Positions 1-64,000 of a stretch of DNA of 64,000 nucleotides are shown piece after piece. The DNA is from Actinomycetota bacterium. GTDB lineage: Bacteria > Actinomycetota > Thermoleophilia > Solirubrobacterales > Solirubrobacteraceae. Every line of letters begins with the position of its first letter. Position 1 is the stretch's first letter. Below the pieces are notes generated by a model that saw only the letters and a program-made list of their open reading frames with translations, had not been told where the DNA came from and ran no database searches. The stretch spans positions 310,001 to 374,000 of the forward strand of contig JAFDWH010000009.1 in assembly GCA_018268595.1 (NCBI GenBank), written 5' to 3'. Made by a program: the position numbers and the translations under genes.

Positions 1-1
1 G

Positions 2-340
2 GCGGGGCTCGTGGTCGTGATCTCCGACTTCCGCGACCAGGACGAGTGGACGCGGCCGCTGGGCGCGCTGTCGGCGCGCCACTCGGTGATGGCGCTGGAG
101 ATCGGCGATCCCCGTGAGGCGGAAGTCCCGGCGGTCGGCCGGCTGTCGCTGGTCGACCCGGAGACGGGCGCGCACGTCTCGGTGGACACGTCGAGCCGGC
201 GCGTGCGCGAGCGCTTCGCCGCGCTGGAGGCCGAGCGCCGCGCGACGGTCGCGCGCGAGCTGCGGCGGCTGGAGGTCGAGCACGTGACGCTCTCGACCGC
301 CGGCGACTGGCTGCAGACGCTCGGGAGAGTGCTGCGATGA
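2..340 (+). CDS. DUF58 domain protein, C-terminal part (cut by window start)
   Basis: Only the last 112 codons are present; the frame is open from the first base. It carries a hydrophobic strand leading into ISDF followed by an Arg-rich helical tail (RRVRERFAALEAERR), as at the C-terminal end of DUF58 proteins, whose fold is related to von Willebrand A domains. In many bacteria DUF58 genes lie between a MoxR ATPase and BatA-like proteins, a set linked to envelope stress or maturation of periplasmic enzymes. The next gene is BatA-like and starts inside this stop codon (ATGA), which fits that context. The family call rests on this short end plus the neighbour; the MoxR gene would be upstream, outside the window. 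Confidence 0.65.
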   Translation, partial: AGLVVVISDFRDQDEWTRPLGALSARHSVMALEIGDPREAEVPAVGRLSLVDPETGAHVSVDTSSRRVRERFAALEAERRATVARELRRLEVEHVTLSTAGDWLQTLGRVLR

Positions 341-1293
341 CGTTCGGCAGCCCGCTGCTGCTGCTGACGCTGCTGCTCGTGCCGCTCGCGCTCGCAGCGC
401 ACGTCGCGTCGCGCCGGCGCGCGCGCAGATACGCGGTGCGCTTCCCGGCCGCGGCGACGCTGGCGCTCGCGGCCGGCCGCGCGCCGGCGTGGCGGCGCGG
501 GCTGCCGCTCGCGCTGCTGCTGGCGTCGATCGCGGCGCTCGCGCTCGCGCTCGCGAAGCCGCAGCGGACGGTGGCGGTGCCGGTCGAGCGCGCGTCGATC
601 ATGCTCGTGACCGACCACTCGCGCTCGATGATGGCCGAGGACGTCGACCCGACGCGGCTGGGGGCGGCGAAGCGTGCCGCGCACACGTTCCTCGACCAGC
701 TCCCGCCCGGCGTGCGCGTCGGCGTGACGACCTTCTCCGACGTGCCCGACGGGACCCAGGCGCCGACGCGCGACCACGCGCTCGTGCGGCAGATGATCGA
801 CCAGCAGGTCGCCGACGGCGGGACCGCGACCGGCGACGCGCTGCAGGTCGCGCTCGACACGCTCGAACGCGAGCCGAGAGGCGCCGACGGCAGACGGCCG
901 CCGTCGGCGATCGTGCTGCTGAGCGACGGCACGACGACGACCGGCCGCGACCCCGTGGCCGTCGCGCAGTCGGCCCGGGAGCTGAGGATCCCGATCTACA
1001 CGGTCGCGCTCGGCACGCGCGACGCGACCGTGCCGAACCCCGGCTTCGGCCCGCCGCTGCTGTCGGTCCCGCCCGACCCCGCGCTGCTGAAGCGGATCGC
1101 CGACACCTCCGGCGGGCACGCCTACTCGGCGCAGGACGACCAGCAGCTCTCGACGATCTACAGAACGCTCGGCTCCCAGCTCGGCACGCGCGACGCCCAG
1201 CGCGAGGTCACCGCCGCGTTCGCGGTCGGCGGGCTCGTGCTGCTGCTCGGCGCCGCCGCCGCGTCGACGCGCTGGGCGGGGCGGGTGCCGTAG
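337..1293 (+). CDS. BatA-like membrane-anchored VWA domain protein
   Basis: 318 aa. N-terminal hydrophobic segments lie at about 3-22 and 56-74, followed by a VWA domain from about residue 85 and a C-terminal membrane segment at about 288-308. The metal-ion-dependent adhesion site is seen as DHSRS (93-97), with the expected Thr in GGTATGDAL and Asp in LLSDGTTT. This is the BatA/Aerotolerance layout: two short N-terminal helices, an extracytoplasmic VWA domain and a C-terminal anchor. It overlaps the DUF58 gene by 4 bp, so the two are translationally coupled and probably work with a MoxR AAA+ ATPase. The molecular partner is unknown for most members. Confidence 0.8.
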   Translation: MTFGSPLLLLTLLLVPLALAAHVASRRRARRYAVRFPAAATLALAAGRAPAWRRGLPLALLLASIAALALALAKPQRTVAVPVERASIMLVTDHSRSMMAEDVDPTRLGAAKRAAHTFLDQLPPGVRVGVTTFSDVPDGTQAPTRDHALVRQMIDQQVADGGTATGDALQVALDTLEREPRGADGRRPPSAIVLLSDGTTTTGRDPVAVAQSARELRIPIYTVALGTRDATVPNPGFGPPLLSVPPDPALLKRIADTSGGHAYSAQDDQQLSTIYRTLGSQLGTRDAQREVTAAFAVGGLVLLLGAAAASTRWAGRVP

Positions 1294-1314
1294 CGGGCGC
1301 CGCCCCGCCGGGTC

Positions 1315-1737
1315 TCACGGGTAGCTCTCGCAGGCGACGCCGTCGTTGTCGGCGTCGTGCTCCGGGTCGGACCCGGGCGTGACGGTGAAGGAGTGGCCGA
1401 TCTGGGCGCACGTCATTCCGGCGTAGTCGCTGCCGCTGCTGCCGCCAGAGCCGCCGGAGCCGCCCACGTCCGACGCCGCCGGCGCCGCGGACGTGACGGT
1501 CACGGTCTGCGTGCGCACGACGCGGCGGACCTTCGTGACGGTGCGCGTGTGGACCACCGGCACGCGCTTGACCTGCGTCTCGACGACGGTCTGCGTCTCC
1601 GTCGTCGTCTGCGTGTCGCCGCCGGCGGCCGCGCCGACGATCAGCCCGAGCACGAGGCCCGCCACGCCGGCGGCCACGCCCAGGTTCCGGCGCCTGCGCC
1701 GCTCGGCGCCAGCCGTACCGCCCTGCCCTGCCTCCAC
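1315..1737 (-). CDS. membrane-anchored Excalibur calcium-binding domain protein
   Basis: 140 aa. An Arg-rich N-terminus precedes one membrane helix (about 19-40). A long Thr/Val/Ser/Gly-rich linker (about 42-105, repeated TQT and TVT, then GGSGGSGG) leads to a C-terminal Excalibur module with the signature DADNDGVACE, preceded by GMTCAQIG. Excalibur domains are small extracellular EF-hand-like Ca2+ sites found in surface proteins and nucleases of actinobacteria and firmicutes. The GTG start is supported by GGGAGGAG six bases upstream. It converges on the BatA-like gene 21 bp away. Its role is unknown; the linker would place the domain within or beyond the peptidoglycan. Confidence 0.75.
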   Translation of the reverse strand: MEAGQGGTAGAERRRRRNLGVAAGVAGLVLGLIVGAAAGGDTQTTTETQTVVETQVKRVPVVHTRTVTKVRRVVRTQTVTVTSAAPAASDVGGSGGSGGSSGSDYAGMTCAQIGHSFTVTPGSDPEHDADNDGVACESYP

Positions 1738-1822
1738 CGCACTCTCCTCCCGCTCTTTTTCGCGCCGGAAGATAGTGCGGTCGCGGGACGGGATGCCCGC
1801 GTTTGGCTCGCCGCCTGGCGCG

Positions 1823-2095
1823 CTACGTGACGATCGCCCAGGGCTCGACCCTGGAGCTGACGATCAGGCCGGCGGCCTTGTAGGGGTCGGCGGCGGCGAA
1901 CGCCTCGGCGTCGGCCGCCTCGCGGAAGGCGAGCAGGCCGCCGTGGACCGGCACGCCGATCCCACCGGCGATCACGCAGCGGCCGTCGGCCTGGTGCTCG
2001 CGGATCAGCGCGATGTGCGCGTCGCGGTGGGGCGCGCGGCGCTCGGTCATGTCGTCCACGTACTCGTAGACGAGCAGGTGCAGCAGCTCGGACAT
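1823..2095 (-). CDS. YciI family protein
   Basis: 90 aa. It starts MSELLHLLVYEY, has a central conserved stretch IREHQADGRCVIAGG, and ends with AFAAADPYKAAGLI and a WAIV strand. This is the alpha-beta ferredoxin-like fold of YciI proteins, with the typical ADPY motif. YciI proteins are dimeric and putatively enzymatic; a His/Asp pair is often discussed, but substrates are mostly unknown. The frame is open further upstream, but only this start gives a normal family length; the upstream part would run into the vapBC promoter. It is divergent from the antitoxin gene at 2162. Confidence 0.7.
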   Translation of the reverse strand: MSELLHLLVYEYVDDMTERRAPHRDAHIALIREHQADGRCVIAGGIGVPVHGGLLAFREAADAEAFAAADPYKAAGLIVSSRVEPWAIVT

Positions 2096-2121
2096 CGGCG
2101 GCAGATAACCACATCCCTGTT

Positions 2122-2150
2122 GTATCACGATTCGCCGCATCGCGTGATAC
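2122..2150. promoter_or_regulatory. inverted repeat, probable operator of the vapBC module
   Basis: Perfect 8-bp arms GTATCACG (2122-2129) and CGTGATAC (2143-2150) are separated by 13 bp and end 11 bp before the antitoxin ATG. Ribbon-helix-helix antitoxins normally repress their own operon through such repeats. The stretch is AT-richer than its surroundings. No binding evidence is available from sequence alone. Confidence 0.55.
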
Positions 2151-2161
2151 GCTCGAAGTCT

Positions 2162-2410
2162 ATGCGCAGCCTGCGACTCGAACCGGCGCTCGACGAGCGC
2201 GTCCGCCGCGCGGCCGCCGCCGAGGGCTCGACCGTCTCCGAGTTCCTGCGGAGGGCGGCGGCCGAGCGCGCCGAGCGCACCCTGGCCAACCGCAACAGCG
2301 ACCGGCTCGCCGACGTCATCGGCAGCGTCCACGGCGGCGGCGCCGGCCGCGCGCGCGACACCGGCGCCGCGTTCGGGGATCTGCTCGCAGAGCGGCGCGC
2401 GCAGCGGTGA
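2162..2410 (+). CDS. ribbon-helix-helix antitoxin (VapB/CopG-like)
   Basis: 82 aa. The N-terminus MRSLRLEPALDERVRR, followed by a helix-turn-helix pair ending AEGSTVSEFLRRAAAER, fits a ribbon-helix-helix DNA-binding domain (strand 1-7, two helices to about 42). The remaining C-terminal half would wrap the toxin. The stop overlaps the GTG start of the PIN gene (GTGA), the usual coupled arrangement of VapBC modules. A perfect inverted repeat lies just upstream and is the likely autoregulatory site. The ATG at 2162 places the ribbon strand exactly at the N-terminus, which argues against the longer frame. Confidence 0.8.
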   Translation: MRSLRLEPALDERVRRAAAAEGSTVSEFLRRAAAERAERTLANRNSDRLADVIGSVHGGGAGRARDTGAAFGDLLAERRAQR

Positions 2411-2817
2411 CGATCACCGACGCCGGCCCGTTGATCGCGCTGATCGACGCCGACGAGCCCGACCACGACCGCTGCCGCGAGACGCTCGACGCGCTGCGCC
2501 TCCCGCTGCTGACCACCTGGCCCGCCTTCACGGAGGCGATGTACCTGCTCGGCCGCGCCGCCGGCTGGAAGGGCCAGAGCGCGCTCTGGCGGCTGCTGCT
2601 GCGCGAGGATCTCGTCGTCGTCGCGCCCACCGCCGCCGTCAACGCGCGCGCCGCGCGCCTGATGGAGACCTACGCCGACCGACCGATGGACCTCGCCGAC
2701 GCGACGCTCGTGGCGCTCGCCGAGCAGCGCGACAGCAACCGCGTCTTCACGCTCGACGGCGACTTCCACGTCTACCGCTTCAAGGGCCGCCGTCGCTTCG
2801 AGGTCGTCCCCGCGTAG
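2407..2817 (+). CDS. PIN domain ribonuclease toxin (VapC-like)
   Basis: 136 aa with GTG start. Acidic residues of the PIN active site are visible: D in TDAGPLIALID (first strand), E in the FTEAMY region, D in MDLADATLVAL and D in VFTLDGDFHVY near the C-terminus. PIN toxins are Mg2+-dependent RNases, commonly cutting initiator tRNA or rRNA, and are inhibited by the upstream antitoxin. The start overlaps the antitoxin stop by 4 bp. The gene converges with the metallophosphoesterase 16 bp downstream. Confidence 0.85.
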   Translation: MTITDAGPLIALIDADEPDHDRCRETLDALRLPLLTTWPAFTEAMYLLGRAAGWKGQSALWRLLLREDLVVVAPTAAVNARAARLMETYADRPMDLADATLVALAEQRDSNRVFTLDGDFHVYRFKGRRRFEVVPA

Positions 2818-2833
2818 CGCGCGTGCGCGCGCC

Positions 2834-4333
2834 TCACGGCCCCGCGACGCGCCACTGCCACACGCCGTCGGCGTCCGGCGCGGCGAGCAGCTCGTCCTCG
2901 ACGACGCCGGCCTCTCTGCCGGCGCAGCCGGTGATCCCGAGGCAGCGGATGCGCAGCTCGCCGGTGGACGCCTCGACGTGCAGCACCTGCTTGAACAGCG
3001 GCGGGTCGTTCCAGTCGAAGAACTCCGAGAAGAGCGCCTGCAGCAGGCCGCGCTTGCCCTGGCCGGGCAGCGGGAAGATCCGCGCCGCCGCGCGCCGCGT
3101 GCGGTCGCTCACGACGACCGCCTGCGCGTCGGCCTTCGCCGGCGCGATCCCCAGCCGCTCGGCCATGTACGCCGCCGCCTGCGCCGGGACGATCTCGAGC
3201 CCGCCCGCGAACGGGATGCGCGTCGCGTACAGCCGGCTGTAGAACGACAGCGAGTCGCCGCGCAGCGGGTAGCAGCGGAACGCCTCCTCGTTCACGCCGT
3301 CCAGCGCCACCTTCGGGATCGTGTGCGTCGCGTGCATGAACGCCCCGCCGCCGCCGCTCACGAGGTACTGGATCGTGCGACCCGGCTCGACCGCGACCGG
3401 ATAGCGCTGGTAGTTGTGGATGTCGCCGCCGATCGCCGCGACGTAGTTGTGCGCGCGCTCCCGCACGATCTCGTCGACCGACCGCCCCGGCTCGCCCTCG
3501 ATCGACCCCGGGTGGAATCTCCCGTCGACGGCCAGCGGCTTGCCGGTGATCAGGATCTTCGGCTTCTCCGACGCGGCGGAGACGCGCCGCAGCCACGCCG
3601 CCTGGTCGCGGTCGATCTCCCCCGTGATGCCGGTGTCGATCCCGACGAGCTGCAGCGGCCCGGTGTCGAGCAGCCAGTAGGGCGCCGGCTGGCCGGCCCG
3701 CGGCCGCGCGTCGCGCAGCGCCCGCAGCTGCGCCCGCTCGTCGTCGTCCAGCCGCGGCGGCCGGCGCCACAGCAGCCGGCGCAGCAGCGGCCCGCCCACC
3801 GACGGCGGCGCCGTCTCCACCCCGCACAGGTGGAACATGAAGCCGGTCAGCCCGTCGTACCAGTCGTGGTTGCCGGGCACCGCGTAGATCGGCCGCTCGT
3901 AGCCGGCGTAGACGTCGTAGAAGTTGCGCTCGTACGTCGCCGCGCCGCCGGCCGGGTAGATCACGTCGCTCGCGATCACCATGAAGTCGGTCACCGCGGA
4001 GAGGCGCTCGAGCAGCGGCACGGTCACGTACTGCGACATGTCGCCCTCGCCCGTGTCGCCGGCCAGCACGAACGAGACGCGCCCGAGGTCGCTGCGATCG
4101 ATGCGCGGATCCGACACGCCGAGCGCCGCCATCCAGGCGCGGCGCTCGTCGTTCGTCGGGTCGCCACCGAGCCAGCCGGCGCGCGCGAGCTTGTCGTTGC
4201 GCGAGGCGAGCAGCGGCCGCGGGTCGAGCCACGAGAACGGCCGGCGCGGCTTCAGCGCTCTCAGCTCGCCGCTCGCCGGGCACTCCCAGCCCGCGCCGGC
4301 GACCGACGCGCGCGAGCTGGGCTGCTGGCTCAC
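2834..4333 (-). CDS. calcineurin-like metallophosphoesterase
   Basis: 499 aa. Metal-binding motifs occur in family order: GDT (92-94, Asp93), ASDVIYPAG (Asp123), PGNHDW (153-158) and GGDIHNY (302-308). The motif that usually carries a His near TGKP (about 263-266) lacks it, so the second-metal site may be altered. No signal peptide is seen, so it should act in the cytoplasm. It is much longer than stand-alone phosphodiesterases because of a C-terminal half of unknown function (about 320-499). It is the third gene of a tightly coupled operon with a haem peroxidase and a GMC oxidoreductase; its start overlaps the oxidoreductase stop by 4 bp. The substrate cannot be named. Confidence 0.85.
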   Translation of the reverse strand: MSQQPSSRASVAGAGWECPASGELRALKPRRPFSWLDPRPLLASRNDKLARAGWLGGDPTNDERRAWMAALGVSDPRIDRSDLGRVSFVLAGDTGEGDMSQYVTVPLLERLSAVTDFMVIASDVIYPAGGAATYERNFYDVYAGYERPIYAVPGNHDWYDGLTGFMFHLCGVETAPPSVGGPLLRRLLWRRPPRLDDDERAQLRALRDARPRAGQPAPYWLLDTGPLQLVGIDTGITGEIDRDQAAWLRRVSAASEKPKILITGKPLAVDGRFHPGSIEGEPGRSVDEIVRERAHNYVAAIGGDIHNYQRYPVAVEPGRTIQYLVSGGGGAFMHATHTIPKVALDGVNEEAFRCYPLRGDSLSFYSRLYATRIPFAGGLEIVPAQAAAYMAERLGIAPAKADAQAVVVSDRTRRAAARIFPLPGQGKRGLLQALFSEFFDWNDPPLFKQVLHVEASTGELRIRCLGITGCAGREAGVVEDELLAAPDADGVWQWRVAGP

Positions 4334-6042
4334 GCGGTTGCCTCAGCCGCCCGCCCCTCGTGCTCGGCCACGATCGTGTCGGCGAAGCGGTCGGCCAGCG
4401 CCGCGATCGTGAAGCTCGGGTTCGGGCCGACCGGCCCCGGCATCACCGAGCCGTCGGCGATGTGGAGGCCCGCATGGCCGAACACGCGGCCGTGCGCGTC
4501 GACCACGCCATCCTCCGGCCCGCTGCCCATCGGGCAGCCGCCGAGCGGGTGCACGGTGATCAGCCGGTGCAGGTGCGAGAGCGGGTTCTGCACGAGCTCG
4601 CCCCCGAGCTGCTCGTTGATCGCCGCCATCGCCGAGCGCACGCGCGCGAGGTACGCCTCCGACGTGCGCTCCGTCCAGTCGAGCGCGAGCAGCCCCTCGT
4701 CGAGCGAGAAGCGGCCGTCCGGCGTGTCGCGACCCATGCCGAGCATCGGCAGAAGCGTCGCAGCCTGGTCGGCGTCGTCGAGCACGTCGGCGATCTGGCT
4801 GCCGATCTCGCTCTGCGGGCTGTGTCTGATCTGCGCCCACACGCGCCGCAGCAGGAAGTGCGCGACGCGCCGCAGCTCGCCCGGGAGGTCGAGCCCCTCC
4901 TGCAGCCACGACGCCCACGCCGGATAGCCGCCCTCCTGCACGTAGTAGCCCGGCCCGCTTCCGCCGTCGTTCTCGTCCGGCACGCGGATCGTCGAGGTGA
5001 TCGCGGGGCCGATCGGCGCCTCGAGCGGCCAGTGACTGCCGTCGGCGCGGCGCGCGTTCGTGACGAAGGTCAGCAGGTCGCCGTTGCCGGAGAAGCGCGT
5101 GCCGAGCGCGGGCGGCAGGCCGCCGAGCGCGTCCGCGTTGCGCAGCAGCAGGAACGGCGTGCCGAGCGCGCCGGCCGACAGGATCAGCCGCTCGCAGGTC
5201 AGCTCGTGCACCGGCAGCATCGCGGTCTCGACGCCGCCCGCGCCCTCCTGCTCGTCGGTGTGGACGACGTAGCGCACGAACCAGCCGCCGCCCGGCCTTG
5301 GCGCGAACGAGCGCACCTCGTGGCGCGTGCGCAGGTCGGCGCCGTGGTGCGCGGCGAGCGACAGGTACGTGTAGTCGAGCGAGTTCTTCGCGCCGTAGTT
5401 GCAGCCGACGTCGCACTCGCCGACGAGCCGGCAGGTCGAGCGCGGCATCCCGTGCACGTTCGGGATCGCCTCCGGGATCGACTCGCCGATCACCGGTCTG
5501 TCCGGGTCGGCGCCGAACGTGATCGCGAGGTCCGGCAGGAACCAGTCGAAGCCCGCCGCGAGCGCCGCCTCGCGGTAGGCCGCGGTCTTCGGCGTGCCGT
5601 CGTAGGGCGCGTGCGCGAACGGGTACGGCGTCGGTCTGATGATCGCGTGGACGTTGTCGTAGTGCGGCTCGAGCTGCGCGCGCGTGACCGGCCACGGCAC
5701 GTGCGTGCCGTCCGGCATCACGCTGTCGAACCACTGCTCGTCCTTGCGGATGAAGACGTTCGCGTAGATCAGCGAGCCGCCGCCGAGCCCGGCGCTGACG
5801 ACCGCGTCGATCCCCTTGAACGACCAGATGTCGAACAGCCCGTGCAGGCCCTCGCTCGGGTCCCAGAAGTTCGTCCGCATCTGGCGCGGCGTGCGCGCGA
5901 ACGAGCCCGGCGGGTATGGCTTGCCGCGCTCCAGCAGGACGACGCCGATCCCTTCCTTCGCCAGCCGGTAGGCCGTCACCGAGCCGCCGAAGCCCGAGCC
6001 GACGACGACCGCGTCAACGTGCTCCGTCGCGGTCGCCATCAC
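4330..6042 (-). CDS. GMC family FAD oxidoreductase (cholesterol oxidase-like)
   Basis: 570 aa. The N-terminal Rossmann motif GSGFGGSV (15-22) binds FAD, and E38 in LLERG would contact the ribose. A cluster STCRLVGECDVGCNYGAKNS resembles the CxxGCxxGAK signature of GMC alcohol and sterol oxidases. The C-terminal active-site block has HPLGGCPMG, then the conserved IADGSVMPGPVGPNPSFTI. Such enzymes oxidise an alcohol and usually pass electrons to O2, giving H2O2. There is no Sec or Tat signal. It overlaps the peroxidase upstream and the phosphoesterase downstream by 4 bp each. A plausible job is to supply H2O2 to the peroxidase, but it could instead be a dehydrogenase. The substrate is unknown. 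Confidence 0.85.
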   Translation of the reverse strand: MMATATEHVDAVVVGSGFGGSVTAYRLAKEGIGVVLLERGKPYPPGSFARTPRQMRTNFWDPSEGLHGLFDIWSFKGIDAVVSAGLGGGSLIYANVFIRKDEQWFDSVMPDGTHVPWPVTRAQLEPHYDNVHAIIRPTPYPFAHAPYDGTPKTAAYREAALAAGFDWFLPDLAITFGADPDRPVIGESIPEAIPNVHGMPRSTCRLVGECDVGCNYGAKNSLDYTYLSLAAHHGADLRTRHEVRSFAPRPGGGWFVRYVVHTDEQEGAGGVETAMLPVHELTCERLILSAGALGTPFLLLRNADALGGLPPALGTRFSGNGDLLTFVTNARRADGSHWPLEAPIGPAITSTIRVPDENDGGSGPGYYVQEGGYPAWASWLQEGLDLPGELRRVAHFLLRRVWAQIRHSPQSEIGSQIADVLDDADQAATLLPMLGMGRDTPDGRFSLDEGLLALDWTERTSEAYLARVRSAMAAINEQLGGELVQNPLSHLHRLITVHPLGGCPMGSGPEDGVVDAHGRVFGHAGLHIADGSVMPGPVGPNPSFTIAALADRFADTIVAEHEGRAAEATA

Positions 6043-7595
6043 GCCGCTCCCGCGAAGCGGATCAGGTCGCTCATCGTGAACTGGCCTCTTCTGGCGCCTC
6101 TCAGCTCCGGCCGCCAGCCGGGCGCGACGCGCAGGTAGGAGAGCGGGTCGCCGGCCAGCAGGCCGATCAGCACCTCCGCGACGATGCGCCCGCCGACCGG
6201 GCCGAGCCGGCGCCCGTCGCAGCGCAGCTTCGCCTCGCGCAGCACGTAGTACCAGAGCGGCGCGTGGTCGGCGAACGACGGCGCGACGCTGGCGAGGTCA
6301 AGCTCTCTGGCGGTCAGCGGCTCGATCCCCATCGCGCGCGCGACCGTCTGGCCGGACGGCAGCCCGAGCCGCAGGCCGCGCAGCAGGTTGCGCTGCGCGA
6401 GCGAGACGAGGCCGGGCAGCGGCGGCGGGTCGTTGAGGTCGCCGAGCGGGAACCCCAGCTCGTCGTCGATGCGGTAGCTCGGCTGCGGCAGGAATCTCTC
6501 TCTCGTGAGCCCGCGGTAGAAGTACTTCCACTGGAAGCCCCAGTCGTCGGGCAGCGGACGGAAGCCGTTGAGGTTCTCGAGGTTGCCGGGGTCGACGTTC
6601 TTGCTGAAGATCGGGAAGCGTCTGCCGCCCGTCGCTCTGCGCAGGAAGTCGTTGATGAAGTAGGACGGACGCACCATCGAGTGGCCGAAGCGGTAGGCCG
6701 CGACCGAGAACTCGACCGGCATGTACGGCTCGCTCTCCCACGCGTAGAAGCGCAAGTGCGCTCTGAGGATCGGGACCGGCGCTCTCGTGAATCTTCTGCC
6801 GCTGAGCGCGTCGACCGCGTACGGGTCGGGTCTGAGGATGTCGTCGACGATCTCGGGCCCGACGACGTGCGCGCGCAGGAAGTCGTTGACGACGATCCAC
6901 TGGTAGTGCCAGCGCACGACGCGCTGCGCCTCCTTGAAGGCGTCGTCGCCGTCGAAGCCTCTTCTGCGCACGTCGTCGACGACCGCGTTGTGGAAGCGCA
7001 GGAAGACCTGCTGGAGCTGCGAGACGATCAGGTTCTCGTCGTTGCGCGGGTCGCCGATCAGCGCGCGCTCGCCGAAGCGCGGCAGGTCGTGCGCGTCCGT
7101 GCCCTGCGCGACCGGGCGGCCGAGCGCGAGCTTGGCCGGGTCGGCCGAGTCGTACAGGTACGGCTGGTCGGCCGGGCCGCGGCCGTAGAGGTTGTCGAGG
7201 TCGAAGCGCGGCGTGCGGAAGTCGACGAGCGCGTCCGGGTCGTTCTGCCGCTGCAGCGTCGAGACGGGGTCGAACGTGATGTCGTGGTCGATGAACTGGC
7301 CGAGGTAGGTGTAGCCGGCCGGGACGTCGGGGTTCTGGTCCTCGTCGTCGGCGTCGAGCGGCTTGTCGTCCTCCTTCGGCTGGACGATCCGCTCGGCCAG
7401 TCTTCTCAGCTCGTCGAGCGCGGCGTCGTCGTCTGGCGGTGTGAACACCGGCAGGTTGCGGAACATGCGGCCGAAGCGGCCCTGCATCAGCGGCGAGGAG
7501 GCGGTCGCCTCCAGCCCGCGGGTGCTGCTGCGCCCGTGCCCGGGCGGGCCGGTCGGCGTGGTGGCTTGCGGCCCTGCGGCGTTCAACGCGGTCAT
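6039..7595 (-). CDS. animal-type (myeloperoxidase family) haem peroxidase
   Basis: 518 aa. Catalytic residues of the animal haem peroxidase superfamily are all visible: distal Gln100 and His104 with Ca-ligand Asp105 (LGQFIDHDITFDP), the Arg-x-x-Glu pair Arg184/Glu187 (GDPRNDE), the LRFHN helix, and proximal His305 (AAYRFGHSMVRPSY). Glu/Asp that could bind haem covalently are present (Glu187). No signal peptide is found, unlike most secreted eukaryotic members, so a cytoplasmic location is expected. It is the first gene of the peroxidase-GMC-phosphoesterase operon. AGA arginine codons are unusually frequent for this GC content (for example around 6070-6110, 6480-6500, 6780-6800). The substrate (halide, phenol or lipid) cannot be told. 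Confidence 0.9.
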   Translation of the reverse strand: MTALNAAGPQATTPTGPPGHGRSSTRGLEATASSPLMQGRFGRMFRNLPVFTPPDDDAALDELRRLAERIVQPKEDDKPLDADDEDQNPDVPAGYTYLGQFIDHDITFDPVSTLQRQNDPDALVDFRTPRFDLDNLYGRGPADQPYLYDSADPAKLALGRPVAQGTDAHDLPRFGERALIGDPRNDENLIVSQLQQVFLRFHNAVVDDVRRRGFDGDDAFKEAQRVVRWHYQWIVVNDFLRAHVVGPEIVDDILRPDPYAVDALSGRRFTRAPVPILRAHLRFYAWESEPYMPVEFSVAAYRFGHSMVRPSYFINDFLRRATGGRRFPIFSKNVDPGNLENLNGFRPLPDDWGFQWKYFYRGLTRERFLPQPSYRIDDELGFPLGDLNDPPPLPGLVSLAQRNLLRGLRLGLPSGQTVARAMGIEPLTARELDLASVAPSFADHAPLWYYVLREAKLRCDGRRLGPVGGRIVAEVLIGLLAGDPLSYLRVAPGWRPELRGARRGQFTMSDLIRFAGAA

Positions 7596-7674
7596 CCGTC
7601 GGCCCCTTCCGGCGATGTGCTTAGAACTGGAGCCGTGACGCTATACAAAGCGGACCGATTGCCGCAAGGGATCT

Positions 7675-7798
7675 TCACCGGTGATGGACAGGTATGTGCG
7701 ACGGGACCGCGTTGCGGCTCCGGTCCGCAGACGCGCCGGTGCGCAGTCGGCGCGCGAACCGGCACGGCTCCCGGCCGGTGCCGTTGCGCACGCAACGG
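7675..7798. promoter_or_regulatory. divergent promoter region with operator-like palindromes
   Basis: The 223-bp gap between the peroxidase start (7595) and the exporter start (7819) contains TCACCGGTGA (7675-7684, perfect) and the 8-bp arms CCGTTGCG (7781-7788) and CGCAACGG (7791-7798) around a CA centre. The second palindrome ends 20 bp before the exporter ATG, where a repressor would block transcription. The lower-GC stretch near 7640 (CTATACAAAG) may hold a -10 box. No regulator gene is adjacent. Confidence 0.45.
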
Positions 7799-7818
7799 TT
7801 ACTCTCGGTCGTCGCCGG

Positions 7819-9237
7819 ATGACCGCTCCCCGCCGCACACCGCCGCAGCTCACGCTCGCCTGCCTCGCGCTCGCCGGCGTCAGCTACGCGCTGATGCAGT
7901 CGCTCGTCGCGCCGGCGCTGCCGGTCATCCAGGCCGACCTGCACGCCTCCGCGCGCGGCGCGTCGTGGATCTTCACCGCCTACCTGCTGAGCGCCTCGAT
8001 CGCGACGCCGCTGATCGGTCGGCTCGGCGACATCCACGGCAAGCAGCGCGTGCTCGTGTGGGTGATGGTCCTGCTGTTCGCCGGCACGCTGCTGAGCGCG
8101 CTCGCGAGCTCGATCGTGCCGATGATCCTCGGGCGGATCGTGCAGGGCGTCGCCGGCGGGATGTTCCCGCTCGCGTTCGCGATCATCCGCGACGAGTTCC
8201 CGCGCGAGCGCGTCCCCGGCTCGATCGGCTTCCTGTCGGCGCTGCTCGGGATCGGCGGTGGGCTGGGGATCGTGCTGTCGGGCGCGATCGCCGACAACCT
8301 CTCCTACCACTGGCTGTTCTGGCTGCCGCTCGCGCCGATCGCGCTCGCCGGCGTGGGCGTCGCGCTGGTCGTGCCGGAGTCGCCGGTGCGCGCGCACGCG
8401 CGCATCAACTGGCTCGCCGCCGCGCTGCTGAGCACCGGGCTCGCGCTGCTGCTGTACGACCTCAGCAACGCGGTCGAGTGGGGCTGGGGCTCCGCGCGCA
8501 CGCTCGGCCTCGCGGCGCTCGCGCTGCTCGCGCTCGCCGCGTGGGTGCGCGTCGAGCAGCGCGCCCGCATGCCGCTCGTCGACATGCGGATGATGCGCCG
8601 GCGTGGCGTGTGGACGGCGAACCTCGCCGCGGCGCTGCTCGGCTCGGGGATGTACTCCGGCTTCGTGCTGATCCCGCAGTTCGCCGAGACGCCCCTCAGG
8701 GACGGCTTCGGCTTCGGCGCGTCCGTCACTGGCGCCGGCCTGCTGATGCTGCCGATGACGGCGACGATGCTGCTGACGGGCGCCGCGGCCGGGCGGCTCG
8801 AGCTGCGCTTCGGCTCGCGGCTCGCGCTGCTCGCCGGCACGATCGCGACCGCGGCCTCGTACCTGCTGCTGACGGTCGCGCACGGCACGCGCGCCGAGTT
8901 CGTCCTCGCGGGCCTGCTGATGGGCGCCGGGATCGGGCTCGCGTTCGCGGCGCTGCCGAACCTGATCGTCGAGGCGGTGCCGCCGGAGCAGACGGGCGTG
9001 GCGACCGGCATCAACACGATCGCGCGCACGATCGGCGGCGCGTTCGGGACGCAGATCGCGGGCACCGTGATCGCCGCGAGCGTGGCGGTCGCGGGCGGCG
9101 CGCCGCACGAGCGCGGCTTCACGCAGGCGTTCGCGATCATCACGGCGCTGCTGGCGCTCGGCGCGCTCGCCACGCTCGCGATCCCGCGCCGCGGCGGCGG
9201 CGGGCGCGAGCTGGCGCTCGAGCCGGCGGCAGCCTGA
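7819..9237 (+). CDS. MFS drug exporter, DHA2 (EmrB-like) type
   Basis: 472 aa, almost entirely hydrophobic, with about 13-14 membrane helices. MFS motif A is seen after helix 2 (GRLGDIHGKQR). The helix-4/5 region GRIVQGVAGGMFPLAFAIIRD resembles DHA2 motif B/C, and a second-half signature reads NTIARTIGGAFGTQIAGT. Such proteins use the proton gradient to expel drugs, dyes or metabolites. The ATG at 7819 is chosen because the frame upstream (to 7681) is Arg-rich and non-hydrophobic. A palindrome 20 bp upstream suggests repressor control. The substrate is unknown. Confidence 0.85.
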   Translation: MTAPRRTPPQLTLACLALAGVSYALMQSLVAPALPVIQADLHASARGASWIFTAYLLSASIATPLIGRLGDIHGKQRVLVWVMVLLFAGTLLSALASSIVPMILGRIVQGVAGGMFPLAFAIIRDEFPRERVPGSIGFLSALLGIGGGLGIVLSGAIADNLSYHWLFWLPLAPIALAGVGVALVVPESPVRAHARINWLAAALLSTGLALLLYDLSNAVEWGWGSARTLGLAALALLALAAWVRVEQRARMPLVDMRMMRRRGVWTANLAAALLGSGMYSGFVLIPQFAETPLRDGFGFGASVTGAGLLMLPMTATMLLTGAAAGRLELRFGSRLALLAGTIATAASYLLLTVAHGTRAEFVLAGLLMGAGIGLAFAALPNLIVEAVPPEQTGVATGINTIARTIGGAFGTQIAGTVIAASVAVAGGAPHERGFTQAFAIITALLALGALATLAIPRRGGGGRELALEPAAA

Positions 9238-9274
9238 CCTCAACCCGCGCTCGCGGCCGCCGATCACCGGGGCG

Positions 9275-11359
9275 ATGGCGCGCCGGCTGCTGATGACCGC
9301 GTTCGGCTGGAACGACCCGGGCGGCGGGACGACGGTCCCGCGCCTGGCGGCGAAGGAGCTGGCGCGGCGCGGCTGGGAGGTGACCGTCTTCCACGCGGCG
9401 GTGAAGCCGGCGATCGGCGAGCCGGCCTACCACCTCGCCGAGTGGGAGGACGACGGCGTGCGGCTCGTCGGCGTGCACAACCGCGCGCACGGGCTGTGGG
9501 ACCGCGAGCGGCCGCTGCGCGAGCTGGACGACCCGCCGATCACGGCCGCGTTCGCGAACGAGCTGGACCGCGTCGCGCCCGACGCGGTCCATTTCCACAA
9601 CCTGCACAACCTCGGCGCGGCGCTGATCGACCAGACGGTCGCGCGCGGGGTCCCGTCGTGGTTCACGACGCACAACTACTGGCTGATCTGCCCGCGCGCG
9701 TACCTGATGACGGGCGACGGCACGATCTGCGCCGGCCCCGGCGACGGGCGCCGCTGCGCGACGTGCACCGGCGGCGCCGACCCGGCGGCGTACGCGCGGC
9801 GGCTCGCGGAGATCCGCGCGCGCGTCTCGCGCGGCGTGACGAGCGTGCTGGCCGTGTCGGACGCGGTGCGGCGCACGCTGCTCGGCGCCGGCTACCCGGC
9901 CGAGCTGGTCGACGTCGTGCGCCAGGGGATGCCGCACGACACGGAGATCTGGGAGCGGCTCGGGCGCGCACGGCGCCCCGGGCGCGTCGCCGGCGCCGGC
10001 GGGCCGCTGACGGTCGCGTTCCTCGGCTCGGCCTACCCGCACAAGGGGCCGCAGCTGCTGGTCGAGGCGGCGCAGCGCGTGCAGGCGCCGCTGCGCGTGC
10101 GGATCCACGGCGAGGTGCCGGACGTGTTCGCGCCGACGCTGCGGGCGCTGGACGCGCGCGGGCTGTGCTCGCTGGAGGGCGCGTTCGCGACCTCGGAGCT
10201 GGCGGACGTGCTGGCGGGCGTGGACGTCGCGGTGCTGCCGTCGATGTGGTGGGACTGCGCGCCGCTGGCGGCGGCCGAGTGCCTCGCGGCGCGCGTGCCG
10301 CTGGTGGTGCCGCGGCTCGGCGGGCTGGCCGAGGCGGTGCGCGACGGCGTCGACGGCCTCGTCGTCGACCCGCTGTCCGCCGACGCGCTCGCGGCTGCGC
10401 TGGAGCGACTCGCCGGCGAGCCGGGCTTGCTGGAGCGGCTGCAGGGCGCGATCGATCCGCCGCACCCGTTCGCGGCGTACGTGGACGAGCTGGAGGCGAT
10501 CTACGCGAGCGAGCGGCCGGGGCGGGTTGAGGCTGGCGCGGCGGGTGCGGCTGGCGCGGCCGGCGCAACCGGCGCGGTGGGTGCGCCCGGCGACGATCTG
10601 GCCGGTACGGCCGAGCTGGCGGTGCTGTGCGAGGGCGAGCCGCCCACGAACGCGCTCGGGCCGGGCGCGCGCGTGCAGCGGCTCGGCACGAGCGACCCCC
10701 CGCTGCCCCACGCCGCCGACGTCGAGCTGCGCACGAGCTGGCCGCCGGCGACGCGCGCCGCGAGCAGCGGCCGGCTCGTGGTCGTGCAGCCGCCCGGCGC
10801 GGCGCCGGCCGCCGCCCTGCCGCCGTACGACGAGCTGTGGAGCGGCTTCCCGCCCGACGCCGCGGCGCGCCTGCGCGCGCTCGCCGCGCGCCCCCCGCGC
10901 GGGGCCGATCCGGCCGCGGTCGAGCCGTGGCCGTTCGCCGAGCCGGTCGCGCTGCGCGTGCTGGCGACGCCGGCGTGGCGCGGCGCGGACAAGCTCGCGA
11001 TGCTGCTCGCGCAGTGGTGCGCGGCGACGACGCCCGACACGAGCGCGTGCCTCTACCTGCTCGCCGACCCCGCCGTCGACGGCGCGCCCGCGGCGATCGA
11101 GCAGCGCGTGCTGGCCGCCTGCGAGGCGAGCGGCGCAGACCTCGACGTCGCCGCGGACGTGACGATCCTGCTGGAGCCCGCGAGCGCCGAGCGCGACGCG
11201 CGCCTGCACGCGGGAACCGGCGCGTACGTGCCGCTGCACCGCGCCTGCGCCGGCCACGAGCGACTCGCGCGCGCGACCGGCAGCGCGGTCGTCGCGCTGG
11301 ACGAGCGCGCGCTCGCGGACGCGATCGCGGCCCGCCTCGCCGCGCTCGCGCCCGCCTGA
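9275..11359 (+). CDS. GT4 family glycosyltransferase with unusual C-terminal domain
   Basis: 694 aa. Residues 1-420 form a two-Rossmann GT-B fold: N-terminal GWNDPGGGTTVPRLAAKEL, the central TTHNYW, a second-domain start VAFLGSAYPHKGPQLLVEAA and a donor-binding region LPSMWWDCAPLAAAECLA ending with an E-x7-E-like helix. A Cys-rich insert (ICAGPGDGRRCATC, about 152-165) resembles the zinc-like knuckle of some actinobacterial GT4 enzymes. A low-complexity Gly/Ala linker (about 423-440) joins a 250-residue C-terminal part of unknown fold. It probably transfers a sugar from a nucleotide donor to a cell-surface glycan. The glycan cassette at 13.6 kb may be related. Confidence 0.8.
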   Translation: MARRLLMTAFGWNDPGGGTTVPRLAAKELARRGWEVTVFHAAVKPAIGEPAYHLAEWEDDGVRLVGVHNRAHGLWDRERPLRELDDPPITAAFANELDRVAPDAVHFHNLHNLGAALIDQTVARGVPSWFTTHNYWLICPRAYLMTGDGTICAGPGDGRRCATCTGGADPAAYARRLAEIRARVSRGVTSVLAVSDAVRRTLLGAGYPAELVDVVRQGMPHDTEIWERLGRARRPGRVAGAGGPLTVAFLGSAYPHKGPQLLVEAAQRVQAPLRVRIHGEVPDVFAPTLRALDARGLCSLEGAFATSELADVLAGVDVAVLPSMWWDCAPLAAAECLAARVPLVVPRLGGLAEAVRDGVDGLVVDPLSADALAAALERLAGEPGLLERLQGAIDPPHPFAAYVDELEAIYASERPGRVEAGAAGAAGAAGATGAVGAPGDDLAGTAELAVLCEGEPPTNALGPGARVQRLGTSDPPLPHAADVELRTSWPPATRAASSGRLVVVQPPGAAPAAALPPYDELWSGFPPDAAARLRALAARPPRGADPAAVEPWPFAEPVALRVLATPAWRGADKLAMLLAQWCAATTPDTSACLYLLADPAVDGAPAAIEQRVLAACEASGADLDVAADVTILLEPASAERDARLHAGTGAYVPLHRACAGHERLARATGSAVVALDERALADAIAARLAALAPA

Positions 11360-11511
11360 CCCCGCCCGGCACGGCGACCGCCATCGCCGTGCGCCCCGGC
11401 CGAAAGGGCGGACCGGGGCGCCGAGCGGGTGGGGATGTGGACCCGCTCGGATGCTCGCGCGCGTGTCGGACGGTACGCGCGGCAGCCGTGCCGCTCCGGC
11501 CGCGCCCCCGG

Positions 11512-11829
11512 TCAGCAGTCCGCGAGCGCGTCGAGCGCGTCGCAGACCTCGTGCCGTCGGGCCGCGGAGAGCGCGCCGATCCGCGCGGTGAGCAGGCGTC
11601 GGTTGACGGGCTGCAGGTTGTCGAACGAGGCGGCGCACTCGACCGGCAGCCCTTCGTCGGCGCCGAGCGGGACCTCGGTGGGGATCTTGCGCACCGTGCG
11701 CGTCACCGGAGCGACGACGAGGCGGCTCAGGACGGGGATCGCCTCGTTGCGGGTGACGACCAGCACCGGCCGGCGCTTGTCCTCCGCCTCCGCCCACCAC
11801 AGCTCGCCCTGGCGGGGGTCGCTCACCAC
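11512..11829 (-). CDS. MazF/PemK-like endoribonuclease toxin
   Basis: 105 aa. The family pattern is clear: GELWWAE near the N-terminus, KRRPVLVVTRNEA, VAPVTRTVRKIPTEVPL, then CAASFDNLQPVNRRLL and a C-terminal helix. MazF toxins cut single-stranded mRNA or rRNA at short motifs; the conserved Arg and Thr of the second and third strands (RRPVLVV, PVTRT) are present. It overlaps the upstream antitoxin gene by 7 bp, so both should be co-translated. The recognition sequence is not predictable. Confidence 0.85.
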   Translation of the reverse strand: MVSDPRQGELWWAEAEDKRRPVLVVTRNEAIPVLSRLVVAPVTRTVRKIPTEVPLGADEGLPVECAASFDNLQPVNRRLLTARIGALSAARRHEVCDALDALADC

Positions 11830-12074
11830 GGCTCCTCGGCGATCATCGCCGCCGTCGCCGCGTCCGGCCAGGTGAGGTCGTCCGCGTCCTGCGGGACCCG
11901 CCGGTAGCCGTCAGCGATCGCCTGCCCGACGGCGGCGCGCCGCTCGCGCTCGACGACAGCCTCCAGCCCAGCCCGGACGGCCTCGGATCGCGAACCAAAG
12001 ACACCGGCTCGCACGAGCCCGTCCACCGCCTCCGCGACAGCGTCGGGCACGCGGGTGACGAGCTGCACGGTCAT
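11823..12074 (-). CDS. ribbon-helix-helix antitoxin (partner of MazF-like toxin)
   Basis: 83 aa, start MTVQLVTRVPDA. An N-terminal ribbon strand is followed by VDGLVRAGVFGSRSEAVR, a typical second helix of RHH regulators. The C-terminal tail is acidic and Trp-containing (DDLTWPDAATAAMIAEEPW), suited to fill the toxin cleft. An in-frame upstream ATG at 12107 is rejected because a well-spaced promoter (TTGTGA, 17 bp, TATGTT) places the transcription start at about the ATG of 12074. It should repress its own leaderless operon. Confidence 0.8.
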   Translation of the reverse strand: MTVQLVTRVPDAVAEAVDGLVRAGVFGSRSEAVRAGLEAVVERERRAAVGQAIADGYRRVPQDADDLTWPDAATAAMIAEEPW

Positions 12075-12109
12075 AGCCAGAACATAGCGATTTGCATTGC
12101 AACTCACAA
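12075..12109 (-). promoter_or_regulatory. sigma70-type promoter of the mazEF-like operon, leaderless
   Basis: On the minus strand TTGTGA (12109-12104), a 17-bp spacer and TATGTT (12086-12081) are followed six bases later by the antitoxin ATG. A start six to seven bases after the -10 box implies an mRNA that begins at its start codon. The spacer contains TTGCAATGCAAA, a near-palindrome that could bind the antitoxin. Confidence 0.55.
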
Positions 12110-12253
12110 CGCCATTTGTATGGCATTCGGCCCGGGCGCGCGCTGCGCGAAGCGCCGCCGGATGGCACGCGTTTTGCGACGAAGCTACGTACCCGCTGCA
12201 TCAGCTTTTCGGAAACCCGACAATCGCTCAAGTCGCCGCCATACCGTGGCGGC

Positions 12254-12607
12254 ATGTCGAGTCGCGCTCGCATCGGACGACCGCTTCCGGGCGCGGGACG
12301 CGCACACGCGTCGGCCGAGAAGTGGAGCCGATGGATCCTCGCTCCGGACGGCCACGGCGACGAATGGTCCCGCGTGTTTCGCGTCGGCCCGGCCGACCGT
12401 CACGCGATCTGGGCGGAGATCGTCCGCGGGGTGCGCCGGGCGCCGGTCATCACGCTGCGCGACCGCGGCCGGCACGGCGTCGTGTGCGGCGTGGTCGTCA
12501 AGCTCACGCTGAACGCCCGAACGGCATTCGTCATGACCTCCTGGCACTATCGTGAGGACGGCGCGGTCCCTCGACTCGTGACCGCGTATCCGATCGTCAA
12601 CCGCTGA
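12254..12607 (+). CDS. DUF6883-like small protein (toxin-like pair, first gene)
   Basis: 117 aa. The C-terminal half (VCGVVVKLTLNARTAFVMTSWHYREDGAVPRLVTAYPI) resembles DUF6883 proteins, where a strand of the type GPNGRTATVRSAW is followed by PRLVT. The N-terminal part has HASAEKWSRWILA and HAIWAEIVRGV. DUF6883 genes often sit directly before a DUF4926 gene, as here; a toxin-like or polymorphic-toxin-immunity role has been suspected from context but is not established. The ATG is favoured by TACCGT six bases before it (12242-12247), matching the leaderless pattern seen elsewhere. The longer frame from 12092 crosses the divergent promoter and is rejected. Confidence 0.6.
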   Translation: MSSRARIGRPLPGAGRAHASAEKWSRWILAPDGHGDEWSRVFRVGPADRHAIWAEIVRGVRRAPVITLRDRGRHGVVCGVVVKLTLNARTAFVMTSWHYREDGAVPRLVTAYPIVNR

Positions 12608-12612
12608 CCCGC

Positions 12613-12816
12613 ATGCCGCGCGCGAACCCCATCTCCGCCTTCGACACGGTCGAGCTCGTCCAGGCTCTCGACGACGCGCCGGCCGGTGCGCGCGGCGGCG
12701 TGCTGGAGCTGACCGACGCCGCGACGGCGATGGTCGAGGTCACATCGCCGGACGATCTCGACGGCGCTGCGCGCATCGTGTTCGCGCCGTTGACCGCGCT
12801 GCGCCGCGTCGCGTAG
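12613..12816 (+). CDS. DUF4926-like small protein (pair partner)
   Basis: 67 aa. The pattern FDTVELVQALDDAPAGARGGVLEL, then a strand AMVEVTSP, resembles DUF4926 (typically DTVxLxxDLPexgLxxGxxGxVV), a small SH3-like beta barrel. It begins 5 bp after the preceding stop. Its stop codon touches the stop codon of the convergent acylphosphatase fusion. Function unknown; the conserved pairing suggests that it binds or neutralises the first protein. Confidence 0.55.
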   Translation: MPRANPISAFDTVELVQALDDAPAGARGGVLELTDAATAMVEVTSPDDLDGAARIVFAPLTALRRVA

Positions 12817-13569
12817 CTACTCCGTCTCCCGCCGCGCGTGCTCGTCGCGGCGCTTGACGAGCAGCCACTGAGGCGCGTCGCCGCCGCGCGTGCGCTGGAG
12901 CGCGAAGCCGCCGCGCAGCTGCTCGCCGTGCAGCACGAAGACGGCGTGGCCGCGCTCAAGCGCCTCGGGCCAGGGCACGCGGCCGCCCTGCTCGTAGGGC
13001 CCGCGGTCCCACACGGTCGCGTCGGCGCCGGAGCCGGGATCGGCCGCGAGGCCGCCGGCCGCTTCCGGCGCAGCCAGCTCGACCGCGAAGCGCTTGTCGG
13101 CCGGGTCCATCGACGGCCGCTTCGGCAGCGCCCACGCGCGCACGCCCCCGTCGACCTCCAGGCGCAGCTCGAAGCGGCTGCGGCCGCCGACGCGCTCCAG
13201 CACCGCGAAGCGCCCTGCGCTGACGCCGCGCACCGCGAACTGCTCGTGCCCCTCGACGCGCACCGGCTGCGCCTCGACCGCCGCCACCTCCGCCCCGCGC
13301 GGCCCCTCGCGCAGGAACGCCGTCAGCGCCGCGACCGCCGCCGCCGGCCCCTCGGCGTGCAGCTCGACCGCGCCGTCGTCGCGGTTGCGCACCCAGCCCA
13401 GCACGCCGAGCGAGCGCGCGCGCCGCACCGTCGCCTCGCGGAAGCCGACGCCCTGCACGCGGCCGCGCACGACCGCGCGCACCGCCGCCGCACCGTCCGC
13501 GCCCGAGCCGGGAACCTCGCCCATCGGCCACAGCCTGACACGCGCCGGCCGCGGCGGCCGGCCGCTCAA
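12817..13569 (-). CDS. acylphosphatase fused to a degenerate LigD-type 3'-phosphoesterase domain
   Basis: 250 aa. Residues about 30-118 are an acylphosphatase: GRVQGVGFR (36-44) and [17 protein letters not shown] carry the catalytic Arg44 and Asn62. Residues about 120-245 match the phosphoesterase (PE) domain of bacterial DNA ligase D along their length: [52 protein letters not shown] and WLLVKRRDE. In LigD the metal ligands lie in KHDASRLHYDFRLE and EDHPxxY. Here the equivalent positions are Arg126, Arg132 and Glu134, the DHP motif is absent, and only Arg136 is kept. The PE half is therefore probably inactive and may bind nucleic acid or phosphate, while the acylphosphatase site looks intact. 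The start is uncertain (Met16 also possible). Confidence 0.8.
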
Positions 13570-13595
13570 GCCGCGCCCCCGCCAGCCGATTCCTG

Positions 13596-16175
13596 ATGGG
13601 AATGGAGCCGCTCGTCACCTGCGTGGTCATCTCGTACAACTACGGGGCCTACGTCGAGGCGGCCGTGCGCTCCGTCCTCGACCAGCAGGGGATGCCGGCC
13701 GGCGCGCTCGAGGTGATCGTCGTGGACGACGGCTCGACCGACGACACGCACGCGATCCTCGCCGGCTTCGGCGACGCGATCGCGGTCCTCAGACAGCGCA
13801 ACGAGGGCCCGACGATCGCCACGCAGCGCGCGCTCGCCCGCGCCCGCGGGCGCTACGTCTCGTTCCTCGACGCCGACGACCTGTGGCTGCCGGACAAGCT
13901 CGCCCGCCATGTCGAGCTGCTCGAGCGCCAGCCGCACGTGGGCCTCGTGCACGGCGACATGGAGGTGATCGACGGCGACGGCCGCGTCACGCGCCCGTCG
14001 AAGTACGACTGGTACGGCGAGCTGCCGACCGTCGGCCGCGCGTTCGGGCGGCTGCTCGCGCAGAACGAGGCGACGACCTCCTCCGTCACCGCGCGCACCG
14101 CGCTCGTGCGCGCGGTCCCGCCGCTCGCCGGCGACGTGTGGTGCCGCGACTGGTGGATCGCGGCGCACGTCGCCGCGCAGCACGAGGTCGACGCGCTGCG
14201 CGAGCCGGTCGCGCGCTACCGCGTCCACGGCGACAACCTCAGCGCGCAGGACGCCCACAGCGAGCGCGCGCTCGAGCTGTGGGAGCGAGACGTGCACGTG
14301 CGCCGCACGCTGCTGCGCACGCTCCCGCTGGAGCGCGCGACGCTCGACGAGCTGGCGCTCGTGTGGGCGCGCCTCGCCGGCTTCCTGCAGCGCGTCGCAC
14401 AGGGGCGCGGGGTCGCGCAAGCGACGCTGGTGCCGGTGACCGACGCCGACCGCGGCGAGGCCGCCGCGCTGCGCGACCGCGCGCAGGCGCTGCGCGAAGC
14501 GGACCCGGCGAACGCCGGCCGGCTCGCCGTGAAGGCGATGGCGGCCGACCCGTTCGAGCCGGCCAGCGCCGCGCTGTTCGAGGCCGTGCGCGCCCGCCGC
14601 GACGCCGACCCCCCGCCGACGGGCGCCGAGCGCACGCGCGCGTTCGCCGAGCTGGGCGCCGCCGTCGCGGCGGGCGACCCGGCTTTGCGCCGGCGCCACG
14701 CCGCCCGCGCGCTCGTGCTCGACCCGCGCGACGACCACGCGCGCGCACTCGCCGAGCCGGAGGCGCGGCTGGCGCCGCCGACCGCGCAGGACGCGCACGC
14801 GCGCGCACGCTTCCACGCGCCGACGACGCGCGCGCTCGACGGCGCGCGCGCGTTCGTCGCCGCCGCCCGCGCCGAGGAGCTGATCGCCGCGCCCGCGCTG
14901 CTGCGCGCCTGGGCCGCCGCGTTCGCGCCCGCGGACGACGCGACGCTCGCGATCGTCACCGCCGAGCCGGATCTCGAAGCGGTCCACGCGCAGCTCGCGC
15001 ACACGCTCGACGCGGCCGGGCTCGGCGCCGACACCGCCCACGACCTCGCACTCGTGCTGGCGCCCGACGGCACGCCCCACGAGACCGCGCTCGCGCGCGA
15101 GGCGCACGCGCTGCTGAGCGATGCGCCCGCCGAGCGCGCGCTCGCCGGCCATCCGCGCGCCGGCGCGCACGACCCACAGGCACTGCGCGCGCTCGCCGAG
15201 CGGCGCTGGTCGCACGACGGCTTCGGCGCGCCGCTCGCCGTCTCGATCCAGATCTGCCCGCAGCGCTGGGACGGCGCCGAGCGCTGGGGCGACACGCACT
15301 TCGCGCGCGCGCTCGCGGACGAGCTGACGCGCCGCGGCCACGGCGCGCGCATCGAGGTGCTCGCCGAGTGGGACGCGCCCGAGCGCCCGCCGGCCGACGT
15401 GACGATCCACCTGCGCGGGCTGTGGCCGTACGTGCCGCGCGAGGACGAGCTGAGCGTGCTGTGGAACATCAGCCACCCGGATCTCGTCACCCCCGCCGAG
15501 TGCGACGCGTTCGACCTCGTGCTGACGCCATCGGCGCGCCACGCCGAGCAGCTCGCAGCCGCCACCAGGACGCCGGTCGCGCTGCTGGAGCAGGCGACGG
15601 ACCCGGTCGTCTTCTTCCCCGAGCACGACCCCGAGCACGCGCGCGAGCTGGTGTTCGTCGGCAACTCGCGCGGCGTCTTCCGCCCGATCCTGCGCGACCT
15701 CGTGGGCGGCGCCCGGCCCGATCGGCTCCCCGACCTCGCCGTGTGGGGGCAGGGCTGGGACGGCGTGCTGCCGGACGGGCTCGTCGCCGGCCGCCACCTG
15801 CCGAACGACGCGGTGCGGCGCGCCTACAGCTCAGCGGCGCTCGTGCTGAACGACCACTGGGACGACATGCGCGCGCAGGGGATCGTCTCCAACCGCGTCT
15901 ACGACGCGCTCGCCTGCGGCGCGCTCGTCGTCAGCGACCACCTGCCGGAGCTGGCCGAGCGCTTCGGCGACGCGGTCGTCACCTACCGCACCCCGGACGA
16001 CCTCCGCACGAGCGTCGAGCGGCTGCTGGCCGACCCGGACGAGCGCGCCGCGCGCGCCGCCGCCGGGCGCGAGCGCGTGCTGGCCGCGCACACCTTCCGC
16101 CACCGCGTCGACGCGCTGCTGGCGTCCATCGCCCCGCTCAAGACGGCGTCCGCGCGTCCGATCCTCTGCACATGA
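13596..16175 (+). CDS. two-domain glycosyltransferase: GT2 plus CgeB-like GT
   Basis: 859 aa. Residues 1-250 are GT2 (GT-A fold): [32 protein letters not shown], the DxD-like [10 protein letters not shown] and a W-rich acceptor region ([13 protein letters not shown]). The middle (about 260-540) is Ala/Arg-rich, helical and TPR-like. From about 545 a CgeB/GT4-like domain follows: [42 protein letters not shown] and [23 protein letters not shown]. Two transferase domains in one chain suggest successive sugar additions to a surface polymer. Its stop overlaps the start of the methyltransferase (ATGA), making a three-gene glycan cassette. An in-frame Met two codons on is an alternative start. Confidence 0.85.
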
Positions 16176-17116
16176 GCATCACCACCGACGCCGGCCTCGC
16201 CGCCGGCTGGCGCGAGCAGGCGCTCGCCGCGCTGGAGGACGGTCGCACGGCCGAGGCGCACGAGTGGCTGCGCCAGGCGCTCGCCGAGACGACCGAGCTG
16301 GAGTGGCTCAACGACCTTGCCGTGCTCGCGCACCAGCGCGGCAGAGGTGAGCAGGCGGAGGCGCTGCTGCGCGCCGTGCTGGCGATCGACCCCGAGCGCG
16401 CCGACGCGGCCGAGAACCTCGCCGCGCTGGCCGCGGCGAGCAGCGCGCTCGCGGAGGGGCAGGCGCGCGCCGACGCGCGCTGGCGCGGCTCGCGGACGCT
16501 CGGCGGCCCCGACCCCGGCATGTACGAGCGCGCGTTCCCGGGCATGCCGCGCCCCGACATCATCAGCGAGCACACCTCGCGCTACGCCTACGCGCTGTCG
16601 CTCGTCGGCGGCCGGCACGTGCTCGACCTCGGCTGCGGCACCGGCTACGGCGCCGAGATGCTGTCGTGGTCGGCCGCCTCGGTGCGCGGCTTCGACCTGT
16701 GGCAGCCGGGCGTCGACGAGCACCCGCGCTGGCCGGGCGTGCGCGAGCTGCACTACGGCCACGACCTCTGCAAGGGCCCGCTGCCGGCCGCCGACATGGC
16801 CGTCATGTTCGAGGTGATCGAGCACCTGCCGGACGCGCCACGGGCGCTCGCGATCGCGTTCGGCGCGGTCGGCGAGATCGTCGGCTCGTTCCCGAACCCG
16901 GTCTACCACGGCTCGTGGATGAACCAGTACCACGTCAACGACTGGTCGCTGGAGCGCTTCGAGCAGGAGCTGGACGCGGCCGCGCGCGCGAGCGGGCGCT
17001 TCGCCGGCGTCGCGCTGACGCACCACCACCAGGCGCTCAGAAGCCCGCTGCTGACGCCCGGCCGCGACCCCGAGTCGTCCTACTGGGTCGTGCACGCGCG
17101 CGGGATCGCGCGATGA
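16172..17116 (+). CDS. SAM-dependent methyltransferase with N-terminal TPR-like helices
   Basis: 314 aa. Residues 1-95 form TPR-like helix pairs (EDGRTAEAHEWLRQAL, RGRGEQAEALLRAVLAIDP). A class I methyltransferase follows: HVLDLGCGTGYGAEML (motif I), then FDLWQPG and an acidic loop AVMFEVIEHLPDAPRALA typical of Methyltransf_11/23. It is ATGA-coupled to the glycosyltransferase before it and the CmcI-like gene after it, so its substrate is probably the sugar chain or lipid carrier made there. The ATG at 16172 is the only start giving the 4-bp overlap. Confidence 0.85.
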   Translation: MSITTDAGLAAGWREQALAALEDGRTAEAHEWLRQALAETTELEWLNDLAVLAHQRGRGEQAEALLRAVLAIDPERADAAENLAALAAASSALAEGQARADARWRGSRTLGGPDPGMYERAFPGMPRPDIISEHTSRYAYALSLVGGRHVLDLGCGTGYGAEMLSWSAASVRGFDLWQPGVDEHPRWPGVRELHYGHDLCKGPLPAADMAVMFEVIEHLPDAPRALAIAFGAVGEIVGSFPNPVYHGSWMNQYHVNDWSLERFEQELDAAARASGRFAGVALTHHHQALRSPLLTPGRDPESSYWVVHARGIAR

Positions 17117-17871
17117 GCAACCCGACCGCGATCCCGGTCGAGGACCCGGCCGTCGTCACGGTCGAGAACAGCGTCCCGCGCGCGGTGCCGCCAGTCGGTC
17201 CGGACACGCCGCTGCGCGCCTACTGGGCGGCGCGCGCGCACCAGCACACGCACGACCGCTACCTCGGCATCAAGCTGTCGAAGTTCCCCGAGGACCTGCG
17301 CGTCTACGAGCACCTGATGTGGGTCGCCGCGCCTGACACGATCGTCGAGCTGGGCGCGCAGTCGGGCGCCTCGACGCTGTGGCTGCGCGACCGTCTGCGC
17401 ACGCTGCAGCAGTACGGCGCGCTCGCCGCGCCGCCGCGCGTCGTCGCCGTCGACATCGACCTCGACGCCGCGCGCCACAACGTCGCGCTGCGCGACCCGG
17501 CGTGGGCGGAGTCGATCGCGTTCGTCGAGGGCGACGTGTGCGACCCGGCGGTGCGCGCCGAGGTCGGAACGCACATCCGGGCCGGCGCCGTCTGCATGGT
17601 GATCGAGGACTCCGCGCACGTGTACGCGACGACGAAGGCCGCGCTCGAGCTGTACAGCGACCTGATCGCACCCGGCGGCTTCTTCGTCGTCGAGGACGGC
17701 TGCGTGGACGTGCCGTGGATGCGCATCAAGCCCGACTGGCCCGAGGGCGTGCTGCCCGCGCTGGACGAGTGGCTCGCCACTCCGCAGGGCTCCGCCTTCC
17801 GCGTCCGCCGCGAGCTCGAGGTCTACGGCGTCAGCTGCCACCCGGGCGGCTTCCTGCAGCGGGTCGGCTAG
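17113..17871 (+). CDS. CmcI/rhamnosyl O-methyltransferase family protein
   Basis: 252 aa. Conserved parts of the CmcI family are visible: RYLGIKLSKFPEDLRVYEHL, the SAM motif TIVELGAQSGASTLWLRD, VVAVDIDLDAARH, IEDSAHVYATTKAALELY and GGFFVVEDGCVDVPW. Members methylate sugar hydroxyls (rhamnose of mycobacterial and mycosamine-type glycolipids) or act in cephamycin synthesis. It is the last gene of the glycan cassette. Its stop overlaps the stop of the convergent PIN gene by 3 bp. A sugar O-methyltransferase role is inferred from context. Confidence 0.8.
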   Translation: MSNPTAIPVEDPAVVTVENSVPRAVPPVGPDTPLRAYWAARAHQHTHDRYLGIKLSKFPEDLRVYEHLMWVAAPDTIVELGAQSGASTLWLRDRLRTLQQYGALAAPPRVVAVDIDLDAARHNVALRDPAWAESIAFVEGDVCDPAVRAEVGTHIRAGAVCMVIEDSAHVYATTKAALELYSDLIAPGGFFVVEDGCVDVPWMRIKPDWPEGVLPALDEWLATPQGSAFRVRRELEVYGVSCHPGGFLQRVG

Positions 17872-18263
17872 CGCCAGTCGCCCGGCCGCACGACGCGCAG
17901 CCCCGGCACACGCTCGAAGCGGCGCATGTTGCGCGTCACGAGCGGCGCGTCGGCGTCGAGGCATACGCCCGCCTGCAGCGCGTCGCGCACGTCGATGCCG
18001 CGTCCGTCGCCGCGCAGGCGCGCGAGCGCCGCGCCCCCCAGCAGGCCGCCGCGCGGCGTGAGCGCCAGCGTCGGCGCGTCGAGCAGCGCCTGCACGGGGC
18101 GCGGGTCGAGCCGGTGCGCCGCGCCGAGCGCCAGCTCGAACGCGCTCACGGCCGTCACGCGGTAGCCGCCGCGACCGAGGTGCGCGAGCAGCTCCGCGCC
18201 CGGCCCGCTGCCGCGCAGGTAGTCGATCAGGACGTCGGTGTCTACGACCGGGCCGTCGGCCAC
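17868..18263 (-). CDS. PIN domain toxin (VapC-like), minus module
   Basis: 131 aa. PIN acidic residues are in VVDTDVLIDYLRG, FELALG, IDVRDALQAGVCL and the terminal LVTRNMRRFERVPGL. The GTG start at 18263 overlaps the antitoxin gene by 22 bp; no later start codon precedes the essential first Asp, so this is the shortest workable start. The product should be a Mg2+-dependent RNase. It is co-transcribed with the antitoxin at 18242-18493 from the intergenic region shared with a second, divergent vapBC. Confidence 0.8.
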   Translation of the reverse strand: MADGPVVDTDVLIDYLRGSGPGAELLAHLGRGGYRVTAVSAFELALGAAHRLDPRPVQALLDAPTLALTPRGGLLGGAALARLRGDGRGIDVRDALQAGVCLDADAPLVTRNMRRFERVPGLRVVRPGDWR

Positions 18264-18493
18264 GTCGCCCACGCGTCTCTCAGCTCGGCCTCGAAGCGCC
18301 GCGCTTCGGCAGCGCTCCACGCCCCGCGGGCGGCCGCGAAGGCGTCGTCCGCCGGCGCTTGATCGGCGTCGCGTTCGAGGTACTCGCGCAGCGCCTCCTC
18401 GACGATCGAGGAGAACCCGCGCACCCCGCGCTCGGCCGCCCGCGCGCGCAGGCGACGGTAGATCGGATCGGACAGCTCGACGGTCGTGCGCAT
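18242..18493 (-). CDS. ribbon-helix-helix antitoxin (VapB-like), minus module
   Basis: 83 aa. MRTTVELSDPIYRRLRARAAERGVRG followed by FSSIVEEALREYL is a complete ribbon-helix-helix domain. The C-terminal part (AFAAARGAWSAAEARRFEAEL) is amphipathic and would contact the toxin. A -10-like TAATCT lies six bases before the ATG, with a -35-like TTGAGC 18 bp further up, indicating a leaderless mRNA. It is head-to-head with another vapB whose start is 72 bp away, so either antitoxin could influence both operons. Confidence 0.85.
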   Translation of the reverse strand: MRTTVELSDPIYRRLRARAAERGVRGFSSIVEEALREYLERDADQAPADDAFAAARGAWSAAEARRFEAELRDAWATWPTARS

Positions 18494-18565
18494 GCCCGGA
18501 GATTACCAAGCACATGCATGCATGCTCAAATGCCATATATATGTCCTGGTAGTCTGCATTGCTGC
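18494..18565. promoter_or_regulatory. shared bidirectional promoter/operator between two vapBC modules
   Basis: This AT-rich 72 bp holds ATGCATGCAT (18514-18523) and CATATATATG (18534-18543), both perfect palindromes. The same extended -10-like motif TGGTARTCT occurs on each strand: TGGTAATCT on the minus strand (18508-18500) and TGGTAGTCT on the plus strand (18547-18555). The mirrored motifs mark two divergent promoters flanking the palindromic core. Confidence 0.6.
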
Positions 18566-18832
18566 ATGCGCACCACGCTCAACCTCGATGACGACCTGCT
18601 GCGCGCCGCGAAGCGCCTCGCCGCCGAGCGCGGCACGACCCTCACCGCCCTGATGGAGGACGCCCTGCGGATCGTCGTGCGGCGGACGAGCGAGCCCAAG
18701 CCGCGCAAGCGGCGCAAGCTGCCCACGAGCGGCACGCCGGGCGCCGGCTTCCCACCGGGCGTGAACCTCGACAGCAACGCCGCCATGCTCGAGCTGATGG
18801 ACGAGGGCCTCCCGCTGGACAAGCTGCGGTGA
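18566..18832 (+). CDS. VapB-like antitoxin, plus module
   Basis: 88 aa. MRTTLNLDDDLLRAAKRLAAERGTT then LTALMEDALRIVV gives the ribbon strand and two helices of the VapB/RHH family. A basic stretch (KPRKRRKL) links to a C-terminal tail with PGVNLDSNAAMLELMD, a common toxin-binding segment of VapB proteins partnered with this PIN type. The stop overlaps the GTG start of vapC (GTGA). The in-frame extension to 18359 would run through the opposite antitoxin gene and is rejected. Confidence 0.85.
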   Translation: MRTTLNLDDDLLRAAKRLAAERGTTLTALMEDALRIVVRRTSEPKPRKRRKLPTSGTPGAGFPPGVNLDSNAAMLELMDEGLPLDKLR

Positions 18833-19254
18833 TCCTCTGCGACGTCAACGTCCTCGTCTACGCCCACCGCGAGGACGCCGTCGACCACGAGCGCTACGCG
18901 GCCTGGCTTGACGAGGCACTCGACTCCAAGCAGGCATACGGAGTCAGCGAGCTGGTCCTGAACAGATTCGTGCGGGTGGTCACGAACCGTCGCATGGTGG
19001 GCGCGCCGGCGACGATCGACCAGGCGCTCGCGTTCGTCAACGAGCTGCGCGAGCAGCCGAACGCCGTGCAGCTCTCCCCCGGCCCGCGCCATTGGGGCAT
19101 CTTCGAGCGCCTCTGCCGCGACGCGAACGCAACCGGCAACCTCGTCCCGGACGCCTACCTCGCCGCGCTCGCGATCGAGCACGGCGCGGAGCTGATCACG
19201 ACCGATCGCGACTTCGCGCGCTTCGACGGGCTGCGCTGGCGAGCGCCGCTCTAG
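18829..19254 (+). CDS. PIN domain toxin (VapC-like), plus module
   Basis: 141 aa, GTG start. PIN features: ILCDVNVLVYAHRED, YGVSELVLNRFVRVVTN, NLVPDAYLAALAIEHG and LITTDRDFARF with the four acidic residues expected. This is the long VapC type common in actinobacteria, with a conserved VYAHR motif. It is coupled to the antitoxin by a 4-bp overlap. Its stop overlaps that of the convergent sulfatase gene by 3 bp. Confidence 0.85.
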   Translation: MILCDVNVLVYAHREDAVDHERYAAWLDEALDSKQAYGVSELVLNRFVRVVTNRRMVGAPATIDQALAFVNELREQPNAVQLSPGPRHWGIFERLCRDANATGNLVPDAYLAALAIEHGAELITTDRDFARFDGLRWRAPL

Positions 19255-20882
19255 CCGAGGTGCCCCGCCGCCCAGCACTGGGCGGCGCCATGGCAGCTCG
19301 CCATCCCCGCGAGCTGGGCGCTGAGTCTCGCGAGCCGCTCGGGCGGGACCTGGTCGGCGAGGTTTCTCAGCTCGAACGGGTCGCTCGCGAGGTCGTACAG
19401 CTCGCGCTCGCCGTCGGCGTACTCGACGTACAGCTCGTCCTTCGAGCGCAGCGCCTCGTAGCTCGGCGGGTTGCCGGAGCCGGCCGGCGGCGCGTCGGGA
19501 TCGCCCGCCCCGCCGACGTTGCCGTGGTGCTCGACCAGCACCGCGTCGCGCCAGCCGGCCGCCGCCGCGGCGCGGGCAGTGGCGTCGCCGTGCAGCAGCG
19601 GCACGAGGCTGCGGCCGTCCGCTCTCGGCGGCGCGGGCGCACCCGCCAGCTCGGCGAACGTCGGGCACAGGTCCGTGTTCTCCGTCATCGCGTCGACCGT
19701 CCGCCCTGCCGGCACGCCCGGCCCGGCGACGACCAGCGGCACGCGCACGTCCGGGTCGTACGCCGTCAGCTTGCCAGGCGTGAGGCGGTGCTGACCGAGG
19801 TGGAAGCCGTTGTCGGAGCTGAAGAAGACGTACGTGTTGCGCGCGACGCCGAGCGCGCGCAGCCGCCGCTCCAGCCGGCCGATCATGCGGTCGACCGCCT
19901 GCACCGAGCGCACGCGGTCGCGGAAGGTCGCGTCGATGCGCGCCTGCTCTGCGTCCGTCAGCGCGCGGTGGCCACGCAGCCACGCCGGCTTGTCGCTCAT
20001 GTCGGCCTCGTCGAACGACGGGTCGCGCGGGGCGGTGAGGCCGGCGAAACGGTGCCGGTCGCGCGGCGCGGGGACGGCCGGCGCGTGCGGCGCGAACGTC
20101 CACACGTTCAGCATGAACGGCGCGCCTTCGGCGACCGACTCGCTCGCGAAGCCGAGCGCCTGCCGCGCCAGCACGTTCGTCAGGTAGTCCTTCGCGCGGA
20201 AGCCGTGCCGCACGACCCGCACGGTGCGCGCGAGGCGGTAGCCGAAGCCGCGGTAGCCGTTGCCGGCGACGGTCCAGTCCGTCCAGCCGGGCGGCACGTA
20301 CGGGCCGCCGAGCGCGGTGCGGATGCGCCCCGGCGAGTACTGGTTGAGGTACTTGCCCATCAGCGCGGTGCGGTAGCCGACGCCCTGCAGGTTGGTCGCG
20401 TACGTGTCCTGCTCCAGCCCGCGCGCGTGGAACGCGAGGAAGCCGCCGTCGGCGCCGGTGTTGCGGAAGATGCCGGTGTCGTGCGGGTACTGCCCCGTGA
20501 GGATCGAGGCGCGCGACGGGCAGCACAGCGAGTCCGTCACGAAGTAGTTCGAGAAGGTCGTTCCGCGCCGCTGCAGCCGCCGCACGTTCGGCATGTACGG
20601 CAGCAGGTCGCTCGTCAGGTCGTCGGTCAGCACGAAGACGATGTTCGGCTGCGGCGACGTGAACGGCCGCACCAGCGAGCGCACCACGCGGCGCAGCGCA
20701 CGGGTCGTGCGAACGACCGCGCGCACGCCCGCTTCGGGCGCCGGCGCGTGCGGCCGCGTCGTCTGCTGATGTGCGGTGGCACGGGCGTTCGCGTGCACGG
20801 ATGCCGCCCCCGTCGCGCACAGCAGCGCGACGAGCAGCGCGGCTCCGGCCCGGGCGAGCCACCCCGGTCGCCGTCGGAGCAT
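19251..20882 (-). CDS. secreted sulfatase (arylsulfatase / N-acetylglucosamine-6-sulfatase-like)
   Basis: 543 aa. A signal peptide (Arg-rich start, hydrophobic 10-28) precedes the sulfatase domain. Metal ligands sit in VLTDDLTSD. The formylglycine site is LCCPSRASILTGQYPH, a C-x-P-S-R motif whose Cys would be converted by a formylglycine-generating enzyme. SSDNGFHLGQH supplies further metal and sulfate ligands. It should act outside the membrane on sulfated sugars or aryl sulfates. It resembles GlcNAc-6-sulfatases by the FRNTGADGG and HLGQH context, but substrate assignment is uncertain. No linked glycosidase is seen. Confidence 0.85.
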   Translation of the reverse strand: MLRRRPGWLARAGAALLVALLCATGAASVHANARATAHQQTTRPHAPAPEAGVRAVVRTTRALRRVVRSLVRPFTSPQPNIVFVLTDDLTSDLLPYMPNVRRLQRRGTTFSNYFVTDSLCCPSRASILTGQYPHDTGIFRNTGADGGFLAFHARGLEQDTYATNLQGVGYRTALMGKYLNQYSPGRIRTALGGPYVPPGWTDWTVAGNGYRGFGYRLARTVRVVRHGFRAKDYLTNVLARQALGFASESVAEGAPFMLNVWTFAPHAPAVPAPRDRHRFAGLTAPRDPSFDEADMSDKPAWLRGHRALTDAEQARIDATFRDRVRSVQAVDRMIGRLERRLRALGVARNTYVFFSSDNGFHLGQHRLTPGKLTAYDPDVRVPLVVAGPGVPAGRTVDAMTENTDLCPTFAELAGAPAPPRADGRSLVPLLHGDATARAAAAAGWRDAVLVEHHGNVGGAGDPDAPPAGSGNPPSYEALRSKDELYVEYADGERELYDLASDPFELRNLADQVPPERLARLSAQLAGMASCHGAAQCWAAGHLG

Positions 20883-20961
20883 CGCAGCATGGATACCAGC
20901 TTCGGCGCCTCAAGTGCCCGCTCGGCGCGGGTCGACTTCGCGTGCCGGTCGTGCCGGCGCG

Positions 20962-21402
20962 TTAGTCGCGCGCCAGCGCGAACAGCTCGCGCGGGCGCAG
21001 GAAGACGTGCAGCTCGCCGTCGGCGATCGCCGCCAGCGCGCCCTTCTTGAAGCGCACGCGCGCGCCGGTCATGTCGTGGACCGCTTGCACCATGTCGGGG
21101 TTGTGGCCGACGAGCAGCACGTCGTCGCCGAAGCCGGCCGCCACCCGCTCGGGGTCGAACGGGCCGCCCGACAGCTCCGGTGCGAGCTGCACCGCCAGCC
21201 CGAGCGGCTCGCACGCCAGCAGCGCCGTGTCGCGGGCGCGCACGCGCGGGCTCGCGAGGCACGCGTCGAGCGGCACGCCGAGCGCCTTCAGCGCCGCGCC
21301 GGCGGCGCGCGCCTGCGCCCGCCCTTTCTCCGTCAGCGGGCGCTCCGCGTCCGGGCGCCCATGCGCGTCCTCCGCCTCGGCGTGGCGCAGCAGCCAGATC
21401 AC
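20962..21402 (-). CDS. sixA: SixA-like histidine phosphatase
   Basis: 146 aa, GTG start. The phosphatase RHG-type motif is LLRHAEAED with catalytic His, the second His lies in LLVGHNPDM, and Arg in ASPRVRARDTA completes the pocket. Short SixA-type members remove phosphate from phosphohistidine proteins or small molecules. The start overlaps the pyrE-like stop (GTGA), so the two genes form an operon, although a direct functional link to pyrimidine synthesis is not obvious. Confidence 0.8.
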   Translation of the reverse strand: MIWLLRHAEAEDAHGRPDAERPLTEKGRAQARAAGAALKALGVPLDACLASPRVRARDTALLACEPLGLAVQLAPELSGGPFDPERVAAGFGDDVLLVGHNPDMVQAVHDMTGARVRFKKGALAAIADGELHVFLRPRELFALARD

Positions 21403-22175
21403 CGGCTGCCGGCCCCCGCGCCGGCGCCCGCCTCCGCGGCCAGCTCGGCGCGCCGCGCCGGCTCCTGGAACGGCGCCGGGTCGCGCAGGTAGGCGGCGAC
21501 GACCTCCAGCTCGCGCTCGCTCGCCGCGCCGCGCAGCCCCGCGACGGCGTCGGCGTCGAGCGTCAGCAGCGCGACGAGCCGGACGCCGGCGGCATCGGCG
21601 CGGCGGCGCGCCTCGGCGCCGCGCTCCAGGAAGACCACGACGGCCTCGGTGCGCACGTCCTCCACACCTCGGCGCTCCAGCTCCAGCTCGAGCTGGCGCA
21701 GCGCGATCTCCTTCGAGTCGAAGCCGGTCACGAGGTCGTCCACCAGCGCGACGCGGTCGCCCGGGCGGAAGGCGCCCTCGACCAGCCGGTGGCTGCCGTA
21801 CGACTCCGCCGCCGCGCCCTCGCCCAGGTCGGCGACGCGGCGCACGCCGGGCAGCTTGCGCGTGTAGCCCATCGGCAGGCCGAGCTTGTAGGCGAGGCCG
21901 GCGGCGAACGGCACGCCAGCGGCCGCCAGGCCGACGAGCTGGGTCGCCTGCGGCAGCTCCTCGCGCACCAGCTCGGCGCCCGCGTCGACCAGGAAGCGGA
22001 ACAGCTCCGGGTCGGCCGGCGCGTCGCGGAAGTTGACGTAGAAGGGGCTCCACGCGCCCGACATCAGCTCCCATCCGTCCGGCTGGTCGCGCAGCCACGT
22101 GCGGACGACGCCGGCCGCGTAGAGGCGGCGCAGCAGCTCGCCGCCCAGCTCGCGCTTGCGCTCGTCCCAGCTCAC
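21399..22175 (-). CDS. pyrE: orotate phosphoribosyltransferase-like enzyme
   Basis: 258 aa, GTG start (VSWDERKRELGG). The PRPP-binding motif VALVDDLVTGFDSKE and the flexible-loop region GYTRKLPGVRRVADLGEG with conserved Lys match orotate phosphoribosyltransferases, which make OMP in pyrimidine synthesis. GLAAAGVPFAAGLAYKLG is the substrate loop. It is longer than E. coli PyrE (213 aa) because of a C-terminal extension rich in Glu/Ala/Gly. Because it is isolated from other pyr genes, another purine or pyrimidine phosphoribosyltransferase is possible. Confidence 0.75.
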   Translation of the reverse strand: MSWDERKRELGGELLRRLYAAGVVRTWLRDQPDGWELMSGAWSPFYVNFRDAPADPELFRFLVDAGAELVREELPQATQLVGLAAAGVPFAAGLAYKLGLPMGYTRKLPGVRRVADLGEGAAAESYGSHRLVEGAFRPGDRVALVDDLVTGFDSKEIALRQLELELERRGVEDVRTEAVVVFLERGAEARRRADAAGVRLVALLTLDADAVAGLRGAASERELEVVAAYLRDPAPFQEPARRAELAAEAGAGAGAGSR

Positions 22176-22220
22176 GCCCGCGAGCCTATCGCGGGCACCG
22201 ACCTGAGAGCATCCGGCCGG

Positions 22221-23150
22221 ATGCTCTGGATCGTGCTGACGGTGATCGTCGCGACCGCCGTCGGCGCGGCCGTCGAGCGGCGCGCGAACCCGCTCGCGCA
22301 CCGGCTGCGGCTCGCGCTGCTGCGCCTGATGCTGTGGGTGCTGGTCCCGTTCGTCGCCTACGTGAACATCGCGCGCGCGCACCTGTCGCTCGACGCGACG
22401 CTGTCGATCGCCGTCGCGGCGGCGGCGATCGTCGTCGCCGGCACGATCATGTGGCGGCTCGGCCGCGACGCGTTCCGGCTGCCGGACGCGTCGGTCGGCG
22501 CGGGCGTCGTCTCGACGATCCAGGCGAACACCGCCTACTTCGGGCTGCCGCTGATCGCCGCCCTCTTCTCGCACGCCGAGCTGTCGCAGGCGGTCGTCTA
22601 CGACGGGCTCGTGTCGCTGCCGATGTTCGTGCTCGGCAGCTACAGCGTCGGCGCGCGCCTCGGGCACGCGAGCACGGGCGGCGTGCGCGCGCAGCTGCGC
22701 ACCGGCCTCGTGCGCAACCCCGTGCTGTGGGCGATCGTCGCGGCGCTGCTGGTGCCGGAGTCGTGGGCGCCGGCGTCGCTCGTGACGCCCTCGCACGTGG
22801 CGATCTACGCGCTGCTGCCGCTCGGCTTCTTCATCGTCGGCGTCACGCTCGGCGACGAGGCGAAGGACGGCACGCTGCGGATCCCGCCGCCGCTGACGCC
22901 GCCGATCGCGGCGGTCGTGCTGCTGCGGATGGCGTTCGTGCCGCTCGTGCTGCTCGTCGTCGGGCTGCTGCTGATCGACGTGCCGGCGCCGTTCTACGTG
23001 ATGGCGGCGATGCCGGTCGGCGTCAACACGGTGCTCGTCGGCCACGCGACCGGGCTCGACCTGCGGCTGACCGCGTCGAGCATCGCGTGGACGACGACCG
23101 TCGCGCTCGCGGGGGTCGTGGTGCTGACGCTGGTGCGGGCGGTCGGCTAA
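22221..23150 (+). CDS. AEC family transporter (auxin efflux carrier-like permease)
   Basis: 309 aa with about 10 membrane helices in two inverted halves. Characteristic parts are GAGVVSTIQANTAYFGLPLIAALF after helix 3 and the second-half PVGVNTVLVGHATGLDLRLTASSI, matching the crossing-helix regions of AEC (PF03547) carriers. Bacterial members export or import organic acids such as malate or malonate. It is divergent from pyrE with 45 bp between starts. Substrate unknown. Confidence 0.8.
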   Translation: MLWIVLTVIVATAVGAAVERRANPLAHRLRLALLRLMLWVLVPFVAYVNIARAHLSLDATLSIAVAAAAIVVAGTIMWRLGRDAFRLPDASVGAGVVSTIQANTAYFGLPLIAALFSHAELSQAVVYDGLVSLPMFVLGSYSVGARLGHASTGGVRAQLRTGLVRNPVLWAIVAALLVPESWAPASLVTPSHVAIYALLPLGFFIVGVTLGDEAKDGTLRIPPPLTPPIAAVVLLRMAFVPLVLLVVGLLLIDVPAPFYVMAAMPVGVNTVLVGHATGLDLRLTASSIAWTTTVALAGVVVLTLVRAVG

Positions 23151-23180
23151 AGCCGGGAGCCGGCTGCGCGGCACCGTCTG

Positions 23181-24590
23181 TCAGTCTGCGTAGACATCGG
23201 CGGGAGTGACGAGCCGGATGCGGTCCGGCTGCTCCTCGGCGAGCCGCTGCATGCGCGCGCTGAAGCCGCTGCGCGAGAAGAACCAGTGGCGCGCGACGCG
23301 CTCGGCGCCGGGCACGCCCTGCTCCAGCTCGGTCAGCAGCTCCTCCTCGCCGTAATCGAGCGGCGCGTTCGTCCACTTGCTGCTTCCGGTGGCGACGACC
23401 TGCCCGCCGGAGCCGACCGCGACGACGTCCAGCTCGCGCTCCTCGGTGCGGCGCGACGTCACGCGGACCTTCCCCCACCACGCGCCGACGTCGTGCGCCT
23501 CCGGCTCGTGCCGGCGCACGTGCTCGCGGCAGACGCGCTCCCAGCAGGGCCGCGAGACGAACGCGTCGAGCTGCGGCAGCACGGTCGCATGCAGATGGCG
23601 TTCCGCGTCGGCGCGGGTGCGCAGACGTGAGCGGTAGGGCTCGACGAAGCGGAAGGAGAAGTCGAGGAAGCCGTCGCGGATCGCGTAGCTGGTGCGCTTC
23701 GATCTCGGGCTCGCGGTGATCGGCCGGCGCTGCTCGACCAGCTGGAGGCGCTCGAGCACCGCGAGGTGCTGGTGCGTCTGCGCGGTGTCGAGCCCGGTGA
23801 GCGCGGCGATCTGGCTGTTGCGCGTGGCGCCGCGCGCGATCGCCTCCAGCACGGAGAAGTACTGGCCCGGGTCGCGCAGCTCCTGGCGCAGGAGCAGGTC
23901 GGCCTCCTGGTGCAGGAAGCCGTCGGGGCGCAGGACGTTGTGGAGGATGTTGTCCGCGAGCGGGCGGTCGTCCGTGAAGCGCGCAAGGTAGTAGGGCATC
24001 CCGCCGCAGACGGCGTACGTGCGGACGCGGTCCGCGGGCGAGTAGCCGGGCGTGAACAGCGCCGCGGCGCGATGGTCGAACGGCGTCAGCTGCAATTGCC
24101 CGTCCCGCCGCCCATACATCGCGCCCGCGAGCACCTCGTCACGGAAGAACGAGACCTCGCTGCCGGCGATCACGAGCACGAGCGGGAGCGCGCGGCCCGT
24201 TCTGCGCCACCACGTGTTGAGCAGCGTCGGCAGCTCGCGCTGGCGCCCGGCGAGGAACTGGAACTCGTCGAGCACGACGAGCGTCCGCTCGCCGCTCGAC
24301 GCGAAGCGGGCGATCGCCGTCAGCGCCGAGCGCCAGCTCGTGAGCGGCTCCTGCTCGAGCAGCTCGTCGCCGCTCGCGAGCGCCAGCTCCTGCGAGAGGC
24401 CGCGGAGCTGAGCCGGCTCGGTCGTGTCGGTCGCCTCGAAGTAGAGCGCGCGCCGCCCCTCCGCGAAGCGCGTCAGCAGCTCGGTCTTGCCAACCCGGCG
24501 ACGGCCCCACAGGACGAAGAAGCGGGCGTCGCGTGCAGCCCACAGGTCCTCCAGCGCGGCCAGCTCGTCGGTGCGGTTGAGGAACTCCAC
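23181..24590 (-). CDS. DUF234-type ATPase (archaeal-style AAA protein)
   Basis: 469 aa, GTG start (VEFLNRTDELAALEDL). Walker A is WGRRRVGKTEL, Walker B is TLVVLDEFQFL, and sensor-like VIAGSEVSFF follows. A winged-helix region (TGLDTAQTHQHLAVLERLQLVEQRRP) precedes the C-terminal DUF234 part with a nuclease-like look (WWGKVRVTSRRTEERELDVVAV). This is the layout of archaeal-type ATPase/DUF234 proteins, suspected DNA- or defence-related but uncharacterised. The start is preceded by a cluster of TATAGATC-type repeats. Confidence 0.8.
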   Translation of the reverse strand: MEFLNRTDELAALEDLWAARDARFFVLWGRRRVGKTELLTRFAEGRRALYFEATDTTEPAQLRGLSQELALASGDELLEQEPLTSWRSALTAIARFASSGERTLVVLDEFQFLAGRQRELPTLLNTWWRRTGRALPLVLVIAGSEVSFFRDEVLAGAMYGRRDGQLQLTPFDHRAAALFTPGYSPADRVRTYAVCGGMPYYLARFTDDRPLADNILHNVLRPDGFLHQEADLLLRQELRDPGQYFSVLEAIARGATRNSQIAALTGLDTAQTHQHLAVLERLQLVEQRRPITASPRSKRTSYAIRDGFLDFSFRFVEPYRSRLRTRADAERHLHATVLPQLDAFVSRPCWERVCREHVRRHEPEAHDVGAWWGKVRVTSRRTEERELDVVAVGSGGQVVATGSSKWTNAPLDYGEEELLTELEQGVPGAERVARHWFFSRSGFSARMQRLAEEQPDRIRLVTPADVYAD

Positions 24591-24611
24591 CGCAGGGACG
24601 GTACCAAAGAA

Positions 24612-24646
24612 ATTATAGATCGACCTATAATAGAAAGATCTATAAT
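24612..24646. promoter_or_regulatory. AT-rich operator/promoter with 10-bp inverted repeat
   Basis: Perfect arms ATTATAGATC (24612-24621) and GATCTATAAT (24637-24646) enclose a 15-bp spacer that contains a third related half-site (CCTATAATAG). On the minus strand a consensus TATAAT (24617-24612) lies 21 bp before the ATPase start. Such an A+T island is striking in this genome and suggests strong, repressible transcription of the ATPase, possibly autoregulated through its winged helix. Confidence 0.6.
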
Positions 24647-24658
24647 GCTTTCGCCGCC

Positions 24659-27037
24659 TCAGCGGCGATGCCGCCGGTACTTCTTCGGCTTCGGCTTGCC
24701 GAGCGTCAGCTTGACCTTCGCGCCCGCGGCGCGGACGGCGCCGGCCCGCGGCGAGGAGGCCGTCACGACGAGTCCCTTGAGGCGTGCGTGGCGCGGCTTG
24801 CGCAGCTTCCCGAGCCGACAGTGCGCGCGTGCGAGCGCGCGCTTGGCCTTCGCGAGCGACTTGCCCTTGAGCCGCGGGACCTTGCACTGCAGCACCGTCC
24901 ACGTCGCGGTCGCCGGCGAGGGGTCGACGACGATCCCGTGCGGCGAGCCGGCGCGCACGGCGAACGTGTGCCGCCCGCGGTGGACCGTGTACGCCGCCGG
25001 GCTCGCGCAGGGCGCGAACGCACCGCCGTCGAGCTGGCACTGGAAGCCGCCGGCGAGCGGCGCGTCGGAGCGGGCGAACGTGAAGACGGCGCGGGTCGAG
25101 CGGCTCGTCGCAGCCGGCCGGCCGGTGATCGCGGTGTCGGGCTGGCGGATCTCGTCGAGCGCGGCGGCCGCGTCGAGGCGCCCGCCGCTGACCGTCTTGC
25201 CGGCCAGCGCGGCGTCGGGGTCGACCGTCGCCAGCAGCGCCGCCTTCGCCTGCGCGACCGACGCGGAGGGGTTGAGCGAGAACAGCAGCGCGGCGGCGCC
25301 CGTCACCTGCGGCGCGGCCATCGAGGTGCCCTGCAGGAAGTCGTAGCCGGACGCCTGCCCCACCGGCTGCATGCACGAGAAGCCGACGTCGTCGAGCCAG
25401 ACGCCGTCGCTCGCGGCCGGCAGCACGCTCGCTCTGTAGCTGAACACGAGCTGCAGTCTGCCGCCGGGCGCGACGCCGGCGTCGCTGACCGGCAGGAAGA
25501 ACGAGCCCGATCTGGTCGCGCCGCTCGACGCCGCGATCTGTCTGCCGTCGAGCATCGCTCTGTAGGAGTAGGTGCCGAGGCCGACCGACAGCACGCGCGT
25601 CTGGGTGATCTGGCACGAGCGCTGGCCGGGCGGCAGCGTCACCCCGACGGACGTCGACTCGCGCACGCTGAGGGCGACCGGCGTCGCGCCCGGCGAGTCG
25701 CTCATCCCGAACGACGTCAGCGGCGCCTCGTTCGTGCGCGCGAAGCCGCCGTCGGCGCCGGTCGCGGTCCACTTCGACGCGAAGTCGTTCGTCTCGAACG
25801 TGTCGTCGACCGGCTTCACGTCCGGGAACGTGCTGAGGATCTCGGTGCCCGGAGCGCCGAGGTCGACCGTCGCGGCCCCGTAGTCGGAGAAGCTCGCGAG
25901 CCGGTCGGCCTGGTCGGTCGCGGCGACGCACACGACGTTGTCGATCGCGCCCGGGACCCCGGAGGTCGCCGGGTCGTACGCGCACGGGTAGTGCGGCGTG
26001 CCGCCGGGGTCGTTGTCCTGGCCGTCGTTGCCGGCCGAGATCACGAACAGCACGTTCGGGTTGGCGGCGATCGCGTCGCGCACCGCCGGGTTGAAGGTCG
26101 TCCCGCCGAGCGACATGTTCGCGACGCGCGCGCCGTGCGCGCCCGCGTACTCGATCGCCTCGATCTGGGAGGAGCTGGGGCACAGCGTGCCGGAGTTGGC
26201 GGGGTTCGGGTCCGTGTAGAACGAGCAGACGCGCAGCGGCATGATGCGCACGTTCTGCGCGACGCCGCTGATGCCGATGCCGTTGTCGCCGGCGGCGCCG
26301 ATCGTGCCGGCCGTGTGCACGCCGTGTCCGCCGTCTCTCAGATCGTCGTCGGTCGGGTCGCCGTCGATCGTCGGCGTGTTGGCGGAGGACCCGACGAAGT
26401 CCGCGCCGTGCGTGTCGTCGACGATCCCGTCGCCGTCGTCGTCTCTGCCGTTCGCCGGGTCGTGCGGGTTCGTCCACGCGACCGGCGCGAGGTCCGGATG
26501 CTCGAAGCGGTAGCCGGTGTCGAGATCGGCGACGACCGTCGAGGGCGTACCGCGCGTGCGGTCCCACGCGGCGAGCGCGCCGATGTCCGCGCCGGCGAGC
26601 GCGCCGCTGAAGCCGTCGATCCCGGCGCCGGTGTTCTGCAGGCCCCACAGCTGGCCGAACAGCGGGTCGTTCGTCGTCGCGTGCAGCACGTCGTAGGTGT
26701 CGCGCACTGCCGTCTGCACGTCCGGGTCGGCGCGCAGCGCGGCGAGCGCGTCGCCGACGCTCTGCCCGGCCTGCGGGCGCAGCAGCTGGAAGCGCGCGTC
26801 GCCGAGCGAGCGCACGAAACCGGCGTTCGCGTCGTCGCGCGCGGCGAGCCGCTCGGGCCGCGTGACGCCCGGCTTCCACACGACGACGAGGCGCTCCGGC
26901 ACGGCCGGCAGGGACGCGGGCGTGCGGGACGGGACCGGCTGCTCTTGCGCCCCCAGCGCGGCGGACGGCACGGCCGGCGCGGCGAGCACGAGCAGCGCGG
27001 CACAGGCGAGGCGAACGGACCAGGGGCGTGCGGGCAC
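24659..27037 (-). CDS. secreted subtilisin-like serine protease (S8) with C-terminal PASTA domain
   Basis: 792 aa. The GTG at 27037 is chosen because GGGAG lies at good distance and it begins a signal peptide (WSVRLACAALLVLAAPAVPSA). An inhibitor-like prodomain follows (ERLVVVWKPGVTRPERLAARDD). The S8 triad is Asp in ADLDTGYRFEHPDL, His in GGHGVHTAGT and Ser in QGTSMAAPQVTG. Between the His and Ser regions lies an insert of about 150 residues with beta-rich sequence. After the catalytic part come an Ig-like segment and a PASTA repeat (CKVPRLKGKSLAKAKRALARAHC) that could bind cell-wall muropeptides, followed by a basic Lys/Arg tail. A wall-targeted extracellular protease is the likely role. 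Confidence 0.85.
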   Translation of the reverse strand: MPARPWSVRLACAALLVLAAPAVPSAALGAQEQPVPSRTPASLPAVPERLVVVWKPGVTRPERLAARDDANAGFVRSLGDARFQLLRPQAGQSVGDALAALRADPDVQTAVRDTYDVLHATTNDPLFGQLWGLQNTGAGIDGFSGALAGADIGALAAWDRTRGTPSTVVADLDTGYRFEHPDLAPVAWTNPHDPANGRDDDGDGIVDDTHGADFVGSSANTPTIDGDPTDDDLRDGGHGVHTAGTIGAAGDNGIGISGVAQNVRIMPLRVCSFYTDPNPANSGTLCPSSSQIEAIEYAGAHGARVANMSLGGTTFNPAVRDAIAANPNVLFVISAGNDGQDNDPGGTPHYPCAYDPATSGVPGAIDNVVCVAATDQADRLASFSDYGAATVDLGAPGTEILSTFPDVKPVDDTFETNDFASKWTATGADGGFARTNEAPLTSFGMSDSPGATPVALSVRESTSVGVTLPPGQRSCQITQTRVLSVGLGTYSYRAMLDGRQIAASSGATRSGSFFLPVSDAGVAPGGRLQLVFSYRASVLPAASDGVWLDDVGFSCMQPVGQASGYDFLQGTSMAAPQVTGAAALLFSLNPSASVAQAKAALLATVDPDAALAGKTVSGGRLDAAAALDEIRQPDTAITGRPAATSRSTRAVFTFARSDAPLAGGFQCQLDGGAFAPCASPAAYTVHRGRHTFAVRAGSPHGIVVDPSPATATWTVLQCKVPRLKGKSLAKAKRALARAHCRLGKLRKPRHARLKGLVVTASSPRAGAVRAAGAKVKLTLGKPKPKKYRRHRR

Positions 27038-27175
27038 GAGGATCTCCCGAATCGACGGTGCGAGCGAGCGGAGGCTATTGCATCGGCATCGCGGCGCAAC
27101 GGGGCGAACCGCCATGTCGTACGGCGGACACGCCAAGCTCTGACACGACCGGCGCGACTCAGAAACGCGCTCGTC

Positions 27176-27188
27176 TAACCTCGGCTCC
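27176..27188 (+). promoter_or_regulatory. -10-like box before the gene at 27189, leaderless
   Basis: TAACCT (27176-27181) is followed seven bases later by ATG. The 151-bp divergent region 27038-27188 between the protease and this gene holds nothing else I can name. Confidence 0.4.
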
Positions 27189-28154
27189 ATGCGGATCGAG
27201 CGGAAGGTCACCCTCCTCGCGCTCGCCCTCGCCGGCCTGGCGCTCGCCGCGCCCGCCGTCGTGCAGGCGACGCCAGTCAGCCAGTTCAGCTTCCGGGTCA
27301 CGAACATCAAGCCGGGCGGGCGCTTCACGCTCCTGTTCCACGTCCAGATGTTCGACACCACCGGCGGCGTGCCGCCAGCCCCGACCGCGGACTACCTGCG
27401 CATCCCGAAGGGCGCGACGCTGCGCAAGCAGTTCCTCACCGGCAGATACTTCTGCGACGGCGTGCTGCTGCGCGACTCGATCGACCACTTCGACTTCAGC
27501 GGCGTGCCGTTCACGAAGCGCATCCAGAACCTGAAGCCGTTCATCAGGACGCTCGCGAAGCAGCATGGCCGCGCGGCGCGGCGCGCGCTCGCCAACGCGC
27601 AGGCGTGCGACCGCGCGCGCATCGGCGGCGGCACCGCGAGAGTCGACGCGCGCAACGTCTCGCCGAAGCTCGACAGACTGATCGACGTCACGTTCGCGAC
27701 CTTCTTCAGCCGCCCGACCGAGAAGGGCGCCGTCGCCGGCTTCGCCGTCCTCGGCGCCGCCGACGAGAACCAGGAGATCGTCAAGCGCAGAACGTTCGAG
27801 GTGCTGACCGGCGTCCACGCGGCGCTGTCGGCGAACTTCGTCAACGACCCGACGCCCGACGGCCTCTACGGCTACCGCCTCGACCTGCCGAGAGACGAGG
27901 TCAACGGCTTCAAGATCAGCATCGCGGAGCTGAACGCGACGACGAACGGCCTGACGATCCCGAAGGACGCCTGCCTCAAGCGGAGCCGCACCGGCAGATG
28001 CGTGAAGCGCCAGCCGAAGCCGCTGTTCTGGTTCACGATCCCGCCGTGCCCGTCGTCGGGGCTGTTCAGCTTCCAGCAGGCGTTGACATACGCCGACCCG
28101 GCGCTCGACAGCACCAAGACGGCGCAGCTCGCCTGCCCGCGCTTCATCCGCTAG
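27189..28154 (+). CDS. secreted protein of unknown function
   Basis: 321 aa. A clear signal peptide (KVTLLALALAGLALAAPAVVQA) is followed by a beta-rich domain beginning TPVSQFSFRVTNIKPGGRFTLLFHVQ and ending in a Cys-containing tail. Five cysteines suggest disulfides outside the cell. No known domain is recognised. Several Arg residues use AGA (for example near 27445, 27639, 27677, 27789) although most of the genome prefers CGC. Proteins of this look (signal peptide, all-beta, no motif) appear lineage-specific. Confidence 0.75.
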   Translation: MRIERKVTLLALALAGLALAAPAVVQATPVSQFSFRVTNIKPGGRFTLLFHVQMFDTTGGVPPAPTADYLRIPKGATLRKQFLTGRYFCDGVLLRDSIDHFDFSGVPFTKRIQNLKPFIRTLAKQHGRAARRALANAQACDRARIGGGTARVDARNVSPKLDRLIDVTFATFFSRPTEKGAVAGFAVLGAADENQEIVKRRTFEVLTGVHAALSANFVNDPTPDGLYGYRLDLPRDEVNGFKISIAELNATTNGLTIPKDACLKRSRTGRCVKRQPKPLFWFTIPPCPSSGLFSFQQALTYADPALDSTKTAQLACPRFIR

Positions 28155-28181
28155 CCGGACGCGGCCACCCCGCGCGTCGCG

Positions 28182-31100
28182 TCAGTGCGACGCGATGCGC
28201 GGGAGGATCCGGTCCAGCCACGCCGGCACGTGCCAGGTGCGCTCGCCGAACAGGCGGATCAGCGCCGGCAGCAGGATCAGCCGCACGATCGTCGCGTCGA
28301 GCAGCACCGCGACCGTCAGGCCGACGCCGAACTGGCGCGTGTTCGTGACCGGCGAGACGGCGAACGCGAGGAACACGGCGGCCATGATGAACGCCGCGCC
28401 GGTGATGATCGTGCCGGTCTTCTCGAGCCCGTAGTGGATCGCGCCCTCGGTCGTGCCGGTGCGCGCGCGACCCTCCAGCAGGCGCGTGATCAGGAACACC
28501 TCGTAGTCGATCGAGAGGCCGAAGATGATCGCGAAGATGCCCGACAGCGCGATCGCGTCGAGGTAGCCGGGGCCGCCGAGCAGCGGCGCGCTGCCCTGGA
28601 AGCAGATCACCAGCACGCCGACCGCGGCGCCGACCGTCACGAGGTTGAGCAGGACCGCGCACAGCGCCAGCACCGGCGAGCGAAACAGCAGCAGCAGCAC
28701 GAGGAACGTGATCGCCACGAGCGCGACGACGAGCCACGGGAAGCGCGCGCTGGTCGCGCGGTCGAAGTCGTTCAGCAGCACGGCCGGCCCGCCGACGACC
28801 GCCGTCTGCGCGCCGAGCTGCTGGGCGGCGCGGGCCGTCTCGGCGCGCAGCCGCCGCGCGACCGCGACGCTGGAGGGGTCGAACGGGCCGGCGCGCGGGA
28901 CCACGATGATGCGCGCGGTGCCGCCGCCGTCGGCGACGTTCGCGACGAAGTCGGTGTTCGCCTGCGTGCGCGCGTCGGCGCCCTGGATCGCCGCCAGCAC
29001 GAAGTAGCCGGAGCCGATCGCCTTCGACAGGTCGGTGCCGCCGCTGCGCAGCTGCGCGCGCTGCGCGTCGGACTGCGCGCGCACGCGCACGACGCCGTCG
29101 AGGATCCGCCGCATGCCGCCGCCGAGCCGGTTCGAGCCGCCCGCGGCCGCCTGCAGGCCGTCGGCGAGCGCGCGGGCGCCGTCGCTGCCGTGAGGCCCGT
29201 CGAGCAGCAGCTGCACGCCGGCATGCAGCTGGTCGAGGCCGGCGCTGAGCTGGCCGGTGCCGGTCGCGAGCCGCTGCGCGCCGCCCGCCGCGCGGCCGAG
29301 GCCGGTGGCGAGCTTGCCGGTCGCGTCGCCGAATCTGCCGAGCGCGCCGTCGAGCCGGGTGACGGCGCGCGCGAGCTGGCGCGCGGCGATCGCGTTCGCG
29401 GTCTGGCTCGTGAGCGCGAGCGACAGCTGCTGCTGGACGTCGCCGAGCTTGAAGAGCGCATCGTTTGCCGCGCTCAGCGCCTGCTGGACGTGGGGGTCGG
29501 ACGCCGCCGCCGGGTCGTCCGCGATCGCGCTGCCCAGCTCGCGCTGCGCGGTCTGCACGCTCGACGACGCGTCGTCGAGCGGGTTGACGAGCTGCGAGCC
29601 GGCCGTCCGGTCGGCCTGCGTGAGCGAGTCGCGCAGGACGTTCACGTTCTGCTCCAGCTTCTTGACGTTCGGCTGCGCTCTCGCGAGCGCGCCGTTCAGG
29701 CGCTTGGCGCCGCGGCCGGCCTGCGCGATCCCGGCGGCGAGCCGGTGTGTGGCGGGCGCCGCGCGGTGCGCGCCGTCGGCGAGCTGGCCCGAGCCGCCGG
29801 CGAGCTGGTCGATCCCGGTCACGAGCTGACTGGCGCCGTCCGCGCCGGCCGCCAGCCCGTCGCGCAGCGCGGCCGTCCCGTTCGTCGCGGCGCGCAGGCC
29901 GCTCTCGAGCCGCGCGAGCGGAGTGCCGAGGCCGAGCGCCTGCGTCGTCAGTTCGCGCAGCTGGCGCGTGCGATCGAGCAGCACCGCCGGCCCGAGCACC
30001 GAGGTCACGCCCGGCAGCGCGCTGACGCGCCGCTGGAAGTCGTCGATCGCCTGCAGCCGCTCGGTCGTCGTGATCGGGCCGCGGGTGCGGAAGTCGACCT
30101 CGAACGGCGCGGCCCAGCCGGCGCCGCGCGCCTGCTGGAAGCGCTCGAAGCTGAGCCGCGCGGGGTTGTCGGGCGGCAGGTTCTGGAGGCTCGGCGGGCC
30201 GGTGTTGAGCCCGATCGCCGGCGCGCTCAGCAGCAGCAGCGGCAGCAGCACGAAGAAGGCTGCGGCGCCCGGCCTGCGCAGCGCGCGCTCGGCGACGGCG
30301 ACCCACGGGCTGGCGGTGCGCGCGCCGCCGAACTGCCAGCGGTTCACGTTCGTGCCGAGCAGCATCAGGCCGGCGGGCATCGCGAACAGCGCGACGACGA
30401 CCGCGACGATCGTCGCGACGAACAGCCCCAGCGCCGAGGACACGAGCAGCGAGCCGGGCGCCATCACGAGCGCGGTCAGCATCCCGACCGCGAGCGCCGA
30501 GCCCGCGAACAGGACGGTGCGCCCGGCGCGCGCCGCCGTCTCCTCGACTGCGTCGGGGACGGAGCGCCCGGCCGCCAGCTCCTCGCGGAAGCGCGAGACG
30601 ACGAGCAGCGAGTAGTCGACGCCGAGCGCGAGCCCGATCATCGCGACCATGTTCAGGGCGAGCGCGTCGATCTCGACGCCGCGCCCGATCAGCCCCATCA
30701 GCGCGGTCCCGACTCTCGTCACGAGCAGGCCGCTGATCGCCGGCACGAGCGCCGCGAGCGGGCTGCGGAAGATCGCCAGCAGCATGATCACGAGGATCGG
30801 CAGCGCGATCAGCTCGCCCTTGTCGAGCGCGTCGAGCGCGGTCTGGTTGATCGCGCGCATCAGCGGCGCCTGGCCGGTCAGCTCGATCCGCAGGCCGTCG
30901 CGGCCTCTGTAGGGCGCGAGCGCGCGCTCCACCGCGGGCGTCGTCTCGTCGAAGATCCTCTTCAGCGGCTTGTGGACCTGGAGCAGCAGGAGCGCCTGCC
31001 CGTGCTTCTCCTGCAGGACGCGTCTGCCGCTGCCGTCCCAGGGGCTCAGCACCTCGACGCCGTCGATGCGGTCGAGCCGCGTCACGATCGCGGGCCCGAC

Positions 31101-31340
31101 CGTGTCGACGGTCCGCTGGCGGCCGATCAGCAGCGCCGCCAGCGCGAGCGTGCTGTTGCCGAACTGCTGCTTGGTGAGCTGGGCGGCGCGCGCGGAGTCG
31201 CTGCCGGGGATCTGCAGGTCGGTCTGGTGGATCTGCTCGCGCGCGTTGGAGGCGGTCAGCAGCGCGACGACGAAGACGACCGCCCAGGCGCTCAGCACCC
31301 ACGCGGGCCGCCGCGCGGCGAAGCGCCCCAGCCTCCTCAC
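28182..31340 (-). CDS. MMPL/RND family transporter with YhgE-like periplasmic repeats
   Basis: 1052 aa, GTG start preceded by GGAGGAGG. The N-terminal helix (WVLSAWAVVFVVALLTASNAR) and two blocks of 5-6 helices (about 170-370 and 850-1040) give 12 helices. Family features are GVDYSLLVVSRFREELAAG in helix 4 and the equivalent FGLSIDYEVFLITRLLEGRARTG in the second half, with the Asp-Tyr pairs used for proton relay. Between the halves lies a 400-residue stretch of short leucine/alanine heptads (GLAAGADGASQLVTGIDQL, QLADGAHR), like YhgE/Pip coiled coils, plus DSLTQADRT. It probably exports lipids or siderophore-like compounds. The region 31341-31439 also holds a TATAAG box. Confidence 0.85.
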   Translation of the reverse strand: MRRLGRFAARRPAWVLSAWAVVFVVALLTASNAREQIHQTDLQIPGSDSARAAQLTKQQFGNSTLALAALLIGRQRTVDTVGPAIVTRLDRIDGVEVLSPWDGSGRRVLQEKHGQALLLLQVHKPLKRIFDETTPAVERALAPYRGRDGLRIELTGQAPLMRAINQTALDALDKGELIALPILVIMLLAIFRSPLAALVPAISGLLVTRVGTALMGLIGRGVEIDALALNMVAMIGLALGVDYSLLVVSRFREELAAGRSVPDAVEETAARAGRTVLFAGSALAVGMLTALVMAPGSLLVSSALGLFVATIVAVVVALFAMPAGLMLLGTNVNRWQFGGARTASPWVAVAERALRRPGAAAFFVLLPLLLLSAPAIGLNTGPPSLQNLPPDNPARLSFERFQQARGAGWAAPFEVDFRTRGPITTTERLQAIDDFQRRVSALPGVTSVLGPAVLLDRTRQLRELTTQALGLGTPLARLESGLRAATNGTAALRDGLAAGADGASQLVTGIDQLAGGSGQLADGAHRAAPATHRLAAGIAQAGRGAKRLNGALARAQPNVKKLEQNVNVLRDSLTQADRTAGSQLVNPLDDASSSVQTAQRELGSAIADDPAAASDPHVQQALSAANDALFKLGDVQQQLSLALTSQTANAIAARQLARAVTRLDGALGRFGDATGKLATGLGRAAGGAQRLATGTGQLSAGLDQLHAGVQLLLDGPHGSDGARALADGLQAAAGGSNRLGGGMRRILDGVVRVRAQSDAQRAQLRSGGTDLSKAIGSGYFVLAAIQGADARTQANTDFVANVADGGGTARIIVVPRAGPFDPSSVAVARRLRAETARAAQQLGAQTAVVGGPAVLLNDFDRATSARFPWLVVALVAITFLVLLLLFRSPVLALCAVLLNLVTVGAAVGVLVICFQGSAPLLGGPGYLDAIALSGIFAIIFGLSIDYEVFLITRLLEGRARTGTTEGAIHYGLEKTGTIITGAAFIMAAVFLAFAVSPVTNTRQFGVGLTVAVLLDATIVRLILLPALIRLFGERTWHVPAWLDRILPRIASH

Positions 31341-31382
31341 GCGGTCAGCGCCTCCTCCAACCTCACCTCTCTGCTTATACCT

Positions 31383-31422
31383 GGGGTGCGGCGCGTGCGC
31401 GCTAGCTGCACCCCCGAGGGGC
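31383..31422. terminator. stem-loops between the MMPL gene and the leucine-type operon
   Basis: GGGGTGC (31383-31389) pairs with GCACCCC (31408-31414), and CCCC/GGGG arms around CGA (31412-31422) form a second small hairpin. They lie just downstream of the enoyl-CoA hydratase stop (31440, minus strand) and could end that transcript. There is no T-run, so a factor-dependent or weak terminator is as likely. Confidence 0.3.
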
Positions 31423-31439
31423 ACCCTGAACTTCTTCGC

Positions 31440-32216
31440 TCAGCACCCGGTCCAGCGCGGCTTGCGTCTCTCGAAGAAGGCCGCCACGCCCTCCTGGATG
31501 TCCTGCGTCGAGAACGCGATCGTCAGCTGTGCGCGCAGGAAGTCGAGCGCGTCCTCGAAGGTCATGTCCTGCTGGCGGTAGATCGCGTCCTTGCCGAGCT
31601 TCATCAGGACCGGCGACTTGGCCGCCAGGCGGCCGGCCCAGTCGGCGACGGCTTGGTCGAACTCCTCGGCGGCGACGACCTTGTTGACCAGCCCGATCCG
31701 CTCCGCCTCGTGCGCGTCGATCCGCTCGCCCAGCAGCAACAGCTCGCTCGTCTTCTTGCGCCCGAGGTTGCGGTAGATCAGCGCCATGATCATGAACGGG
31801 AAGACCCCGACGTTGATCTCGGGGGTGCCGAACGTGACGCCCTCCTTCGCGAGGATCAGATCGCACGCGAGCGCGATCCCCAGCGCACCCGCCAACACGT
31901 GACCGTTCGCCGCACAGATCGACGGCTTCCCCAGCCGGCCGATCGTCGTGAACAACCGCGGGAAGCGCTCGATCGCGGCGTGCTTGTGCGCGAGCGGGAC
32001 CTGCTCGGCGAAGCCGGCGAGGTTGCCGCCGCTGCTGAAGACCTTCTCGTGCGTGGAGGTCAGCACGACGCAGCGGACGGCGGCGTCGTCGCGCGCGGCC
32101 TCGAACGCGGCGATCAGGTCGTCGAGCAGCGCGTCGGAGAGCGCGTTGCGCGTCTCCGGCTGGTCGAGCGCGATCGTCGCCACCCCGCCGGCGACCTCGT
32201 AGCGAACGGTCGACAT
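31440..32216 (-). CDS. enoyl-CoA hydratase/isomerase family (methylglutaconyl-CoA hydratase candidate)
   Basis: 258 aa. The crotonase fold is shown by NALSDALLDDLIAAFEAARDD, the oxyanion-hole strand FSSGGNLAGF, and KPSICAANGHVLAGALGIALACDLILA with the second oxyanion Gly, then GTPEINVGVFPFM. The catalytic Glu region GTPEINVG is present (one of the two Glu positions). It is the last gene of the acyl-CoA operon (5 bp after the beta subunit), so hydration of 3-methylglutaconyl-CoA to HMG-CoA in leucine breakdown is the natural assignment. Alternative short-chain enoyl-CoA substrates cannot be ruled out. Confidence 0.8.
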   Translation of the reverse strand: MSTVRYEVAGGVATIALDQPETRNALSDALLDDLIAAFEAARDDAAVRCVVLTSTHEKVFSSGGNLAGFAEQVPLAHKHAAIERFPRLFTTIGRLGKPSICAANGHVLAGALGIALACDLILAKEGVTFGTPEINVGVFPFMIMALIYRNLGRKKTSELLLLGERIDAHEAERIGLVNKVVAAEEFDQAVADWAGRLAAKSPVLMKLGKDAIYRQQDMTFEDALDFLRAQLTIAFSTQDIQEGVAAFFERRKPRWTGC

Positions 32217-32221
32217 CGCGC

Positions 32222-33784
32222 CTACATCCGGAAGACGGGCGTCGCGCGCGGCGCGAGCGGGGCGTTGGCGCAGGCGCCGAGCGCGAGGCCGACGACATCG
32301 CGCGTGTCGAGCGGGTCGATCACGCCGTCGTCCCACAGGCGCGCGGTCGCGTAGTACGGGTGGCCCTGACGCTCGTACTGCTCCTTCAGCTGCGCGCCGA
32401 CCTCCGGCTGGCCGACCTCGGTCATCACCGTCGCCGCCTGCTCGCCGCCCATCACGGAGATGCGCGCGTTCGGCCACGTCCACAGGAAACGCGGATCGTA
32501 GGCGCGCCCGCACATGCCGTAGTTGCCGGCGCCGAAGCTGCCGCCGACGATGACCGTGAGGCGCGGCACGCGCGTCGTGCTGACCGCCGCCACGAGCTTC
32601 GCGCCGTCCTTCGCAATCCCGCCGGCCTCGTACCGCCGCCCGACCATGAAGCCGGTGATGTTCTGCAGGAACAGCAGTGGGGTGCCGCGTTGGTCGCAAA
32701 GCTCGATGAAGTGAGCAGCCTTGAGGGACGACTCGGAAAAGAGGATCCCTTGGTTGGCGACGATCCCGACCGGGTGGCCGTGGATGTGCGCGAAGCCGGT
32801 GACGATCGTGGTGCCGTACTCGGCCTTGAACTCGTGGAACCTCGATCCGTCGACCACGCGCGCGATCACCTCGCGCGGGTCGTACGGAGTCCGCGAGTCG
32901 GGCGGGACGGCGCCGTAGAGCGTGCTCGGGTCCACCGCCGGCGGCTCGACCGGCTTGCGCTCCCATGGGGCGGCGGGCCTCGCGGGAAGGGTCCCGACGA
33001 TGCTGCGCACGATCCGCAGCGCGTGCTCGTCGTCGTCGGCGAGGTGGTCGACGACGCCGCTCGTGCGCGCGTGTAGCTCGCCGCCGCCGAGCTCCTCGGC
33101 CGTCACCTCCTCCCCGGTCGCCGCCTTCACGAGCGGCGGGCCGCCGAGGAAGATCGTCCCCTGGTCGCGCACGATCACGGTCTCGTCGCTCATCGCCGGG
33201 ACGTACGCGCCGCCGGCGGTGCACGAGCCCATGACCGCGGCGATCTGCGGGATGCCCTGCGCCGACATCGTCGCCTGGTTGAAGAAGATCCGCCCGAAGT
33301 GCTCACGGTCGGGGAAGACCTCGTCCTGCAGCGGCAGGAACGCGCCGCCGGAGTCGACCAGGTAGACGCACGGGAGGCGGTTCTCCAACGCCGCGCGCTG
33401 CGCGCGCAGGTGCTTCTTGACGGTCATCGGGTAGTACGTGCCGCCCTTCACGGTCGCGTCGTTGGCGACGACGACGACCTCGCGGCCCGCCACCTTCGCC
33501 ACCCCGGTCACGATCCCGGCTCCCGGGGCGGCGTCCTCGTAGAGGCCCTCGGCCGCCAGCGGGCTCAGCTCGAGGAACGGGCTGCCGGGGTCGGCGAGGC
33601 GATCGATCCGCTCGCGCGGGAGCAGCTTGCCGCGCGACGTATGGCGTTCGCGCGCGCGCTCGCCCCCTCCGAGCACGGCTCTGGCCTGTCGCGCGCGCAG
33701 GTCGGCTACGAGCGCCTCGTGCGCCTCGGCGTTGGCCGCGAACTCCGGCGTCCCCCCGCGGGCATGGGTGTGCAACACCGTCAT
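32222..33784 (-). CDS. mccB: acyl-CoA carboxylase beta (methylcrotonoyl-CoA carboxylase type)
   Basis: 520 aa, full carboxyltransferase length. N-terminal half: [25 protein letters not shown] and [26 protein letters not shown]-terminal half: [36 protein letters not shown] and [10 protein letters not shown]. This last block is characteristic of the methylcrotonoyl-CoA branch rather than propionyl-CoA carboxylases. It transfers the carboxyl group from biotin to the acyl-CoA. Its start overlaps the alpha-subunit stop by 4 bp. Confidence 0.9.
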
Positions 33785-35727
33785 GCCGCCGCCTCCTCCT
33801 CCGAGCTGTGTCCCTCTGGGGGTCTATACGACCCCTTATCGGACACAGCTCCGTCGGTCAGGGCGATCAGCGCCTCCCCCTGCGTCACGCGCTGGCCGCG
33901 CGCGACGAGCACGTCGGCGACGACGCCGTCGGCCGGGGCCTGGATCGCCAGCTCCATCTTCATCGACTCCATCACCACGAGCGTGTCGCCCTCAGCGACC
34001 GCGGCGCCCGGCTCGACGCGCACGTCGATCACGGTGCCGGGCATCGGCGCGTCCAAAGACCCACCGGCGGCACGCGCGCCGGTGCGCTCGACCGCAACCG
34101 CCCACCGCGTCGGCACGCCGTCGACGACGAGCCAGACGGCACGGCCGTCGCGATAGACCGCTACGCCCCGCGCAACACCGCCCTCCCCCTCGATGCCCAA
34201 GCCGTCCGGGACGCGGCGCGCCTCCACCGGAGCCACGGCGTCGAGCGGACCGGAGGGCCCGTCGAGCCGCATCCGCGCCGGCGCGCGCACGCCGCCGAGC
34301 CGCCAGCCGTCCAGCGCGTCCCAGGGATCGTCAGAGGCCCGCGCGCCGAGCAGGGCGCGAACCGCGAGCCCGGCCAGCGAGGCGTCGGGCGGTGGCACGG
34401 CGACCGCGTCACCGAGCCGCTCGATCAGCTCGGTGTCGAGCTCGCCGGCGCGCACCTCCGGCCGGGCCAGCAGCGCCCGCAGCCACGGCGCGTTCGTCGT
34501 CGGCCCGACGACGCGCAGCTCGGCGAGCGCGCGCTCGAGCCGGGCGAGCGCGACCGCACGGTCGGGGCCGTGCGCGACGACCTTCGCGAGCATCGGGTCG
34601 TAGTCGGCGGTGACCTCGCTCCCCTGCTCGACGCCCGAGTCGACGCGCACGCCCGACGGCTCGCGGTACGCGACCACGCGCCCGGTCGAGGGCAGGAAGC
34701 CGTGCGCCGGGTCCTCCGCGTACACGCGCGCCTCGACCGCGTGGCCCGACAGCGACACGTCGGCCTGCGCGAGCGGGAGCGGCTCGCCGGCGGCGACGCG
34801 GAGCTGCAACTCGACGAGGTCCAGCCCCGTGACCAGCTCGGTCACCGGATGCTCGACCTGCAGGCGCGCGTTGACCTCGAGGAGGTAGAAGGCCGACGGG
34901 TCGTCGTGCTCGGCGATCAGCTCGACGGTGCCCGCGCCGACGTAGCCGGCGGCGTGCGCGAGCGCGCACGCGGCCCTGCCCATCCGCGCCCGCAGCTCGG
35001 CGGACACCACGGGCGAGGGCGCCTCCTCGATCACCTTCTGGTGGCGCCGCTGCAAGGAGCACTCGCGCTCGCCGAGGTGCAGCGCGGTTCCGTGCGCGTC
35101 GGCGATCAATTGGACCTCGATGTGGCGCGAGCGCTCGAGGTAGCGCTCGACCAGCAGGCGGTCGTCGCCGAACGCGGCGGCCGCCTCGCGCCGCGCCGCG
35201 CCGAGCGCCTCCGGCAGCGCGTCGAGCGAGCGCACGATCCGCATGCCCTTGCCGCCCCCGCCGGCGGCCGCCTTCAGCAGCAGCGGCAGCGGCTGGCCGG
35301 CCGCCCACGCGGCGATCTCCTCGTCGGTCAGCCGCTCGCCGCTGAGCCCCGGCACGACCGGGACGCCGGCAGCCGAAGCCGCCGCCTTCGCCGCGACCTT
35401 GTCGCCCAGCAGCGCCATCGCCTCGGCGCTCGGCCCGACGAACGTCAGGCCCGCGTCCGCGCAGGCCCGAGCGAACGCCGGCCGCTCGGAGAGGAAGCCG
35501 TAGCCGGGGTGGATCGCGTCGGCTGAGACCGCCTGCGCGGCCTCGATCACTCCCTCGATGCTCAGATAGGAGTCCACCCGCACGGCGCGATCCGCCATCC
35601 GCGCGTGGACCGCCGACGCGTCGACATCCGTGTACACGGCGACGCTCTCGACGCCCAGCCGGCTCAGGGTGCGCATCACGCGCAGCGCGATCTCGCCGCG
35701 ATTGGCGATCAGGACGCGGGAGAACAT
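33781..35727 (-). CDS. mccA: acyl-CoA carboxylase alpha (biotin carboxylase + biotin carrier)
   Basis: 648 aa. Biotin carboxylase domain 1-450: [37 protein letters not shown]-grasp [44 protein letters not shown] and [16 protein letters not shown]-like. A BT-like linker leads to the biotinyl domain with the biotinylation Lys in [10 protein letters not shown] about 60 residues from the C-terminus. The enzyme carboxylates biotin with bicarbonate and ATP, then hands it to MccB. It overlaps the HMG-CoA lyase gene by 1 bp and the beta gene by 4 bp. Confidence 0.9.
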
Positions 35728-36647
35728 CAGCGCCGCCAGTCCACGGGCCCCGCCACGAGCGTGTGCGAGCCGAGCGGGCGGCCGAGCACGTCGCGCGCCA
35801 TCCCCGACGCGACGATCAGCGCCGGCAGGTCGATCCCCGTCGCGATCCCCATCTCCTCCAGCATCGAGACGAGGTCCTCGGTCGCGACGTTGCCGGTCGC
35901 GCCCGGCGGGACGGGGCAGCCGCCCAGCTCGCCGAAGGAGGACTCGAACGAGTCGACGCCGGCGCCGAGCGCGGCGACGACGTTCGCGAGCCCCTGCCCG
36001 CGCGTGTTGTGGAAGTGGGCCGTCAGCTCGACCGCGTCGCCGAGCGCCGCGCGCCAGCGCGGGAACAGCTCCCCCACCTGCCGCGGGTTCGCCATCCCGG
36101 TCGTGTCGCCGAAGCCGACCTCGTGCGCGCCCGCGTCGACGAGCGCGCGCGCGATCTCGGCGACCCGCTCCGGCGGCACGTGGCCCTCGTACGGGCAGCC
36201 GAACGCGGTCGAGATGACGCCCTCGCAGCGCAGCCCCTCGCTCCGCGCGCGCTCCAGCACGCGCGCGACGCCCGCGATCGACTCCGCGATCGAGCGGTTG
36301 ACGTTCTTGCGGTTGTGCGTCTCCGACGCGCTCAGGAAGACGTTGACCTCGTCGATACGGTCGCGGTGCTCGAGCGCGCGCTCCAGTCCCCGCTCGTTCG
36401 GCACCAGCACGCTCACGCTCACGTCGTCGGGCAGCTCGATCGCCTCCAGCACCGCGGCGGCGTCGTGGAGCTGCGGGATCACGTCCGGGCGCACGAAGCT
36501 CGTCACCTCGATGCGTCTGAGGCCCGTGCGGCCGAGCTGGTCGATCAGCCGCACCTTGTCGTAGGTGGCGATCGTCTCTGGCTCGTTCTGGAAGCCGTCG
36601 CGCGGACCGACCTCGCGGATGCGCACGGAGGACGGGAACGCACTCAT
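35727..36647 (-). CDS. mvaB: hydroxymethylglutaryl-CoA lyase
   Basis: 306 aa. The TIM-barrel start VRIREVGPRDGFQNEP carries the catalytic Arg and Asp. ASETHNRKNVNRSI, FGCPYEGHVP and GFGDTTGMANP are conserved, HFHNTRGQGLAN supplies metal-binding His residues, and the active-site Cys loop is GELGGCPVPPGATGNVATED. It cleaves HMG-CoA to acetyl-CoA and acetoacetate, the last step of leucine breakdown. The acetoacetate can be activated by the synthetase encoded at 38468. It sits between the dehydrogenase and the alpha carboxylase. Confidence 0.9.
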   Translation of the reverse strand: MSAFPSSVRIREVGPRDGFQNEPETIATYDKVRLIDQLGRTGLRRIEVTSFVRPDVIPQLHDAAAVLEAIELPDDVSVSVLVPNERGLERALEHRDRIDEVNVFLSASETHNRKNVNRSIAESIAGVARVLERARSEGLRCEGVISTAFGCPYEGHVPPERVAEIARALVDAGAHEVGFGDTTGMANPRQVGELFPRWRAALGDAVELTAHFHNTRGQGLANVVAALGAGVDSFESSFGELGGCPVPPGATGNVATEDLVSMLEEMGIATGIDLPALIVASGMARDVLGRPLGSHTLVAGPVDWRR

Positions 36648-36650
36648 CGG

Positions 36651-37784
36651 TCAGGCCCCCAGCGCCCGCGCGATCACCATCTGCTGCACCTCGTCGGTCC
36701 CCTCGCCGATCGTGAGGATCTTCGCGTCGCGGTAGAAGCGGCAGACGGGGTACTCCTCGATGTAGCCGTAGCCGCCGTGGATCTGCACCGCCTCCTCGGC
36801 GCAGCGCACCGCGAGCCGGCCCGTCTTCAGCTTCGCCTGCGCGGCCGTGAGCGTGAAGCTCTCTCTGCGGTCCTTCAGGCGCGCCGCCTTGTAGACGAGC
36901 AGCCGCGCCGCCTCGATCTCCGTCGCCATGTCCGCGAGCTTGGCCTGGATCGCCTGGAACTTCGAGATCGGCTGGCCGAACGCCTTGCGCTCCTTCGCGT
37001 ACGCGAGCGCCTGGTCGAGCGCGCCCTGCGCGAGCCCGAGGCCCATCGCCGCGACGCCGATGCGGCCGATGTCGAGCACGTGCAGGAACTGCTTGAAGCC
37101 GCCGCCGCGCGGGCCGAGCAGGTTGCCCTCCGGCACGCGGCAGTCAGTGAACGTGAGCGGGCGCGTGTCGGACGCGTGCCAGCCCATCTTGCGGTAGGGC
37201 TCGCCCTGCTCGTAGCCGGGCGTGCCGTGCGGCACGATCAGGTTGGAGATCTCGTCCTCGCCGGTCCGGGCGGTGATGCAGACGACGCCGGAGATGTCGG
37301 TGCCGGCGTTCGTGATGAACTGCTTCGCGCCGTTCACGACCCACTCGCCGCCGTCGAGCTGGGCGCGCGTCTTGACGTTGCCGGCGTCGGAGCCGGCCTC
37401 CGGCTCGGTCAGACCGAAGGCGCCGAGGATCTCTCCCGCGCACAGGCGCGGCAGCCACTCCGCTCTCTGCTCCGGCGAGCCGAACAGGTAGATCGGCTGC
37501 GTGCCGAGCGAGGTGTGCGCGCACAGCGTGATCGCGACGGAGGAGTCGACGCGCGTCAGCTCCTCGACCGCGAGCGCGTAGGCGAGCGTGTCGCCGCCGC
37601 CCCCGCCGACCTCCTCGGGGAACGGGATGCCCATCAGGCTCAGCTCGCCGAGCTGCTTGACGAGCTCGTAGGGGAAGCGCTTCTCGCGGTCCAGCTCCTC
37701 CGCAACCGGCGCGACCTCGTTGGTCGCAAAGTCGCGGACGGTGCGCTGGATCAGGCGGTGATCGTCGGAGAGGTCGAAGTCCAT
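36651..37784 (-). CDS. acyl-CoA dehydrogenase (first gene of leucine-type operon)
   Basis: 377 aa. It begins MDFDLSDDHRLIQRTVRDF; FAD and substrate motifs are AFGLTEPEAGSDAG and KQFITNAGTD; AYAKERKAFGQPISKFQAIQ and IHGGYGYIEEYPVCRFYRDAKI are family signatures. The catalytic Glu is in IGEGTDEVQ, as in short-chain acyl-CoA dehydrogenases. The alternative Glu of isovaleryl-CoA dehydrogenases (in a motif like LDLER) is Gly here (LDIGR). So although it heads a leucine operon, its active site is of the short-chain/2-methyl-acyl type. Its promoter faces the TetR gene. Confidence 0.85.
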   Translation of the reverse strand: MDFDLSDDHRLIQRTVRDFATNEVAPVAEELDREKRFPYELVKQLGELSLMGIPFPEEVGGGGGDTLAYALAVEELTRVDSSVAITLCAHTSLGTQPIYLFGSPEQRAEWLPRLCAGEILGAFGLTEPEAGSDAGNVKTRAQLDGGEWVVNGAKQFITNAGTDISGVVCITARTGEDEISNLIVPHGTPGYEQGEPYRKMGWHASDTRPLTFTDCRVPEGNLLGPRGGGFKQFLHVLDIGRIGVAAMGLGLAQGALDQALAYAKERKAFGQPISKFQAIQAKLADMATEIEAARLLVYKAARLKDRRESFTLTAAQAKLKTGRLAVRCAEEAVQIHGGYGYIEEYPVCRFYRDAKILTIGEGTDEVQQMVIARALGA

Positions 37785-37793
37785 GGCGCGGCA

Positions 37794-37838
37794 GCATACC
37801 GAACGATCGCTCGAAGTTCGAATAGTCGTTCGGTATGC
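37794..37838. promoter_or_regulatory. perfect 13-bp inverted repeat, probable TetR operator
   Basis: Arms GCATACCGAACGA (37794-37806) and TCGTTCGGTATGC (37826-37838) are exact complements separated by 19 bp. The spacer holds a further palindrome TCGAAGTTCGA (37811-37821). It lies between the divergent dehydrogenase and TetR starts, so binding would control both the catabolic operon and the regulator-synthetase operon. A TAGGCT box (37841-37846) seven bases before the TetR ATG overlaps its edge. Confidence 0.75.
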
Positions 37839-37853
37839 GGTAGGCTGCCGCCG

Positions 37854-38471
37854 ATGGCCACCGCCACGCCACCGACCCGGCCCGCCCTGCGCGCGCGCTA
37901 CGAGCGCAAGCAGCAGGAGGTCGTCGCGACCGCGGCGCGCGTGTTCGCCGAGCGCGGCTATCAGGCGACCTCGATGCAGGACCTGACGGAGGCGACGGGG
38001 CTGGCGGCCGGCGGCCTCTACCACTACATCGGCTCGAAGGAGCGCCTGCTGTTCCGCATCTGCGACGAGCTGCTCGAGCCGCTGCTGGAGCAGGCGCGCG
38101 CGATCGTCGCGCACGACGCCCCCGCCGCCGACCACCTGCGCGAGCTGCTGCGCGCATGGCTCGCGCACATCGCCGCGCACCGCGCGCACATGCTCGTCTT
38201 CGCCCAGGAGCGCCACGTGATCGAACGCGAGCCGCAGTGGCGCGACGTGCGCCGCCAGCGCAAGGCGTTCGAGCAGATCCTCGACGACGTGCTGGCGCGC
38301 GGCGAGCGGGACGGCACGATGGCGTTCGCCGACCGCGGGCTGACGCTGCTCGCGCTGCTCGGGATGGTCAACCACACGGCCACGTGGCTGAAGCCGCGCG
38401 GGCGGCTGAGCCCCGCGCAGATCGCCGACGGCTACTGCGACCTGCTGCTGAAGGCGGGAGCGGCGGCGTGA
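37854..38471 (+). CDS. TetR family regulator
   Basis: 205 aa. The N-terminal HTH (RYERKQQEVVATAARVFAERGYQATSMQDLTEATGLAAGGLYHYIGSKERLL, residues about 12-62) is classic TetR with the YHYIGSKE signature. The C-terminal ligand domain is helical. It is divergent from the acyl-CoA operon and coupled to the acetoacetyl-CoA synthetase by a 4-bp GTGA overlap. The strong operator between the operons suggests repression relieved by an acyl-CoA. This is analogous in logic to fatty-acid or leucine regulators, though the ligand is unknown. Confidence 0.9.
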   Translation: MATATPPTRPALRARYERKQQEVVATAARVFAERGYQATSMQDLTEATGLAAGGLYHYIGSKERLLFRICDELLEPLLEQARAIVAHDAPAADHLRELLRAWLAHIAAHRAHMLVFAQERHVIEREPQWRDVRRQRKAFEQILDDVLARGERDGTMAFADRGLTLLALLGMVNHTATWLKPRGRLSPAQIADGYCDLLLKAGAAA

Positions 38472-40423
38472 GCGCGGCGCCGCCGGTCCTGTGGCAACCG
38501 AGCGCCGAGCGCGTCGAGCGCGCATGGCTGACGAGATACGAGCGCTGGCTGGAGCAGCGGCTCGGTCGCACGTTCGGCTCGTACGCGGACTTGCAGCGCT
38601 GGTCGGTCGACGAGCTGGAGGCGTTCTGGCGCTCGATCTGGGACTTCTTCGACGTGCAGGCGGACGGCTCGCCCGAGCGCGTGCTGGGGCGGCGGGAGAT
38701 GCCGGGGGCGGAGTGGTTCCCCGACGTGCGCCTGAACTACGCCGAGCACGTCTTCCGCGACCGTGACCCGAGTGCGGTCGCGATCCGGCACGCGTCGGAA
38801 GTGCGGCCGCTGGCGCAGGTGACGTGGGGCGAGCTGCGCACGTTGACGGCCCGCATCGCCGCGGGCCTGCGCGCGCAGGGCGTCGGGCGCGGGGATCGCG
38901 TCGTCGCCTACCTGCCGAACATCCCGGAGACGATCGCGGCGATGCTCGCGACCGCCTCGCTGGGGGCGACGTGGTCGAGCGCGGCGCCCGAGTTCGGCGC
39001 GCGCTCCGTGATCGACCGCTTCCAGCAGATCGAGCCGACGGTGCTGCTGGCGGTCGACGGGTATCGCTACAACGGCCGCAACTTCGACCGCACGAGCCAG
39101 GTGGCGGAGATCGCCGACGCGGTCGGCGGCCGGACCGTCCGCTTCGGCTACCTCGACGGCAGCGGCTTCGAGGAGGGGTTCCTGGGGCCGGCGTCGGTGG
39201 AGCTGACGTTCGAGCGCGTCCCGTTCGCCCACCCCCTCTGGGTCCTCTACTCCTCCGGCACGACCGGCCTGCCGAAGGCGATCGTGCAGGGCCAGGGCGG
39301 AATCCTGCTGGAGCAGCTCAAGAAGCTGCACCTGCACCTCGACGCGCACGCGGAGGACCGCGTCTTCTGGTTCACGACGACCGGCTGGATGATGTGGAAC
39401 TTCCTGCTCGGCGTGCTGCTGACGCCGGCGTCGGTCGTGCTCCACGACGGCTCGCCCGCGCACCCCGACATGGACGTGCTGTGGGACCTCGCCGCGCGCG
39501 CGGGCGTGACGATCTTCGGCACCAGCGCGGGCTACATCGCGCAGTGCCAGAAGGACGGCGTCGAGCCGACGGCCGGCGAGCGCGACCTGAGCGCGCTGCA
39601 CGCGGTCGGCTCGACCGGCTCGCCGCTCGCGCCCGAGGGCTTCCAGTGGGTCGCCGACCACCTGGGAACCGACACGTGGCTGTTCTCCACCAGCGGCGGC
39701 ACCGACGTCTGCACCGCGTTCGTCGGCGGGGTCCCGACGCTGCCGGTCTATCGCGGCGAGCTGCAAGCCGCCTCGCTCGGCTGCAAGGTCGAGGCGTGGT
39801 CGCCCGAGGGCAGACCGCTGATCGGCGAGGTCGGCGAGCTCGTGATCACGGAGCCGATGCCGTCGATGCCGGTCGCGCTGTGGGGCGATGCGGACGGCGC
39901 GAAGTACCGCGACAGCTACTTCGACATGTACCCCGGCATCTGGCGCCACGGCGACTGGATCGAGCTGACCGAGCGCGGAACGGCGATCATCAGCGGCCGC
40001 TCCGACGCGACGATCAACCGCGGCGGCGTGCGCATGGGCACCGCCGAGATCTACCGCGCCGTCCTGGCGCTCGACGAGATCGTCGACGCGCTCGTCGTCG
40101 ACGTCGACGGCTGGATGCCGCTGTTCGTCGTGCTGCGCGAGGGCGCGACGCTCGACGACGAGCTGACGACGCGGATCGCCCGGCGCGTGCGCGAGGACTG
40201 CTCCCCGCGCCACGTGCCGAACGAGGTCCACGCCGTCGCCGAGATCCCCCGCACGCTGTCCGGCAAGGCGCTGGAGATCCCCGTCAAGCGGATCCTCCAG
40301 GGCGCCGACCCCGCACAGGCGGCCAGCCGGGACTCCTTGAGAGACCCGGCTGCCCTCGACTGGTTCGCCGACTTCGCCGCTCAGCGCTCCGCGGCTGCCG
40401 CGAAGCGCAGCGCGTCCGGGTAG
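38468..40423 (+). CDS. aacS: acetoacetyl-CoA synthetase
   Basis: 651 aa, GTG start. ANL-superfamily motifs: LYSSGTTGLPKAIVQG (A3), FTTTGWMMWNFLLGVL, GTSAGYIAQCQKDG, GSTGSPLAPEGFQWV, STSGGTDVCTAF, then SDATINRGGVRMGTAEIY and the C-terminal Lys in LSGKALEIPVKRIL. The FTTTGWMMWN and GGTDVCTAF versions are typical of acetoacetyl-CoA rather than acetyl-CoA synthetases. The enzyme activates acetoacetate with ATP and CoA, feeding the HMG-CoA lyase product into central metabolism. It is translationally coupled to the TetR gene. Confidence 0.9.
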   Translation: MSAAPPVLWQPSAERVERAWLTRYERWLEQRLGRTFGSYADLQRWSVDELEAFWRSIWDFFDVQADGSPERVLGRREMPGAEWFPDVRLNYAEHVFRDRDPSAVAIRHASEVRPLAQVTWGELRTLTARIAAGLRAQGVGRGDRVVAYLPNIPETIAAMLATASLGATWSSAAPEFGARSVIDRFQQIEPTVLLAVDGYRYNGRNFDRTSQVAEIADAVGGRTVRFGYLDGSGFEEGFLGPASVELTFERVPFAHPLWVLYSSGTTGLPKAIVQGQGGILLEQLKKLHLHLDAHAEDRVFWFTTTGWMMWNFLLGVLLTPASVVLHDGSPAHPDMDVLWDLAARAGVTIFGTSAGYIAQCQKDGVEPTAGERDLSALHAVGSTGSPLAPEGFQWVADHLGTDTWLFSTSGGTDVCTAFVGGVPTLPVYRGELQAASLGCKVEAWSPEGRPLIGEVGELVITEPMPSMPVALWGDADGAKYRDSYFDMYPGIWRHGDWIELTERGTAIISGRSDATINRGGVRMGTAEIYRAVLALDEIVDALVVDVDGWMPLFVVLREGATLDDELTTRIARRVREDCSPRHVPNEVHAVAEIPRTLSGKALEIPVKRILQGADPAQAASRDSLRDPAALDWFADFAAQRSAAAAKRSASG

Positions 40424-40426
40424 ATC

Positions 40427-40475
40427 GCAAGCGTCCCGAGCAGGCGCACGCTTGCTGTGTCGCGCACACGACACA
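40427..40475. terminator. two small stem-loops after the synthetase gene
   Basis: GCAAGCGT (40427-40434) pairs with ACGCTTGC (40448-40455), and TGTGTCG (40456-40462) with CGACACA (40469-40475), directly after the stop codon. They may end transcription; no T-run follows. The rest of the 137-bp gap shows no motif beyond the next gene's GGAGGG Shine-Dalgarno. Confidence 0.4.
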
Positions 40476-40560
40476 ACGCGCGTCGCGCGCGCGAACGACC
40501 GGCGGGCGACGCACGGCGAGGATGCGACTCATGTCGACCACGCCCACAGGAGGGAACGCC

Positions 40561-41217
40561 ATGACCCGCATCGCCCGCCCCGTCTCCGCGCTCGCAGCCC
40601 TCGTCGCCGTCGCAGCGCTGCTGCTCGTCCCGGCCGCGAGCCAGGCGAAGACGTACACGTTCGGCATCCGGCTCGACCACGAGCCGTCCAACTCCGCCCC
40701 CGCGCACAACTGCCGCGAGGACGGCAGCGACGACCCGACGCCGGCCTGCACGCGCGTCGCGATCGACGCGGGCGACGCCGTTCCCGGCGGCCTGCGCGCC
40801 CCCGCGAACGGCACGATCGTGAAGTTCCGCGTGCGCGCCGGCGCCCCCGGCGACCTCACGTTCCGCCTCGCGAAGCTCACGCAGCTCGGATTCGACCCGT
40901 CGCTCGGCAGCTTCGCCGGCTTCGGCAAGGGCGCCGGCACCGGCCCGAGCGTGCACGTCGAGGGCCGCGGCTTCGACGACACGAACGCGGTCGAGCAGTT
41001 TCCCGCACACCTGAAGGTCCACAAGGGCGACTACCTGGCGCTCGACTCGACCGCGACCTCGGTCCTCTACTGCACCGGCGGCGGCAGCAACCAGCTGATC
41101 TTCAGCCCGACGCTCGGCCGCTCGTTCAGCACCAGCACGCAAGCCGAGGGCTGCGACCTGCTCGTGCAGGCCGTCATGAAGACGGCCTCGCACCACCGCC
41201 CCCACGGGCACCGCTGA
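40561..41217 (+). CDS. secreted protein of unknown function
   Basis: 218 aa. The ATG at 40561 follows GGAGGG with eight-base spacing. A signal peptide (PVSALAALVAVAALLLVPAASQA, about 8-30) ends before KTYTFGIRLDHEPSNSAP. The mature part is beta-rich with four cysteines (in NCREDG, ACTRVA, YCTGGG, GCDLL), probably disulfide-bonded. It ends in a His-rich tail (SHHRPHGHR) that might bind metal. No family is recognised. The sequence GTIVKFRVRAGAPGDLTFRLAKL resembles jelly-roll lectin-like strands. Confidence 0.7.
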   Translation: MTRIARPVSALAALVAVAALLLVPAASQAKTYTFGIRLDHEPSNSAPAHNCREDGSDDPTPACTRVAIDAGDAVPGGLRAPANGTIVKFRVRAGAPGDLTFRLAKLTQLGFDPSLGSFAGFGKGAGTGPSVHVEGRGFDDTNAVEQFPAHLKVHKGDYLALDSTATSVLYCTGGGSNQLIFSPTLGRSFSTSTQAEGCDLLVQAVMKTASHHRPHGHR

Positions 41218-41229
41218 GCTTTCCCCCGC

Positions 41230-41270
41230 ACGTCCTCGACGGCGGCTAGGATCGCCGCCGTCGAGGACGT
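41230..41270. promoter_or_regulatory. 17-bp perfect stem-loop between secreted protein and DUF2269 genes
   Basis: ACGTCCTCGACGGCGGC (41230-41246) and its exact complement (41254-41270) enclose the loop TAGGATC. The loop itself contains TAGGAT, a -10-like hexamer. The structure could be a terminator for the gene at 40561, or an operator overlapping the promoter of the gene at 41291, or both. No T-run follows, which weakens the terminator reading. Confidence 0.6.
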
Positions 41271-41290
41271 TCCCCCCGGAGGAGAGCCCC

Positions 41291-41761
41291 ATGAGCATCG
41301 CCGCGACGACGTACCAGTGGTACCTGTCCGTGCACATCCTCGCCGCCGTCCTGTGGGTCGGCGGCGCCTTCACGGTCCAGTTGCTCGCGATCCGCGCCTC
41401 GCGCCCGCGCGCGGCGGTCGAGATCGGCTCGCTCGCGTCGGAGATCGAGTGGGTCGGGACGCGCCTCTTCATCCCCTCGTCGCTCGTGCTCGTGGTGATG
41501 GGCTTCCTGCTGATCCACGAGGGCAACTGGGACTACAAGTTCTTCATCGTCTTCGCGCTGGCGGTCTGGATCGCCTCGTTCCTCGTCGGCGCCGCGTTCC
41601 TCGGGCCGCAGTCGAGAAAGCTCAGCCAGGACGTCGAGCGGCACGGGCCCGCGAGCCCGCAGGCACGCGCGCGGCTGCAGCGGATCTTCCTCGCCTCGCG
41701 CATCGAGCTGGTGTTCCTGCTGCTCGTCGTGCTCGACATGGCGCTCAAGCCGGGCTCCTGA
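41291..41761 (+). CDS. DUF2269 family membrane protein
   Basis: 156 aa with four membrane helices. The first carries HILAAVLWVGGAFTVQLLAIRA, a His-containing signature of DUF2269; later helices are LFIPSSLVLVVMGFLLIHEG, FFIVFALAVWIASFLVGAAFLG and IELVFLLLVVLDMAL. GGAGGAG precedes the ATG. The family is of unknown function, possibly haem-binding like related CopD/DUF2231 proteins. It stands alone between the hairpin and moaA. Confidence 0.7.
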   Translation: MSIAATTYQWYLSVHILAAVLWVGGAFTVQLLAIRASRPRAAVEIGSLASEIEWVGTRLFIPSSLVLVVMGFLLIHEGNWDYKFFIVFALAVWIASFLVGAAFLGPQSRKLSQDVERHGPASPQARARLQRIFLASRIELVFLLLVVLDMALKPGS

Positions 41762-41781
41762 TCGCCCGCGCGCCCGGCGGG

Positions 41782-41793
41782 TACGCTGGGCGC
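41782..41793 (+). promoter_or_regulatory. -10-like box, leaderless moaA
   Basis: TACGCT (41782-41787) lies six bases before the moaA ATG, only 20 bp after the DUF2269 stop. No Shine-Dalgarno is visible, which fits a leaderless start. Confidence 0.4.
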
Positions 41794-42786
41794 ATGCGCG
41801 AGCCCCTGCGCGACGGGCACGGACGGCCGATCGGCGACGTGCGCGTCTCCGTCACCGACCGCTGCAACTTCCGCTGTCAGTACTGCATGCCGGCGGAGGG
41901 GCTGCCGTGGCTGGAGCGCGACGGGGTGCTGCGCTTCGAGGAGATCGCGCGGCTCGTCGCGCTGCTCGCCTCGATGGGCGTGCACGACGTGCGGCTGACC
42001 GGCGGCGAGCCGCTCGTGCGGCGCGACTTCCCGCACCTCGTCGCGCTGCTGGCGGCGACGCCGGGCGTGCACGACCTCGCGATCACGACGAACGGCTACC
42101 TGCTGGAGCGCGACGCGGCCGCGCTTGTGGCGGCCGGCGCGAACCGCTTCAACGTCTCGATCGACTCGCTCCAGCGCGACCGCTTCTTCGAGATGACGCG
42201 CCGCGACGCGCTCCCGCAGGTGCTGCGCGGGCTCGAGGCGCTGGCCGCGTTCCCGCAGGCGCATCCGATCAAGCTCAACGCGGTCGCCGTGCGCGGCTTC
42301 ACCGAGCAGGAGCTGCCGGCGTTCGTCGCGTTCGCGCGCGCGCACCCCTACGAGGTGCGCTTCATCGAGTTCATGCCGCTCGACGGCGACCACGCCTGGA
42401 GACCCGAGCAGGTGCTGACGGGCGCGGAGCTGCGCGCCGCGATCGACGCGCTGCAGCCGCTCGAGCCGGCGCCGCGCGAGCCGCACGCGACCGCGCGCGT
42501 CTTCCGCTTCGCCGACGGACGCGGGTCGGTCGGCTTCATCAACCCCGTCAGCGAGCCGTTCTGCGGCGACTGCAACCGCATCCGCCTGACCGCCGACGGG
42601 CGCCTGCGCACGTGCCTCTTCTCGCTGCACGAGACCGACCTGCGCGGCCCGCTGCGCGCCGGCGCGAGCGACGACAAGCTGGAGCAGATCGTGCGCGACG
42701 CGGTCTGGCGCAAGGAGCTCAAGCACCGCGTGAACGAGCCGGGCTTCGTGCAGCCGGCGCGCACGATGTCCGCGATCGGCGGCTGA
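41794..42786 (+). CDS. moaA: GTP 3',8-cyclase MoaA
   Basis: 330 aa. The radical SAM site is DRCNFRCQYCMP (C-x3-C-x2-C). LTGGEPLVRRDF, NVSIDSLQRDRF and the C-terminal second 4Fe-4S site FCGDCNRIRLTADGRLRTCLFS are all intact, as is the C-terminal GG tail. It makes the first intermediate of molybdopterin from GTP. The neighbouring formate dehydrogenase needs the cofactor, so placement next to that operon makes sense. Confidence 0.95.
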   Translation: MREPLRDGHGRPIGDVRVSVTDRCNFRCQYCMPAEGLPWLERDGVLRFEEIARLVALLASMGVHDVRLTGGEPLVRRDFPHLVALLAATPGVHDLAITTNGYLLERDAAALVAAGANRFNVSIDSLQRDRFFEMTRRDALPQVLRGLEALAAFPQAHPIKLNAVAVRGFTEQELPAFVAFARAHPYEVRFIEFMPLDGDHAWRPEQVLTGAELRAAIDALQPLEPAPREPHATARVFRFADGRGSVGFINPVSEPFCGDCNRIRLTADGRLRTCLFSLHETDLRGPLRAGASDDKLEQIVRDAVWRKELKHRVNEPGFVQPARTMSAIGG

Positions 42787-42793
42787 GCGCGCC

Positions 42794-43690
42794 TCAGGCG
42801 GTCGCCGGCGCAAGCGCCTCGCGCGCGGTGGCGATCAGCGCGCGCACGAGCGGCGGCTCGGGGTCGCGGTCGCGCCACACGAGCCCGACCGCCTGCGCCG
42901 CCGCCGGCTCCACCAGCGGCAGCGCGACCATGCCGGCCGGGACGCCGAAGCCGTGCAGCCACGTGTCGGCCATCACGGCGCACAGGCCGGCGTCGCGCAC
43001 CTGCGCGTGCAGCGTCGAGATCGAGTTCGTCTCGACCGCCGGCTCGGGCGTCGCGCCGGCGCGCGCGAACAGCGCGTCGACGATGCGGCGGTTCTGCATG
43101 TCGCGTGAGAGCAGGCACAGCGCGGCGTCGGCCGCGTCGCGCCAGCGCACGCTCGCGCCCGCCGCCCAGCGGCTCGCGCGCGGGGCGACGAGCAGGTAGC
43201 GCTCGTCGTAGAGCGGCTGGCGGCGCACGCCGCGCAGCGGCTCGTTCTCCAGGTAGGTGAGGCCCGCGTCGAGCGCGCCCTCGTGCAGGTCGCGCTCGAT
43301 CTCGCGCGAGCTGAGCGAGCGGATCGCGAGCCGCACGGCCGGGTGGCGTTCGCGCAGCGGGGCGGTCAGGCGCGAGACGACCGGCAGCGAGGTCGGGATC
43401 GCGCCGAGCCGCAGGCTGCCGCCGACGCCCTCGCGCATCGCGGTCAGGTCGGCGCGCATGCCGTCGGCGTCGGCGAGGATGCCGTGCGCCCACGTGAGCG
43501 CGCGCTCGCCCTCCGGCGTGAGCCCCCGGTAGCGGTGGCCGCGCTCGACGAGCGGCACGCCCAGCTCCGCCTCCAGCCGCCGGATCGCCTCCGACAGCGT
43601 CGCCTGCGAGACGTGGCAGGCGGCGGCAGCGCGCCCGAAATGCCGCTCGCGCGCGAGCGCGGCGAGGTAGACGAGGTGCTTGAGAACCAC
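42794..43690 (-). CDS. LysR family regulator
   Basis: 298 aa, GTG start. The N-terminal winged HTH (HFGRAAAACHVSQATLSEAIRRLEAELGVPLVERG) is followed by a two-lobed effector domain (SLRLGAIPTSLPVVSRLTAPLRERHPAVRLAI). It is divergent from the formate dehydrogenase operon at 43783, the usual position of a LysR activator of that operon. The C-terminal lobe (GLCAVMADTWLHGFGVPAG) shows no ligand clue. An inverted repeat between the two genes is its likely binding site. Confidence 0.85.
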   Translation of the reverse strand: MVLKHLVYLAALARERHFGRAAAACHVSQATLSEAIRRLEAELGVPLVERGHRYRGLTPEGERALTWAHGILADADGMRADLTAMREGVGGSLRLGAIPTSLPVVSRLTAPLRERHPAVRLAIRSLSSREIERDLHEGALDAGLTYLENEPLRGVRRQPLYDERYLLVAPRASRWAAGASVRWRDAADAALCLLSRDMQNRRIVDALFARAGATPEPAVETNSISTLHAQVRDAGLCAVMADTWLHGFGVPAGMVALPLVEPAAAQAVGLVWRDRDPEPPLVRALIATAREALAPATA

Positions 43691-43706
43691 GATAAGCGCA
43701 CACTAG

Positions 43707-43727
43707 TCGATCGGCTTTTCCGATCGA
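43707..43727. promoter_or_regulatory. inverted repeat between LysR and formate dehydrogenase genes
   Basis: TCGATCGG (43707-43714) and CCGATCGA (43720-43727) are exact complements around CTTTT. The 8-5-8 symmetry and position 55 bp before the fdh start suit a LysR recognition site. Confidence 0.55.
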
Positions 43728-43782
43728 AGGTGCGGGCAAAGCAGTTGCGTGGCGGGAGCGGCGCGAGGATGCTGGGAGCGCG

Positions 43783-45423
43783 ATGTCGCGCAACCTCGTC
43801 GAGCTGGTCCGCCGCCACCACGCGTTTGACGCGCCGACCGCGCTCGACGTGCTGAAGGACGCCGTCGAGCGACGCGGCGAGCTGACCGACGAGGACCGGC
43901 GCGAGGCGGCGCGGCGCTCCGGCCTGCCGGAGGCGGCCGTCCACGGCGTCTCAACCTTCTACGACGACCTGCTGACGCCGCGCGGCGCGCGCCACCTGCG
44001 CGTCTGCACCGGCACCGCGTGCTTCGCCGCGACCGGCGACGCGCACGTCGACGCGCTGCGCGACGGGCTCGGCCTGCAGCTCGGCGAGCGCGCGGCGGAC
44101 GGCTCCGTCTCGCTCGCGGAGACCGTCTGTCTCGGCTTCTGCCACAGCGCCCCGGCGGTGCGCGACGGCGACACGGTCGACGCCGGGCCGGGCGTCGTCG
44201 AGCGCGCGCTCGCGGGCGCGTGCGTCGCCGCCGCCGAGCCGGCGTGGTCCTCGACGCTCGCCGAGCCGGTGCTGACGCGGCCGGGCGACTGGTCGGGCCT
44301 GCGCCGCGTGCGCGAGGAGGGCGTCACGCCCGAGGCGCTGCTGGAGGCCGTGACGGCGGCCGAGATCCGCGGCCGCGGCGGCGCCGGCTTCCCGGCCGGC
44401 GTCAAGTGGGGCTTCGCGCGCGCGGCGGCGGGCGAAGAGAAGTTCGTCGTCGCCAACGGCGACGAGGGCGATCCCGGCTCCTACATCGACAAGCACCTGA
44501 TGGAGCGCAACACGGCGCTGCTGCTGGAGGGGATGGCGCTCGCCGCGCACGCGGTCGGCGCGTCGCACGGCTTCGTGCTCGTGCGCTCCGAGTACCCGCG
44601 CTCGAGGCCGGCGCTGGAGGCGGCGGCCGAGGCCGCGCGCGCGGCCGGCTGGCTCGGCGAGCGCTTCGACGTGACGGTGATCGAGGGCGCCGGCTCCTAC
44701 GTCGTCGGCGAGGAGACGGCGCTGCTCGCGTGCCTGGAGGGGCTGCGCGGGACCGTCTCCGCGCGCCCGCCGTTCCCCGCGCAGGAAGGGCTCTACGGCA
44801 GACCGACGGTCGTCAACAACGTCGAGACGCTCTGCAACGTGCCGTTCGTCGCCGTGCACGGCGCCGACGCCTACCGCGCGCTCTCGCCCGACGCGCCGAC
44901 GGCCGGCTCGAAGCTCGTCTGCTTCAACGAGCGCTTCGCGCGGCCGGGCGTCTACGAGGTGCCGTTCGGCGTCTCGACGCGGTGGCTGTGCGAGGAGCTG
45001 GCCGGCGGCCTGCGCGACGGGCGCTCGATCAAGGGCGTGCAGATCGGCGGCCCGCTCGGCGGGATCCTGCCGGCAGAGCGGCTCGACACCGCGTTCGACT
45101 TCGACGCGCTCGCGGCCGAGGGCTGCATGCTCGGCCACGGCGGGATCCTCGCGTTCGACGACGCGACGAGCATGCGCGACGTCGCACGCCACCTGCTGCG
45201 CTTCGGCGCGCACGAGAGCTGCGGCAAGTGCTTCCCCTGCCGCATCGGCCTGCAGCGCGCGCACGGGCTGTTCGCGGCCGACGCGCCGATCGACCGCGCG
45301 CGGCTGGAGCAGCTGCTGGAGACGCTCGAGCTGGGCTCGCTGTGCGCGCACGGCGGCGGCATGCCGGCGCCGATCCGCTCGCTGCTGAGATGGTGGCCCG
45401 AGGAGCTGGGGCTGGCCGCGTGA
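43783..45423 (+). CDS. NuoE-NuoF fusion, NADH-binding subunit of formate dehydrogenase
   Basis: 546 aa. Residues 1-145 are NuoE-like thioredoxin-fold with 2Fe-2S ligands in VCTGTACFA and TVCLGFCHSAP. Residues about 160-546 are NuoF-like: FMN/NADH loop RGRGGAGFPAGVKW, NGDEGDPGSYIDKHLME, GAGSYVVGEETALLACLEG, and the 4Fe-4S ligands ESCGKCFPCRIG plus a later Cys (GSLCAHGGG). The product passes electrons from the catalytic unit to NAD+. Fusion of the two subunits resembles FdsG-FdsB/HoxE-HoxF-type diaphorases. GGGAG precedes the ATG. Confidence 0.9.
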   Translation: MSRNLVELVRRHHAFDAPTALDVLKDAVERRGELTDEDRREAARRSGLPEAAVHGVSTFYDDLLTPRGARHLRVCTGTACFAATGDAHVDALRDGLGLQLGERAADGSVSLAETVCLGFCHSAPAVRDGDTVDAGPGVVERALAGACVAAAEPAWSSTLAEPVLTRPGDWSGLRRVREEGVTPEALLEAVTAAEIRGRGGAGFPAGVKWGFARAAAGEEKFVVANGDEGDPGSYIDKHLMERNTALLLEGMALAAHAVGASHGFVLVRSEYPRSRPALEAAAEAARAAGWLGERFDVTVIEGAGSYVVGEETALLACLEGLRGTVSARPPFPAQEGLYGRPTVVNNVETLCNVPFVAVHGADAYRALSPDAPTAGSKLVCFNERFARPGVYEVPFGVSTRWLCEELAGGLRDGRSIKGVQIGGPLGGILPAERLDTAFDFDALAAEGCMLGHGGILAFDDATSMRDVARHLLRFGAHESCGKCFPCRIGLQRAHGLFAADAPIDRARLEQLLETLELGSLCAHGGGMPAPIRSLLRWWPEELGLAA

Positions 45424-46055
45424 GTGCGCCCGCCCTCACCGTGACGGTCGACGGCGCATCCGTCGAGGTCCCCGCCGGCGCGACCGTGCTGGACGCCGCG
45501 CGCGCGGCCGGCAGATGGGTCCCGACGCTCTGCTTCGACGCGCGCCAGGCGCCGTTCGGCGCGTGCCGCGCGTGCCTCGTCGGCGTCGAAGGGGCAGCAG
45601 CGCCGCTGCCCGCCTGCACGACGCCGTGCCGCGACGGGATGGCGATCGACACCGAGGACGCGGCCGGCCGCCGCGTCGCGCACGCGGTCGTCGAGCTGGT
45701 GCTGAGCGAGCTGCCGCGGGCGCCGGCGCCGCACACCGAGCTGGCGCAGGTGGCGCGGCGGCTCGGCGTCGGCGAACCGCGCTGGCCGGGCGAGACACAC
45801 GCGCCGGCGCCGCCCGACGTGCGCCACCCCTACCTCGCCTTCCAGCACGAGCTGTGCATCTCGTGCGGGCGCTGCGTCCGCGCCTGCGACGAGCTGCAGG
45901 GGACGTTCGCGCTCACGGCGACCGGCCGCGGCTTCGGCGCGAACGTCGCCGCCGGCCTCGACGCGGGCTTCCGCGACTCCGCCTGCGTCGCCTGCGGCGC
46001 CTGCGCCGACACCTGCCCGACCGACGCGATCACGGAGGTCTCGCTGCTGCCATGA
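45420..46055 (+). CDS. small Fe-S subunit (NuoG N-terminal/HoxU-like) of formate dehydrogenase
   Basis: 211 aa, GTG start overlapping the previous stop by 4 bp. The N-terminal 2Fe-2S ferredoxin domain has Cys in PTLCFDARQAPFGACRACLVG and LPACTTPC. Two 4Fe-4S clusters follow in LCISCGRCVRAC and ACVACGACADTC. The His-Cys3 cluster motif (HxxxCxxC...C) usually between these regions in NuoG and FdsA is absent. In most NAD-linked formate dehydrogenases this domain is fused to the catalytic chain; here it is separate and shorter. Confidence 0.85.
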   Translation: MSAPALTVTVDGASVEVPAGATVLDAARAAGRWVPTLCFDARQAPFGACRACLVGVEGAAAPLPACTTPCRDGMAIDTEDAAGRRVAHAVVELVLSELPRAPAPHTELAQVARRLGVGEPRWPGETHAPAPPDVRHPYLAFQHELCISCGRCVRACDELQGTFALTATGRGFGANVAAGLDAGFRDSACVACGACADTCPTDAITEVSLLP

Positions 46056-48124
46056 CCGAGTCTGTGACCACCACCTGCGGCTACTGCGGCGTCGGCTGCC
46101 GCCTGGAGGCGCACCGGCGCGAGGACGACGGGATCGCCTCGATCTCGCCCGCGCTCGACGGGCCCGCGAACCTCGGCCACACCTGTCTCAAGGGCCGCTT
46201 CGCGCACCGCTTCGCGCGCCACCGCGAGCGGCTGACGACGCCGCTCATCCGCGACGAGCGCGGCGGCCCCGCGCGCGCCGCCTCGTGGGAGGAGGCGATC
46301 GAGCGCATCGCCGCCGAGCTGGGTCGCGTCAGAGCCGCGCACGGCCCCGACGCGATCGCCGGGCTCGCCTCCTCGCGCGCGACGAACGAGGACTGCTACG
46401 CGATGGCGCGCATGATGCGCGCCGCGATCGGCACGAACAACATCGACAACTGCTCGCGCGTCTGCCACTCCCCCACCTCGTTCGCGCTGCGCAAGGCGCT
46501 CGGCCTGTCGGGCGCGACGGGCTCGTTCAGCGACTTCGACCACACCGGCGCGACGCTGCTGATCGGCGCCAACCCGACCGAGGGCCACCCGGTCGTCGGC
46601 GCGCGCATCAAGCAGGCGACGCTGCGCGGAATGCGGCTCGTCACGATCGACCCGCGGCGGATCGAGCTGGCCGACTACGGCGTCCTGCACCTCGCGCCGC
46701 GCGCCGGCACGAACGCCGCGGTGGTGCTGGGGATCGCGCACGTGCTGGCGCGCGACGGCTTCGTCGACCACGCGTTCGTCGCCGCGCGCACGGACGGCTG
46801 GGCCGCGTTCGCGGAGCTGCTGCCGGCGTATGCGCCGGCGGCGGTCGAGGCGATCAGCGGCGTGCCGGCGGCCGACCTCGAGCGGGCCGCGCACGTCTAC
46901 GGCGAGGCGAGCGAAGCGTGCATCGCGTGGGGCCTCGGCGTGACCGAGCACAAGCACGGCTCCGAGGTCGTGCAGCTGATCTGCGACGTCGCGCTGATGA
47001 CCGGCAAGATCGGCCGGCCCGGCTCGGCGCTGTTGCCGCTGCGCGGGCAGAACAACGTGCAGGGCTCCTCCGACATGGGCGCGCTGCCGGACACGTACAC
47101 GGCGTACCGCTCGGTCGCGGACGAGGCGGTCGCAAGCTCGTTCGAAGACGCCTGGGGCGTGCCGCTCTCGCGCACGAAGGGCTACACGATCCCGCAGATG
47201 TTCGACGCGGCCGTCGCGGGCGAGCTGAAGGCGATGTACGTGTTCGGCGAGGACGTCGCGCAGACCGACCCGAACACCGCGCACGTCGTGCACGCGCTCG
47301 AGTCGCTCGACTTCCTCGTCTGCCAGGACATCTTCGAGACGGAGACGACGAAGTACGCGGACGTGATCCTGCCGGCCTCCTCGTTCCTGGAGAAGTCCGG
47401 CACGTTCACGAACGCCGAGCGGCGCGTGCAGCTCGTCGCGCCGGCGATCGACCCGCCCGGCGAGGCGCGCACCGACTTCGAGATCATCAAGGCCGTCTCG
47501 CGCGCGCTCGGCCACGAGCTGCCGTGGGCGACGCCGGCCGACGCGATGGACGAGATCGCCGCGCTGACGCCCGACTGGGCCGGCATCTCGCATGCGCGGC
47601 TCGGCCGCCGCGGCTTGCAGTGGCCGGTCGCGCCCGACGGCAGCGACGCGCCGATCCTCTACGAGCGCGCGTTCGCGCGCGAGGGCGGCAGAGCGCACTT
47701 CGCCGCGCTGCCGTACAAGGCGCCGGGCGACGCGGCCGACGACGAGTTCCCGCTGATCCTCGTCACCGGCCGGCGGTTGCAGCACTACAACGCGGGCACG
47801 ATGACGCGGCGGACCGGCAACGTCGAGCTGGTCGACGCCGACGTGCTGGAGATCCACCCCGACGACGCCGCGCGGCTGTGGATCTCCGACGGCGACCGCA
47901 TCTCCGTGCGCTCGCGCGTCGGGCGGATCGAGCTGCCGGCGCAGGTGACCGACCGCATCGAGCCGGGCCACGTCTTCACGACGTTCCACTTCCCCGAGAC
48001 ACGCACGAACCTGCTCGTCGGCGCCTCCGCCGACGTCAACACGTCGTGCCCGGAGTACAAGGTGGTCGCGGTCGACGTGCGGCCGATCGGCGAGCAGCCG
48101 GCGCGGGTACCTGCGCTGGCATGA
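46052..48124 (+). CDS. fdhF: formate dehydrogenase catalytic subunit (Mo-bis-MGD)
   Basis: 690 aa. The N-terminal 4Fe-4S site is CGYCGVGC (C9, C12, C16) with Cys45 in HTCLKG. The molybdenum ligand is Cys138 in NCSRVCHSPT, coded TGC, so no selenocysteine; His139 and the later Arg-rich region match formate dehydrogenases. MGD-binding parts include LLIGANPTEGHP, QNNVQGSSDMG and the C-terminal domain GRRLQHYNAGTMTRR. It oxidises formate to CO2 and passes electrons through the two preceding subunits to NAD+. It should be cytoplasmic (no Tat signal). Confidence 0.95.
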   Translation: MTESVTTTCGYCGVGCRLEAHRREDDGIASISPALDGPANLGHTCLKGRFAHRFARHRERLTTPLIRDERGGPARAASWEEAIERIAAELGRVRAAHGPDAIAGLASSRATNEDCYAMARMMRAAIGTNNIDNCSRVCHSPTSFALRKALGLSGATGSFSDFDHTGATLLIGANPTEGHPVVGARIKQATLRGMRLVTIDPRRIELADYGVLHLAPRAGTNAAVVLGIAHVLARDGFVDHAFVAARTDGWAAFAELLPAYAPAAVEAISGVPAADLERAAHVYGEASEACIAWGLGVTEHKHGSEVVQLICDVALMTGKIGRPGSALLPLRGQNNVQGSSDMGALPDTYTAYRSVADEAVASSFEDAWGVPLSRTKGYTIPQMFDAAVAGELKAMYVFGEDVAQTDPNTAHVVHALESLDFLVCQDIFETETTKYADVILPASSFLEKSGTFTNAERRVQLVAPAIDPPGEARTDFEIIKAVSRALGHELPWATPADAMDEIAALTPDWAGISHARLGRRGLQWPVAPDGSDAPILYERAFAREGGRAHFAALPYKAPGDAADDEFPLILVTGRRLQHYNAGTMTRRTGNVELVDADVLEIHPDDAARLWISDGDRISVRSRVGRIELPAQVTDRIEPGHVFTTFHFPETRTNLLVGASADVNTSCPEYKVVAVDVRPIGEQPARVPALA

Positions 48125-48930
48125 GCGAGTCGCCCGCCGGGGCCGGTCCGCCCGCGGCGGCCCCCGCCGCCCACATGACCGCGCACGTCGTGCGCGACGG
48201 GGGCGTGCGCGACGAGGTCGCGGTCGAGGAGCCGCTGGAGATCCGCGTCGACGGCGCGCCGTTGACGGTGACGATGCGCACGCCGGGCCACGACGAGGAG
48301 CTGGCGCTCGGCTTCCTGCACGGCGAGGGGCTGATCGCCGGCGCCGCGCCCGCCCCCGCCGCCGGCCCGACCGCAGACCTCGCCGCGAACGTCGTCGAGG
48401 TCGCCGGCCCGCTGCTGCGCGACCCGGGCGCGCGGCGCTTCTACACGACCTCGTCGTGCGGCGTGTGCGGCAAGGGGGCGCTGGACGAGGTGGCGGTCGC
48501 CGCGCCGCCCGCCGCGCCCGGCCCGCTGGTGTCGCGCGCGCTGCTCGCGGACCTGCCCGAGCGCTTGCGCCAGCCGGCGTTCGCGCGCACCGGCGGGCTG
48601 CACGCGACCGGCCTGTTCGACGCCGACGGCGAGCTGCTGCTCGTGCGCGAGGACGTCGGACGCCACAACGCGATGGACAAGGTGATCGGCCGCGCGCTGC
48701 TCGACGGGCTGCTGCCGCTGCACGGGCGGATCCTGTGCGTCAGCGGGCGGCTGTCGTTCGAGCTGGTGCAGAAGGCGGCGGTCGCCGGCGCGCCGCTGCT
48801 CGTCGGCGTCGGCGCCCCCTCATCGCTCGCGGTCGAGCTGGCCGCCGACCGCGGCATGACGCTGTGCGGCTTCGCCCGCGGCGACGGGCGCGTGAACGTC
48901 TACACGGGCGCGGAGCGCGTCGCCGCCTGA
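48121..48930 (+). CDS. fdhD: sulfurtransferase FdhD
   Basis: 269 aa. It overlaps fdhF by 4 bp. The persulfide-transferring CxxC is in SSCGVCGKGAL. VREDVGRHNAMDKVIGRAL, LCVSGRLSFELVQKAAVAG and the C-terminal GFARGDGRVNVYTG are diagnostic. FdhD hands sulfur from a cysteine desulfurase to the molybdenum cofactor of formate dehydrogenase, so it belongs with the preceding genes. Confidence 0.95.
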   Translation: MSESPAGAGPPAAAPAAHMTAHVVRDGGVRDEVAVEEPLEIRVDGAPLTVTMRTPGHDEELALGFLHGEGLIAGAAPAPAAGPTADLAANVVEVAGPLLRDPGARRFYTTSSCGVCGKGALDEVAVAAPPAAPGPLVSRALLADLPERLRQPAFARTGGLHATGLFDADGELLLVREDVGRHNAMDKVIGRALLDGLLPLHGRILCVSGRLSFELVQKAAVAGAPLLVGVGAPSSLAVELAADRGMTLCGFARGDGRVNVYTGAERVAA

Positions 48931-48948
48931 GCGGTGTCGCACCGGTGC

Positions 48949-48960
48949 TACGATGGCCCC
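48949..48960 (+). promoter_or_regulatory. -10-like box before the phd gene, leaderless
   Basis: TACGAT (48949-48954) is six bases before the ATG. Upstream GGTG/CACC arms (48932-48944) could be antitoxin-binding. Confidence 0.4.
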
Positions 48961-49215
48961 ATGCCCCGGGAGCTGACGCAGCGGGAGCTGCGCAACAACA
49001 GCGGCGAGATCATGCGCGCGCTCGACCGGGGCGACAGCTTCGTCGTCACCCGTCGCGGGGTCCCGGTCGCCGAGCTGAGACCGCTGGCCCGTCGCCGCAG
49101 CGTCGACACCCGCGCGCTGCTCGATGCCTTCGCCCACCAGCCCGCACTCGACCGCGGTCGCTTCCGCGCCGACCTGGACGCGGTCGTCGACCAGGACCCG
49201 ACCCCGCGTGCCTGA
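48961..49215 (+). CDS. Phd/YefM-type antitoxin
   Basis: 84 aa. ELTQRELRNNSGEIMRALDRGDSFVVTRRGVPVAELRPL is the typical Phd/YefM fold: N-terminal DNA-binding helices, then a strand pair ending VAELRP. The C-terminal tail (FAHQPALDRGRFRADLD) would bind the toxin. The ATG at 48961 is preferred over an upstream in-frame ATG because TACGAT sits six bases before it. It overlaps the PIN gene by 8 bp. Confidence 0.85.
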   Translation: MPRELTQRELRNNSGEIMRALDRGDSFVVTRRGVPVAELRPLARRRSVDTRALLDAFAHQPALDRGRFRADLDAVVDQDPTPRA

Positions 49216-49621
49216 GATCCGGCCGGGCGGCGGTCTGCTGGACACGTCCGTGCTGATCGACCTCGGCAGCGCGCTGCGCCTGCCGAGCGAGGCGGCGATC
49301 TCCGCGCTGAGCCTGGCCGAGCTGGCAGCAGGTCCTCACGCCGCGGCGGACGCCGCCGAGCGCGCCGCGCGCCAGCAGCGCGTCCAGTTCGCCGAGGCGT
49401 CGTTCGACGCGCTGCCGTTCGACGACGCGTGCGCCCGTGCGTACGGCGGCGTCTTCGCGGCGGTCGCCGGCGCAGGCCGCAAGCCACGCGGGCGCCGCAT
49501 GGTCGACCTGTTGATCGCGGCGACCGCGATCGCACACGCGCTGCCGCTCTACACCTTCAACGCACGCGACTTCGACGGCATGGGGTCGTTCCTGGAGGTT
49601 CTCGACGCGGGGGCCGCGTGA
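49208..49621 (+). CDS. PIN domain toxin partnered with Phd-type antitoxin
   Basis: 137 aa, GTG start. PIN acidic positions are LLDTSVLIDLG, SLAELAAG, MVDLLIAATAIAH and YTFNARDFDGM. The RRMVDLLIAATA segment is typical of VapC toxins with Phd partners. The GTG is the first start giving the conserved LLDTSVLID strand near the N-terminus, with an 8-bp overlap to the antitoxin gene. The target RNA is unknown. Confidence 0.85.
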   Translation: MPEIRPGGGLLDTSVLIDLGSALRLPSEAAISALSLAELAAGPHAAADAAERAARQQRVQFAEASFDALPFDDACARAYGGVFAAVAGAGRKPRGRRMVDLLIAATAIAHALPLYTFNARDFDGMGSFLEVLDAGAA

Positions 49622-49646
49622 CGGCCGAGCCGCATTCGTCGCGCGG

Positions 49647-49916
49647 CTACGGCGCCCACTCGGTGTCGAGCCGCACGAGCGCGATGCCGGCCTGCACGAG
49701 CACGATCGCGCCCGGCTCGAGCGGGTCGAGGAGCGCCGTCTCGACCGTCATCGGGATTCCGTCGGCGCCGGCGCAGCGGGCGCGCGTGCCGCCGCTGCGG
49801 TCGAGCGCGAGCACGCGCATCGGCGTGCCGTCCTGCTGGCCGTCTCGATCGCGGGATGCGTCGCGGCCACGGGCCATGGCCCGCGAGCGATCCCCTTCGT
49901 ACGCGCTCACGCCCAT
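49647..49916 (-). CDS. HypC/HupF-like small protein lacking the cysteine motif
   Basis: 89 aa. The C-terminal 60 residues (TPMRVLALDRSGG, PMTVETALLDPLEPGAIVLVQAGIALVRLD) follow the HypC/HupF beta-barrel pattern, where GDYVLVHAGFAI is usual. Normal HypC begins MC, and the HupF variant has a C-x-TC-x-D motif before the PMRV strand. Here the equivalent stretch is SRDRDGQQDG without any Cys, so metal-ligand transfer to a hydrogenase is unlikely. It sits alone, between the PIN module and the pdh operon; no hydrogenase genes are in the window. The start at 49916 has GGAG five bases upstream; later Met codons are possible. Confidence 0.5.
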   Translation of the reverse strand: MGVSAYEGDRSRAMARGRDASRDRDGQQDGTPMRVLALDRSGGTRARCAGADGIPMTVETALLDPLEPGAIVLVQAGIALVRLDTEWAP

Positions 49917-49996
49917 GGTCTCTCCAAGCGAGCCGGTGAACGAACAGTGAGCGGTCCGCGCGCAGACCGCCGACGCGCCAAGTCGCCGGACGGCGG

Positions 49997-51382
49997 TCAG
50001 CCGTCCACGGCGAGGCCGAGCCACAGCTCACTGCGCGTCGGGAACGCCGGCACCGCGTGCCGGAGCGTCGCGAGCGGCACCTCGCCGGCGATCGCGACGG
50101 TCGCCGCGTGCAGCAGCTCGGCGACGTCCGACCCGACGAACGTCGCGCCGACGAGCAGCTCGCGCTCGGTGTCGAGCACGAAGCGCGTGGTGCCGGGCGC
50201 GTCGCGGCCGTGGAAGCTCGCGCCGGCCGTGCCGGACGTGTCGCGGTCGACCGCGCGCGCCGCGATCCCCGCCTCGCGCGCGCTCGCGAGCGTGTGACCG
50301 ACCGCCGCCACGCTCGGGTCGGTGAAGATCACGCGCGGGGCCAGCGGGCCGTCCGCGCGCACGCGCAGCGTGCCGCCGCAGATCGCGTCGACCGCGACGC
50401 GCGCCTGGTACTTGCCCATGTGCGTGAGCTGCGCGCGGCCGTTGACGTCGCCGATCGCGTAGAGCCACGACCGCCCGGGGACGCGCGTCCGCTCGTCCAC
50501 CTCGATCGGCTTCCCCGGCTCGAGGCCGACCGTCTCCAACCCGAGGTCGTCGGTGCGCACGCGCCGCCCGATCGCGACGAGCAGCCGCTCGCCGGTCAGC
50601 CGCTCGCCGTCCTCGAGCGTCACGGTCGTGCCGTCCTCGGCGCGCGCGACCGACGCCGCGCCGACGCCGACCCGCAGCGCGACGCCGCGGCGCTGCAGCC
50701 CCTCCGCGACCTGCATGCTCGCGAACGGCTCCTCGCGCGCGATCAGGCGGTCGGCCGCCTCGATCACCGTCACGCGCGCGCCGAGCGACGCCCACGCCTG
50801 CGCGAGCTCCACGCCCACGACGCCGCCGCCCAGCACGAGCAGCGTCGCGGGGACCGCGTCGGCCGTCGTCGCCTCGCGGCTCGTCCACGGCTGCGCGTCC
50901 ACCAGCCCCGGGATCGGCGGCAGCAGCGCGCCCGAGCCGGTCGACAGGACCACCGCCTCGCGCGCCTCGTGCACGACCGGCTCGCCGCCCTCGGCTCCCG
51001 CGACCGTGACCGCCACGCGCCGCTCGCCGGCAAGCCGCGCCTGCCCGCGCACGAGCGTGACGCCGCGCTGCTCGAGCCAGGGCAGCTGGGCGGCGTCGTC
51101 GAGCCCGTGGATCACCTCGTCGCGACGACGCAGCACGGCCGCCGCGTCGAGCCCGCGCGCCGGCGCGTCGTCGGCGACGCCGGGCACGCGCGCGATCTCG
51201 TCGAGCAGCTCGCCCGGGCGCAGCAGCGCCTTCGACGGCATGCACGCCCAGTAGCTGCACTCGCCGCCGACCAGCTCGCGCTCGACCAGCGCGACCGCTC
51301 TGCCGCGCTCGGCGAGCTGCCCGGCCGCGACCTCGCCGGCCGGACCGCCGCCGATCACGATCACGTCGAAGCCGCCGCTCAC
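49997..51382 (-). CDS. lpdA: dihydrolipoamide dehydrogenase-like flavoprotein (E3)
   Basis: 461 aa, GTG start. FAD motif DVIVIGGGPAGEVAAGQLAERG. The redox disulfide is GGECSYWACMPSKALL, the variant common in actinobacterial pyridine nucleotide-disulfide oxidoreductases. NAD motif VLGGGVVGVELAQAWASLG and a C-terminal HAVPAFPTRSELW with the His-Glu base pair follow. As the last gene of the pdh operon it should reoxidise the lipoyl groups of E2. Because the disulfide motif differs from the classic GGTCLNVGCIPSK, another disulfide substrate is possible. Confidence 0.8.
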   Translation of the reverse strand: MSGGFDVIVIGGGPAGEVAAGQLAERGRAVALVERELVGGECSYWACMPSKALLRPGELLDEIARVPGVADDAPARGLDAAAVLRRRDEVIHGLDDAAQLPWLEQRGVTLVRGQARLAGERRVAVTVAGAEGGEPVVHEAREAVVLSTGSGALLPPIPGLVDAQPWTSREATTADAVPATLLVLGGGVVGVELAQAWASLGARVTVIEAADRLIAREEPFASMQVAEGLQRRGVALRVGVGAASVARAEDGTTVTLEDGERLTGERLLVAIGRRVRTDDLGLETVGLEPGKPIEVDERTRVPGRSWLYAIGDVNGRAQLTHMGKYQARVAVDAICGGTLRVRADGPLAPRVIFTDPSVAAVGHTLASAREAGIAARAVDRDTSGTAGASFHGRDAPGTTRFVLDTERELLVGATFVGSDVAELLHAATVAIAGEVPLATLRHAVPAFPTRSELWLGLAVDG

Positions 51383-51426
51383 GCGCCGAGCCTTCCCCGG
51401 ATCGGCGCGCGCGGCACGCGCGCCGC

Positions 51427-52692
51427 TCAGGCGAGCAGCGCGAACGGGGTCTGCAGCAGCTCGCGCACGCGCGCGAGGAACTGCGCGGCGTCGGCGCCGT
51501 AGAGGATCCGGTGGTCGCAGGAGAGCGACAGGTCCATCAGGCTGCGCGCGGCGAAGCGGCCGTCGCCGTCCGGGACGGCACGGGCGACGGCCGCGCCGAC
51601 GGCGAGGATCGCCGCCTGCCCTGGATTGATGACGGCGGTGAACGAGGTCACGCCGAACATGCCGAGGTTCGAGACGGTGAACGTGCCGCCGCTCAGCTCG
51701 GGCGGGAGGACCGTCCCGCTGCGCACTCTCTCCGCGAGCGCGCGCGTCTGCTGCGCGATCGCCGTGACCGGCTGGGTGTCCGCGTCGAAGATCGTCGGCA
51801 CGACCAGCGTCCCCTCGCCCGCGACGGCGACGCCGACGTTGACGCGCCCGTACAGCTCGAACGCGCCGTCCTTGTACGCGCCGTTCGCACGCGGATGCTC
51901 GCGCAGCGCAAGGCCGCACGCCTTCACGACGAAGTCGTTGACCGACGGCGCACTCCCCTGCGCAGCCTTCATCTGCGCCCGCAGCGCGAGCAGCTCCGTC
52001 ACGTCGGCCTCGGTGCGCACCTGGAAGTCCGGCATCGTCGCCTTCGACTCCGCCATCCGCCGCGCGATCGTCTTCTGCGTCGACGTCAGCGCGACGGTCG
52101 TCACGTCGCCCTTGCCGGTGACGCCGGCGGCCGGCGCGGCCGGGGCGGCCACCGCAGCGGCCGGCACCGGCGCCGCGGCCGCGGCCTCCACGTCCGCCTT
52201 CACGATCCGCCCACCGGGGCCGCTGCCAGAGAGCGACGCCAGCTCCACGCCCAGCTCTCTCGCCAAACGCCGAGCCACCGGCGACGCCTTGACGCGCGAG
52301 CCGTCGCCCACGACGGGCATCGAGGGGGAGGAAGCAGCGGCCGATCCGGCGGGTGGCGCCGGTGCAGGCGATTCCGCGGGCTTGCTCGCGGAACGGCTGT
52401 CACCGGCGACAGGACCCGCCGGCGCAGCGGCCGGGGCCCCACCCGAAGGAGCCTCCTCACCGTCAGCAAGCACGTGCGCGATCACCGCACCCACAGGCAG
52501 CGCGTCGCCCTCCGCGGCGACCGCTCTGAACGTGCCCGCCGCATCCGCCTCGTACGTCATGTTCGCCTTGTCGGTCTCGATCTCGGCGATCTCGTCCCCG
52601 CGCGCGACCTGCGCGCCGTCGGCGACGAGCCATCTGAGGATCGTCCCCTCCTCCATCGAGTCGGAGAGGCGCGGCATCGTGATCTCGGGCAT
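51427..52692 (-). CDS. pdhC: dihydrolipoamide acyltransferase (E2)
   Basis: 421 aa. The lipoyl domain (1-80) has the lipoylated Lys in EIETDKANMTYEA. An Ala/Pro/Ser linker follows. The peripheral subunit-binding domain is VKASPVARRLARELGVELASLSGSGPGGRIVKADVE (about 130-165). The acyltransferase domain ends with LSCDHRILYGADAAQFLARV; the active-site His is in DHRILYG, with Tyr replacing the usual Asp of DHRxxDG. The stop is 44 bp before the E3 gene. It forms the core of the 2-oxoacid dehydrogenase complex. Confidence 0.9.
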   Translation of the reverse strand: MPEITMPRLSDSMEEGTILRWLVADGAQVARGDEIAEIETDKANMTYEADAAGTFRAVAAEGDALPVGAVIAHVLADGEEAPSGGAPAAAPAGPVAGDSRSASKPAESPAPAPPAGSAAASSPSMPVVGDGSRVKASPVARRLARELGVELASLSGSGPGGRIVKADVEAAAAAPVPAAAVAAPAAPAAGVTGKGDVTTVALTSTQKTIARRMAESKATMPDFQVRTEADVTELLALRAQMKAAQGSAPSVNDFVVKACGLALREHPRANGAYKDGAFELYGRVNVGVAVAGEGTLVVPTIFDADTQPVTAIAQQTRALAERVRSGTVLPPELSGGTFTVSNLGMFGVTSFTAVINPGQAAILAVGAAVARAVPDGDGRFAARSLMDLSLSCDHRILYGADAAQFLARVRELLQTPFALLA

Positions 52693-53754
52693 CTAGCTCT
52701 TTCGGCTCAGGGTCGCGAGCACGGCGCCCGCGATGCGCTCGTCGTTCGGCATCGCCGCCAGCTCCAGGTTCTTCGCGTACGGCAGCGGCACCTCGGCCAT
52801 CCCGACGCGCTCGACCGGCGCGTCGAGGTCGTCGAAGCAGGCGTGCTGGATGCGGGCGGCCAGCTCGGCGGTGACGCCGTACGTGGGCCAGCCCTCCTCC
52901 ACGCAGACGGCGTGGTTCGTCTTGCGCACGGACGCCGCGACCGTCTCGACGTCGAGCGGACGCAGCGAGCGCAGGTCCACGACCTCGGCGGAGATCCCGT
53001 GCTCCGCCGCCAGCTTCTCCGCCACCTCGAGCGCGCGCACGGTCGCGTAGGAGTGCGTCACGAGCGTGACGTCGCTCCCCTCGCGCAGCACCTGCGCGCG
53101 ACCGATCGGCACGACGAACTCCGGGTCGAGCGGGACCTCGCCTCTCTGCTTGTAGATCGGCAGGTTCTCGATCACCAGCACCGGGTCGTCGTCGCGGATC
53201 GCCGCCTTCAGCAGGCCCTTCGCGTCGGCCGGCGTCGCCGGCGAGACGACCTTCAGCCCGGGCGTCGAGGCGAACCACTGGTCGAAGCTCTGCGAGTGCT
53301 GGGCGGTCAGCTGGTTGCCGGCGCCGTTCGGGGTGCGGATCACCAGCGGGCAGCGCACCTCGCCGCCGAACATCGCGCCGATCTTCGCCGCGTGGTTGAT
53401 CACCTGGTCCATCGCGACGACGAGGAAGTTGATCGTCATGATCTCCACGACCGGGCGCTCGCCGAGCATCGCCGCACCGACGCCCGCGCCGACGAAGCCC
53501 TCCTCCGCGATCGGCGTGTCGCGCACGCGCTCCTCGCCGAACTCGTCCATCAACCCGGCGGTGACCTTGTAAGCGCCGTCGAAGACGCCGACCTCCTCGC
53601 CCATCACGAACACGCGCTCGTCGCGCGCCATCTCCTCGCGCAGCGCGAGCCGCAGCGCCTCGCGGTAGGTCATGACCTCCGTGCCGGTGGCGTCCGAATC
53701 GGCGTTTCGCCGTTCGCGCGTCGCAAGCGTCGCGCTGCCGGCGACGTCACTCAC
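52693..53754 (-). CDS. pdhB: pyruvate dehydrogenase E1 beta
   Basis: 353 aa, GTG start overlapping the E1 alpha stop by 4 bp. MTYREALRLALREEMARDE, FGEERVRDTPIAEEGFVGAGVGAAMLG (TPP-binding Glu), NHAAKIGAMFGGEV, TPNGAGNQLTAQHSQ and the C-terminal PLPYAKNLEL are standard E1 beta features. The first 27 residues are an extension with little conservation; Met28 is an alternative start. With E1 alpha it decarboxylates pyruvate (or acetoin/branched 2-oxoacid) using TPP. Confidence 0.85.
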   Translation of the reverse strand: MSDVAGSATLATRERRNADSDATGTEVMTYREALRLALREEMARDERVFVMGEEVGVFDGAYKVTAGLMDEFGEERVRDTPIAEEGFVGAGVGAAMLGERPVVEIMTINFLVVAMDQVINHAAKIGAMFGGEVRCPLVIRTPNGAGNQLTAQHSQSFDQWFASTPGLKVVSPATPADAKGLLKAAIRDDDPVLVIENLPIYKQRGEVPLDPEFVVPIGRAQVLREGSDVTLVTHSYATVRALEVAEKLAAEHGISAEVVDLRSLRPLDVETVAASVRKTNHAVCVEEGWPTYGVTAELAARIQHACFDDLDAPVERVGMAEVPLPYAKNLELAAMPNDERIAGAVLATLSRKS

Positions 53755-54836
53755 GATCCCAGCCCCGCGTCGAACGTCAGCGCCAGCTCGCCGAACGGCG
53801 AGCCGGGACGCATGCGGGCGAACTGCTGGGCGCTGCCGGCGGCGTGCATGCCGGCGGCGAGCTGCTCGACGCGCGGCTCCGCGCTCGCCTGCGCAAACTC
53901 GACGGCAGCCGCCACGCGCTCGTCGGCGCGCGCGTCGATCGCGTCCAGCTCGGCCTCGCCGACGCCCGCTTCGCGGAGCTGCTGGCGCACGCGCCGGAGC
54001 GGGTCGTGCGCCTGATGCTCGGCGATCTCGTCCTTCGTGCGGTAGGCGAGCCCGGCGTCCGCGACCGAGTGGCCACGGTAGCGGTAGGTGACGGCCTCCA
54101 GCACGGCCGGCATGCGCTGCTCGCGCGCGGCGGTCAGCAGCCGGTCGGCCGCCTCGTGGACGGCGTCGAGGTCGTCGCCGTCGACGCGCTCGCCGTGCAT
54201 GCGGTACGCGCTCGCGCGCTTCCACAGCTCCGGCTCGGCGGACGCACGCGCGACCGCGGTGCCCATGCCGTACTCGTTGTTGACGACGAGGAAGACGATC
54301 GGCAGCTTCCACAGCGCGGCGAGGTTGAGCGACTCGTGCCAGGCACCCATGTTCACGGCGCCGTCGCCGAGCTCGCAGACGACCGCCTGCGGCTTGCCCT
54401 GCCGCACGAGCGCGAGCGCGAGGCCGGTCGCGACCGGCAGCTGCCCGGCGACGATCCCCCAGCCGCCGTAGTAGCCGTGCGCGACGTCGAGCAGGTGCAT
54501 CGAGCCGCCGCGGCCGTGCGCGCAGCCGTCCTCGCGGCCGAACAGCTCGGCCATCACGGCCTCCGGCGGCGTGCCCTTCGCGAGCGCGAAGCCGTGCGAG
54601 CGGTAGCCGGTGACGAGCAGGTCGTCCGGCTCGAGCGCGTGCACGACGCCGACCGTCGTCGCCTCCTGACCGCTCGACAGGTGGCAGTAGCCGCCGATGC
54701 GCGCGGCCTTGTACTGGCGCTCGGCCTCCGTCTCGAAGACGCGGCTGAGCACCATCGTCTCGTACAGCTCGCGCCGCACGTCGGGCGCGAGCCCGGCTAC
54801 GGGAAGGTCGGGGGCGGGAGCTGCGACCGGGCTCAT
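53751..54836 (-). CDS. pdhA: pyruvate dehydrogenase E1 alpha
   Basis: 361 aa. TPP motif ELGDGAVNMGAWHESLNLAALW to VNNEYGMG. HLSSGQEATTVGVVHAL and REDGCAHGRGGSMHLLD match the PDH/acetoin E1 alpha type rather than branched-chain E1. YRYRGHSVADAGLAYRTKDE is the loop normally phosphorylated in eukaryotes. It starts one base after the GntR gene ends, so both are on one transcript. Confidence 0.9.
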   Translation of the reverse strand: MSPVAAPAPDLPVAGLAPDVRRELYETMVLSRVFETEAERQYKAARIGGYCHLSSGQEATTVGVVHALEPDDLLVTGYRSHGFALAKGTPPEAVMAELFGREDGCAHGRGGSMHLLDVAHGYYGGWGIVAGQLPVATGLALALVRQGKPQAVVCELGDGAVNMGAWHESLNLAALWKLPIVFLVVNNEYGMGTAVARASAEPELWKRASAYRMHGERVDGDDLDAVHEAADRLLTAAREQRMPAVLEAVTYRYRGHSVADAGLAYRTKDEIAEHQAHDPLRRVRQQLREAGVGEAELDAIDARADERVAAAVEFAQASAEPRVEQLAAGMHAAGSAQQFARMRPGSPFGELALTFDAGLGS

Positions 54837-54837
54837 T

Positions 54838-55527
54838 TCAGGACTCCTCGAAGTACTCCGGGTGGGCCGCCTGGATGTGCGGCACGCTGGACAGGACCAT
54901 CCGCAGGTGGTGGCGCATCGCGGACTCGGCGCGGTCGGCGTCGCCGGCGGCGATCGCCGCGACCAGCTCGCGATGCTCGGCGACCATCTCGCCGAGGTAG
55001 CCGGGCTCGGGCAGCGACAGACCGCGGACGCGGTCGAGGTGGCCGTTCGCGCGGCGCGCGAGCGTCCACGCGATCTCGTGGCCGGACAGCTGCGCGAGCA
55101 GGCGGTGGAGCGCGTCGTCGAGCGCGTCGAACGCGTCGGTGTCGCCATGTTGCTCGGCGCGCTCCTGCGCGGCGAGGTTCGCCTGCAGGTCGGCGAGGCC
55201 GGCGTCGCTCGCGCGCTCGGTAGCGCGGCGGATCGCGGCGCACTCGAGCGCCTCGCGCACGAACGCCGCGTCCTCGACGGCCGCGGGGCTGATGAGCGTG
55301 ACGAACGTGCCGAGCTGCGGCACGATCGCGACGAGCCGCTCGTCGCGCAGCCGCGCGAGCGCTTCGCGCACGGGCGTGCGGCTGACGCCGAGCAGCTCGG
55401 CCAGCTCGTTCTCGCTCAGGCGCCGGCCCGGCTCCAGCTCCGCACTGACGATCGCAGCACGCAGCGCGGCGTACACCTGGTCGCCGGCGGACAGCCCGTT
55501 GACGCGGTCTTGCAGGGCGATTCGCAT
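54838..55527 (-). CDS. GntR family regulator (FCD subgroup)
   Basis: 229 aa. The N-terminal winged helix (VYAALRAAIVSAELEPGRRLSENELAELLGVSRTPVREALARLRDERLV) has the RTPVREAL signature. The all-helical FCD domain shows DDALHRLLAQLSGHE and MVAEHRELVAAIAAGDADRAE with His/Asp metal-binding positions. It heads the pdh operon and probably regulates it in response to an organic acid. The minus-strand site TGTATACT upstream fits the GntR consensus. Confidence 0.9.
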   Translation of the reverse strand: MRIALQDRVNGLSAGDQVYAALRAAIVSAELEPGRRLSENELAELLGVSRTPVREALARLRDERLVAIVPQLGTFVTLISPAAVEDAAFVREALECAAIRRATERASDAGLADLQANLAAQERAEQHGDTDAFDALDDALHRLLAQLSGHEIAWTLARRANGHLDRVRGLSLPEPGYLGEMVAEHRELVAAIAAGDADRAESAMRHHLRMVLSSVPHIQAAHPEYFEES

Positions 55528-55538
55528 CTCTGCCGACT

Positions 55539-55546
55539 AGTATACA
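55539..55546 (-). promoter_or_regulatory. GntR-type operator upstream of the pdh operon
   Basis: On the minus strand TGTATACT matches the GntR family consensus (yGTMKACy), centred about 15 bp before the GntR start codon. Autoregulation is likely. Confidence 0.5.
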
Positions 55547-55563
55547 AGTGCACTGCAAGTCTT

Positions 55564-55648
55564 CGGGGGCGCGACAGGCCAGAGTCGGCCCCCCGAGCAG
55601 TGCGGATCAGGCCTCGCATAGCGAGGCAAGAGCCGCAGTGCTCGGGGG
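55564..55648. terminator. large nested stem-loop between two minus-strand operons
   Basis: CCCCCGAGCAGTGCGG (55590-55605) pairs with CCGCAGTGCTCGGGGG (55633-55648) with one mismatch, enclosing GCCTCGC-ATA-GCGAGGC (55611-55627). The segment CGGGGGC (55564-55570) can instead pair with the C-run at 55589-55595. It follows the nucleotidyltransferase stop and may end that transcript, or act as an alternative-fold leader of the GntR-pdh operon. Confidence 0.6.
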
Positions 55649-55663
55649 CGTCTACGGGTGGAG

Positions 55664-56221
55664 TCAGTGCGCTGCCCGCGCCCGGCGCAGCGCCTCGTCG
55701 AGCCGCGCGAAGCGGTGGTCGTCGGGCGGGAACATCGTCGCGAGCGTCTCGCGCACCGCGTCGGCGTCGAGCGTCTCGGCGGCGAGCATCGCCTCGATGT
55801 CGGCCCAGTCGCGGGTGCGATCGAACAGCGTCTTGAAGACGGCGAGCTCCTCCGGTCCGAGGACGGGGATCTCGGTTCTCGCGAACGCCACGCGTCTGCG
55901 GTGGCGTGCGGCGTCGTCGTGCAGGGGGACGGTGTCGAAGAAGAGGTCGATCGGCGTCTCGCCCCACCACAGCCGGACCTGCCCGTCCCGGGCGATCGCC
56001 TCAGCCGTTCCCTCCGGCTGCGCGACCTCCGACGGCAGCGCGCACAGCGCCTTCGCCGCCTCGGCGACCGGCAGGAAGACGTTGACGTCGATGTCGCTGG
56101 TGGCGCGCGGGTCGAGCGTCCAGTAGGCGAGCGCGATCGCCCCGCCGAACGCGTGCGGGATGCGGCGGCGCGCGAGGGCGCGGTGCAGCGCGACGAGCCG
56201 CTCGGGCAGCGTCATCGTCAC
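55664..56221 (-). CDS. AbiEii/MNT-like nucleotidyltransferase (toxin-like)
   Basis: 185 aa. HAFGGAIALAYWTLDPRATSDIDVNVF is the nucleotidyltransferase core (GG-x-A and D-x-D with Asp residues in SDIDVNVF). PIDLFFDTVP supplies the third acidic residue, and VLGPEELAVFKTLFDRTRDWADIEAML is the conserved helix after the core in AbiEii-type proteins. It overlaps the XRE regulator gene by 4 bp. The order DNA-binding antitoxin then nucleotidyltransferase resembles type IV AbiEi/AbiEii modules, but with an XRE protein. Confidence 0.75.
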   Translation of the reverse strand: MTMTLPERLVALHRALARRRIPHAFGGAIALAYWTLDPRATSDIDVNVFLPVAEAAKALCALPSEVAQPEGTAEAIARDGQVRLWWGETPIDLFFDTVPLHDDAARHRRRVAFARTEIPVLGPEELAVFKTLFDRTRDWADIEAMLAAETLDADAVRETLATMFPPDDHRFARLDEALRRARAAH

Positions 56222-56565
56222 GTCGGCGCCCCCCGCGCCGGGAAGCGCGTCAACGGCGGGAAGCGCAGCTCAGGGTCGTGACGCGTGGGCAGCGCCTCTG
56301 CGAGCAGCATCACGTCCACGAGCCCCCGCCCGGCACGCGCCAGCTGCGCCTTCGACGGGCGCACCACGGTCGTCGAGGCGGGCACCGCCGTGAGCCGTGC
56401 GCCGGCGGCGGCCAGCAGACGGCCGAGCGTCTCGACCGAGGGCGTCTTGCGGCCGTGCTCGTAGGCCGAGACGGTGGCCTGCGACGTGCCGGCCCGCCGT
56501 GCCAGCTCGGCTTGCGTCAGCCCTGCGCGGGCGCGTGCGTTGCGAAGGAGCGCAGACGCGTCCAT
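56218..56565 (-). CDS. XRE family regulator (antitoxin-like)
   Basis: 115 aa. The HTH_3 domain is ALLRNARARAGLTQAELARRAGTSQATVSAYEHGRKTPSVETLGRLLAAAG (5-55), followed by a tail of about 60 residues. A perfect palindrome eight bases upstream holds TATCC-N4-GGATA, reminiscent of HipB operators (TATCC-N8-GGATA). A TATGCT box six bases before the ATG overlaps it, so binding should shut off the operon. It overlaps the nucleotidyltransferase gene by 4 bp, an arrangement typical of toxin-antitoxin pairs. Confidence 0.85.
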   Translation of the reverse strand: MDASALLRNARARAGLTQAELARRAGTSQATVSAYEHGRKTPSVETLGRLLAAAGARLTAVPASTTVVRPSKAQLARAGRGLVDVMLLAEALPTRHDPELRFPPLTRFPARGAPT

Positions 56566-56573
56566 GGACCTAG

Positions 56574-56591
56574 CATATCCGATCGGATATG
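56574..56591. promoter_or_regulatory. 18-bp perfect palindrome, operator of the XRE module
   Basis: CATATCCGATCGGATATG is fully self-complementary. It overlaps the -10-like TATGCT (minus strand 56577-56572) six bases before the XRE start codon. Confidence 0.7.
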
Positions 56592-56692
56592 GCAGCGGGC
56601 CCGACCCCCAACGACGGAAGGGCCCCCTGCCGGGAGCCCTCCTTGGTGCGACTCGTCTGTTCGCCCGGCGCGGTGGCCGGGCGGGTGGCGCG

Positions 56693-56896
56693 CTAGGCGG
56701 CGAGCGAGCCTTCGTGGTGGTCGACCGTCGCGCCGGCGGCGACGGCGGCCTGGACGTGGGCGTACTCCTGCGAGGCAGGCCCGTACATCAGCCCGCGAAG
56801 GATCTTCGTCGCGTCCTCCTGCGAGACGCCCTGCAGCGTCGTCGCGGGGTGCTCGTCGGTCGCCATCAGCTTCAGGTTCCAGGTGCGCGTGTTCAT
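56693..56896 (-). CDS. small protein of unknown function
   Basis: 67 aa. It starts MNTRTWNLKLMATDEHPATTLQG and contains SQEDATKILRGLMYG and AHVQAAVAAGATVDHHEG. GGAG lies nine bases before the ATG at 56896; Met codons at 56902 and 56923 are alternatives. The composition (acidic, His-containing, no membrane part) is normal for a real protein, but I recognise no family. It lies between the XRE module and the MoaD-like gene; no coupling is visible. Confidence 0.5.
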   Translation of the reverse strand: MNTRTWNLKLMATDEHPATTLQGVSQEDATKILRGLMYGPASQEYAHVQAAVAAGATVDHHEGSLAA

Positions 56897-57039
56897 GTTC
56901 ATCAGCTCCGATTGGAGATGCATCTCAGCGATGCCTCGCGATCGAAGGTAGGCGCGCCGGCGCGCCACGTGTGTGACCCGCCGCACAGGAGGCGCTTCTG
57001 TGACGGATCGCACAGCGCGACCGCGGCGACCCGCGCGCC

Positions 57040-57321
57040 TCAGCCACCGCTGATCGCGGCGACCACGTCGAGCCGCGCGGCCGCGGCGAGCGGCGTGTCG
57101 AGCTCGGCCCGCTCGCCGTCGACGAACGCCCGCACGTGCGGGCGCAGCACGCTCCGGCCTGAGCCGTCGCCGGCCGGCTCGCAGACGCGCTCGCGCAGGC
57201 CCGGCCAGCGCGCGTCGAGCCGCTCGAGCGCCTCCCCCACGCTGGCGGCGTCGAGCTCGAGCCGGCGCGGCAGGCCGGGGAACAGCGGCGGGAGCGTCGG
57301 CGGCAGGTGGACGTCGGCCAT
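57040..57321 (-). CDS. MoaD/ThiS-like ubiquitin-fold protein
   Basis: 93 aa. The beta-grasp pattern VHLPPTLPPLFPG, ERLDARWPGLRERV, FVDGERAELDTPLAAAARLDVVAAISGG ends in the diagnostic C-terminal Gly-Gly that is adenylated and thiocarboxylated. MoaD-type proteins carry sulfur for molybdopterin or cysteine synthesis. This one sits 23 bp after a BNR-repeat propeller gene, a pairing I recall from other actinobacteria, so a dedicated sulfur-carrier role separate from moaA is possible. Confidence 0.75.
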   Translation of the reverse strand: MADVHLPPTLPPLFPGLPRRLELDAASVGEALERLDARWPGLRERVCEPAGDGSGRSVLRPHVRAFVDGERAELDTPLAAAARLDVVAAISGG

Positions 57322-57344
57322 GGCGGCGCGCAGGCGGAGCCCGC

Positions 57345-58421
57345 TCAGTCGAGCACCGCGACCTCGACGGACGCGATCCCCGGCAGGTAGCCCGCGAGCT
57401 CGTGCCACGTGTCGCCTTCGTCGGCGCTCGCGAACAGCTGGCCGGTGCTCGTGCCGACGTACAGGCCCGGACGCTCCAGCGGGTCGATCGCCATCCCCTC
57501 GCGCAGCACGCCCACGTACGCCGACTCGGGCAGCCCCTGCGTGAGCCGCTCCCAGCTCACGCCGGCGTCGCGCGTGCGCCACACGGCCATGCGCCCGTCC
57601 GGCACGACGCGGCCGTGCCCGCCGTCGAGCGGCACGACGTAGAAGCCGTCGCGGTCGTGCGGGTGCGCGGCCGCCGCGAAGCCGAAGTCGCTCGGCAGCC
57701 CGTCCGTGATCTCCGTCCACGTGCGGCCCGCGTCGTCGCTGCGATGCATGCCGCAGTGGTTCTGCTGGTAGAGGCGCTCATGGTCGGCCGGCGACATCAC
57801 GAGCTTGTGCACGCAGAAGCCGACGTCCTCGTGCTCGCGCGGCCAGTCAGCGCGCAGCCCGCGGTTGCGCGGCGTCCACGACGCGCCCCCGTCGGTCGTC
57901 TCGAACGCGCCGAAGCCCTGCACGACGACCCAGAAGCGGTCGGGGTCGTCCGGGTCCACGAGCAGGCCCGGCATTCCGAGATGCCCCGGCGGCTGGTTCG
58001 CGGCGACGTTCCAGTCCGCGCGGCCGGGCTGGTCGTCGAGCGTCGAGAGCAGCGTCCAGGTGACGCCGCCGTCGCGGCTCTCGAACACGCCCGCCGCCTC
58101 CGCGCCCGCCAGCAGGCGGCCGTGCCCGGGCGCGAGCCCGGAGACCTTCGACAGTCTCAAGCTGGCGTCCTCGCCGTAGGTGAGCCCCTCGCTCGAGTGC
58201 TCCCACGTCTCGCCGAGGTCCGGGCTGCGCCACACGGCGGCGCCGTGCCACGCGCTCGCGGCCGCCGCGTAGATCGCGCCGCGCTCGCGGTCGTAGACGA
58301 CGTGGTAGACCGGCCAGCCCTCGCAGAACGGCCCGCGCAGCCGCCAGTCGCGCCGCGCCTCGTCGCTCTCCAGCAGGAACGCGCCCTTGCGCGTCCCGAC
58401 CATCACCAGCACGCGAGCCAC
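57345..58421 (-). CDS. BNR/sialidase-like beta-propeller protein
   Basis: 358 aa. Repeated Asp-box motifs (S-x-D-x-G-x-T-W) are seen: SPDLGETWEHS, SRDGGVTWTLL, TTDGGASWTPR, SDDAGRTWTEI, TRDAGVSWERL and SADEGDTWHEL, six in all, defining a propeller. It begins ARVLVMVGTRKGAFLLES. There is no signal peptide and no sialidase Arg triad is evident, so it is more likely a non-enzymatic or differently specialised propeller. It is operonic with the MoaD-like gene downstream. Confidence 0.8.
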   Translation of the reverse strand: MARVLVMVGTRKGAFLLESDEARRDWRLRGPFCEGWPVYHVVYDRERGAIYAAAASAWHGAAVWRSPDLGETWEHSSEGLTYGEDASLRLSKVSGLAPGHGRLLAGAEAAGVFESRDGGVTWTLLSTLDDQPGRADWNVAANQPPGHLGMPGLLVDPDDPDRFWVVVQGFGAFETTDGGASWTPRNRGLRADWPREHEDVGFCVHKLVMSPADHERLYQQNHCGMHRSDDAGRTWTEITDGLPSDFGFAAAAHPHDRDGFYVVPLDGGHGRVVPDGRMAVWRTRDAGVSWERLTQGLPESAYVGVLREGMAIDPLERPGLYVGTSTGQLFASADEGDTWHELAGYLPGIASVEVAVLD

Positions 58422-58423
58422 CG

Positions 58424-58624
58424 CTATCCCCGCGGGTTGCGGAGGCGGTCGCGGTCCTCCGACTGGCCGACGAGCAGGAACGCGAGCGAGACGAGCAGCA
58501 CGAGCGCGATGCCGAACAACGCCCAGCCGACCGCGGTCACCAGCACGCTGGAGCCGACCGCCGCCAGCACGATGCCGGCGGCGAGCAGCACGAGCGCGGC
58601 GATCAGGATCCCGCGGTTGGACAT
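58424..58624 (-). CDS. small two-helix membrane protein
   Basis: 66 aa. It starts MSNRGILIAALVLLAAGIVLAAVG, has a second helix VGWALFGIALVLLVSLAFLLV and a charged tail QSEDRDRLRNPRG. Two helices separated by a short loop place both ends on the same side. Function unknown. It ends 2 bp upstream of the propeller start region and may be co-transcribed with it. Confidence 0.6.
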   Translation of the reverse strand: MSNRGILIAALVLLAAGIVLAAVGSSVLVTAVGWALFGIALVLLVSLAFLLVGQSEDRDRLRNPRG

Positions 58625-58680
58625 GCGCAAGTCATACCCGCCGGGCCGGCGCACTAGCGCCGCCGGCCGTGCCGTGTGCG

Positions 58681-59106
58681 TCAGACGCCGGCCATCGTGA
58701 CCTGCGTGAGGCGCAGCGCGTTGCCGGACGGGTCGCGGAAGCCGCAGTCGATCCCGTAGGGGCGCTCCTCGGGCGCCTCGGTGAACTCGACGCCGCGGCT
58801 CCGCAGCTCCTCGTAGGAGGCGTGGCAGTCGTCGGTCGTGAGGAAGACGGTGCCGGCGAAGCCCTTGGCCATCAGGCTCTTGACCTGCTCGGCCGTGTCG
58901 GCGTCCATCACGGGCGGACCCGGGATCGCCATCAGCACGACGGAGAAGTCCTCCTGCTGGGCGGGGGCGACCGTGAGCCAGCGGAAGTTGCCGAGCTCCG
59001 GGACCGTGACGTCGGCGCGCACCTCCCAGCCGAGCCGCTGCGTGTAGAAGGCGAGCGCCTCGTCCTGGTCGTGCACCCACAGCTGGGCGTTGGCGATTCT
59101 GATCAT
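58681..59106 (-). CDS. VOC (glyoxalase/bleomycin resistance) family protein
   Basis: 141 aa. The betaalphabetabetabeta pattern reads IANAQLWVHDQDEALAFYTQRLGWEVR, then FAGTVFLTTDDCHASYEELRSRGVEF and a C-terminal GIDCGFRDPSGNALRLTQ. The position of the metal-binding Glu is Asn/Arg-like here, so enzyme activity is uncertain. The start is supported by GGAGG seven bases upstream. It is followed (minus-strand order) after an AraC regulator, a common pairing in which AraC controls the VOC gene. Confidence 0.85.
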   Translation of the reverse strand: MIRIANAQLWVHDQDEALAFYTQRLGWEVRADVTVPELGNFRWLTVAPAQQEDFSVVLMAIPGPPVMDADTAEQVKSLMAKGFAGTVFLTTDDCHASYEELRSRGVEFTEAPEERPYGIDCGFRDPSGNALRLTQVTMAGV

Positions 59107-59145
59107 CGGGGACCTCCGCGTGACGTGGAACATGGTGCGGTCAAT

Positions 59146-59580
59146 CTAGGCTTGCCCGTCGGCCCTGTCTTCTCGAAACGTGCTCCGTTCGGGACGGCCG
59201 TAGACGCGCGCCACGCACCACGGCACGACCGCATACGCGGACGCAGGCGGATGCGACGCGCGGTAGGCGGTCGGCGACATGCCGAACGTGCGCGTGAAGC
59301 TGGTCGTGAAGGAGCCGACCGACTGCCAGCCGACCGACAGGCAGACGTCCGCGACGGAGCGGTCGGTCGTGCGCAGCAGCGCCGCCGCGCGCTCGAGCCG
59401 GCGCGTCAGCAGGTACGCGCGCGGCGACTCGCCGAAGGCGGCCTTGAACGCCCGGCTGAAGTGCGCGCGCGAGAGCCCGGCGGCGCGCGCCATGTCCTCG
59501 ACGCCGATCGGGTCGAAGTAGCGCGCGTCGGCGAGGTCCTTCGCTCTCAGCAGATGCCGGTCGGACGGGACGAAGGCCAT
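59146..59580 (-). CDS. AraC family regulator
   Basis: 144 aa. It consists almost only of the two-HTH AraC domain: LLRAKDLADARYFDPIGVEDMARAAGLSRAHFSRAFKAAFGESPRAYLLTRRLERAAALLRTTDRSVADVCLSVGWQS-type core in order. No separate effector domain is present. The ATG at 59580 (AFVPSDRHLLRAKDL) is preferred because further upstream the frame is Pro/Ala/Arg-rich. It lies 39 bp before the VOC gene and probably activates it. Confidence 0.8.
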   Translation of the reverse strand: MAFVPSDRHLLRAKDLADARYFDPIGVEDMARAAGLSRAHFSRAFKAAFGESPRAYLLTRRLERAAALLRTTDRSVADVCLSVGWQSVGSFTTSFTRTFGMSPTAYRASHPPASAYAVVPWCVARVYGRPERSTFREDRADGQA

Positions 59581-60077
59581 GCCGGCAAGCAGCATCGCAG
59601 GCGAGCGCCCGTCGCTCGCCGGCGCCGAAGGCACACGAGCGGTCCCGGCGGCTGCGTGGGGGAACGGGGTCGCCGGGACCGCTACGTGTGCGGATGGCCC
59701 GTCATTGCCTCGCCTGGATGGGGGATGGGGCGAGACGGCACGCACGGCGGACGATCATCAGATCGGCCGACCGCGAAGCCGACAGAGGCCATCGCGTGGC
59801 ATCGTGACTCAGCGCTCAGGATTTCGGTAGTCGGGTATTCGAACGTTCAAGTCGAGAGTATTGAGCGCTAGGGGTCGGCCACACGCGAGCCGTCGCGACG
59901 GCCAATAGTGAGCGCTAGGGGTCGCGCACGGGACCACCTCTAGGTTGCCTTCCTCAGCGTCTGTTCACTACTCTCGGCAAACAACAGCATTTCTTCCCGT
60001 GTGCGGGAGAAATCGGGGCCGGAGGAGAACGTCGCGATGATGGGGATTCGGGCAGCCGTGCACGCTGGACGCACGCG
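59581..60077. promoter_or_regulatory. 497-bp non-coding stretch with 16-bp direct repeats
   Basis: No gene is credible here. TGAGCGCTAGGGGTCG occurs at 59862-59877 and again at 59909-59924 (start-to-start 47 bp). GAACGTTC is palindromic near 59841. TTTCTTCCCG/CGGGAGAAA arms (about 59991-60012) could fold just before the ABC operon. The base composition is lower in GC than the genes around it. The direct repeats probably bind a regulator of the ABC operon at 60078 or of the AraC gene. Confidence 0.5.
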
Positions 60078-60830
60078 GTGAGTGACACGCCGGTGCTGGC
60101 GCTCGACGGCGTCGGCCAGCGACACCGTCTCGGGCGCCGGCAGATCGCCGTGCTCGACGCGATCGCGTTCGAGCTGTGGCCCGGCGAGATCGTCGCGATC
60201 CTCGGCCGCCGGCGCAGCGGCAAGACGACGCTGCTGCGCGTGGCGGCCGGCATCGAGGCGCCGGCAAGCGGCGCCGTGCGGCTCGACGGCGTGCCGCTCG
60301 GCGACCTGCGCGGCTCCGCGCGCACGCGCCGGCTGCGCGCGGTCGGCTACGTGCCGAAGGAGTGGCGCGTCGCGCGCGGCAAGCCGGTGCTCGACCACGT
60401 CGCGCTGCCGCTGCTCGCCGATGGGCGCCCGCTGCTGACCGCGCTGGCGAAGGCGCACGAGGCACTCGAACGCGTCGGCGCCGGCCACTGCGCCGGCATG
60501 CCGGCCGAGCAGCTCGACCCCGGAGAGGCCACGCGCGTCGCGCTCGCGCAGGCGCTCGTGCGCGAGCCCCGAGTGCTGCTCGCCGACGAGCCGGGCGTGA
60601 TGGCGGCGCCGGACGAGCGCGACGAGCTGCTGCGCCTGCTGCGCACGCTGACCGCGGACGATCCGCGGCTCGCGCTCGTCGTGACCGCCCGCGACGTCGC
60701 CGGAGTGGCCGGCGCGGGACGCGTCCTGACGCTCGACGAGGGCGTCCTGCGCGGCGCGAGCGAGCCGCCGAGCGCCGCCGTCCTGCCCTTCCCCGGCGGC
60801 CTCGCCGCCCAATCGGTGCCGGCGCGATGA
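60078..60830 (+). CDS. ABC transporter ATP-binding protein with degenerate motifs
   Basis: 250 aa, GTG start. Walker A GRRRSGKTT (43-51) and Walker B RVLLADEP (165-172) are intact. The signature motif normally LSGGQ reads LDPGE (146-150), the Q-loop lacks Gln (YVPKEW) and the switch His is replaced (VVTARD, 201-206). ATP binding is likely but hydrolysis in its half-site is doubtful. It overlaps the second ATPase gene by 4 bp, so the two may pair asymmetrically. Confidence 0.8.
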   Translation: MSDTPVLALDGVGQRHRLGRRQIAVLDAIAFELWPGEIVAILGRRRSGKTTLLRVAAGIEAPASGAVRLDGVPLGDLRGSARTRRLRAVGYVPKEWRVARGKPVLDHVALPLLADGRPLLTALAKAHEALERVGAGHCAGMPAEQLDPGEATRVALAQALVREPRVLLADEPGVMAAPDERDELLRLLRTLTADDPRLALVVTARDVAGVAGAGRVLTLDEGVLRGASEPPSAAVLPFPGGLAAQSVPAR

Positions 60831-61558
60831 GCACGCTCGAGCTGGATCGCATCGTCAAGCACTACGACAGCGGCGGCGAGCGCGTGCGCGCCGCCGACGG
60901 CGTGTCGCTGCTGATCGAGCCCGGCGAGGTCGTCGCGCTCTACGGGCCGAGCGGGTCGGGCAAGACGACGCTGCTGCTGCTCGCCGCCGGCCTGCTGACG
61001 CCCGACGCCGGCGACGTGCGCTTCGCCGGGCGCAGCATCGCGGGGCTCTCGCGCGATGAGGGCGCGCGCTACCGGCGCTCGCTCGGCTTTGTGTTCCAGA
61101 CGTTCCACCTGATGCCGTCGGTGCCGGCGATCGACAACGCGACGCTGAAGCTGCTCGCCGACGGGCTCTCCCCCGCGCGGGCGCGCAAGCAGGCGACGAC
61201 CTGGCTCGCGCGCCTCGGCCTCGCCGACCGGGCGCACCACCCGCCGGAGAAGCTGTCGATGGGCGAGCGCCAGCGCGTGGCGATCGCGCGCGCGCTCGCG
61301 AACGACCCGCAGCTGATCCTCGCCGACGAGCCGACCGGCAGCCTCGACAGCGTGCGCAGCCGCCAGACGCTCGCGCTGCTCGCGCGCCTGTGCCGCGAAC
61401 GCGGCGTCGGGATGCTGCTCGTGACGCACGACCCCGACGCGGCCCAGTTCGCCGACCGCGTCTTCGACCTGCGCGACGGCCGCCTGGCGGCGCGCACGGA
61501 CCACCCCGGCCTCACCGCCTCCGCGCTCGCGGCGCACGACGAAGTCGCACCCGCATGA
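60827..61558 (+). CDS. ABC transporter ATP-binding protein (LolD/MacB-like)
   Basis: 243 aa. Walker A GPSGSGKTT (40-48), Q-loop FVFQTFHLMP, signature LSMGERQRVAIARAL, Walker B LILADEPTGSLDS and switch His in LLVTHDPD are complete. This type partners FtsX-like permeases that extract or export molecules from the membrane outward. It is coupled by ATGA overlaps to the degenerate ATPase before it and the permease after it. Confidence 0.9.
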   Translation: MSTLELDRIVKHYDSGGERVRAADGVSLLIEPGEVVALYGPSGSGKTTLLLLAAGLLTPDAGDVRFAGRSIAGLSRDEGARYRRSLGFVFQTFHLMPSVPAIDNATLKLLADGLSPARARKQATTWLARLGLADRAHHPPEKLSMGERQRVAIARALANDPQLILADEPTGSLDSVRSRQTLALLARLCRERGVGMLLVTHDPDAAQFADRVFDLRDGRLAARTDHPGLTASALAAHDEVAPA

Positions 61559-63999
61559 GCCCCCGCACGCTCCTCTACCTGTACGGCTGGCGCCTGCGCG
61601 CGCACCCGTTCCAGGAGCTGCTCGCCGGCGCCGGCATCGCGATCGGCGTGGCGCTGCTGTTCGCGGTGCAGGTGGCGAACCACAGCATCACCGGGTCGGT
61701 CGAGCAGCTCCTGCACGCGATCACAGGCAACGCACAGCTCGAGCTGGCCGCGCGCGACGACCAGGGGCTGAACGCGCGGCTGCTGGACGCGGTTCGGCTG
61801 GTCCCCGGCGTCGTCACGGCGGCACCGACGCTCGAGCACCACGGCGTGATCGCCGGACCCGGCGGAAGCGAGGCGATCGAGCTGATCGGCGTCGACCCGA
61901 GCCTCGCCGCGCTGGACGGGCCCGCCACGCGCGAGTTCGGCTCCGGCCGTCTCAGCATCCCCGACCGCTCCGTCATCATCCCCGACCGCCTGGCACACGT
62001 GGCCGGCGTCGAGCCCGGCGACTTCGTGACGATCGACATGGCCGGTCGCGCGCATCGGGTGCGTGTGGCAGCGCTGCTCCATGCGAGCGACATCGGCCCG
62101 CTCACCGGAAGCTCGGTCGTGATCGCCCCGCTCGGCTTCGCGCAGCGGCTCCTCGGGATGCCGGGACGTCTGTCACGCGTCCTGATCCACGCTCGCACGG
62201 ACCGACTCGCGCGCGTTCGAGCGACGGTGACCGCGATGGCAGCCGGGCGCCTCGACGTCGGACCGGCCGACTCGACCGTCAGCCGGCTCGAGAGCGCATC
62301 TGCGCCGAACGACCAGTCGACGGCGCTGTTCTCCGGGATCAGCGCGATGATCGGCGTGCTGTTCGCGTTCAACGCGATGCTGCTGACGCTGCCCGACCGC
62401 CGCGCGTTCGTCGCGGAGCTGCGAATCCAGGGCTTCACGACCTGGCAGGTCGTCGGCCTGCTGGTCTTCGAGGCGCTGCTGCTCGGGACGATCGCGTCGC
62501 TCGGGGGGCTGCTGTTCGGCGACCTGCTCTCCGGCAGCGTCTTTCACGCCGTGCCGACCTACCTCGCCTTCACCTTCCCGATCGGCACCCAGCGGGTGGT
62601 CGCCTTCCACACGGTCGCGCTGGCGTTCGCCTCGGGCCTCGTCGCGTCGCTGATCGCCGCAAGCCGGGCGTTGATGGACGTGACGTCCCGCCGCGCGACC
62701 GACGACGTCTTCCAGGAGCGTGGCGAAACCGGCGAGCGCATCGACGCGTCGCTGCGGCGCAAGATGCTGATCGGCTCGCTCGCGATCGTGCTCGCCACGA
62801 CGGTGACCGTTTGGCTCGACGCGGGGATGACGATCGTCGGCGTGATGGCGCTCGGCGTGGCCGTGCTGCTGGCGATCCCGGCCGCGTTCGCGCGCGCGAT
62901 GCCGCTGGTCGACCGGCTTGCGCGGAGGCTGCGGCGCAATCTCCTGCTCGTCGCCGTGATGGGCGCCCGCTCGGCGATGACGCGCTCCGTCGCAGTCGCC
63001 GCGATCGCGGCGCTGGCGGTGTTCGGAAGCGTGGCGATCGACGGCGCTCGCGGCGACCTGGTGCGCGGCCTCGGAGCCGGCTTCGCCGAGCAGGCGCGGG
63101 CGGCGGACGTCTGGGTCACGACGGCGGGAAGAAGCCTGACGACCGACGCGTTCCCCTTGGACGCGTCCGCGCTGCGCCGCATCCGCGAGGCGCCGGAGGT
63201 GCGCTCGGTGCGGCTGTACCAAGGCGGCATGCTCGACATCTCGAACCCGGCTCGCCGCATCTGGGTGCTCGGCCGGCCGTCGAGCGACCCCGACATCGTT
63301 CCGCCGAGCCAGATCGTCAGCGGCGATCCGGCGCTCGTCGAGCGCCGCCTGCGGGCGGGCGGTTGGGCGGCGGCCTCGCGGACCATCGCGGACACGCAGG
63401 CCTCGCGGGTCGGCGGCAGATTCGAGCTGGCGACCCCGAGTGGCACGGCCCACCTCCGGCTCGCCGCGATCGTCACGAATCTCGGCTGGGGATCGGGCGC
63501 GGTCATCCTCAACACACGCGACTACCGGCGTTACTGGCAAACCGACGCAGTGGTCGCGATCGGAGTGGACCTGGCGCCCGGCGTCTCCGCGACCGCCGGA
63601 CGTCGCGCGGTCAGGCGGGCACTCGGACCGGGTCGCGGCTTCGACGTCGAGACAGCCCAGCAGTTCGAGGCGGAGTTCAACCGTCTGCTGCAGGACGGGC
63701 TGACGCGGCTGAGCCAGATCTCGCTGCTGCTGATGATCGCCGCCACGCTCGCGCTGTCGGCGGCGTTGAGCGCTGCGCTGTGGCAGCGACGCCCACGCCT
63801 TGCCGCGCAGAAGGTTCAGGGCTTCAAGGATTCGCAACTGCGCCGCACGCTGGTGCTCGAAGCCGTGCTGGTGCTGCTGCTCGGTTGCGTGGCCGGAGCG
63901 ATCGGCGGCGCAGGAGGCCACCTGCTCGGCAACCGCTGGCTCGAGCTGACGACCGGGTTTCCCGCGCCCTACTCGCTCCAAGTCACCGCCACGCTGACC
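61555..63999 (+). CDS. FtsX/MacB-type ABC permease (3' end outside window)
   Basis: At least 815 aa. It starts MSPRTLLYLYGWRLRAHPF, with a membrane helix at about 20-42 (AGIAIGVALLFAVQV). A large periplasmic domain (about 45-250) follows, then helices near 255-280, 297-325, 345-370, 403-450 (two) and 477-497. A second large soluble domain runs from about 500 to 715, with helices again at 720-742 and 762-788 before the window end. This duplicated FtsX layout (two periplasmic domains, 8-10 helices) is typical of large LolCE/MacB-like permeases in actinobacteria. The frame stays open throughout; the stop lies beyond 64000. Confidence 0.85.
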   Translation, partial: MSPRTLLYLYGWRLRAHPFQELLAGAGIAIGVALLFAVQVANHSITGSVEQLLHAITGNAQLELAARDDQGLNARLLDAVRLVPGVVTAAPTLEHHGVIAGPGGSEAIELIGVDPSLAALDGPATREFGSGRLSIPDRSVIIPDRLAHVAGVEPGDFVTIDMAGRAHRVRVAALLHASDIGPLTGSSVVIAPLGFAQRLLGMPGRLSRVLIHARTDRLARVRATVTAMAAGRLDVGPADSTVSRLESASAPNDQSTALFSGISAMIGVLFAFNAMLLTLPDRRAFVAELRIQGFTTWQVVGLLVFEALLLGTIASLGGLLFGDLLSGSVFHAVPTYLAFTFPIGTQRVVAFHTVALAFASGLVASLIAASRALMDVTSRRATDDVFQERGETGERIDASLRRKMLIGSLAIVLATTVTVWLDAGMTIVGVMALGVAVLLAIPAAFARAMPLVDRLARRLRRNLLLVAVMGARSAMTRSVAVAAIAALAVFGSVAIDGARGDLVRGLGAGFAEQARAADVWVTTAGRSLTTDAFPLDASALRRIREAPEVRSVRLYQGGMLDISNPARRIWVLGRPSSDPDIVPPSQIVSGDPALVERRLRAGGWAAASRTIADTQASRVGGRFELATPSGTAHLRLAAIVTNLGWGSGAVILNTRDYRRYWQTDAVVAIGVDLAPGVSATAGRRAVRRALGPGRGFDVETAQQFEAEFNRLLQDGLTRLSQISLLLMIAATLALSAALSAALWQRRPRLAAQKVQGFKDSQLRRTLVLEAVLVLLLGCVAGAIGGAGGHLLGNRWLELTTGFPAPYSLQVTATLT

Positions 64000-64000
64000 A

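What the first reader, a model, noticed from the sequence alone, without database searches (positions are those of the whole stretch)
12817..13569. Acylphosphatase fused to a degenerate DNA-ligase-D phosphoesterase domain
Residues 30-118 are an intact acylphosphatase (Arg44, Asn62). Residues 120-245 align along their whole length with the LigD PE domain, but the metal-ligand positions have become Arg126, Arg132 and Glu134 and the DHP motif is lost. A catalytic domain may have become a binding domain attached to an acylphosphatase. No such fusion is known to me.
Basis: partly seen in the sequence, partly recalled or inferred. Interest (0 to 1): 0.75.

Follow-up and report, generated by a model that had tools for sequence, protein, structure and literature searches.

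The report
Acylphosphatase fused to dead phosphoesterase
A bacterium carries a protein made of an apparently working acylphosphatase joined to a DNA-repair phosphoesterase domain that has lost its metal site; many relatives in its order carry the same fusion, most with the phosphoesterase site intact, and the acylphosphatase half has usually decayed where a separate acylphosphatase gene is present.

Summary
The minus-strand ORF 12817-13569 encodes an intact acylphosphatase (AcP) domain, a linker and a full-length LigD phosphoesterase (PE) domain whose three metal ligands and DHP histidine are gone. The fusion occurs in 79 of 232 genomes held for the order (Solirubrobacterales by record titles). 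In 64 of 79 the PE ligands are retained, so PE loss is lineage-specific, not an alignment error. The AcP half has lost its catalytic pair in 32 of 79, mostly where the genome has a separate AcP gene: state and gene content agree in 75 of 79, and in 48 of 49 genomes at least 90% complete. The window genome has no other AcP found except HypF's, so this protein is probably its acylphosphatase. Seven proteins lost both sites yet, like the other classes, keep a near-invariant linker (EGHEQFAxRG) and PE C-terminal half. That points to a retained non-catalytic role, binding or domain docking, not tested. Five searches of an open-access library found no description.

The parts
12817..13569 (-). AcP-PE fusion gene (250 codons from TTG, stop 12817-12819; possibly from ATG 13522-13524, 235 aa)
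13234..13479 (-). acylphosphatase domain, residues 31-112
   Evidence: Pfam PF00708 E 9e-22; Foldseek 1w2i TM(target) 0.88
13438..13464 (-). AcP phosphate loop GRVQGVGFR, residues 36-44, with catalytic Arg44
   Evidence: sequence; Arg44 and Asn62 both kept in 47 of 79 fusions
13384..13386 (-). AcP catalytic Asn62
   Evidence: sequence
13213..13257 (-). linker, residues 105-119 ([15 protein letters not shown]), near-invariant in the fusion family
   Evidence: mean conservation 0.97-0.99 in the four classes; His108, Glu109, Gln110 fusion-specific; low pLDDT
12832..13212 (-). LigD-type PE domain, residues 120-246
   Evidence: Pfam PF13298 E 3e-15; 3n9b E 2e-19 and Foldseek TM(target) 0.70
13162..13194 (-). 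former PE metal site, residues 126-136: Arg126, Arg132, Glu134 in place of His, His, Asp; Arg136 kept
   Evidence: roles from passages of PMC8656161
13018..13080 (-). degenerate segment, residues 164-184, which in relatives holds the DH motif (His84) and the Tyr88 position
   Evidence: mean conservation 0.10 and 0.09 in the two PE-dead classes against 0.96 and 0.94 in the PE-intact ones, over 5 positions
12832..13017 (-). conserved PE C-terminal half, residues 185-246 ([29 protein letters not shown]...)
   Evidence: mean conservation 0.94-0.98 in the four classes over 40 positions

Best explanation
The gene belongs to an AcP-PE two-domain family found here only in the order Solirubrobacterales. 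In the window organism the N-terminal domain works as the cell's acylphosphatase; this is inferred from its intact active site and from finding no other AcP except HypF's. The PE domain has lost its metal site and no longer acts as a 3'-phosphoesterase; this is inferred from residues shown elsewhere to be essential. It is kept because the linker and the C-terminal half of the PE barrel form a conserved non-catalytic module, most likely a binding or domain-docking surface; this is inferred from conservation only. The ancestral fusion probably had both sites active, and either site can be lost.
For: Both domains are certain. PE ligands read HHDRH in 64 of 79 fusions and are lost in 15, the window included. 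AcP pair Arg44+Asn62 against a separate AcP gene: 46 intact with none found, 29 lost with one, 3 lost with none found (G156, G415, G416; 89%, 73%, 75% complete), 1 intact with one (G101, whose loop reads NGADFR). The rule was seen on 66 genomes (64 agree), then checked on 13 more (11 agree). On the protein tree, in 6 independent pairs on supported branches the two traits go opposite ways in 4.9 on average, never the same way. The window genome's only AcP matches are this gene and HypF. The 7 doubly dead proteins keep the linker (0.97) and PE C-half (0.95). Fused AcPs (26 of 79 given) fall on one side of a branch apart from 50 separate AcPs (support 69/87).
Against: No activity or binding was measured. 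AcP is not indispensable: 19 of 48 fusion-less genomes at least 90% complete show no AcP match at all. The tree-corrected sign test has median p 0.0625 and so misses 0.05; the uncorrected p (4e-17) ignores kinship. AlphaFold leaves residues 108-113 below pLDDT 50 and pTM is 0.66, so a fixed interface between the domains is not shown. Apart from shadow frames of the gene itself, no neighbour recurs in more than 5 of 56 loci, so context gives no function.
Confidence: 0.6

Rival explanations
1. The PE domain is a passive relic: it only stabilises the AcP fold and is decaying, with no binding role.
For: Metal site, the 164-184 segment and the C-terminal tail are lost in the window protein; a tail under 20 residues goes with PE loss (14 of 15 PE-dead, 8 of 64 PE-intact, the latter including G411, whose end is cut by the contig). 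PE residues 120-163 are also less conserved in PE-dead proteins (0.53-0.72).
Against: The PE C-terminal half is nearly as conserved in PE-dead proteins (0.94, 0.95) as in intact ones (0.98, 0.96), and it persists in 7 proteins with no AcP site left to support.
Confidence: 0.22
2. The invariant linker and the YEQGGRVxWP segment form a new composite catalytic or ligand site between the domains, which is the real conserved function.
For: Fusion-specific, near-invariant polar residues His71, His108, Glu109, Gln110, Gln194, Arg197, Arg206, Gln225; linker and C-half kept in doubly dead members.
Against: No atomic coordinates were available to show that they cluster; the linker is low-confidence in both models; docking of two domains would also give such conservation.
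Confidence: 0.13
3. The altered PE site (Arg, Arg, Glu, Arg) still catalyses something on nucleic acid 3' ends by metal-free or different-metal chemistry.
For: Asp50 is replaced by Glu in 11 of 15 PE-dead members and Arg52 is kept in 8 of 15, so the change is not fully random.
Against: The other positions vary in PE-dead members and the His84 segment is lost; mutants of His42, His48, Asp50, His84 and Tyr88 of P. aeruginosa LigD are catalytically inactive (PMC8656161, passages).
Confidence: 0.04
4. The apparent fusion or degeneracy is an artefact of frame, assembly or alignment.
For: High-GC DNA with long shadow frames on both strands.
Against: 79 genomes carry the same fusion, and of 48 aligned members 44 match both Pfam profiles.
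Confidence: 0.01

Closest known systems
Acylphosphatase (PF00708; e.g. Pyrococcus horikoshii AcP 1w2i/1v3z)
   Same: Same fold (TM 0.88 to 1w2i), phosphate loop with Arg44, and Asn62.
   Different: Fused to a PE domain; His108-Glu109-Gln110 replace the usual Leu-x-Gly of 50 separate AcPs of the order before the last strand, and His71 is fusion-specific.
LigD 3'-phosphoesterase domain (PF13298/TIGR02777; P. aeruginosa LigD PE 3n9b) and stand-alone PE proteins
   Same: Same fold over the domain; in 64 of 79 fusions the His42, His48, Asp50, Arg52 and His84 equivalents are kept.
   Different: The window copy lacks His42, His48, Asp50, His84 and Tyr88; 50 of 64 PE-intact fusions have His at the Tyr88 position; the loop that reads like EGxYGAG in many stand-alone PE proteins is shorter in the fusions; no ligase or polymerase is attached.
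HypF (hydrogenase maturation protein) with N-terminal AcP domain
   Same: AcP domain followed by other domains; the window genome has HypF (L002; zf-HYPF, YrdC and Kae1-like profiles).
   Different: No PE domain; 7 rows taken as HypF from their long frames form a clade of their own in the AcP tree (100/100).

Membership tests
Acylphosphatase | AcP fold and Pfam profile above cut-off | tested here: met
   77.6 bits, cut-off 22.5; 1w2i TM(target) 0.88
Acylphosphatase | catalytic Arg in the phosphate loop and catalytic Asn (roles recalled) | tested here: met
   Arg44 and Asn62
Acylphosphatase | hydrolysis of acyl phosphates | not testable with these tools
   needs an assay; indirect support from the gene-content rule
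LigD 3'-phosphoesterase | PE fold and Pfam profile above cut-off | tested here: met
   56.7 bits, cut-off 31.1; 3n9b TM(target) 0.70
LigD 3'-phosphoesterase | TIGR02777 equivalog-domain cut-off | tested here: not met
   78.2 bits against 144
LigD 3'-phosphoesterase | Mn ligands His42, His48, Asp50 | tested here: not met
   Arg126, Arg132, Glu134 in the window; kept in 64 of 79 fusions; role from PMC8656161 passages
LigD 3'-phosphoesterase | phosphate-binding Arg52, His84, Tyr88 | tested here: not met
   Arg136 kept; Pro168 and Gly172 in place of His84 and Tyr88
LigD (NHEJ ligase) | ligase and/or polymerase domain in the same protein | tested here: not met
   in 48 members (the window protein whole, 47 relatives trimmed to start near residue 27 and run to the stop) Pfam finds only LigD_N (48) and Acylphosphatase (44); a separate LigD with ligase and polymerase profiles is in the window's genome (L003)

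The most novel reading that the evidence does not exclude
The AcP-PE protein is a two-domain scaffold with a third function at the junction: the EGHEQFAxRG linker and the QGGRVxWP/RGHAVF surface form a composite ligand or catalytic site for which both parental active sites are dispensable, as in the seven doubly dead but highly conserved members. It would be linked to Ku-type end joining, since 64 of 66 fusion genomes encode Ku against 83 of 135 others.
Probability: 0.2. Interest if true: 0.8.

Novelty: new variant of a known kind. Interest (0 to 1): 0.6.

Why it matters
The cellular role of acylphosphatase is poorly settled (recalled, not looked up). Here nature has run a redundancy experiment: with few exceptions the fused copy keeps its active site when no separate gene is found and has lost it when one is present. 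That gives a direct way to ask which reaction matters in the cell. The family also joins a DNA-end-healing fold to acylphosphatase, and includes members without either active site whose linker and PE half are still preserved, so a domain pair may have acquired a third role.

Tried and rejected
Artefact or misalignment was rejected, because 79 genomes share the fusion. Gene neighbourhood led nowhere: apart from the gene and its shadow frames, no ORF cluster recurs in more than 5 of 56 loci; 10 of the 56 loci hold only about 1.5 kb or less on each side and others are cut by contig ends. A mobile-element origin found no support: no match in 50,697 phage records; 458 of 72,556 plasmid records match, none over 80% of the query, and the 8 listed hits cover the PE half, under ligD or unannotated DNA. 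Occurrence outside the order: in the capped listing no row from outside the order starts before residue 54 of the L037 query; three of those that reach furthest were read and are LigD-type or other PE proteins without AcP; the rest were not read. The genome-contig scan kept 80 of 158 confirmed loci. So rare cases elsewhere could be missed.

PE loss is not clearly explained by another PE: of 13 PE-dead genomes in the first 66, 3 have a stand-alone PE, against 3 of 53 PE-intact (p 0.085), and 5 lack a long-frame, LigD-type PE, against 7 of 53 (p 0.049, in the direction against redundancy; neither corrected for kinship). One origin of the PE-dead state was not rejected (p-AU 0.33), nor was the window's genus as one clade (p-AU 0.215), so the number of losses stays open. 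Viral contigs and PADLOC were not searched.

Full report
What is there. The minus-strand ORF 12817-13569 codes for 250 residues from a TTG, or 235 from an ATG at residue 16; 35 of 48 relatives have a start codon at residue equivalents 16-25. Pfam finds Acylphosphatase at 31-112 (E 9e-22) and LigD_N at 132-226 (E 3e-15). By sequence the C-terminal part matches the P. aeruginosa LigD phosphoesterase over 120-246 (E about 2e-19) and the N-terminal part matches solved acylphosphatases. The AlphaFold model (mean pLDDT 81.7, pTM 0.66) superposes on 3n9b (TM by target 0.70) and 1w2i (0.88).

Residues. The AcP pair Arg44 and Asn62 is present. For the PE domain the review PMC8656161 (passages seen) gives His42, His48 and Asp50 as metal ligands, and Arg52, His84 and Tyr88 as ligands of a phosphate mimic, with mutants of His42, His48, Asp50, His84 and Tyr88 inactive. 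The window has Arg126, Arg132, Glu134, Arg136 (kept), Pro168 and Gly172 there. Loss of phosphoesterase activity is therefore very likely, but not measured.

The family. A protein search of 201 genomes of the order gave 66 with a match over both domains. The whole held order is 232 genomes and 13 more carry it, one of them (G411) cut by a contig end. A scan of genome contigs found it in 48 of the 80 loci kept, titled Solirubrobacterales, Solirubrobacteraceae, Conexibacter, Solirubrobacter, Patulibacter, Svornostia, Thermoleophilaceae, Actinobacteria or Actinomycetota, and one MAG titled Bifidobacterium breve that I take as mislabelled. G405 carries a protein identical to the Conexibacter sp. 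CPCC 206217 copy, on a contig of the same length, and is in the window's genus by the tool's codes.

PE state. In 64 of 79 fusions the five positions 126, 132, 134, 136 and 168 read His, His, Asp, Arg, His; in 15 they do not. In 50 of the 64 PE-intact fusions the Tyr88 position is His, so even their activity needs an assay. The PE-dead proteins mostly lack the C-terminal tail (14 of 15 under 20 residues, against 8 of 64).

AcP state and gene content. The 66 genomes, then the 13 more, were searched for PF00708. In the first set 35 hits with frames over 200 residues were tested for a HypF body by tblastn: 28 had one, 7 did not. Twenty hits with shorter frames were taken as separate genes and fetched; 19 of them were read. 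In the second set 10 non-fusion hits were tested: 7 HypF, 3 not. Result over 79 genomes: Arg44+Asn62 intact and no separate AcP found, 46; pair lost and separate AcP present, 29; lost and none found, 3 (genomes 89%, 73% and 75% complete); intact with separate AcP, 1 (G101, whose phosphate loop is altered to NGADFR). Among the 49 genomes at least 90% complete, 48 agree. The pattern was seen on 66 (64 agree) and checked on 13 (11 agree). Fisher p is 4e-17 for the 79 and 0.035 for the 13 alone, uncorrected for kinship. On the protein tree, built without the catalytic columns, AcP state needs at least 8 changes; the 6 independent pairs on supported branches never go the same way, with a median sign-test p of 0.0625. 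The window genome (98.9% complete) has as AcP matches only the fusion and HypF. Against a simple essentiality story, 19 of 48 fusion-less genomes, all at least 90% complete, have no AcP match at all.

What stays. Split by class (39 both intact, 25 AcP lost, 8 PE lost, 7 both lost), positions at least 90% conserved in the intact class keep, in the same order, 0.99, 0.98, 0.99 and 0.97 in the linker and 0.98, 0.96, 0.94 and 0.95 in the PE C-terminal half. In residues 120-139 the two PE-dead classes keep 0.56 and 0.53, in 140-163 0.63 and 0.72, and in 164-184 0.10 and 0.09. Residues near-invariant in 73 distinct fusions (PE side) or 79 (AcP side) but uncommon (at most 0.24) in 25 stand-alone PE/LigD domains or 50 separate AcPs include His71, His108, Glu109, Gln110, Gln194, Gly195, Gly196, Arg197, Val198, Trp200, Pro201, Arg206, Val210, Phe222 and Gln225. 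A second model, of the PE-intact relative L037, has mean pLDDT 91.9 and pTM 0.73 but again leaves the HEQ linker residues under 50. An invariant stretch that the predictor cannot place is compatible with ordering on contact with a partner; that is inference.

How it most likely works. The N-terminal domain is the cell's acylphosphatase in this organism; the PE domain has lost its chemistry; the linker and PE C-half are retained for binding or docking. Shown: domain identity, residue loss, gene-content agreement, conservation. Inferred: activity, lack of activity, binding. Ku is encoded in 64 of 66 fusion genomes against 83 of 135 others (Fisher p 6e-9, uncorrected for kinship and genome size). 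That makes a link to end joining worth testing but shows none; 12 of the 66 have no long-frame, LigD-type PE.

Novelty. The domains are known; their fusion, the mirrored decay of the two active sites and the preserved core were not found in the held literature: 'acylphosphatase' with 'LigD' 0 papers, 'acylphosphatase domain' with 'phosphoesterase domain' and 'fusion' 0, with 'Solirubrobacter' 0, with 'non-homologous end joining' 1, unrelated by its listing, with 'domain fusion' and 'bacteria' 2, not on this subject by their listings. That library is open-access only, so absence there is weak evidence.

Noticed in passing
window 11512-11829 (-) and 11823-12107 (-): PemK/MazF-type toxin (E 2e-12) with an overlapping upstream ORF that matches RHH/ParD antitoxin profiles only weakly, below their cut-offs: a likely toxin-antitoxin pair near the fusion gene.
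   Followed up: partly
L003 (G000:C31 about 380,000, outside the window): LigD with PE, ligase and polymerase profiles and an intact PE motif in the window's genome; Ku is at G000:C18:223272-223820.
   Followed up: partly
PE-intact fusions, residue 172 equivalent: The essential Tyr88 of LigD PE is His in 50 of 64 PE-intact fusions and Tyr in 4; whether they are active phosphoesterases is open.
   Followed up: no
linker 108-110 of window protein and the same residues (82-84) of L037 as modelled: The fusion-specific invariant residues HEQ lie where AlphaFold has very low confidence inside the otherwise folded part, in both models.
   Followed up: partly
L072: A MAG record titled Bifidobacterium breve carries the fusion; probably a mislabelled or contaminated bin.
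   Followed up: no
L296 (G039:C81:1-900): A separate AcP with QGVNFRAA and HAEG motifs that groups nearest the fused AcP lineage: possible kin of the AcP that was fused.
   Followed up: no
window 17868-18536 (-): ORF with a PIN domain at residues 97-212 (Pfam E 2.5e-6), VapC-like by recall.
   Followed up: partly
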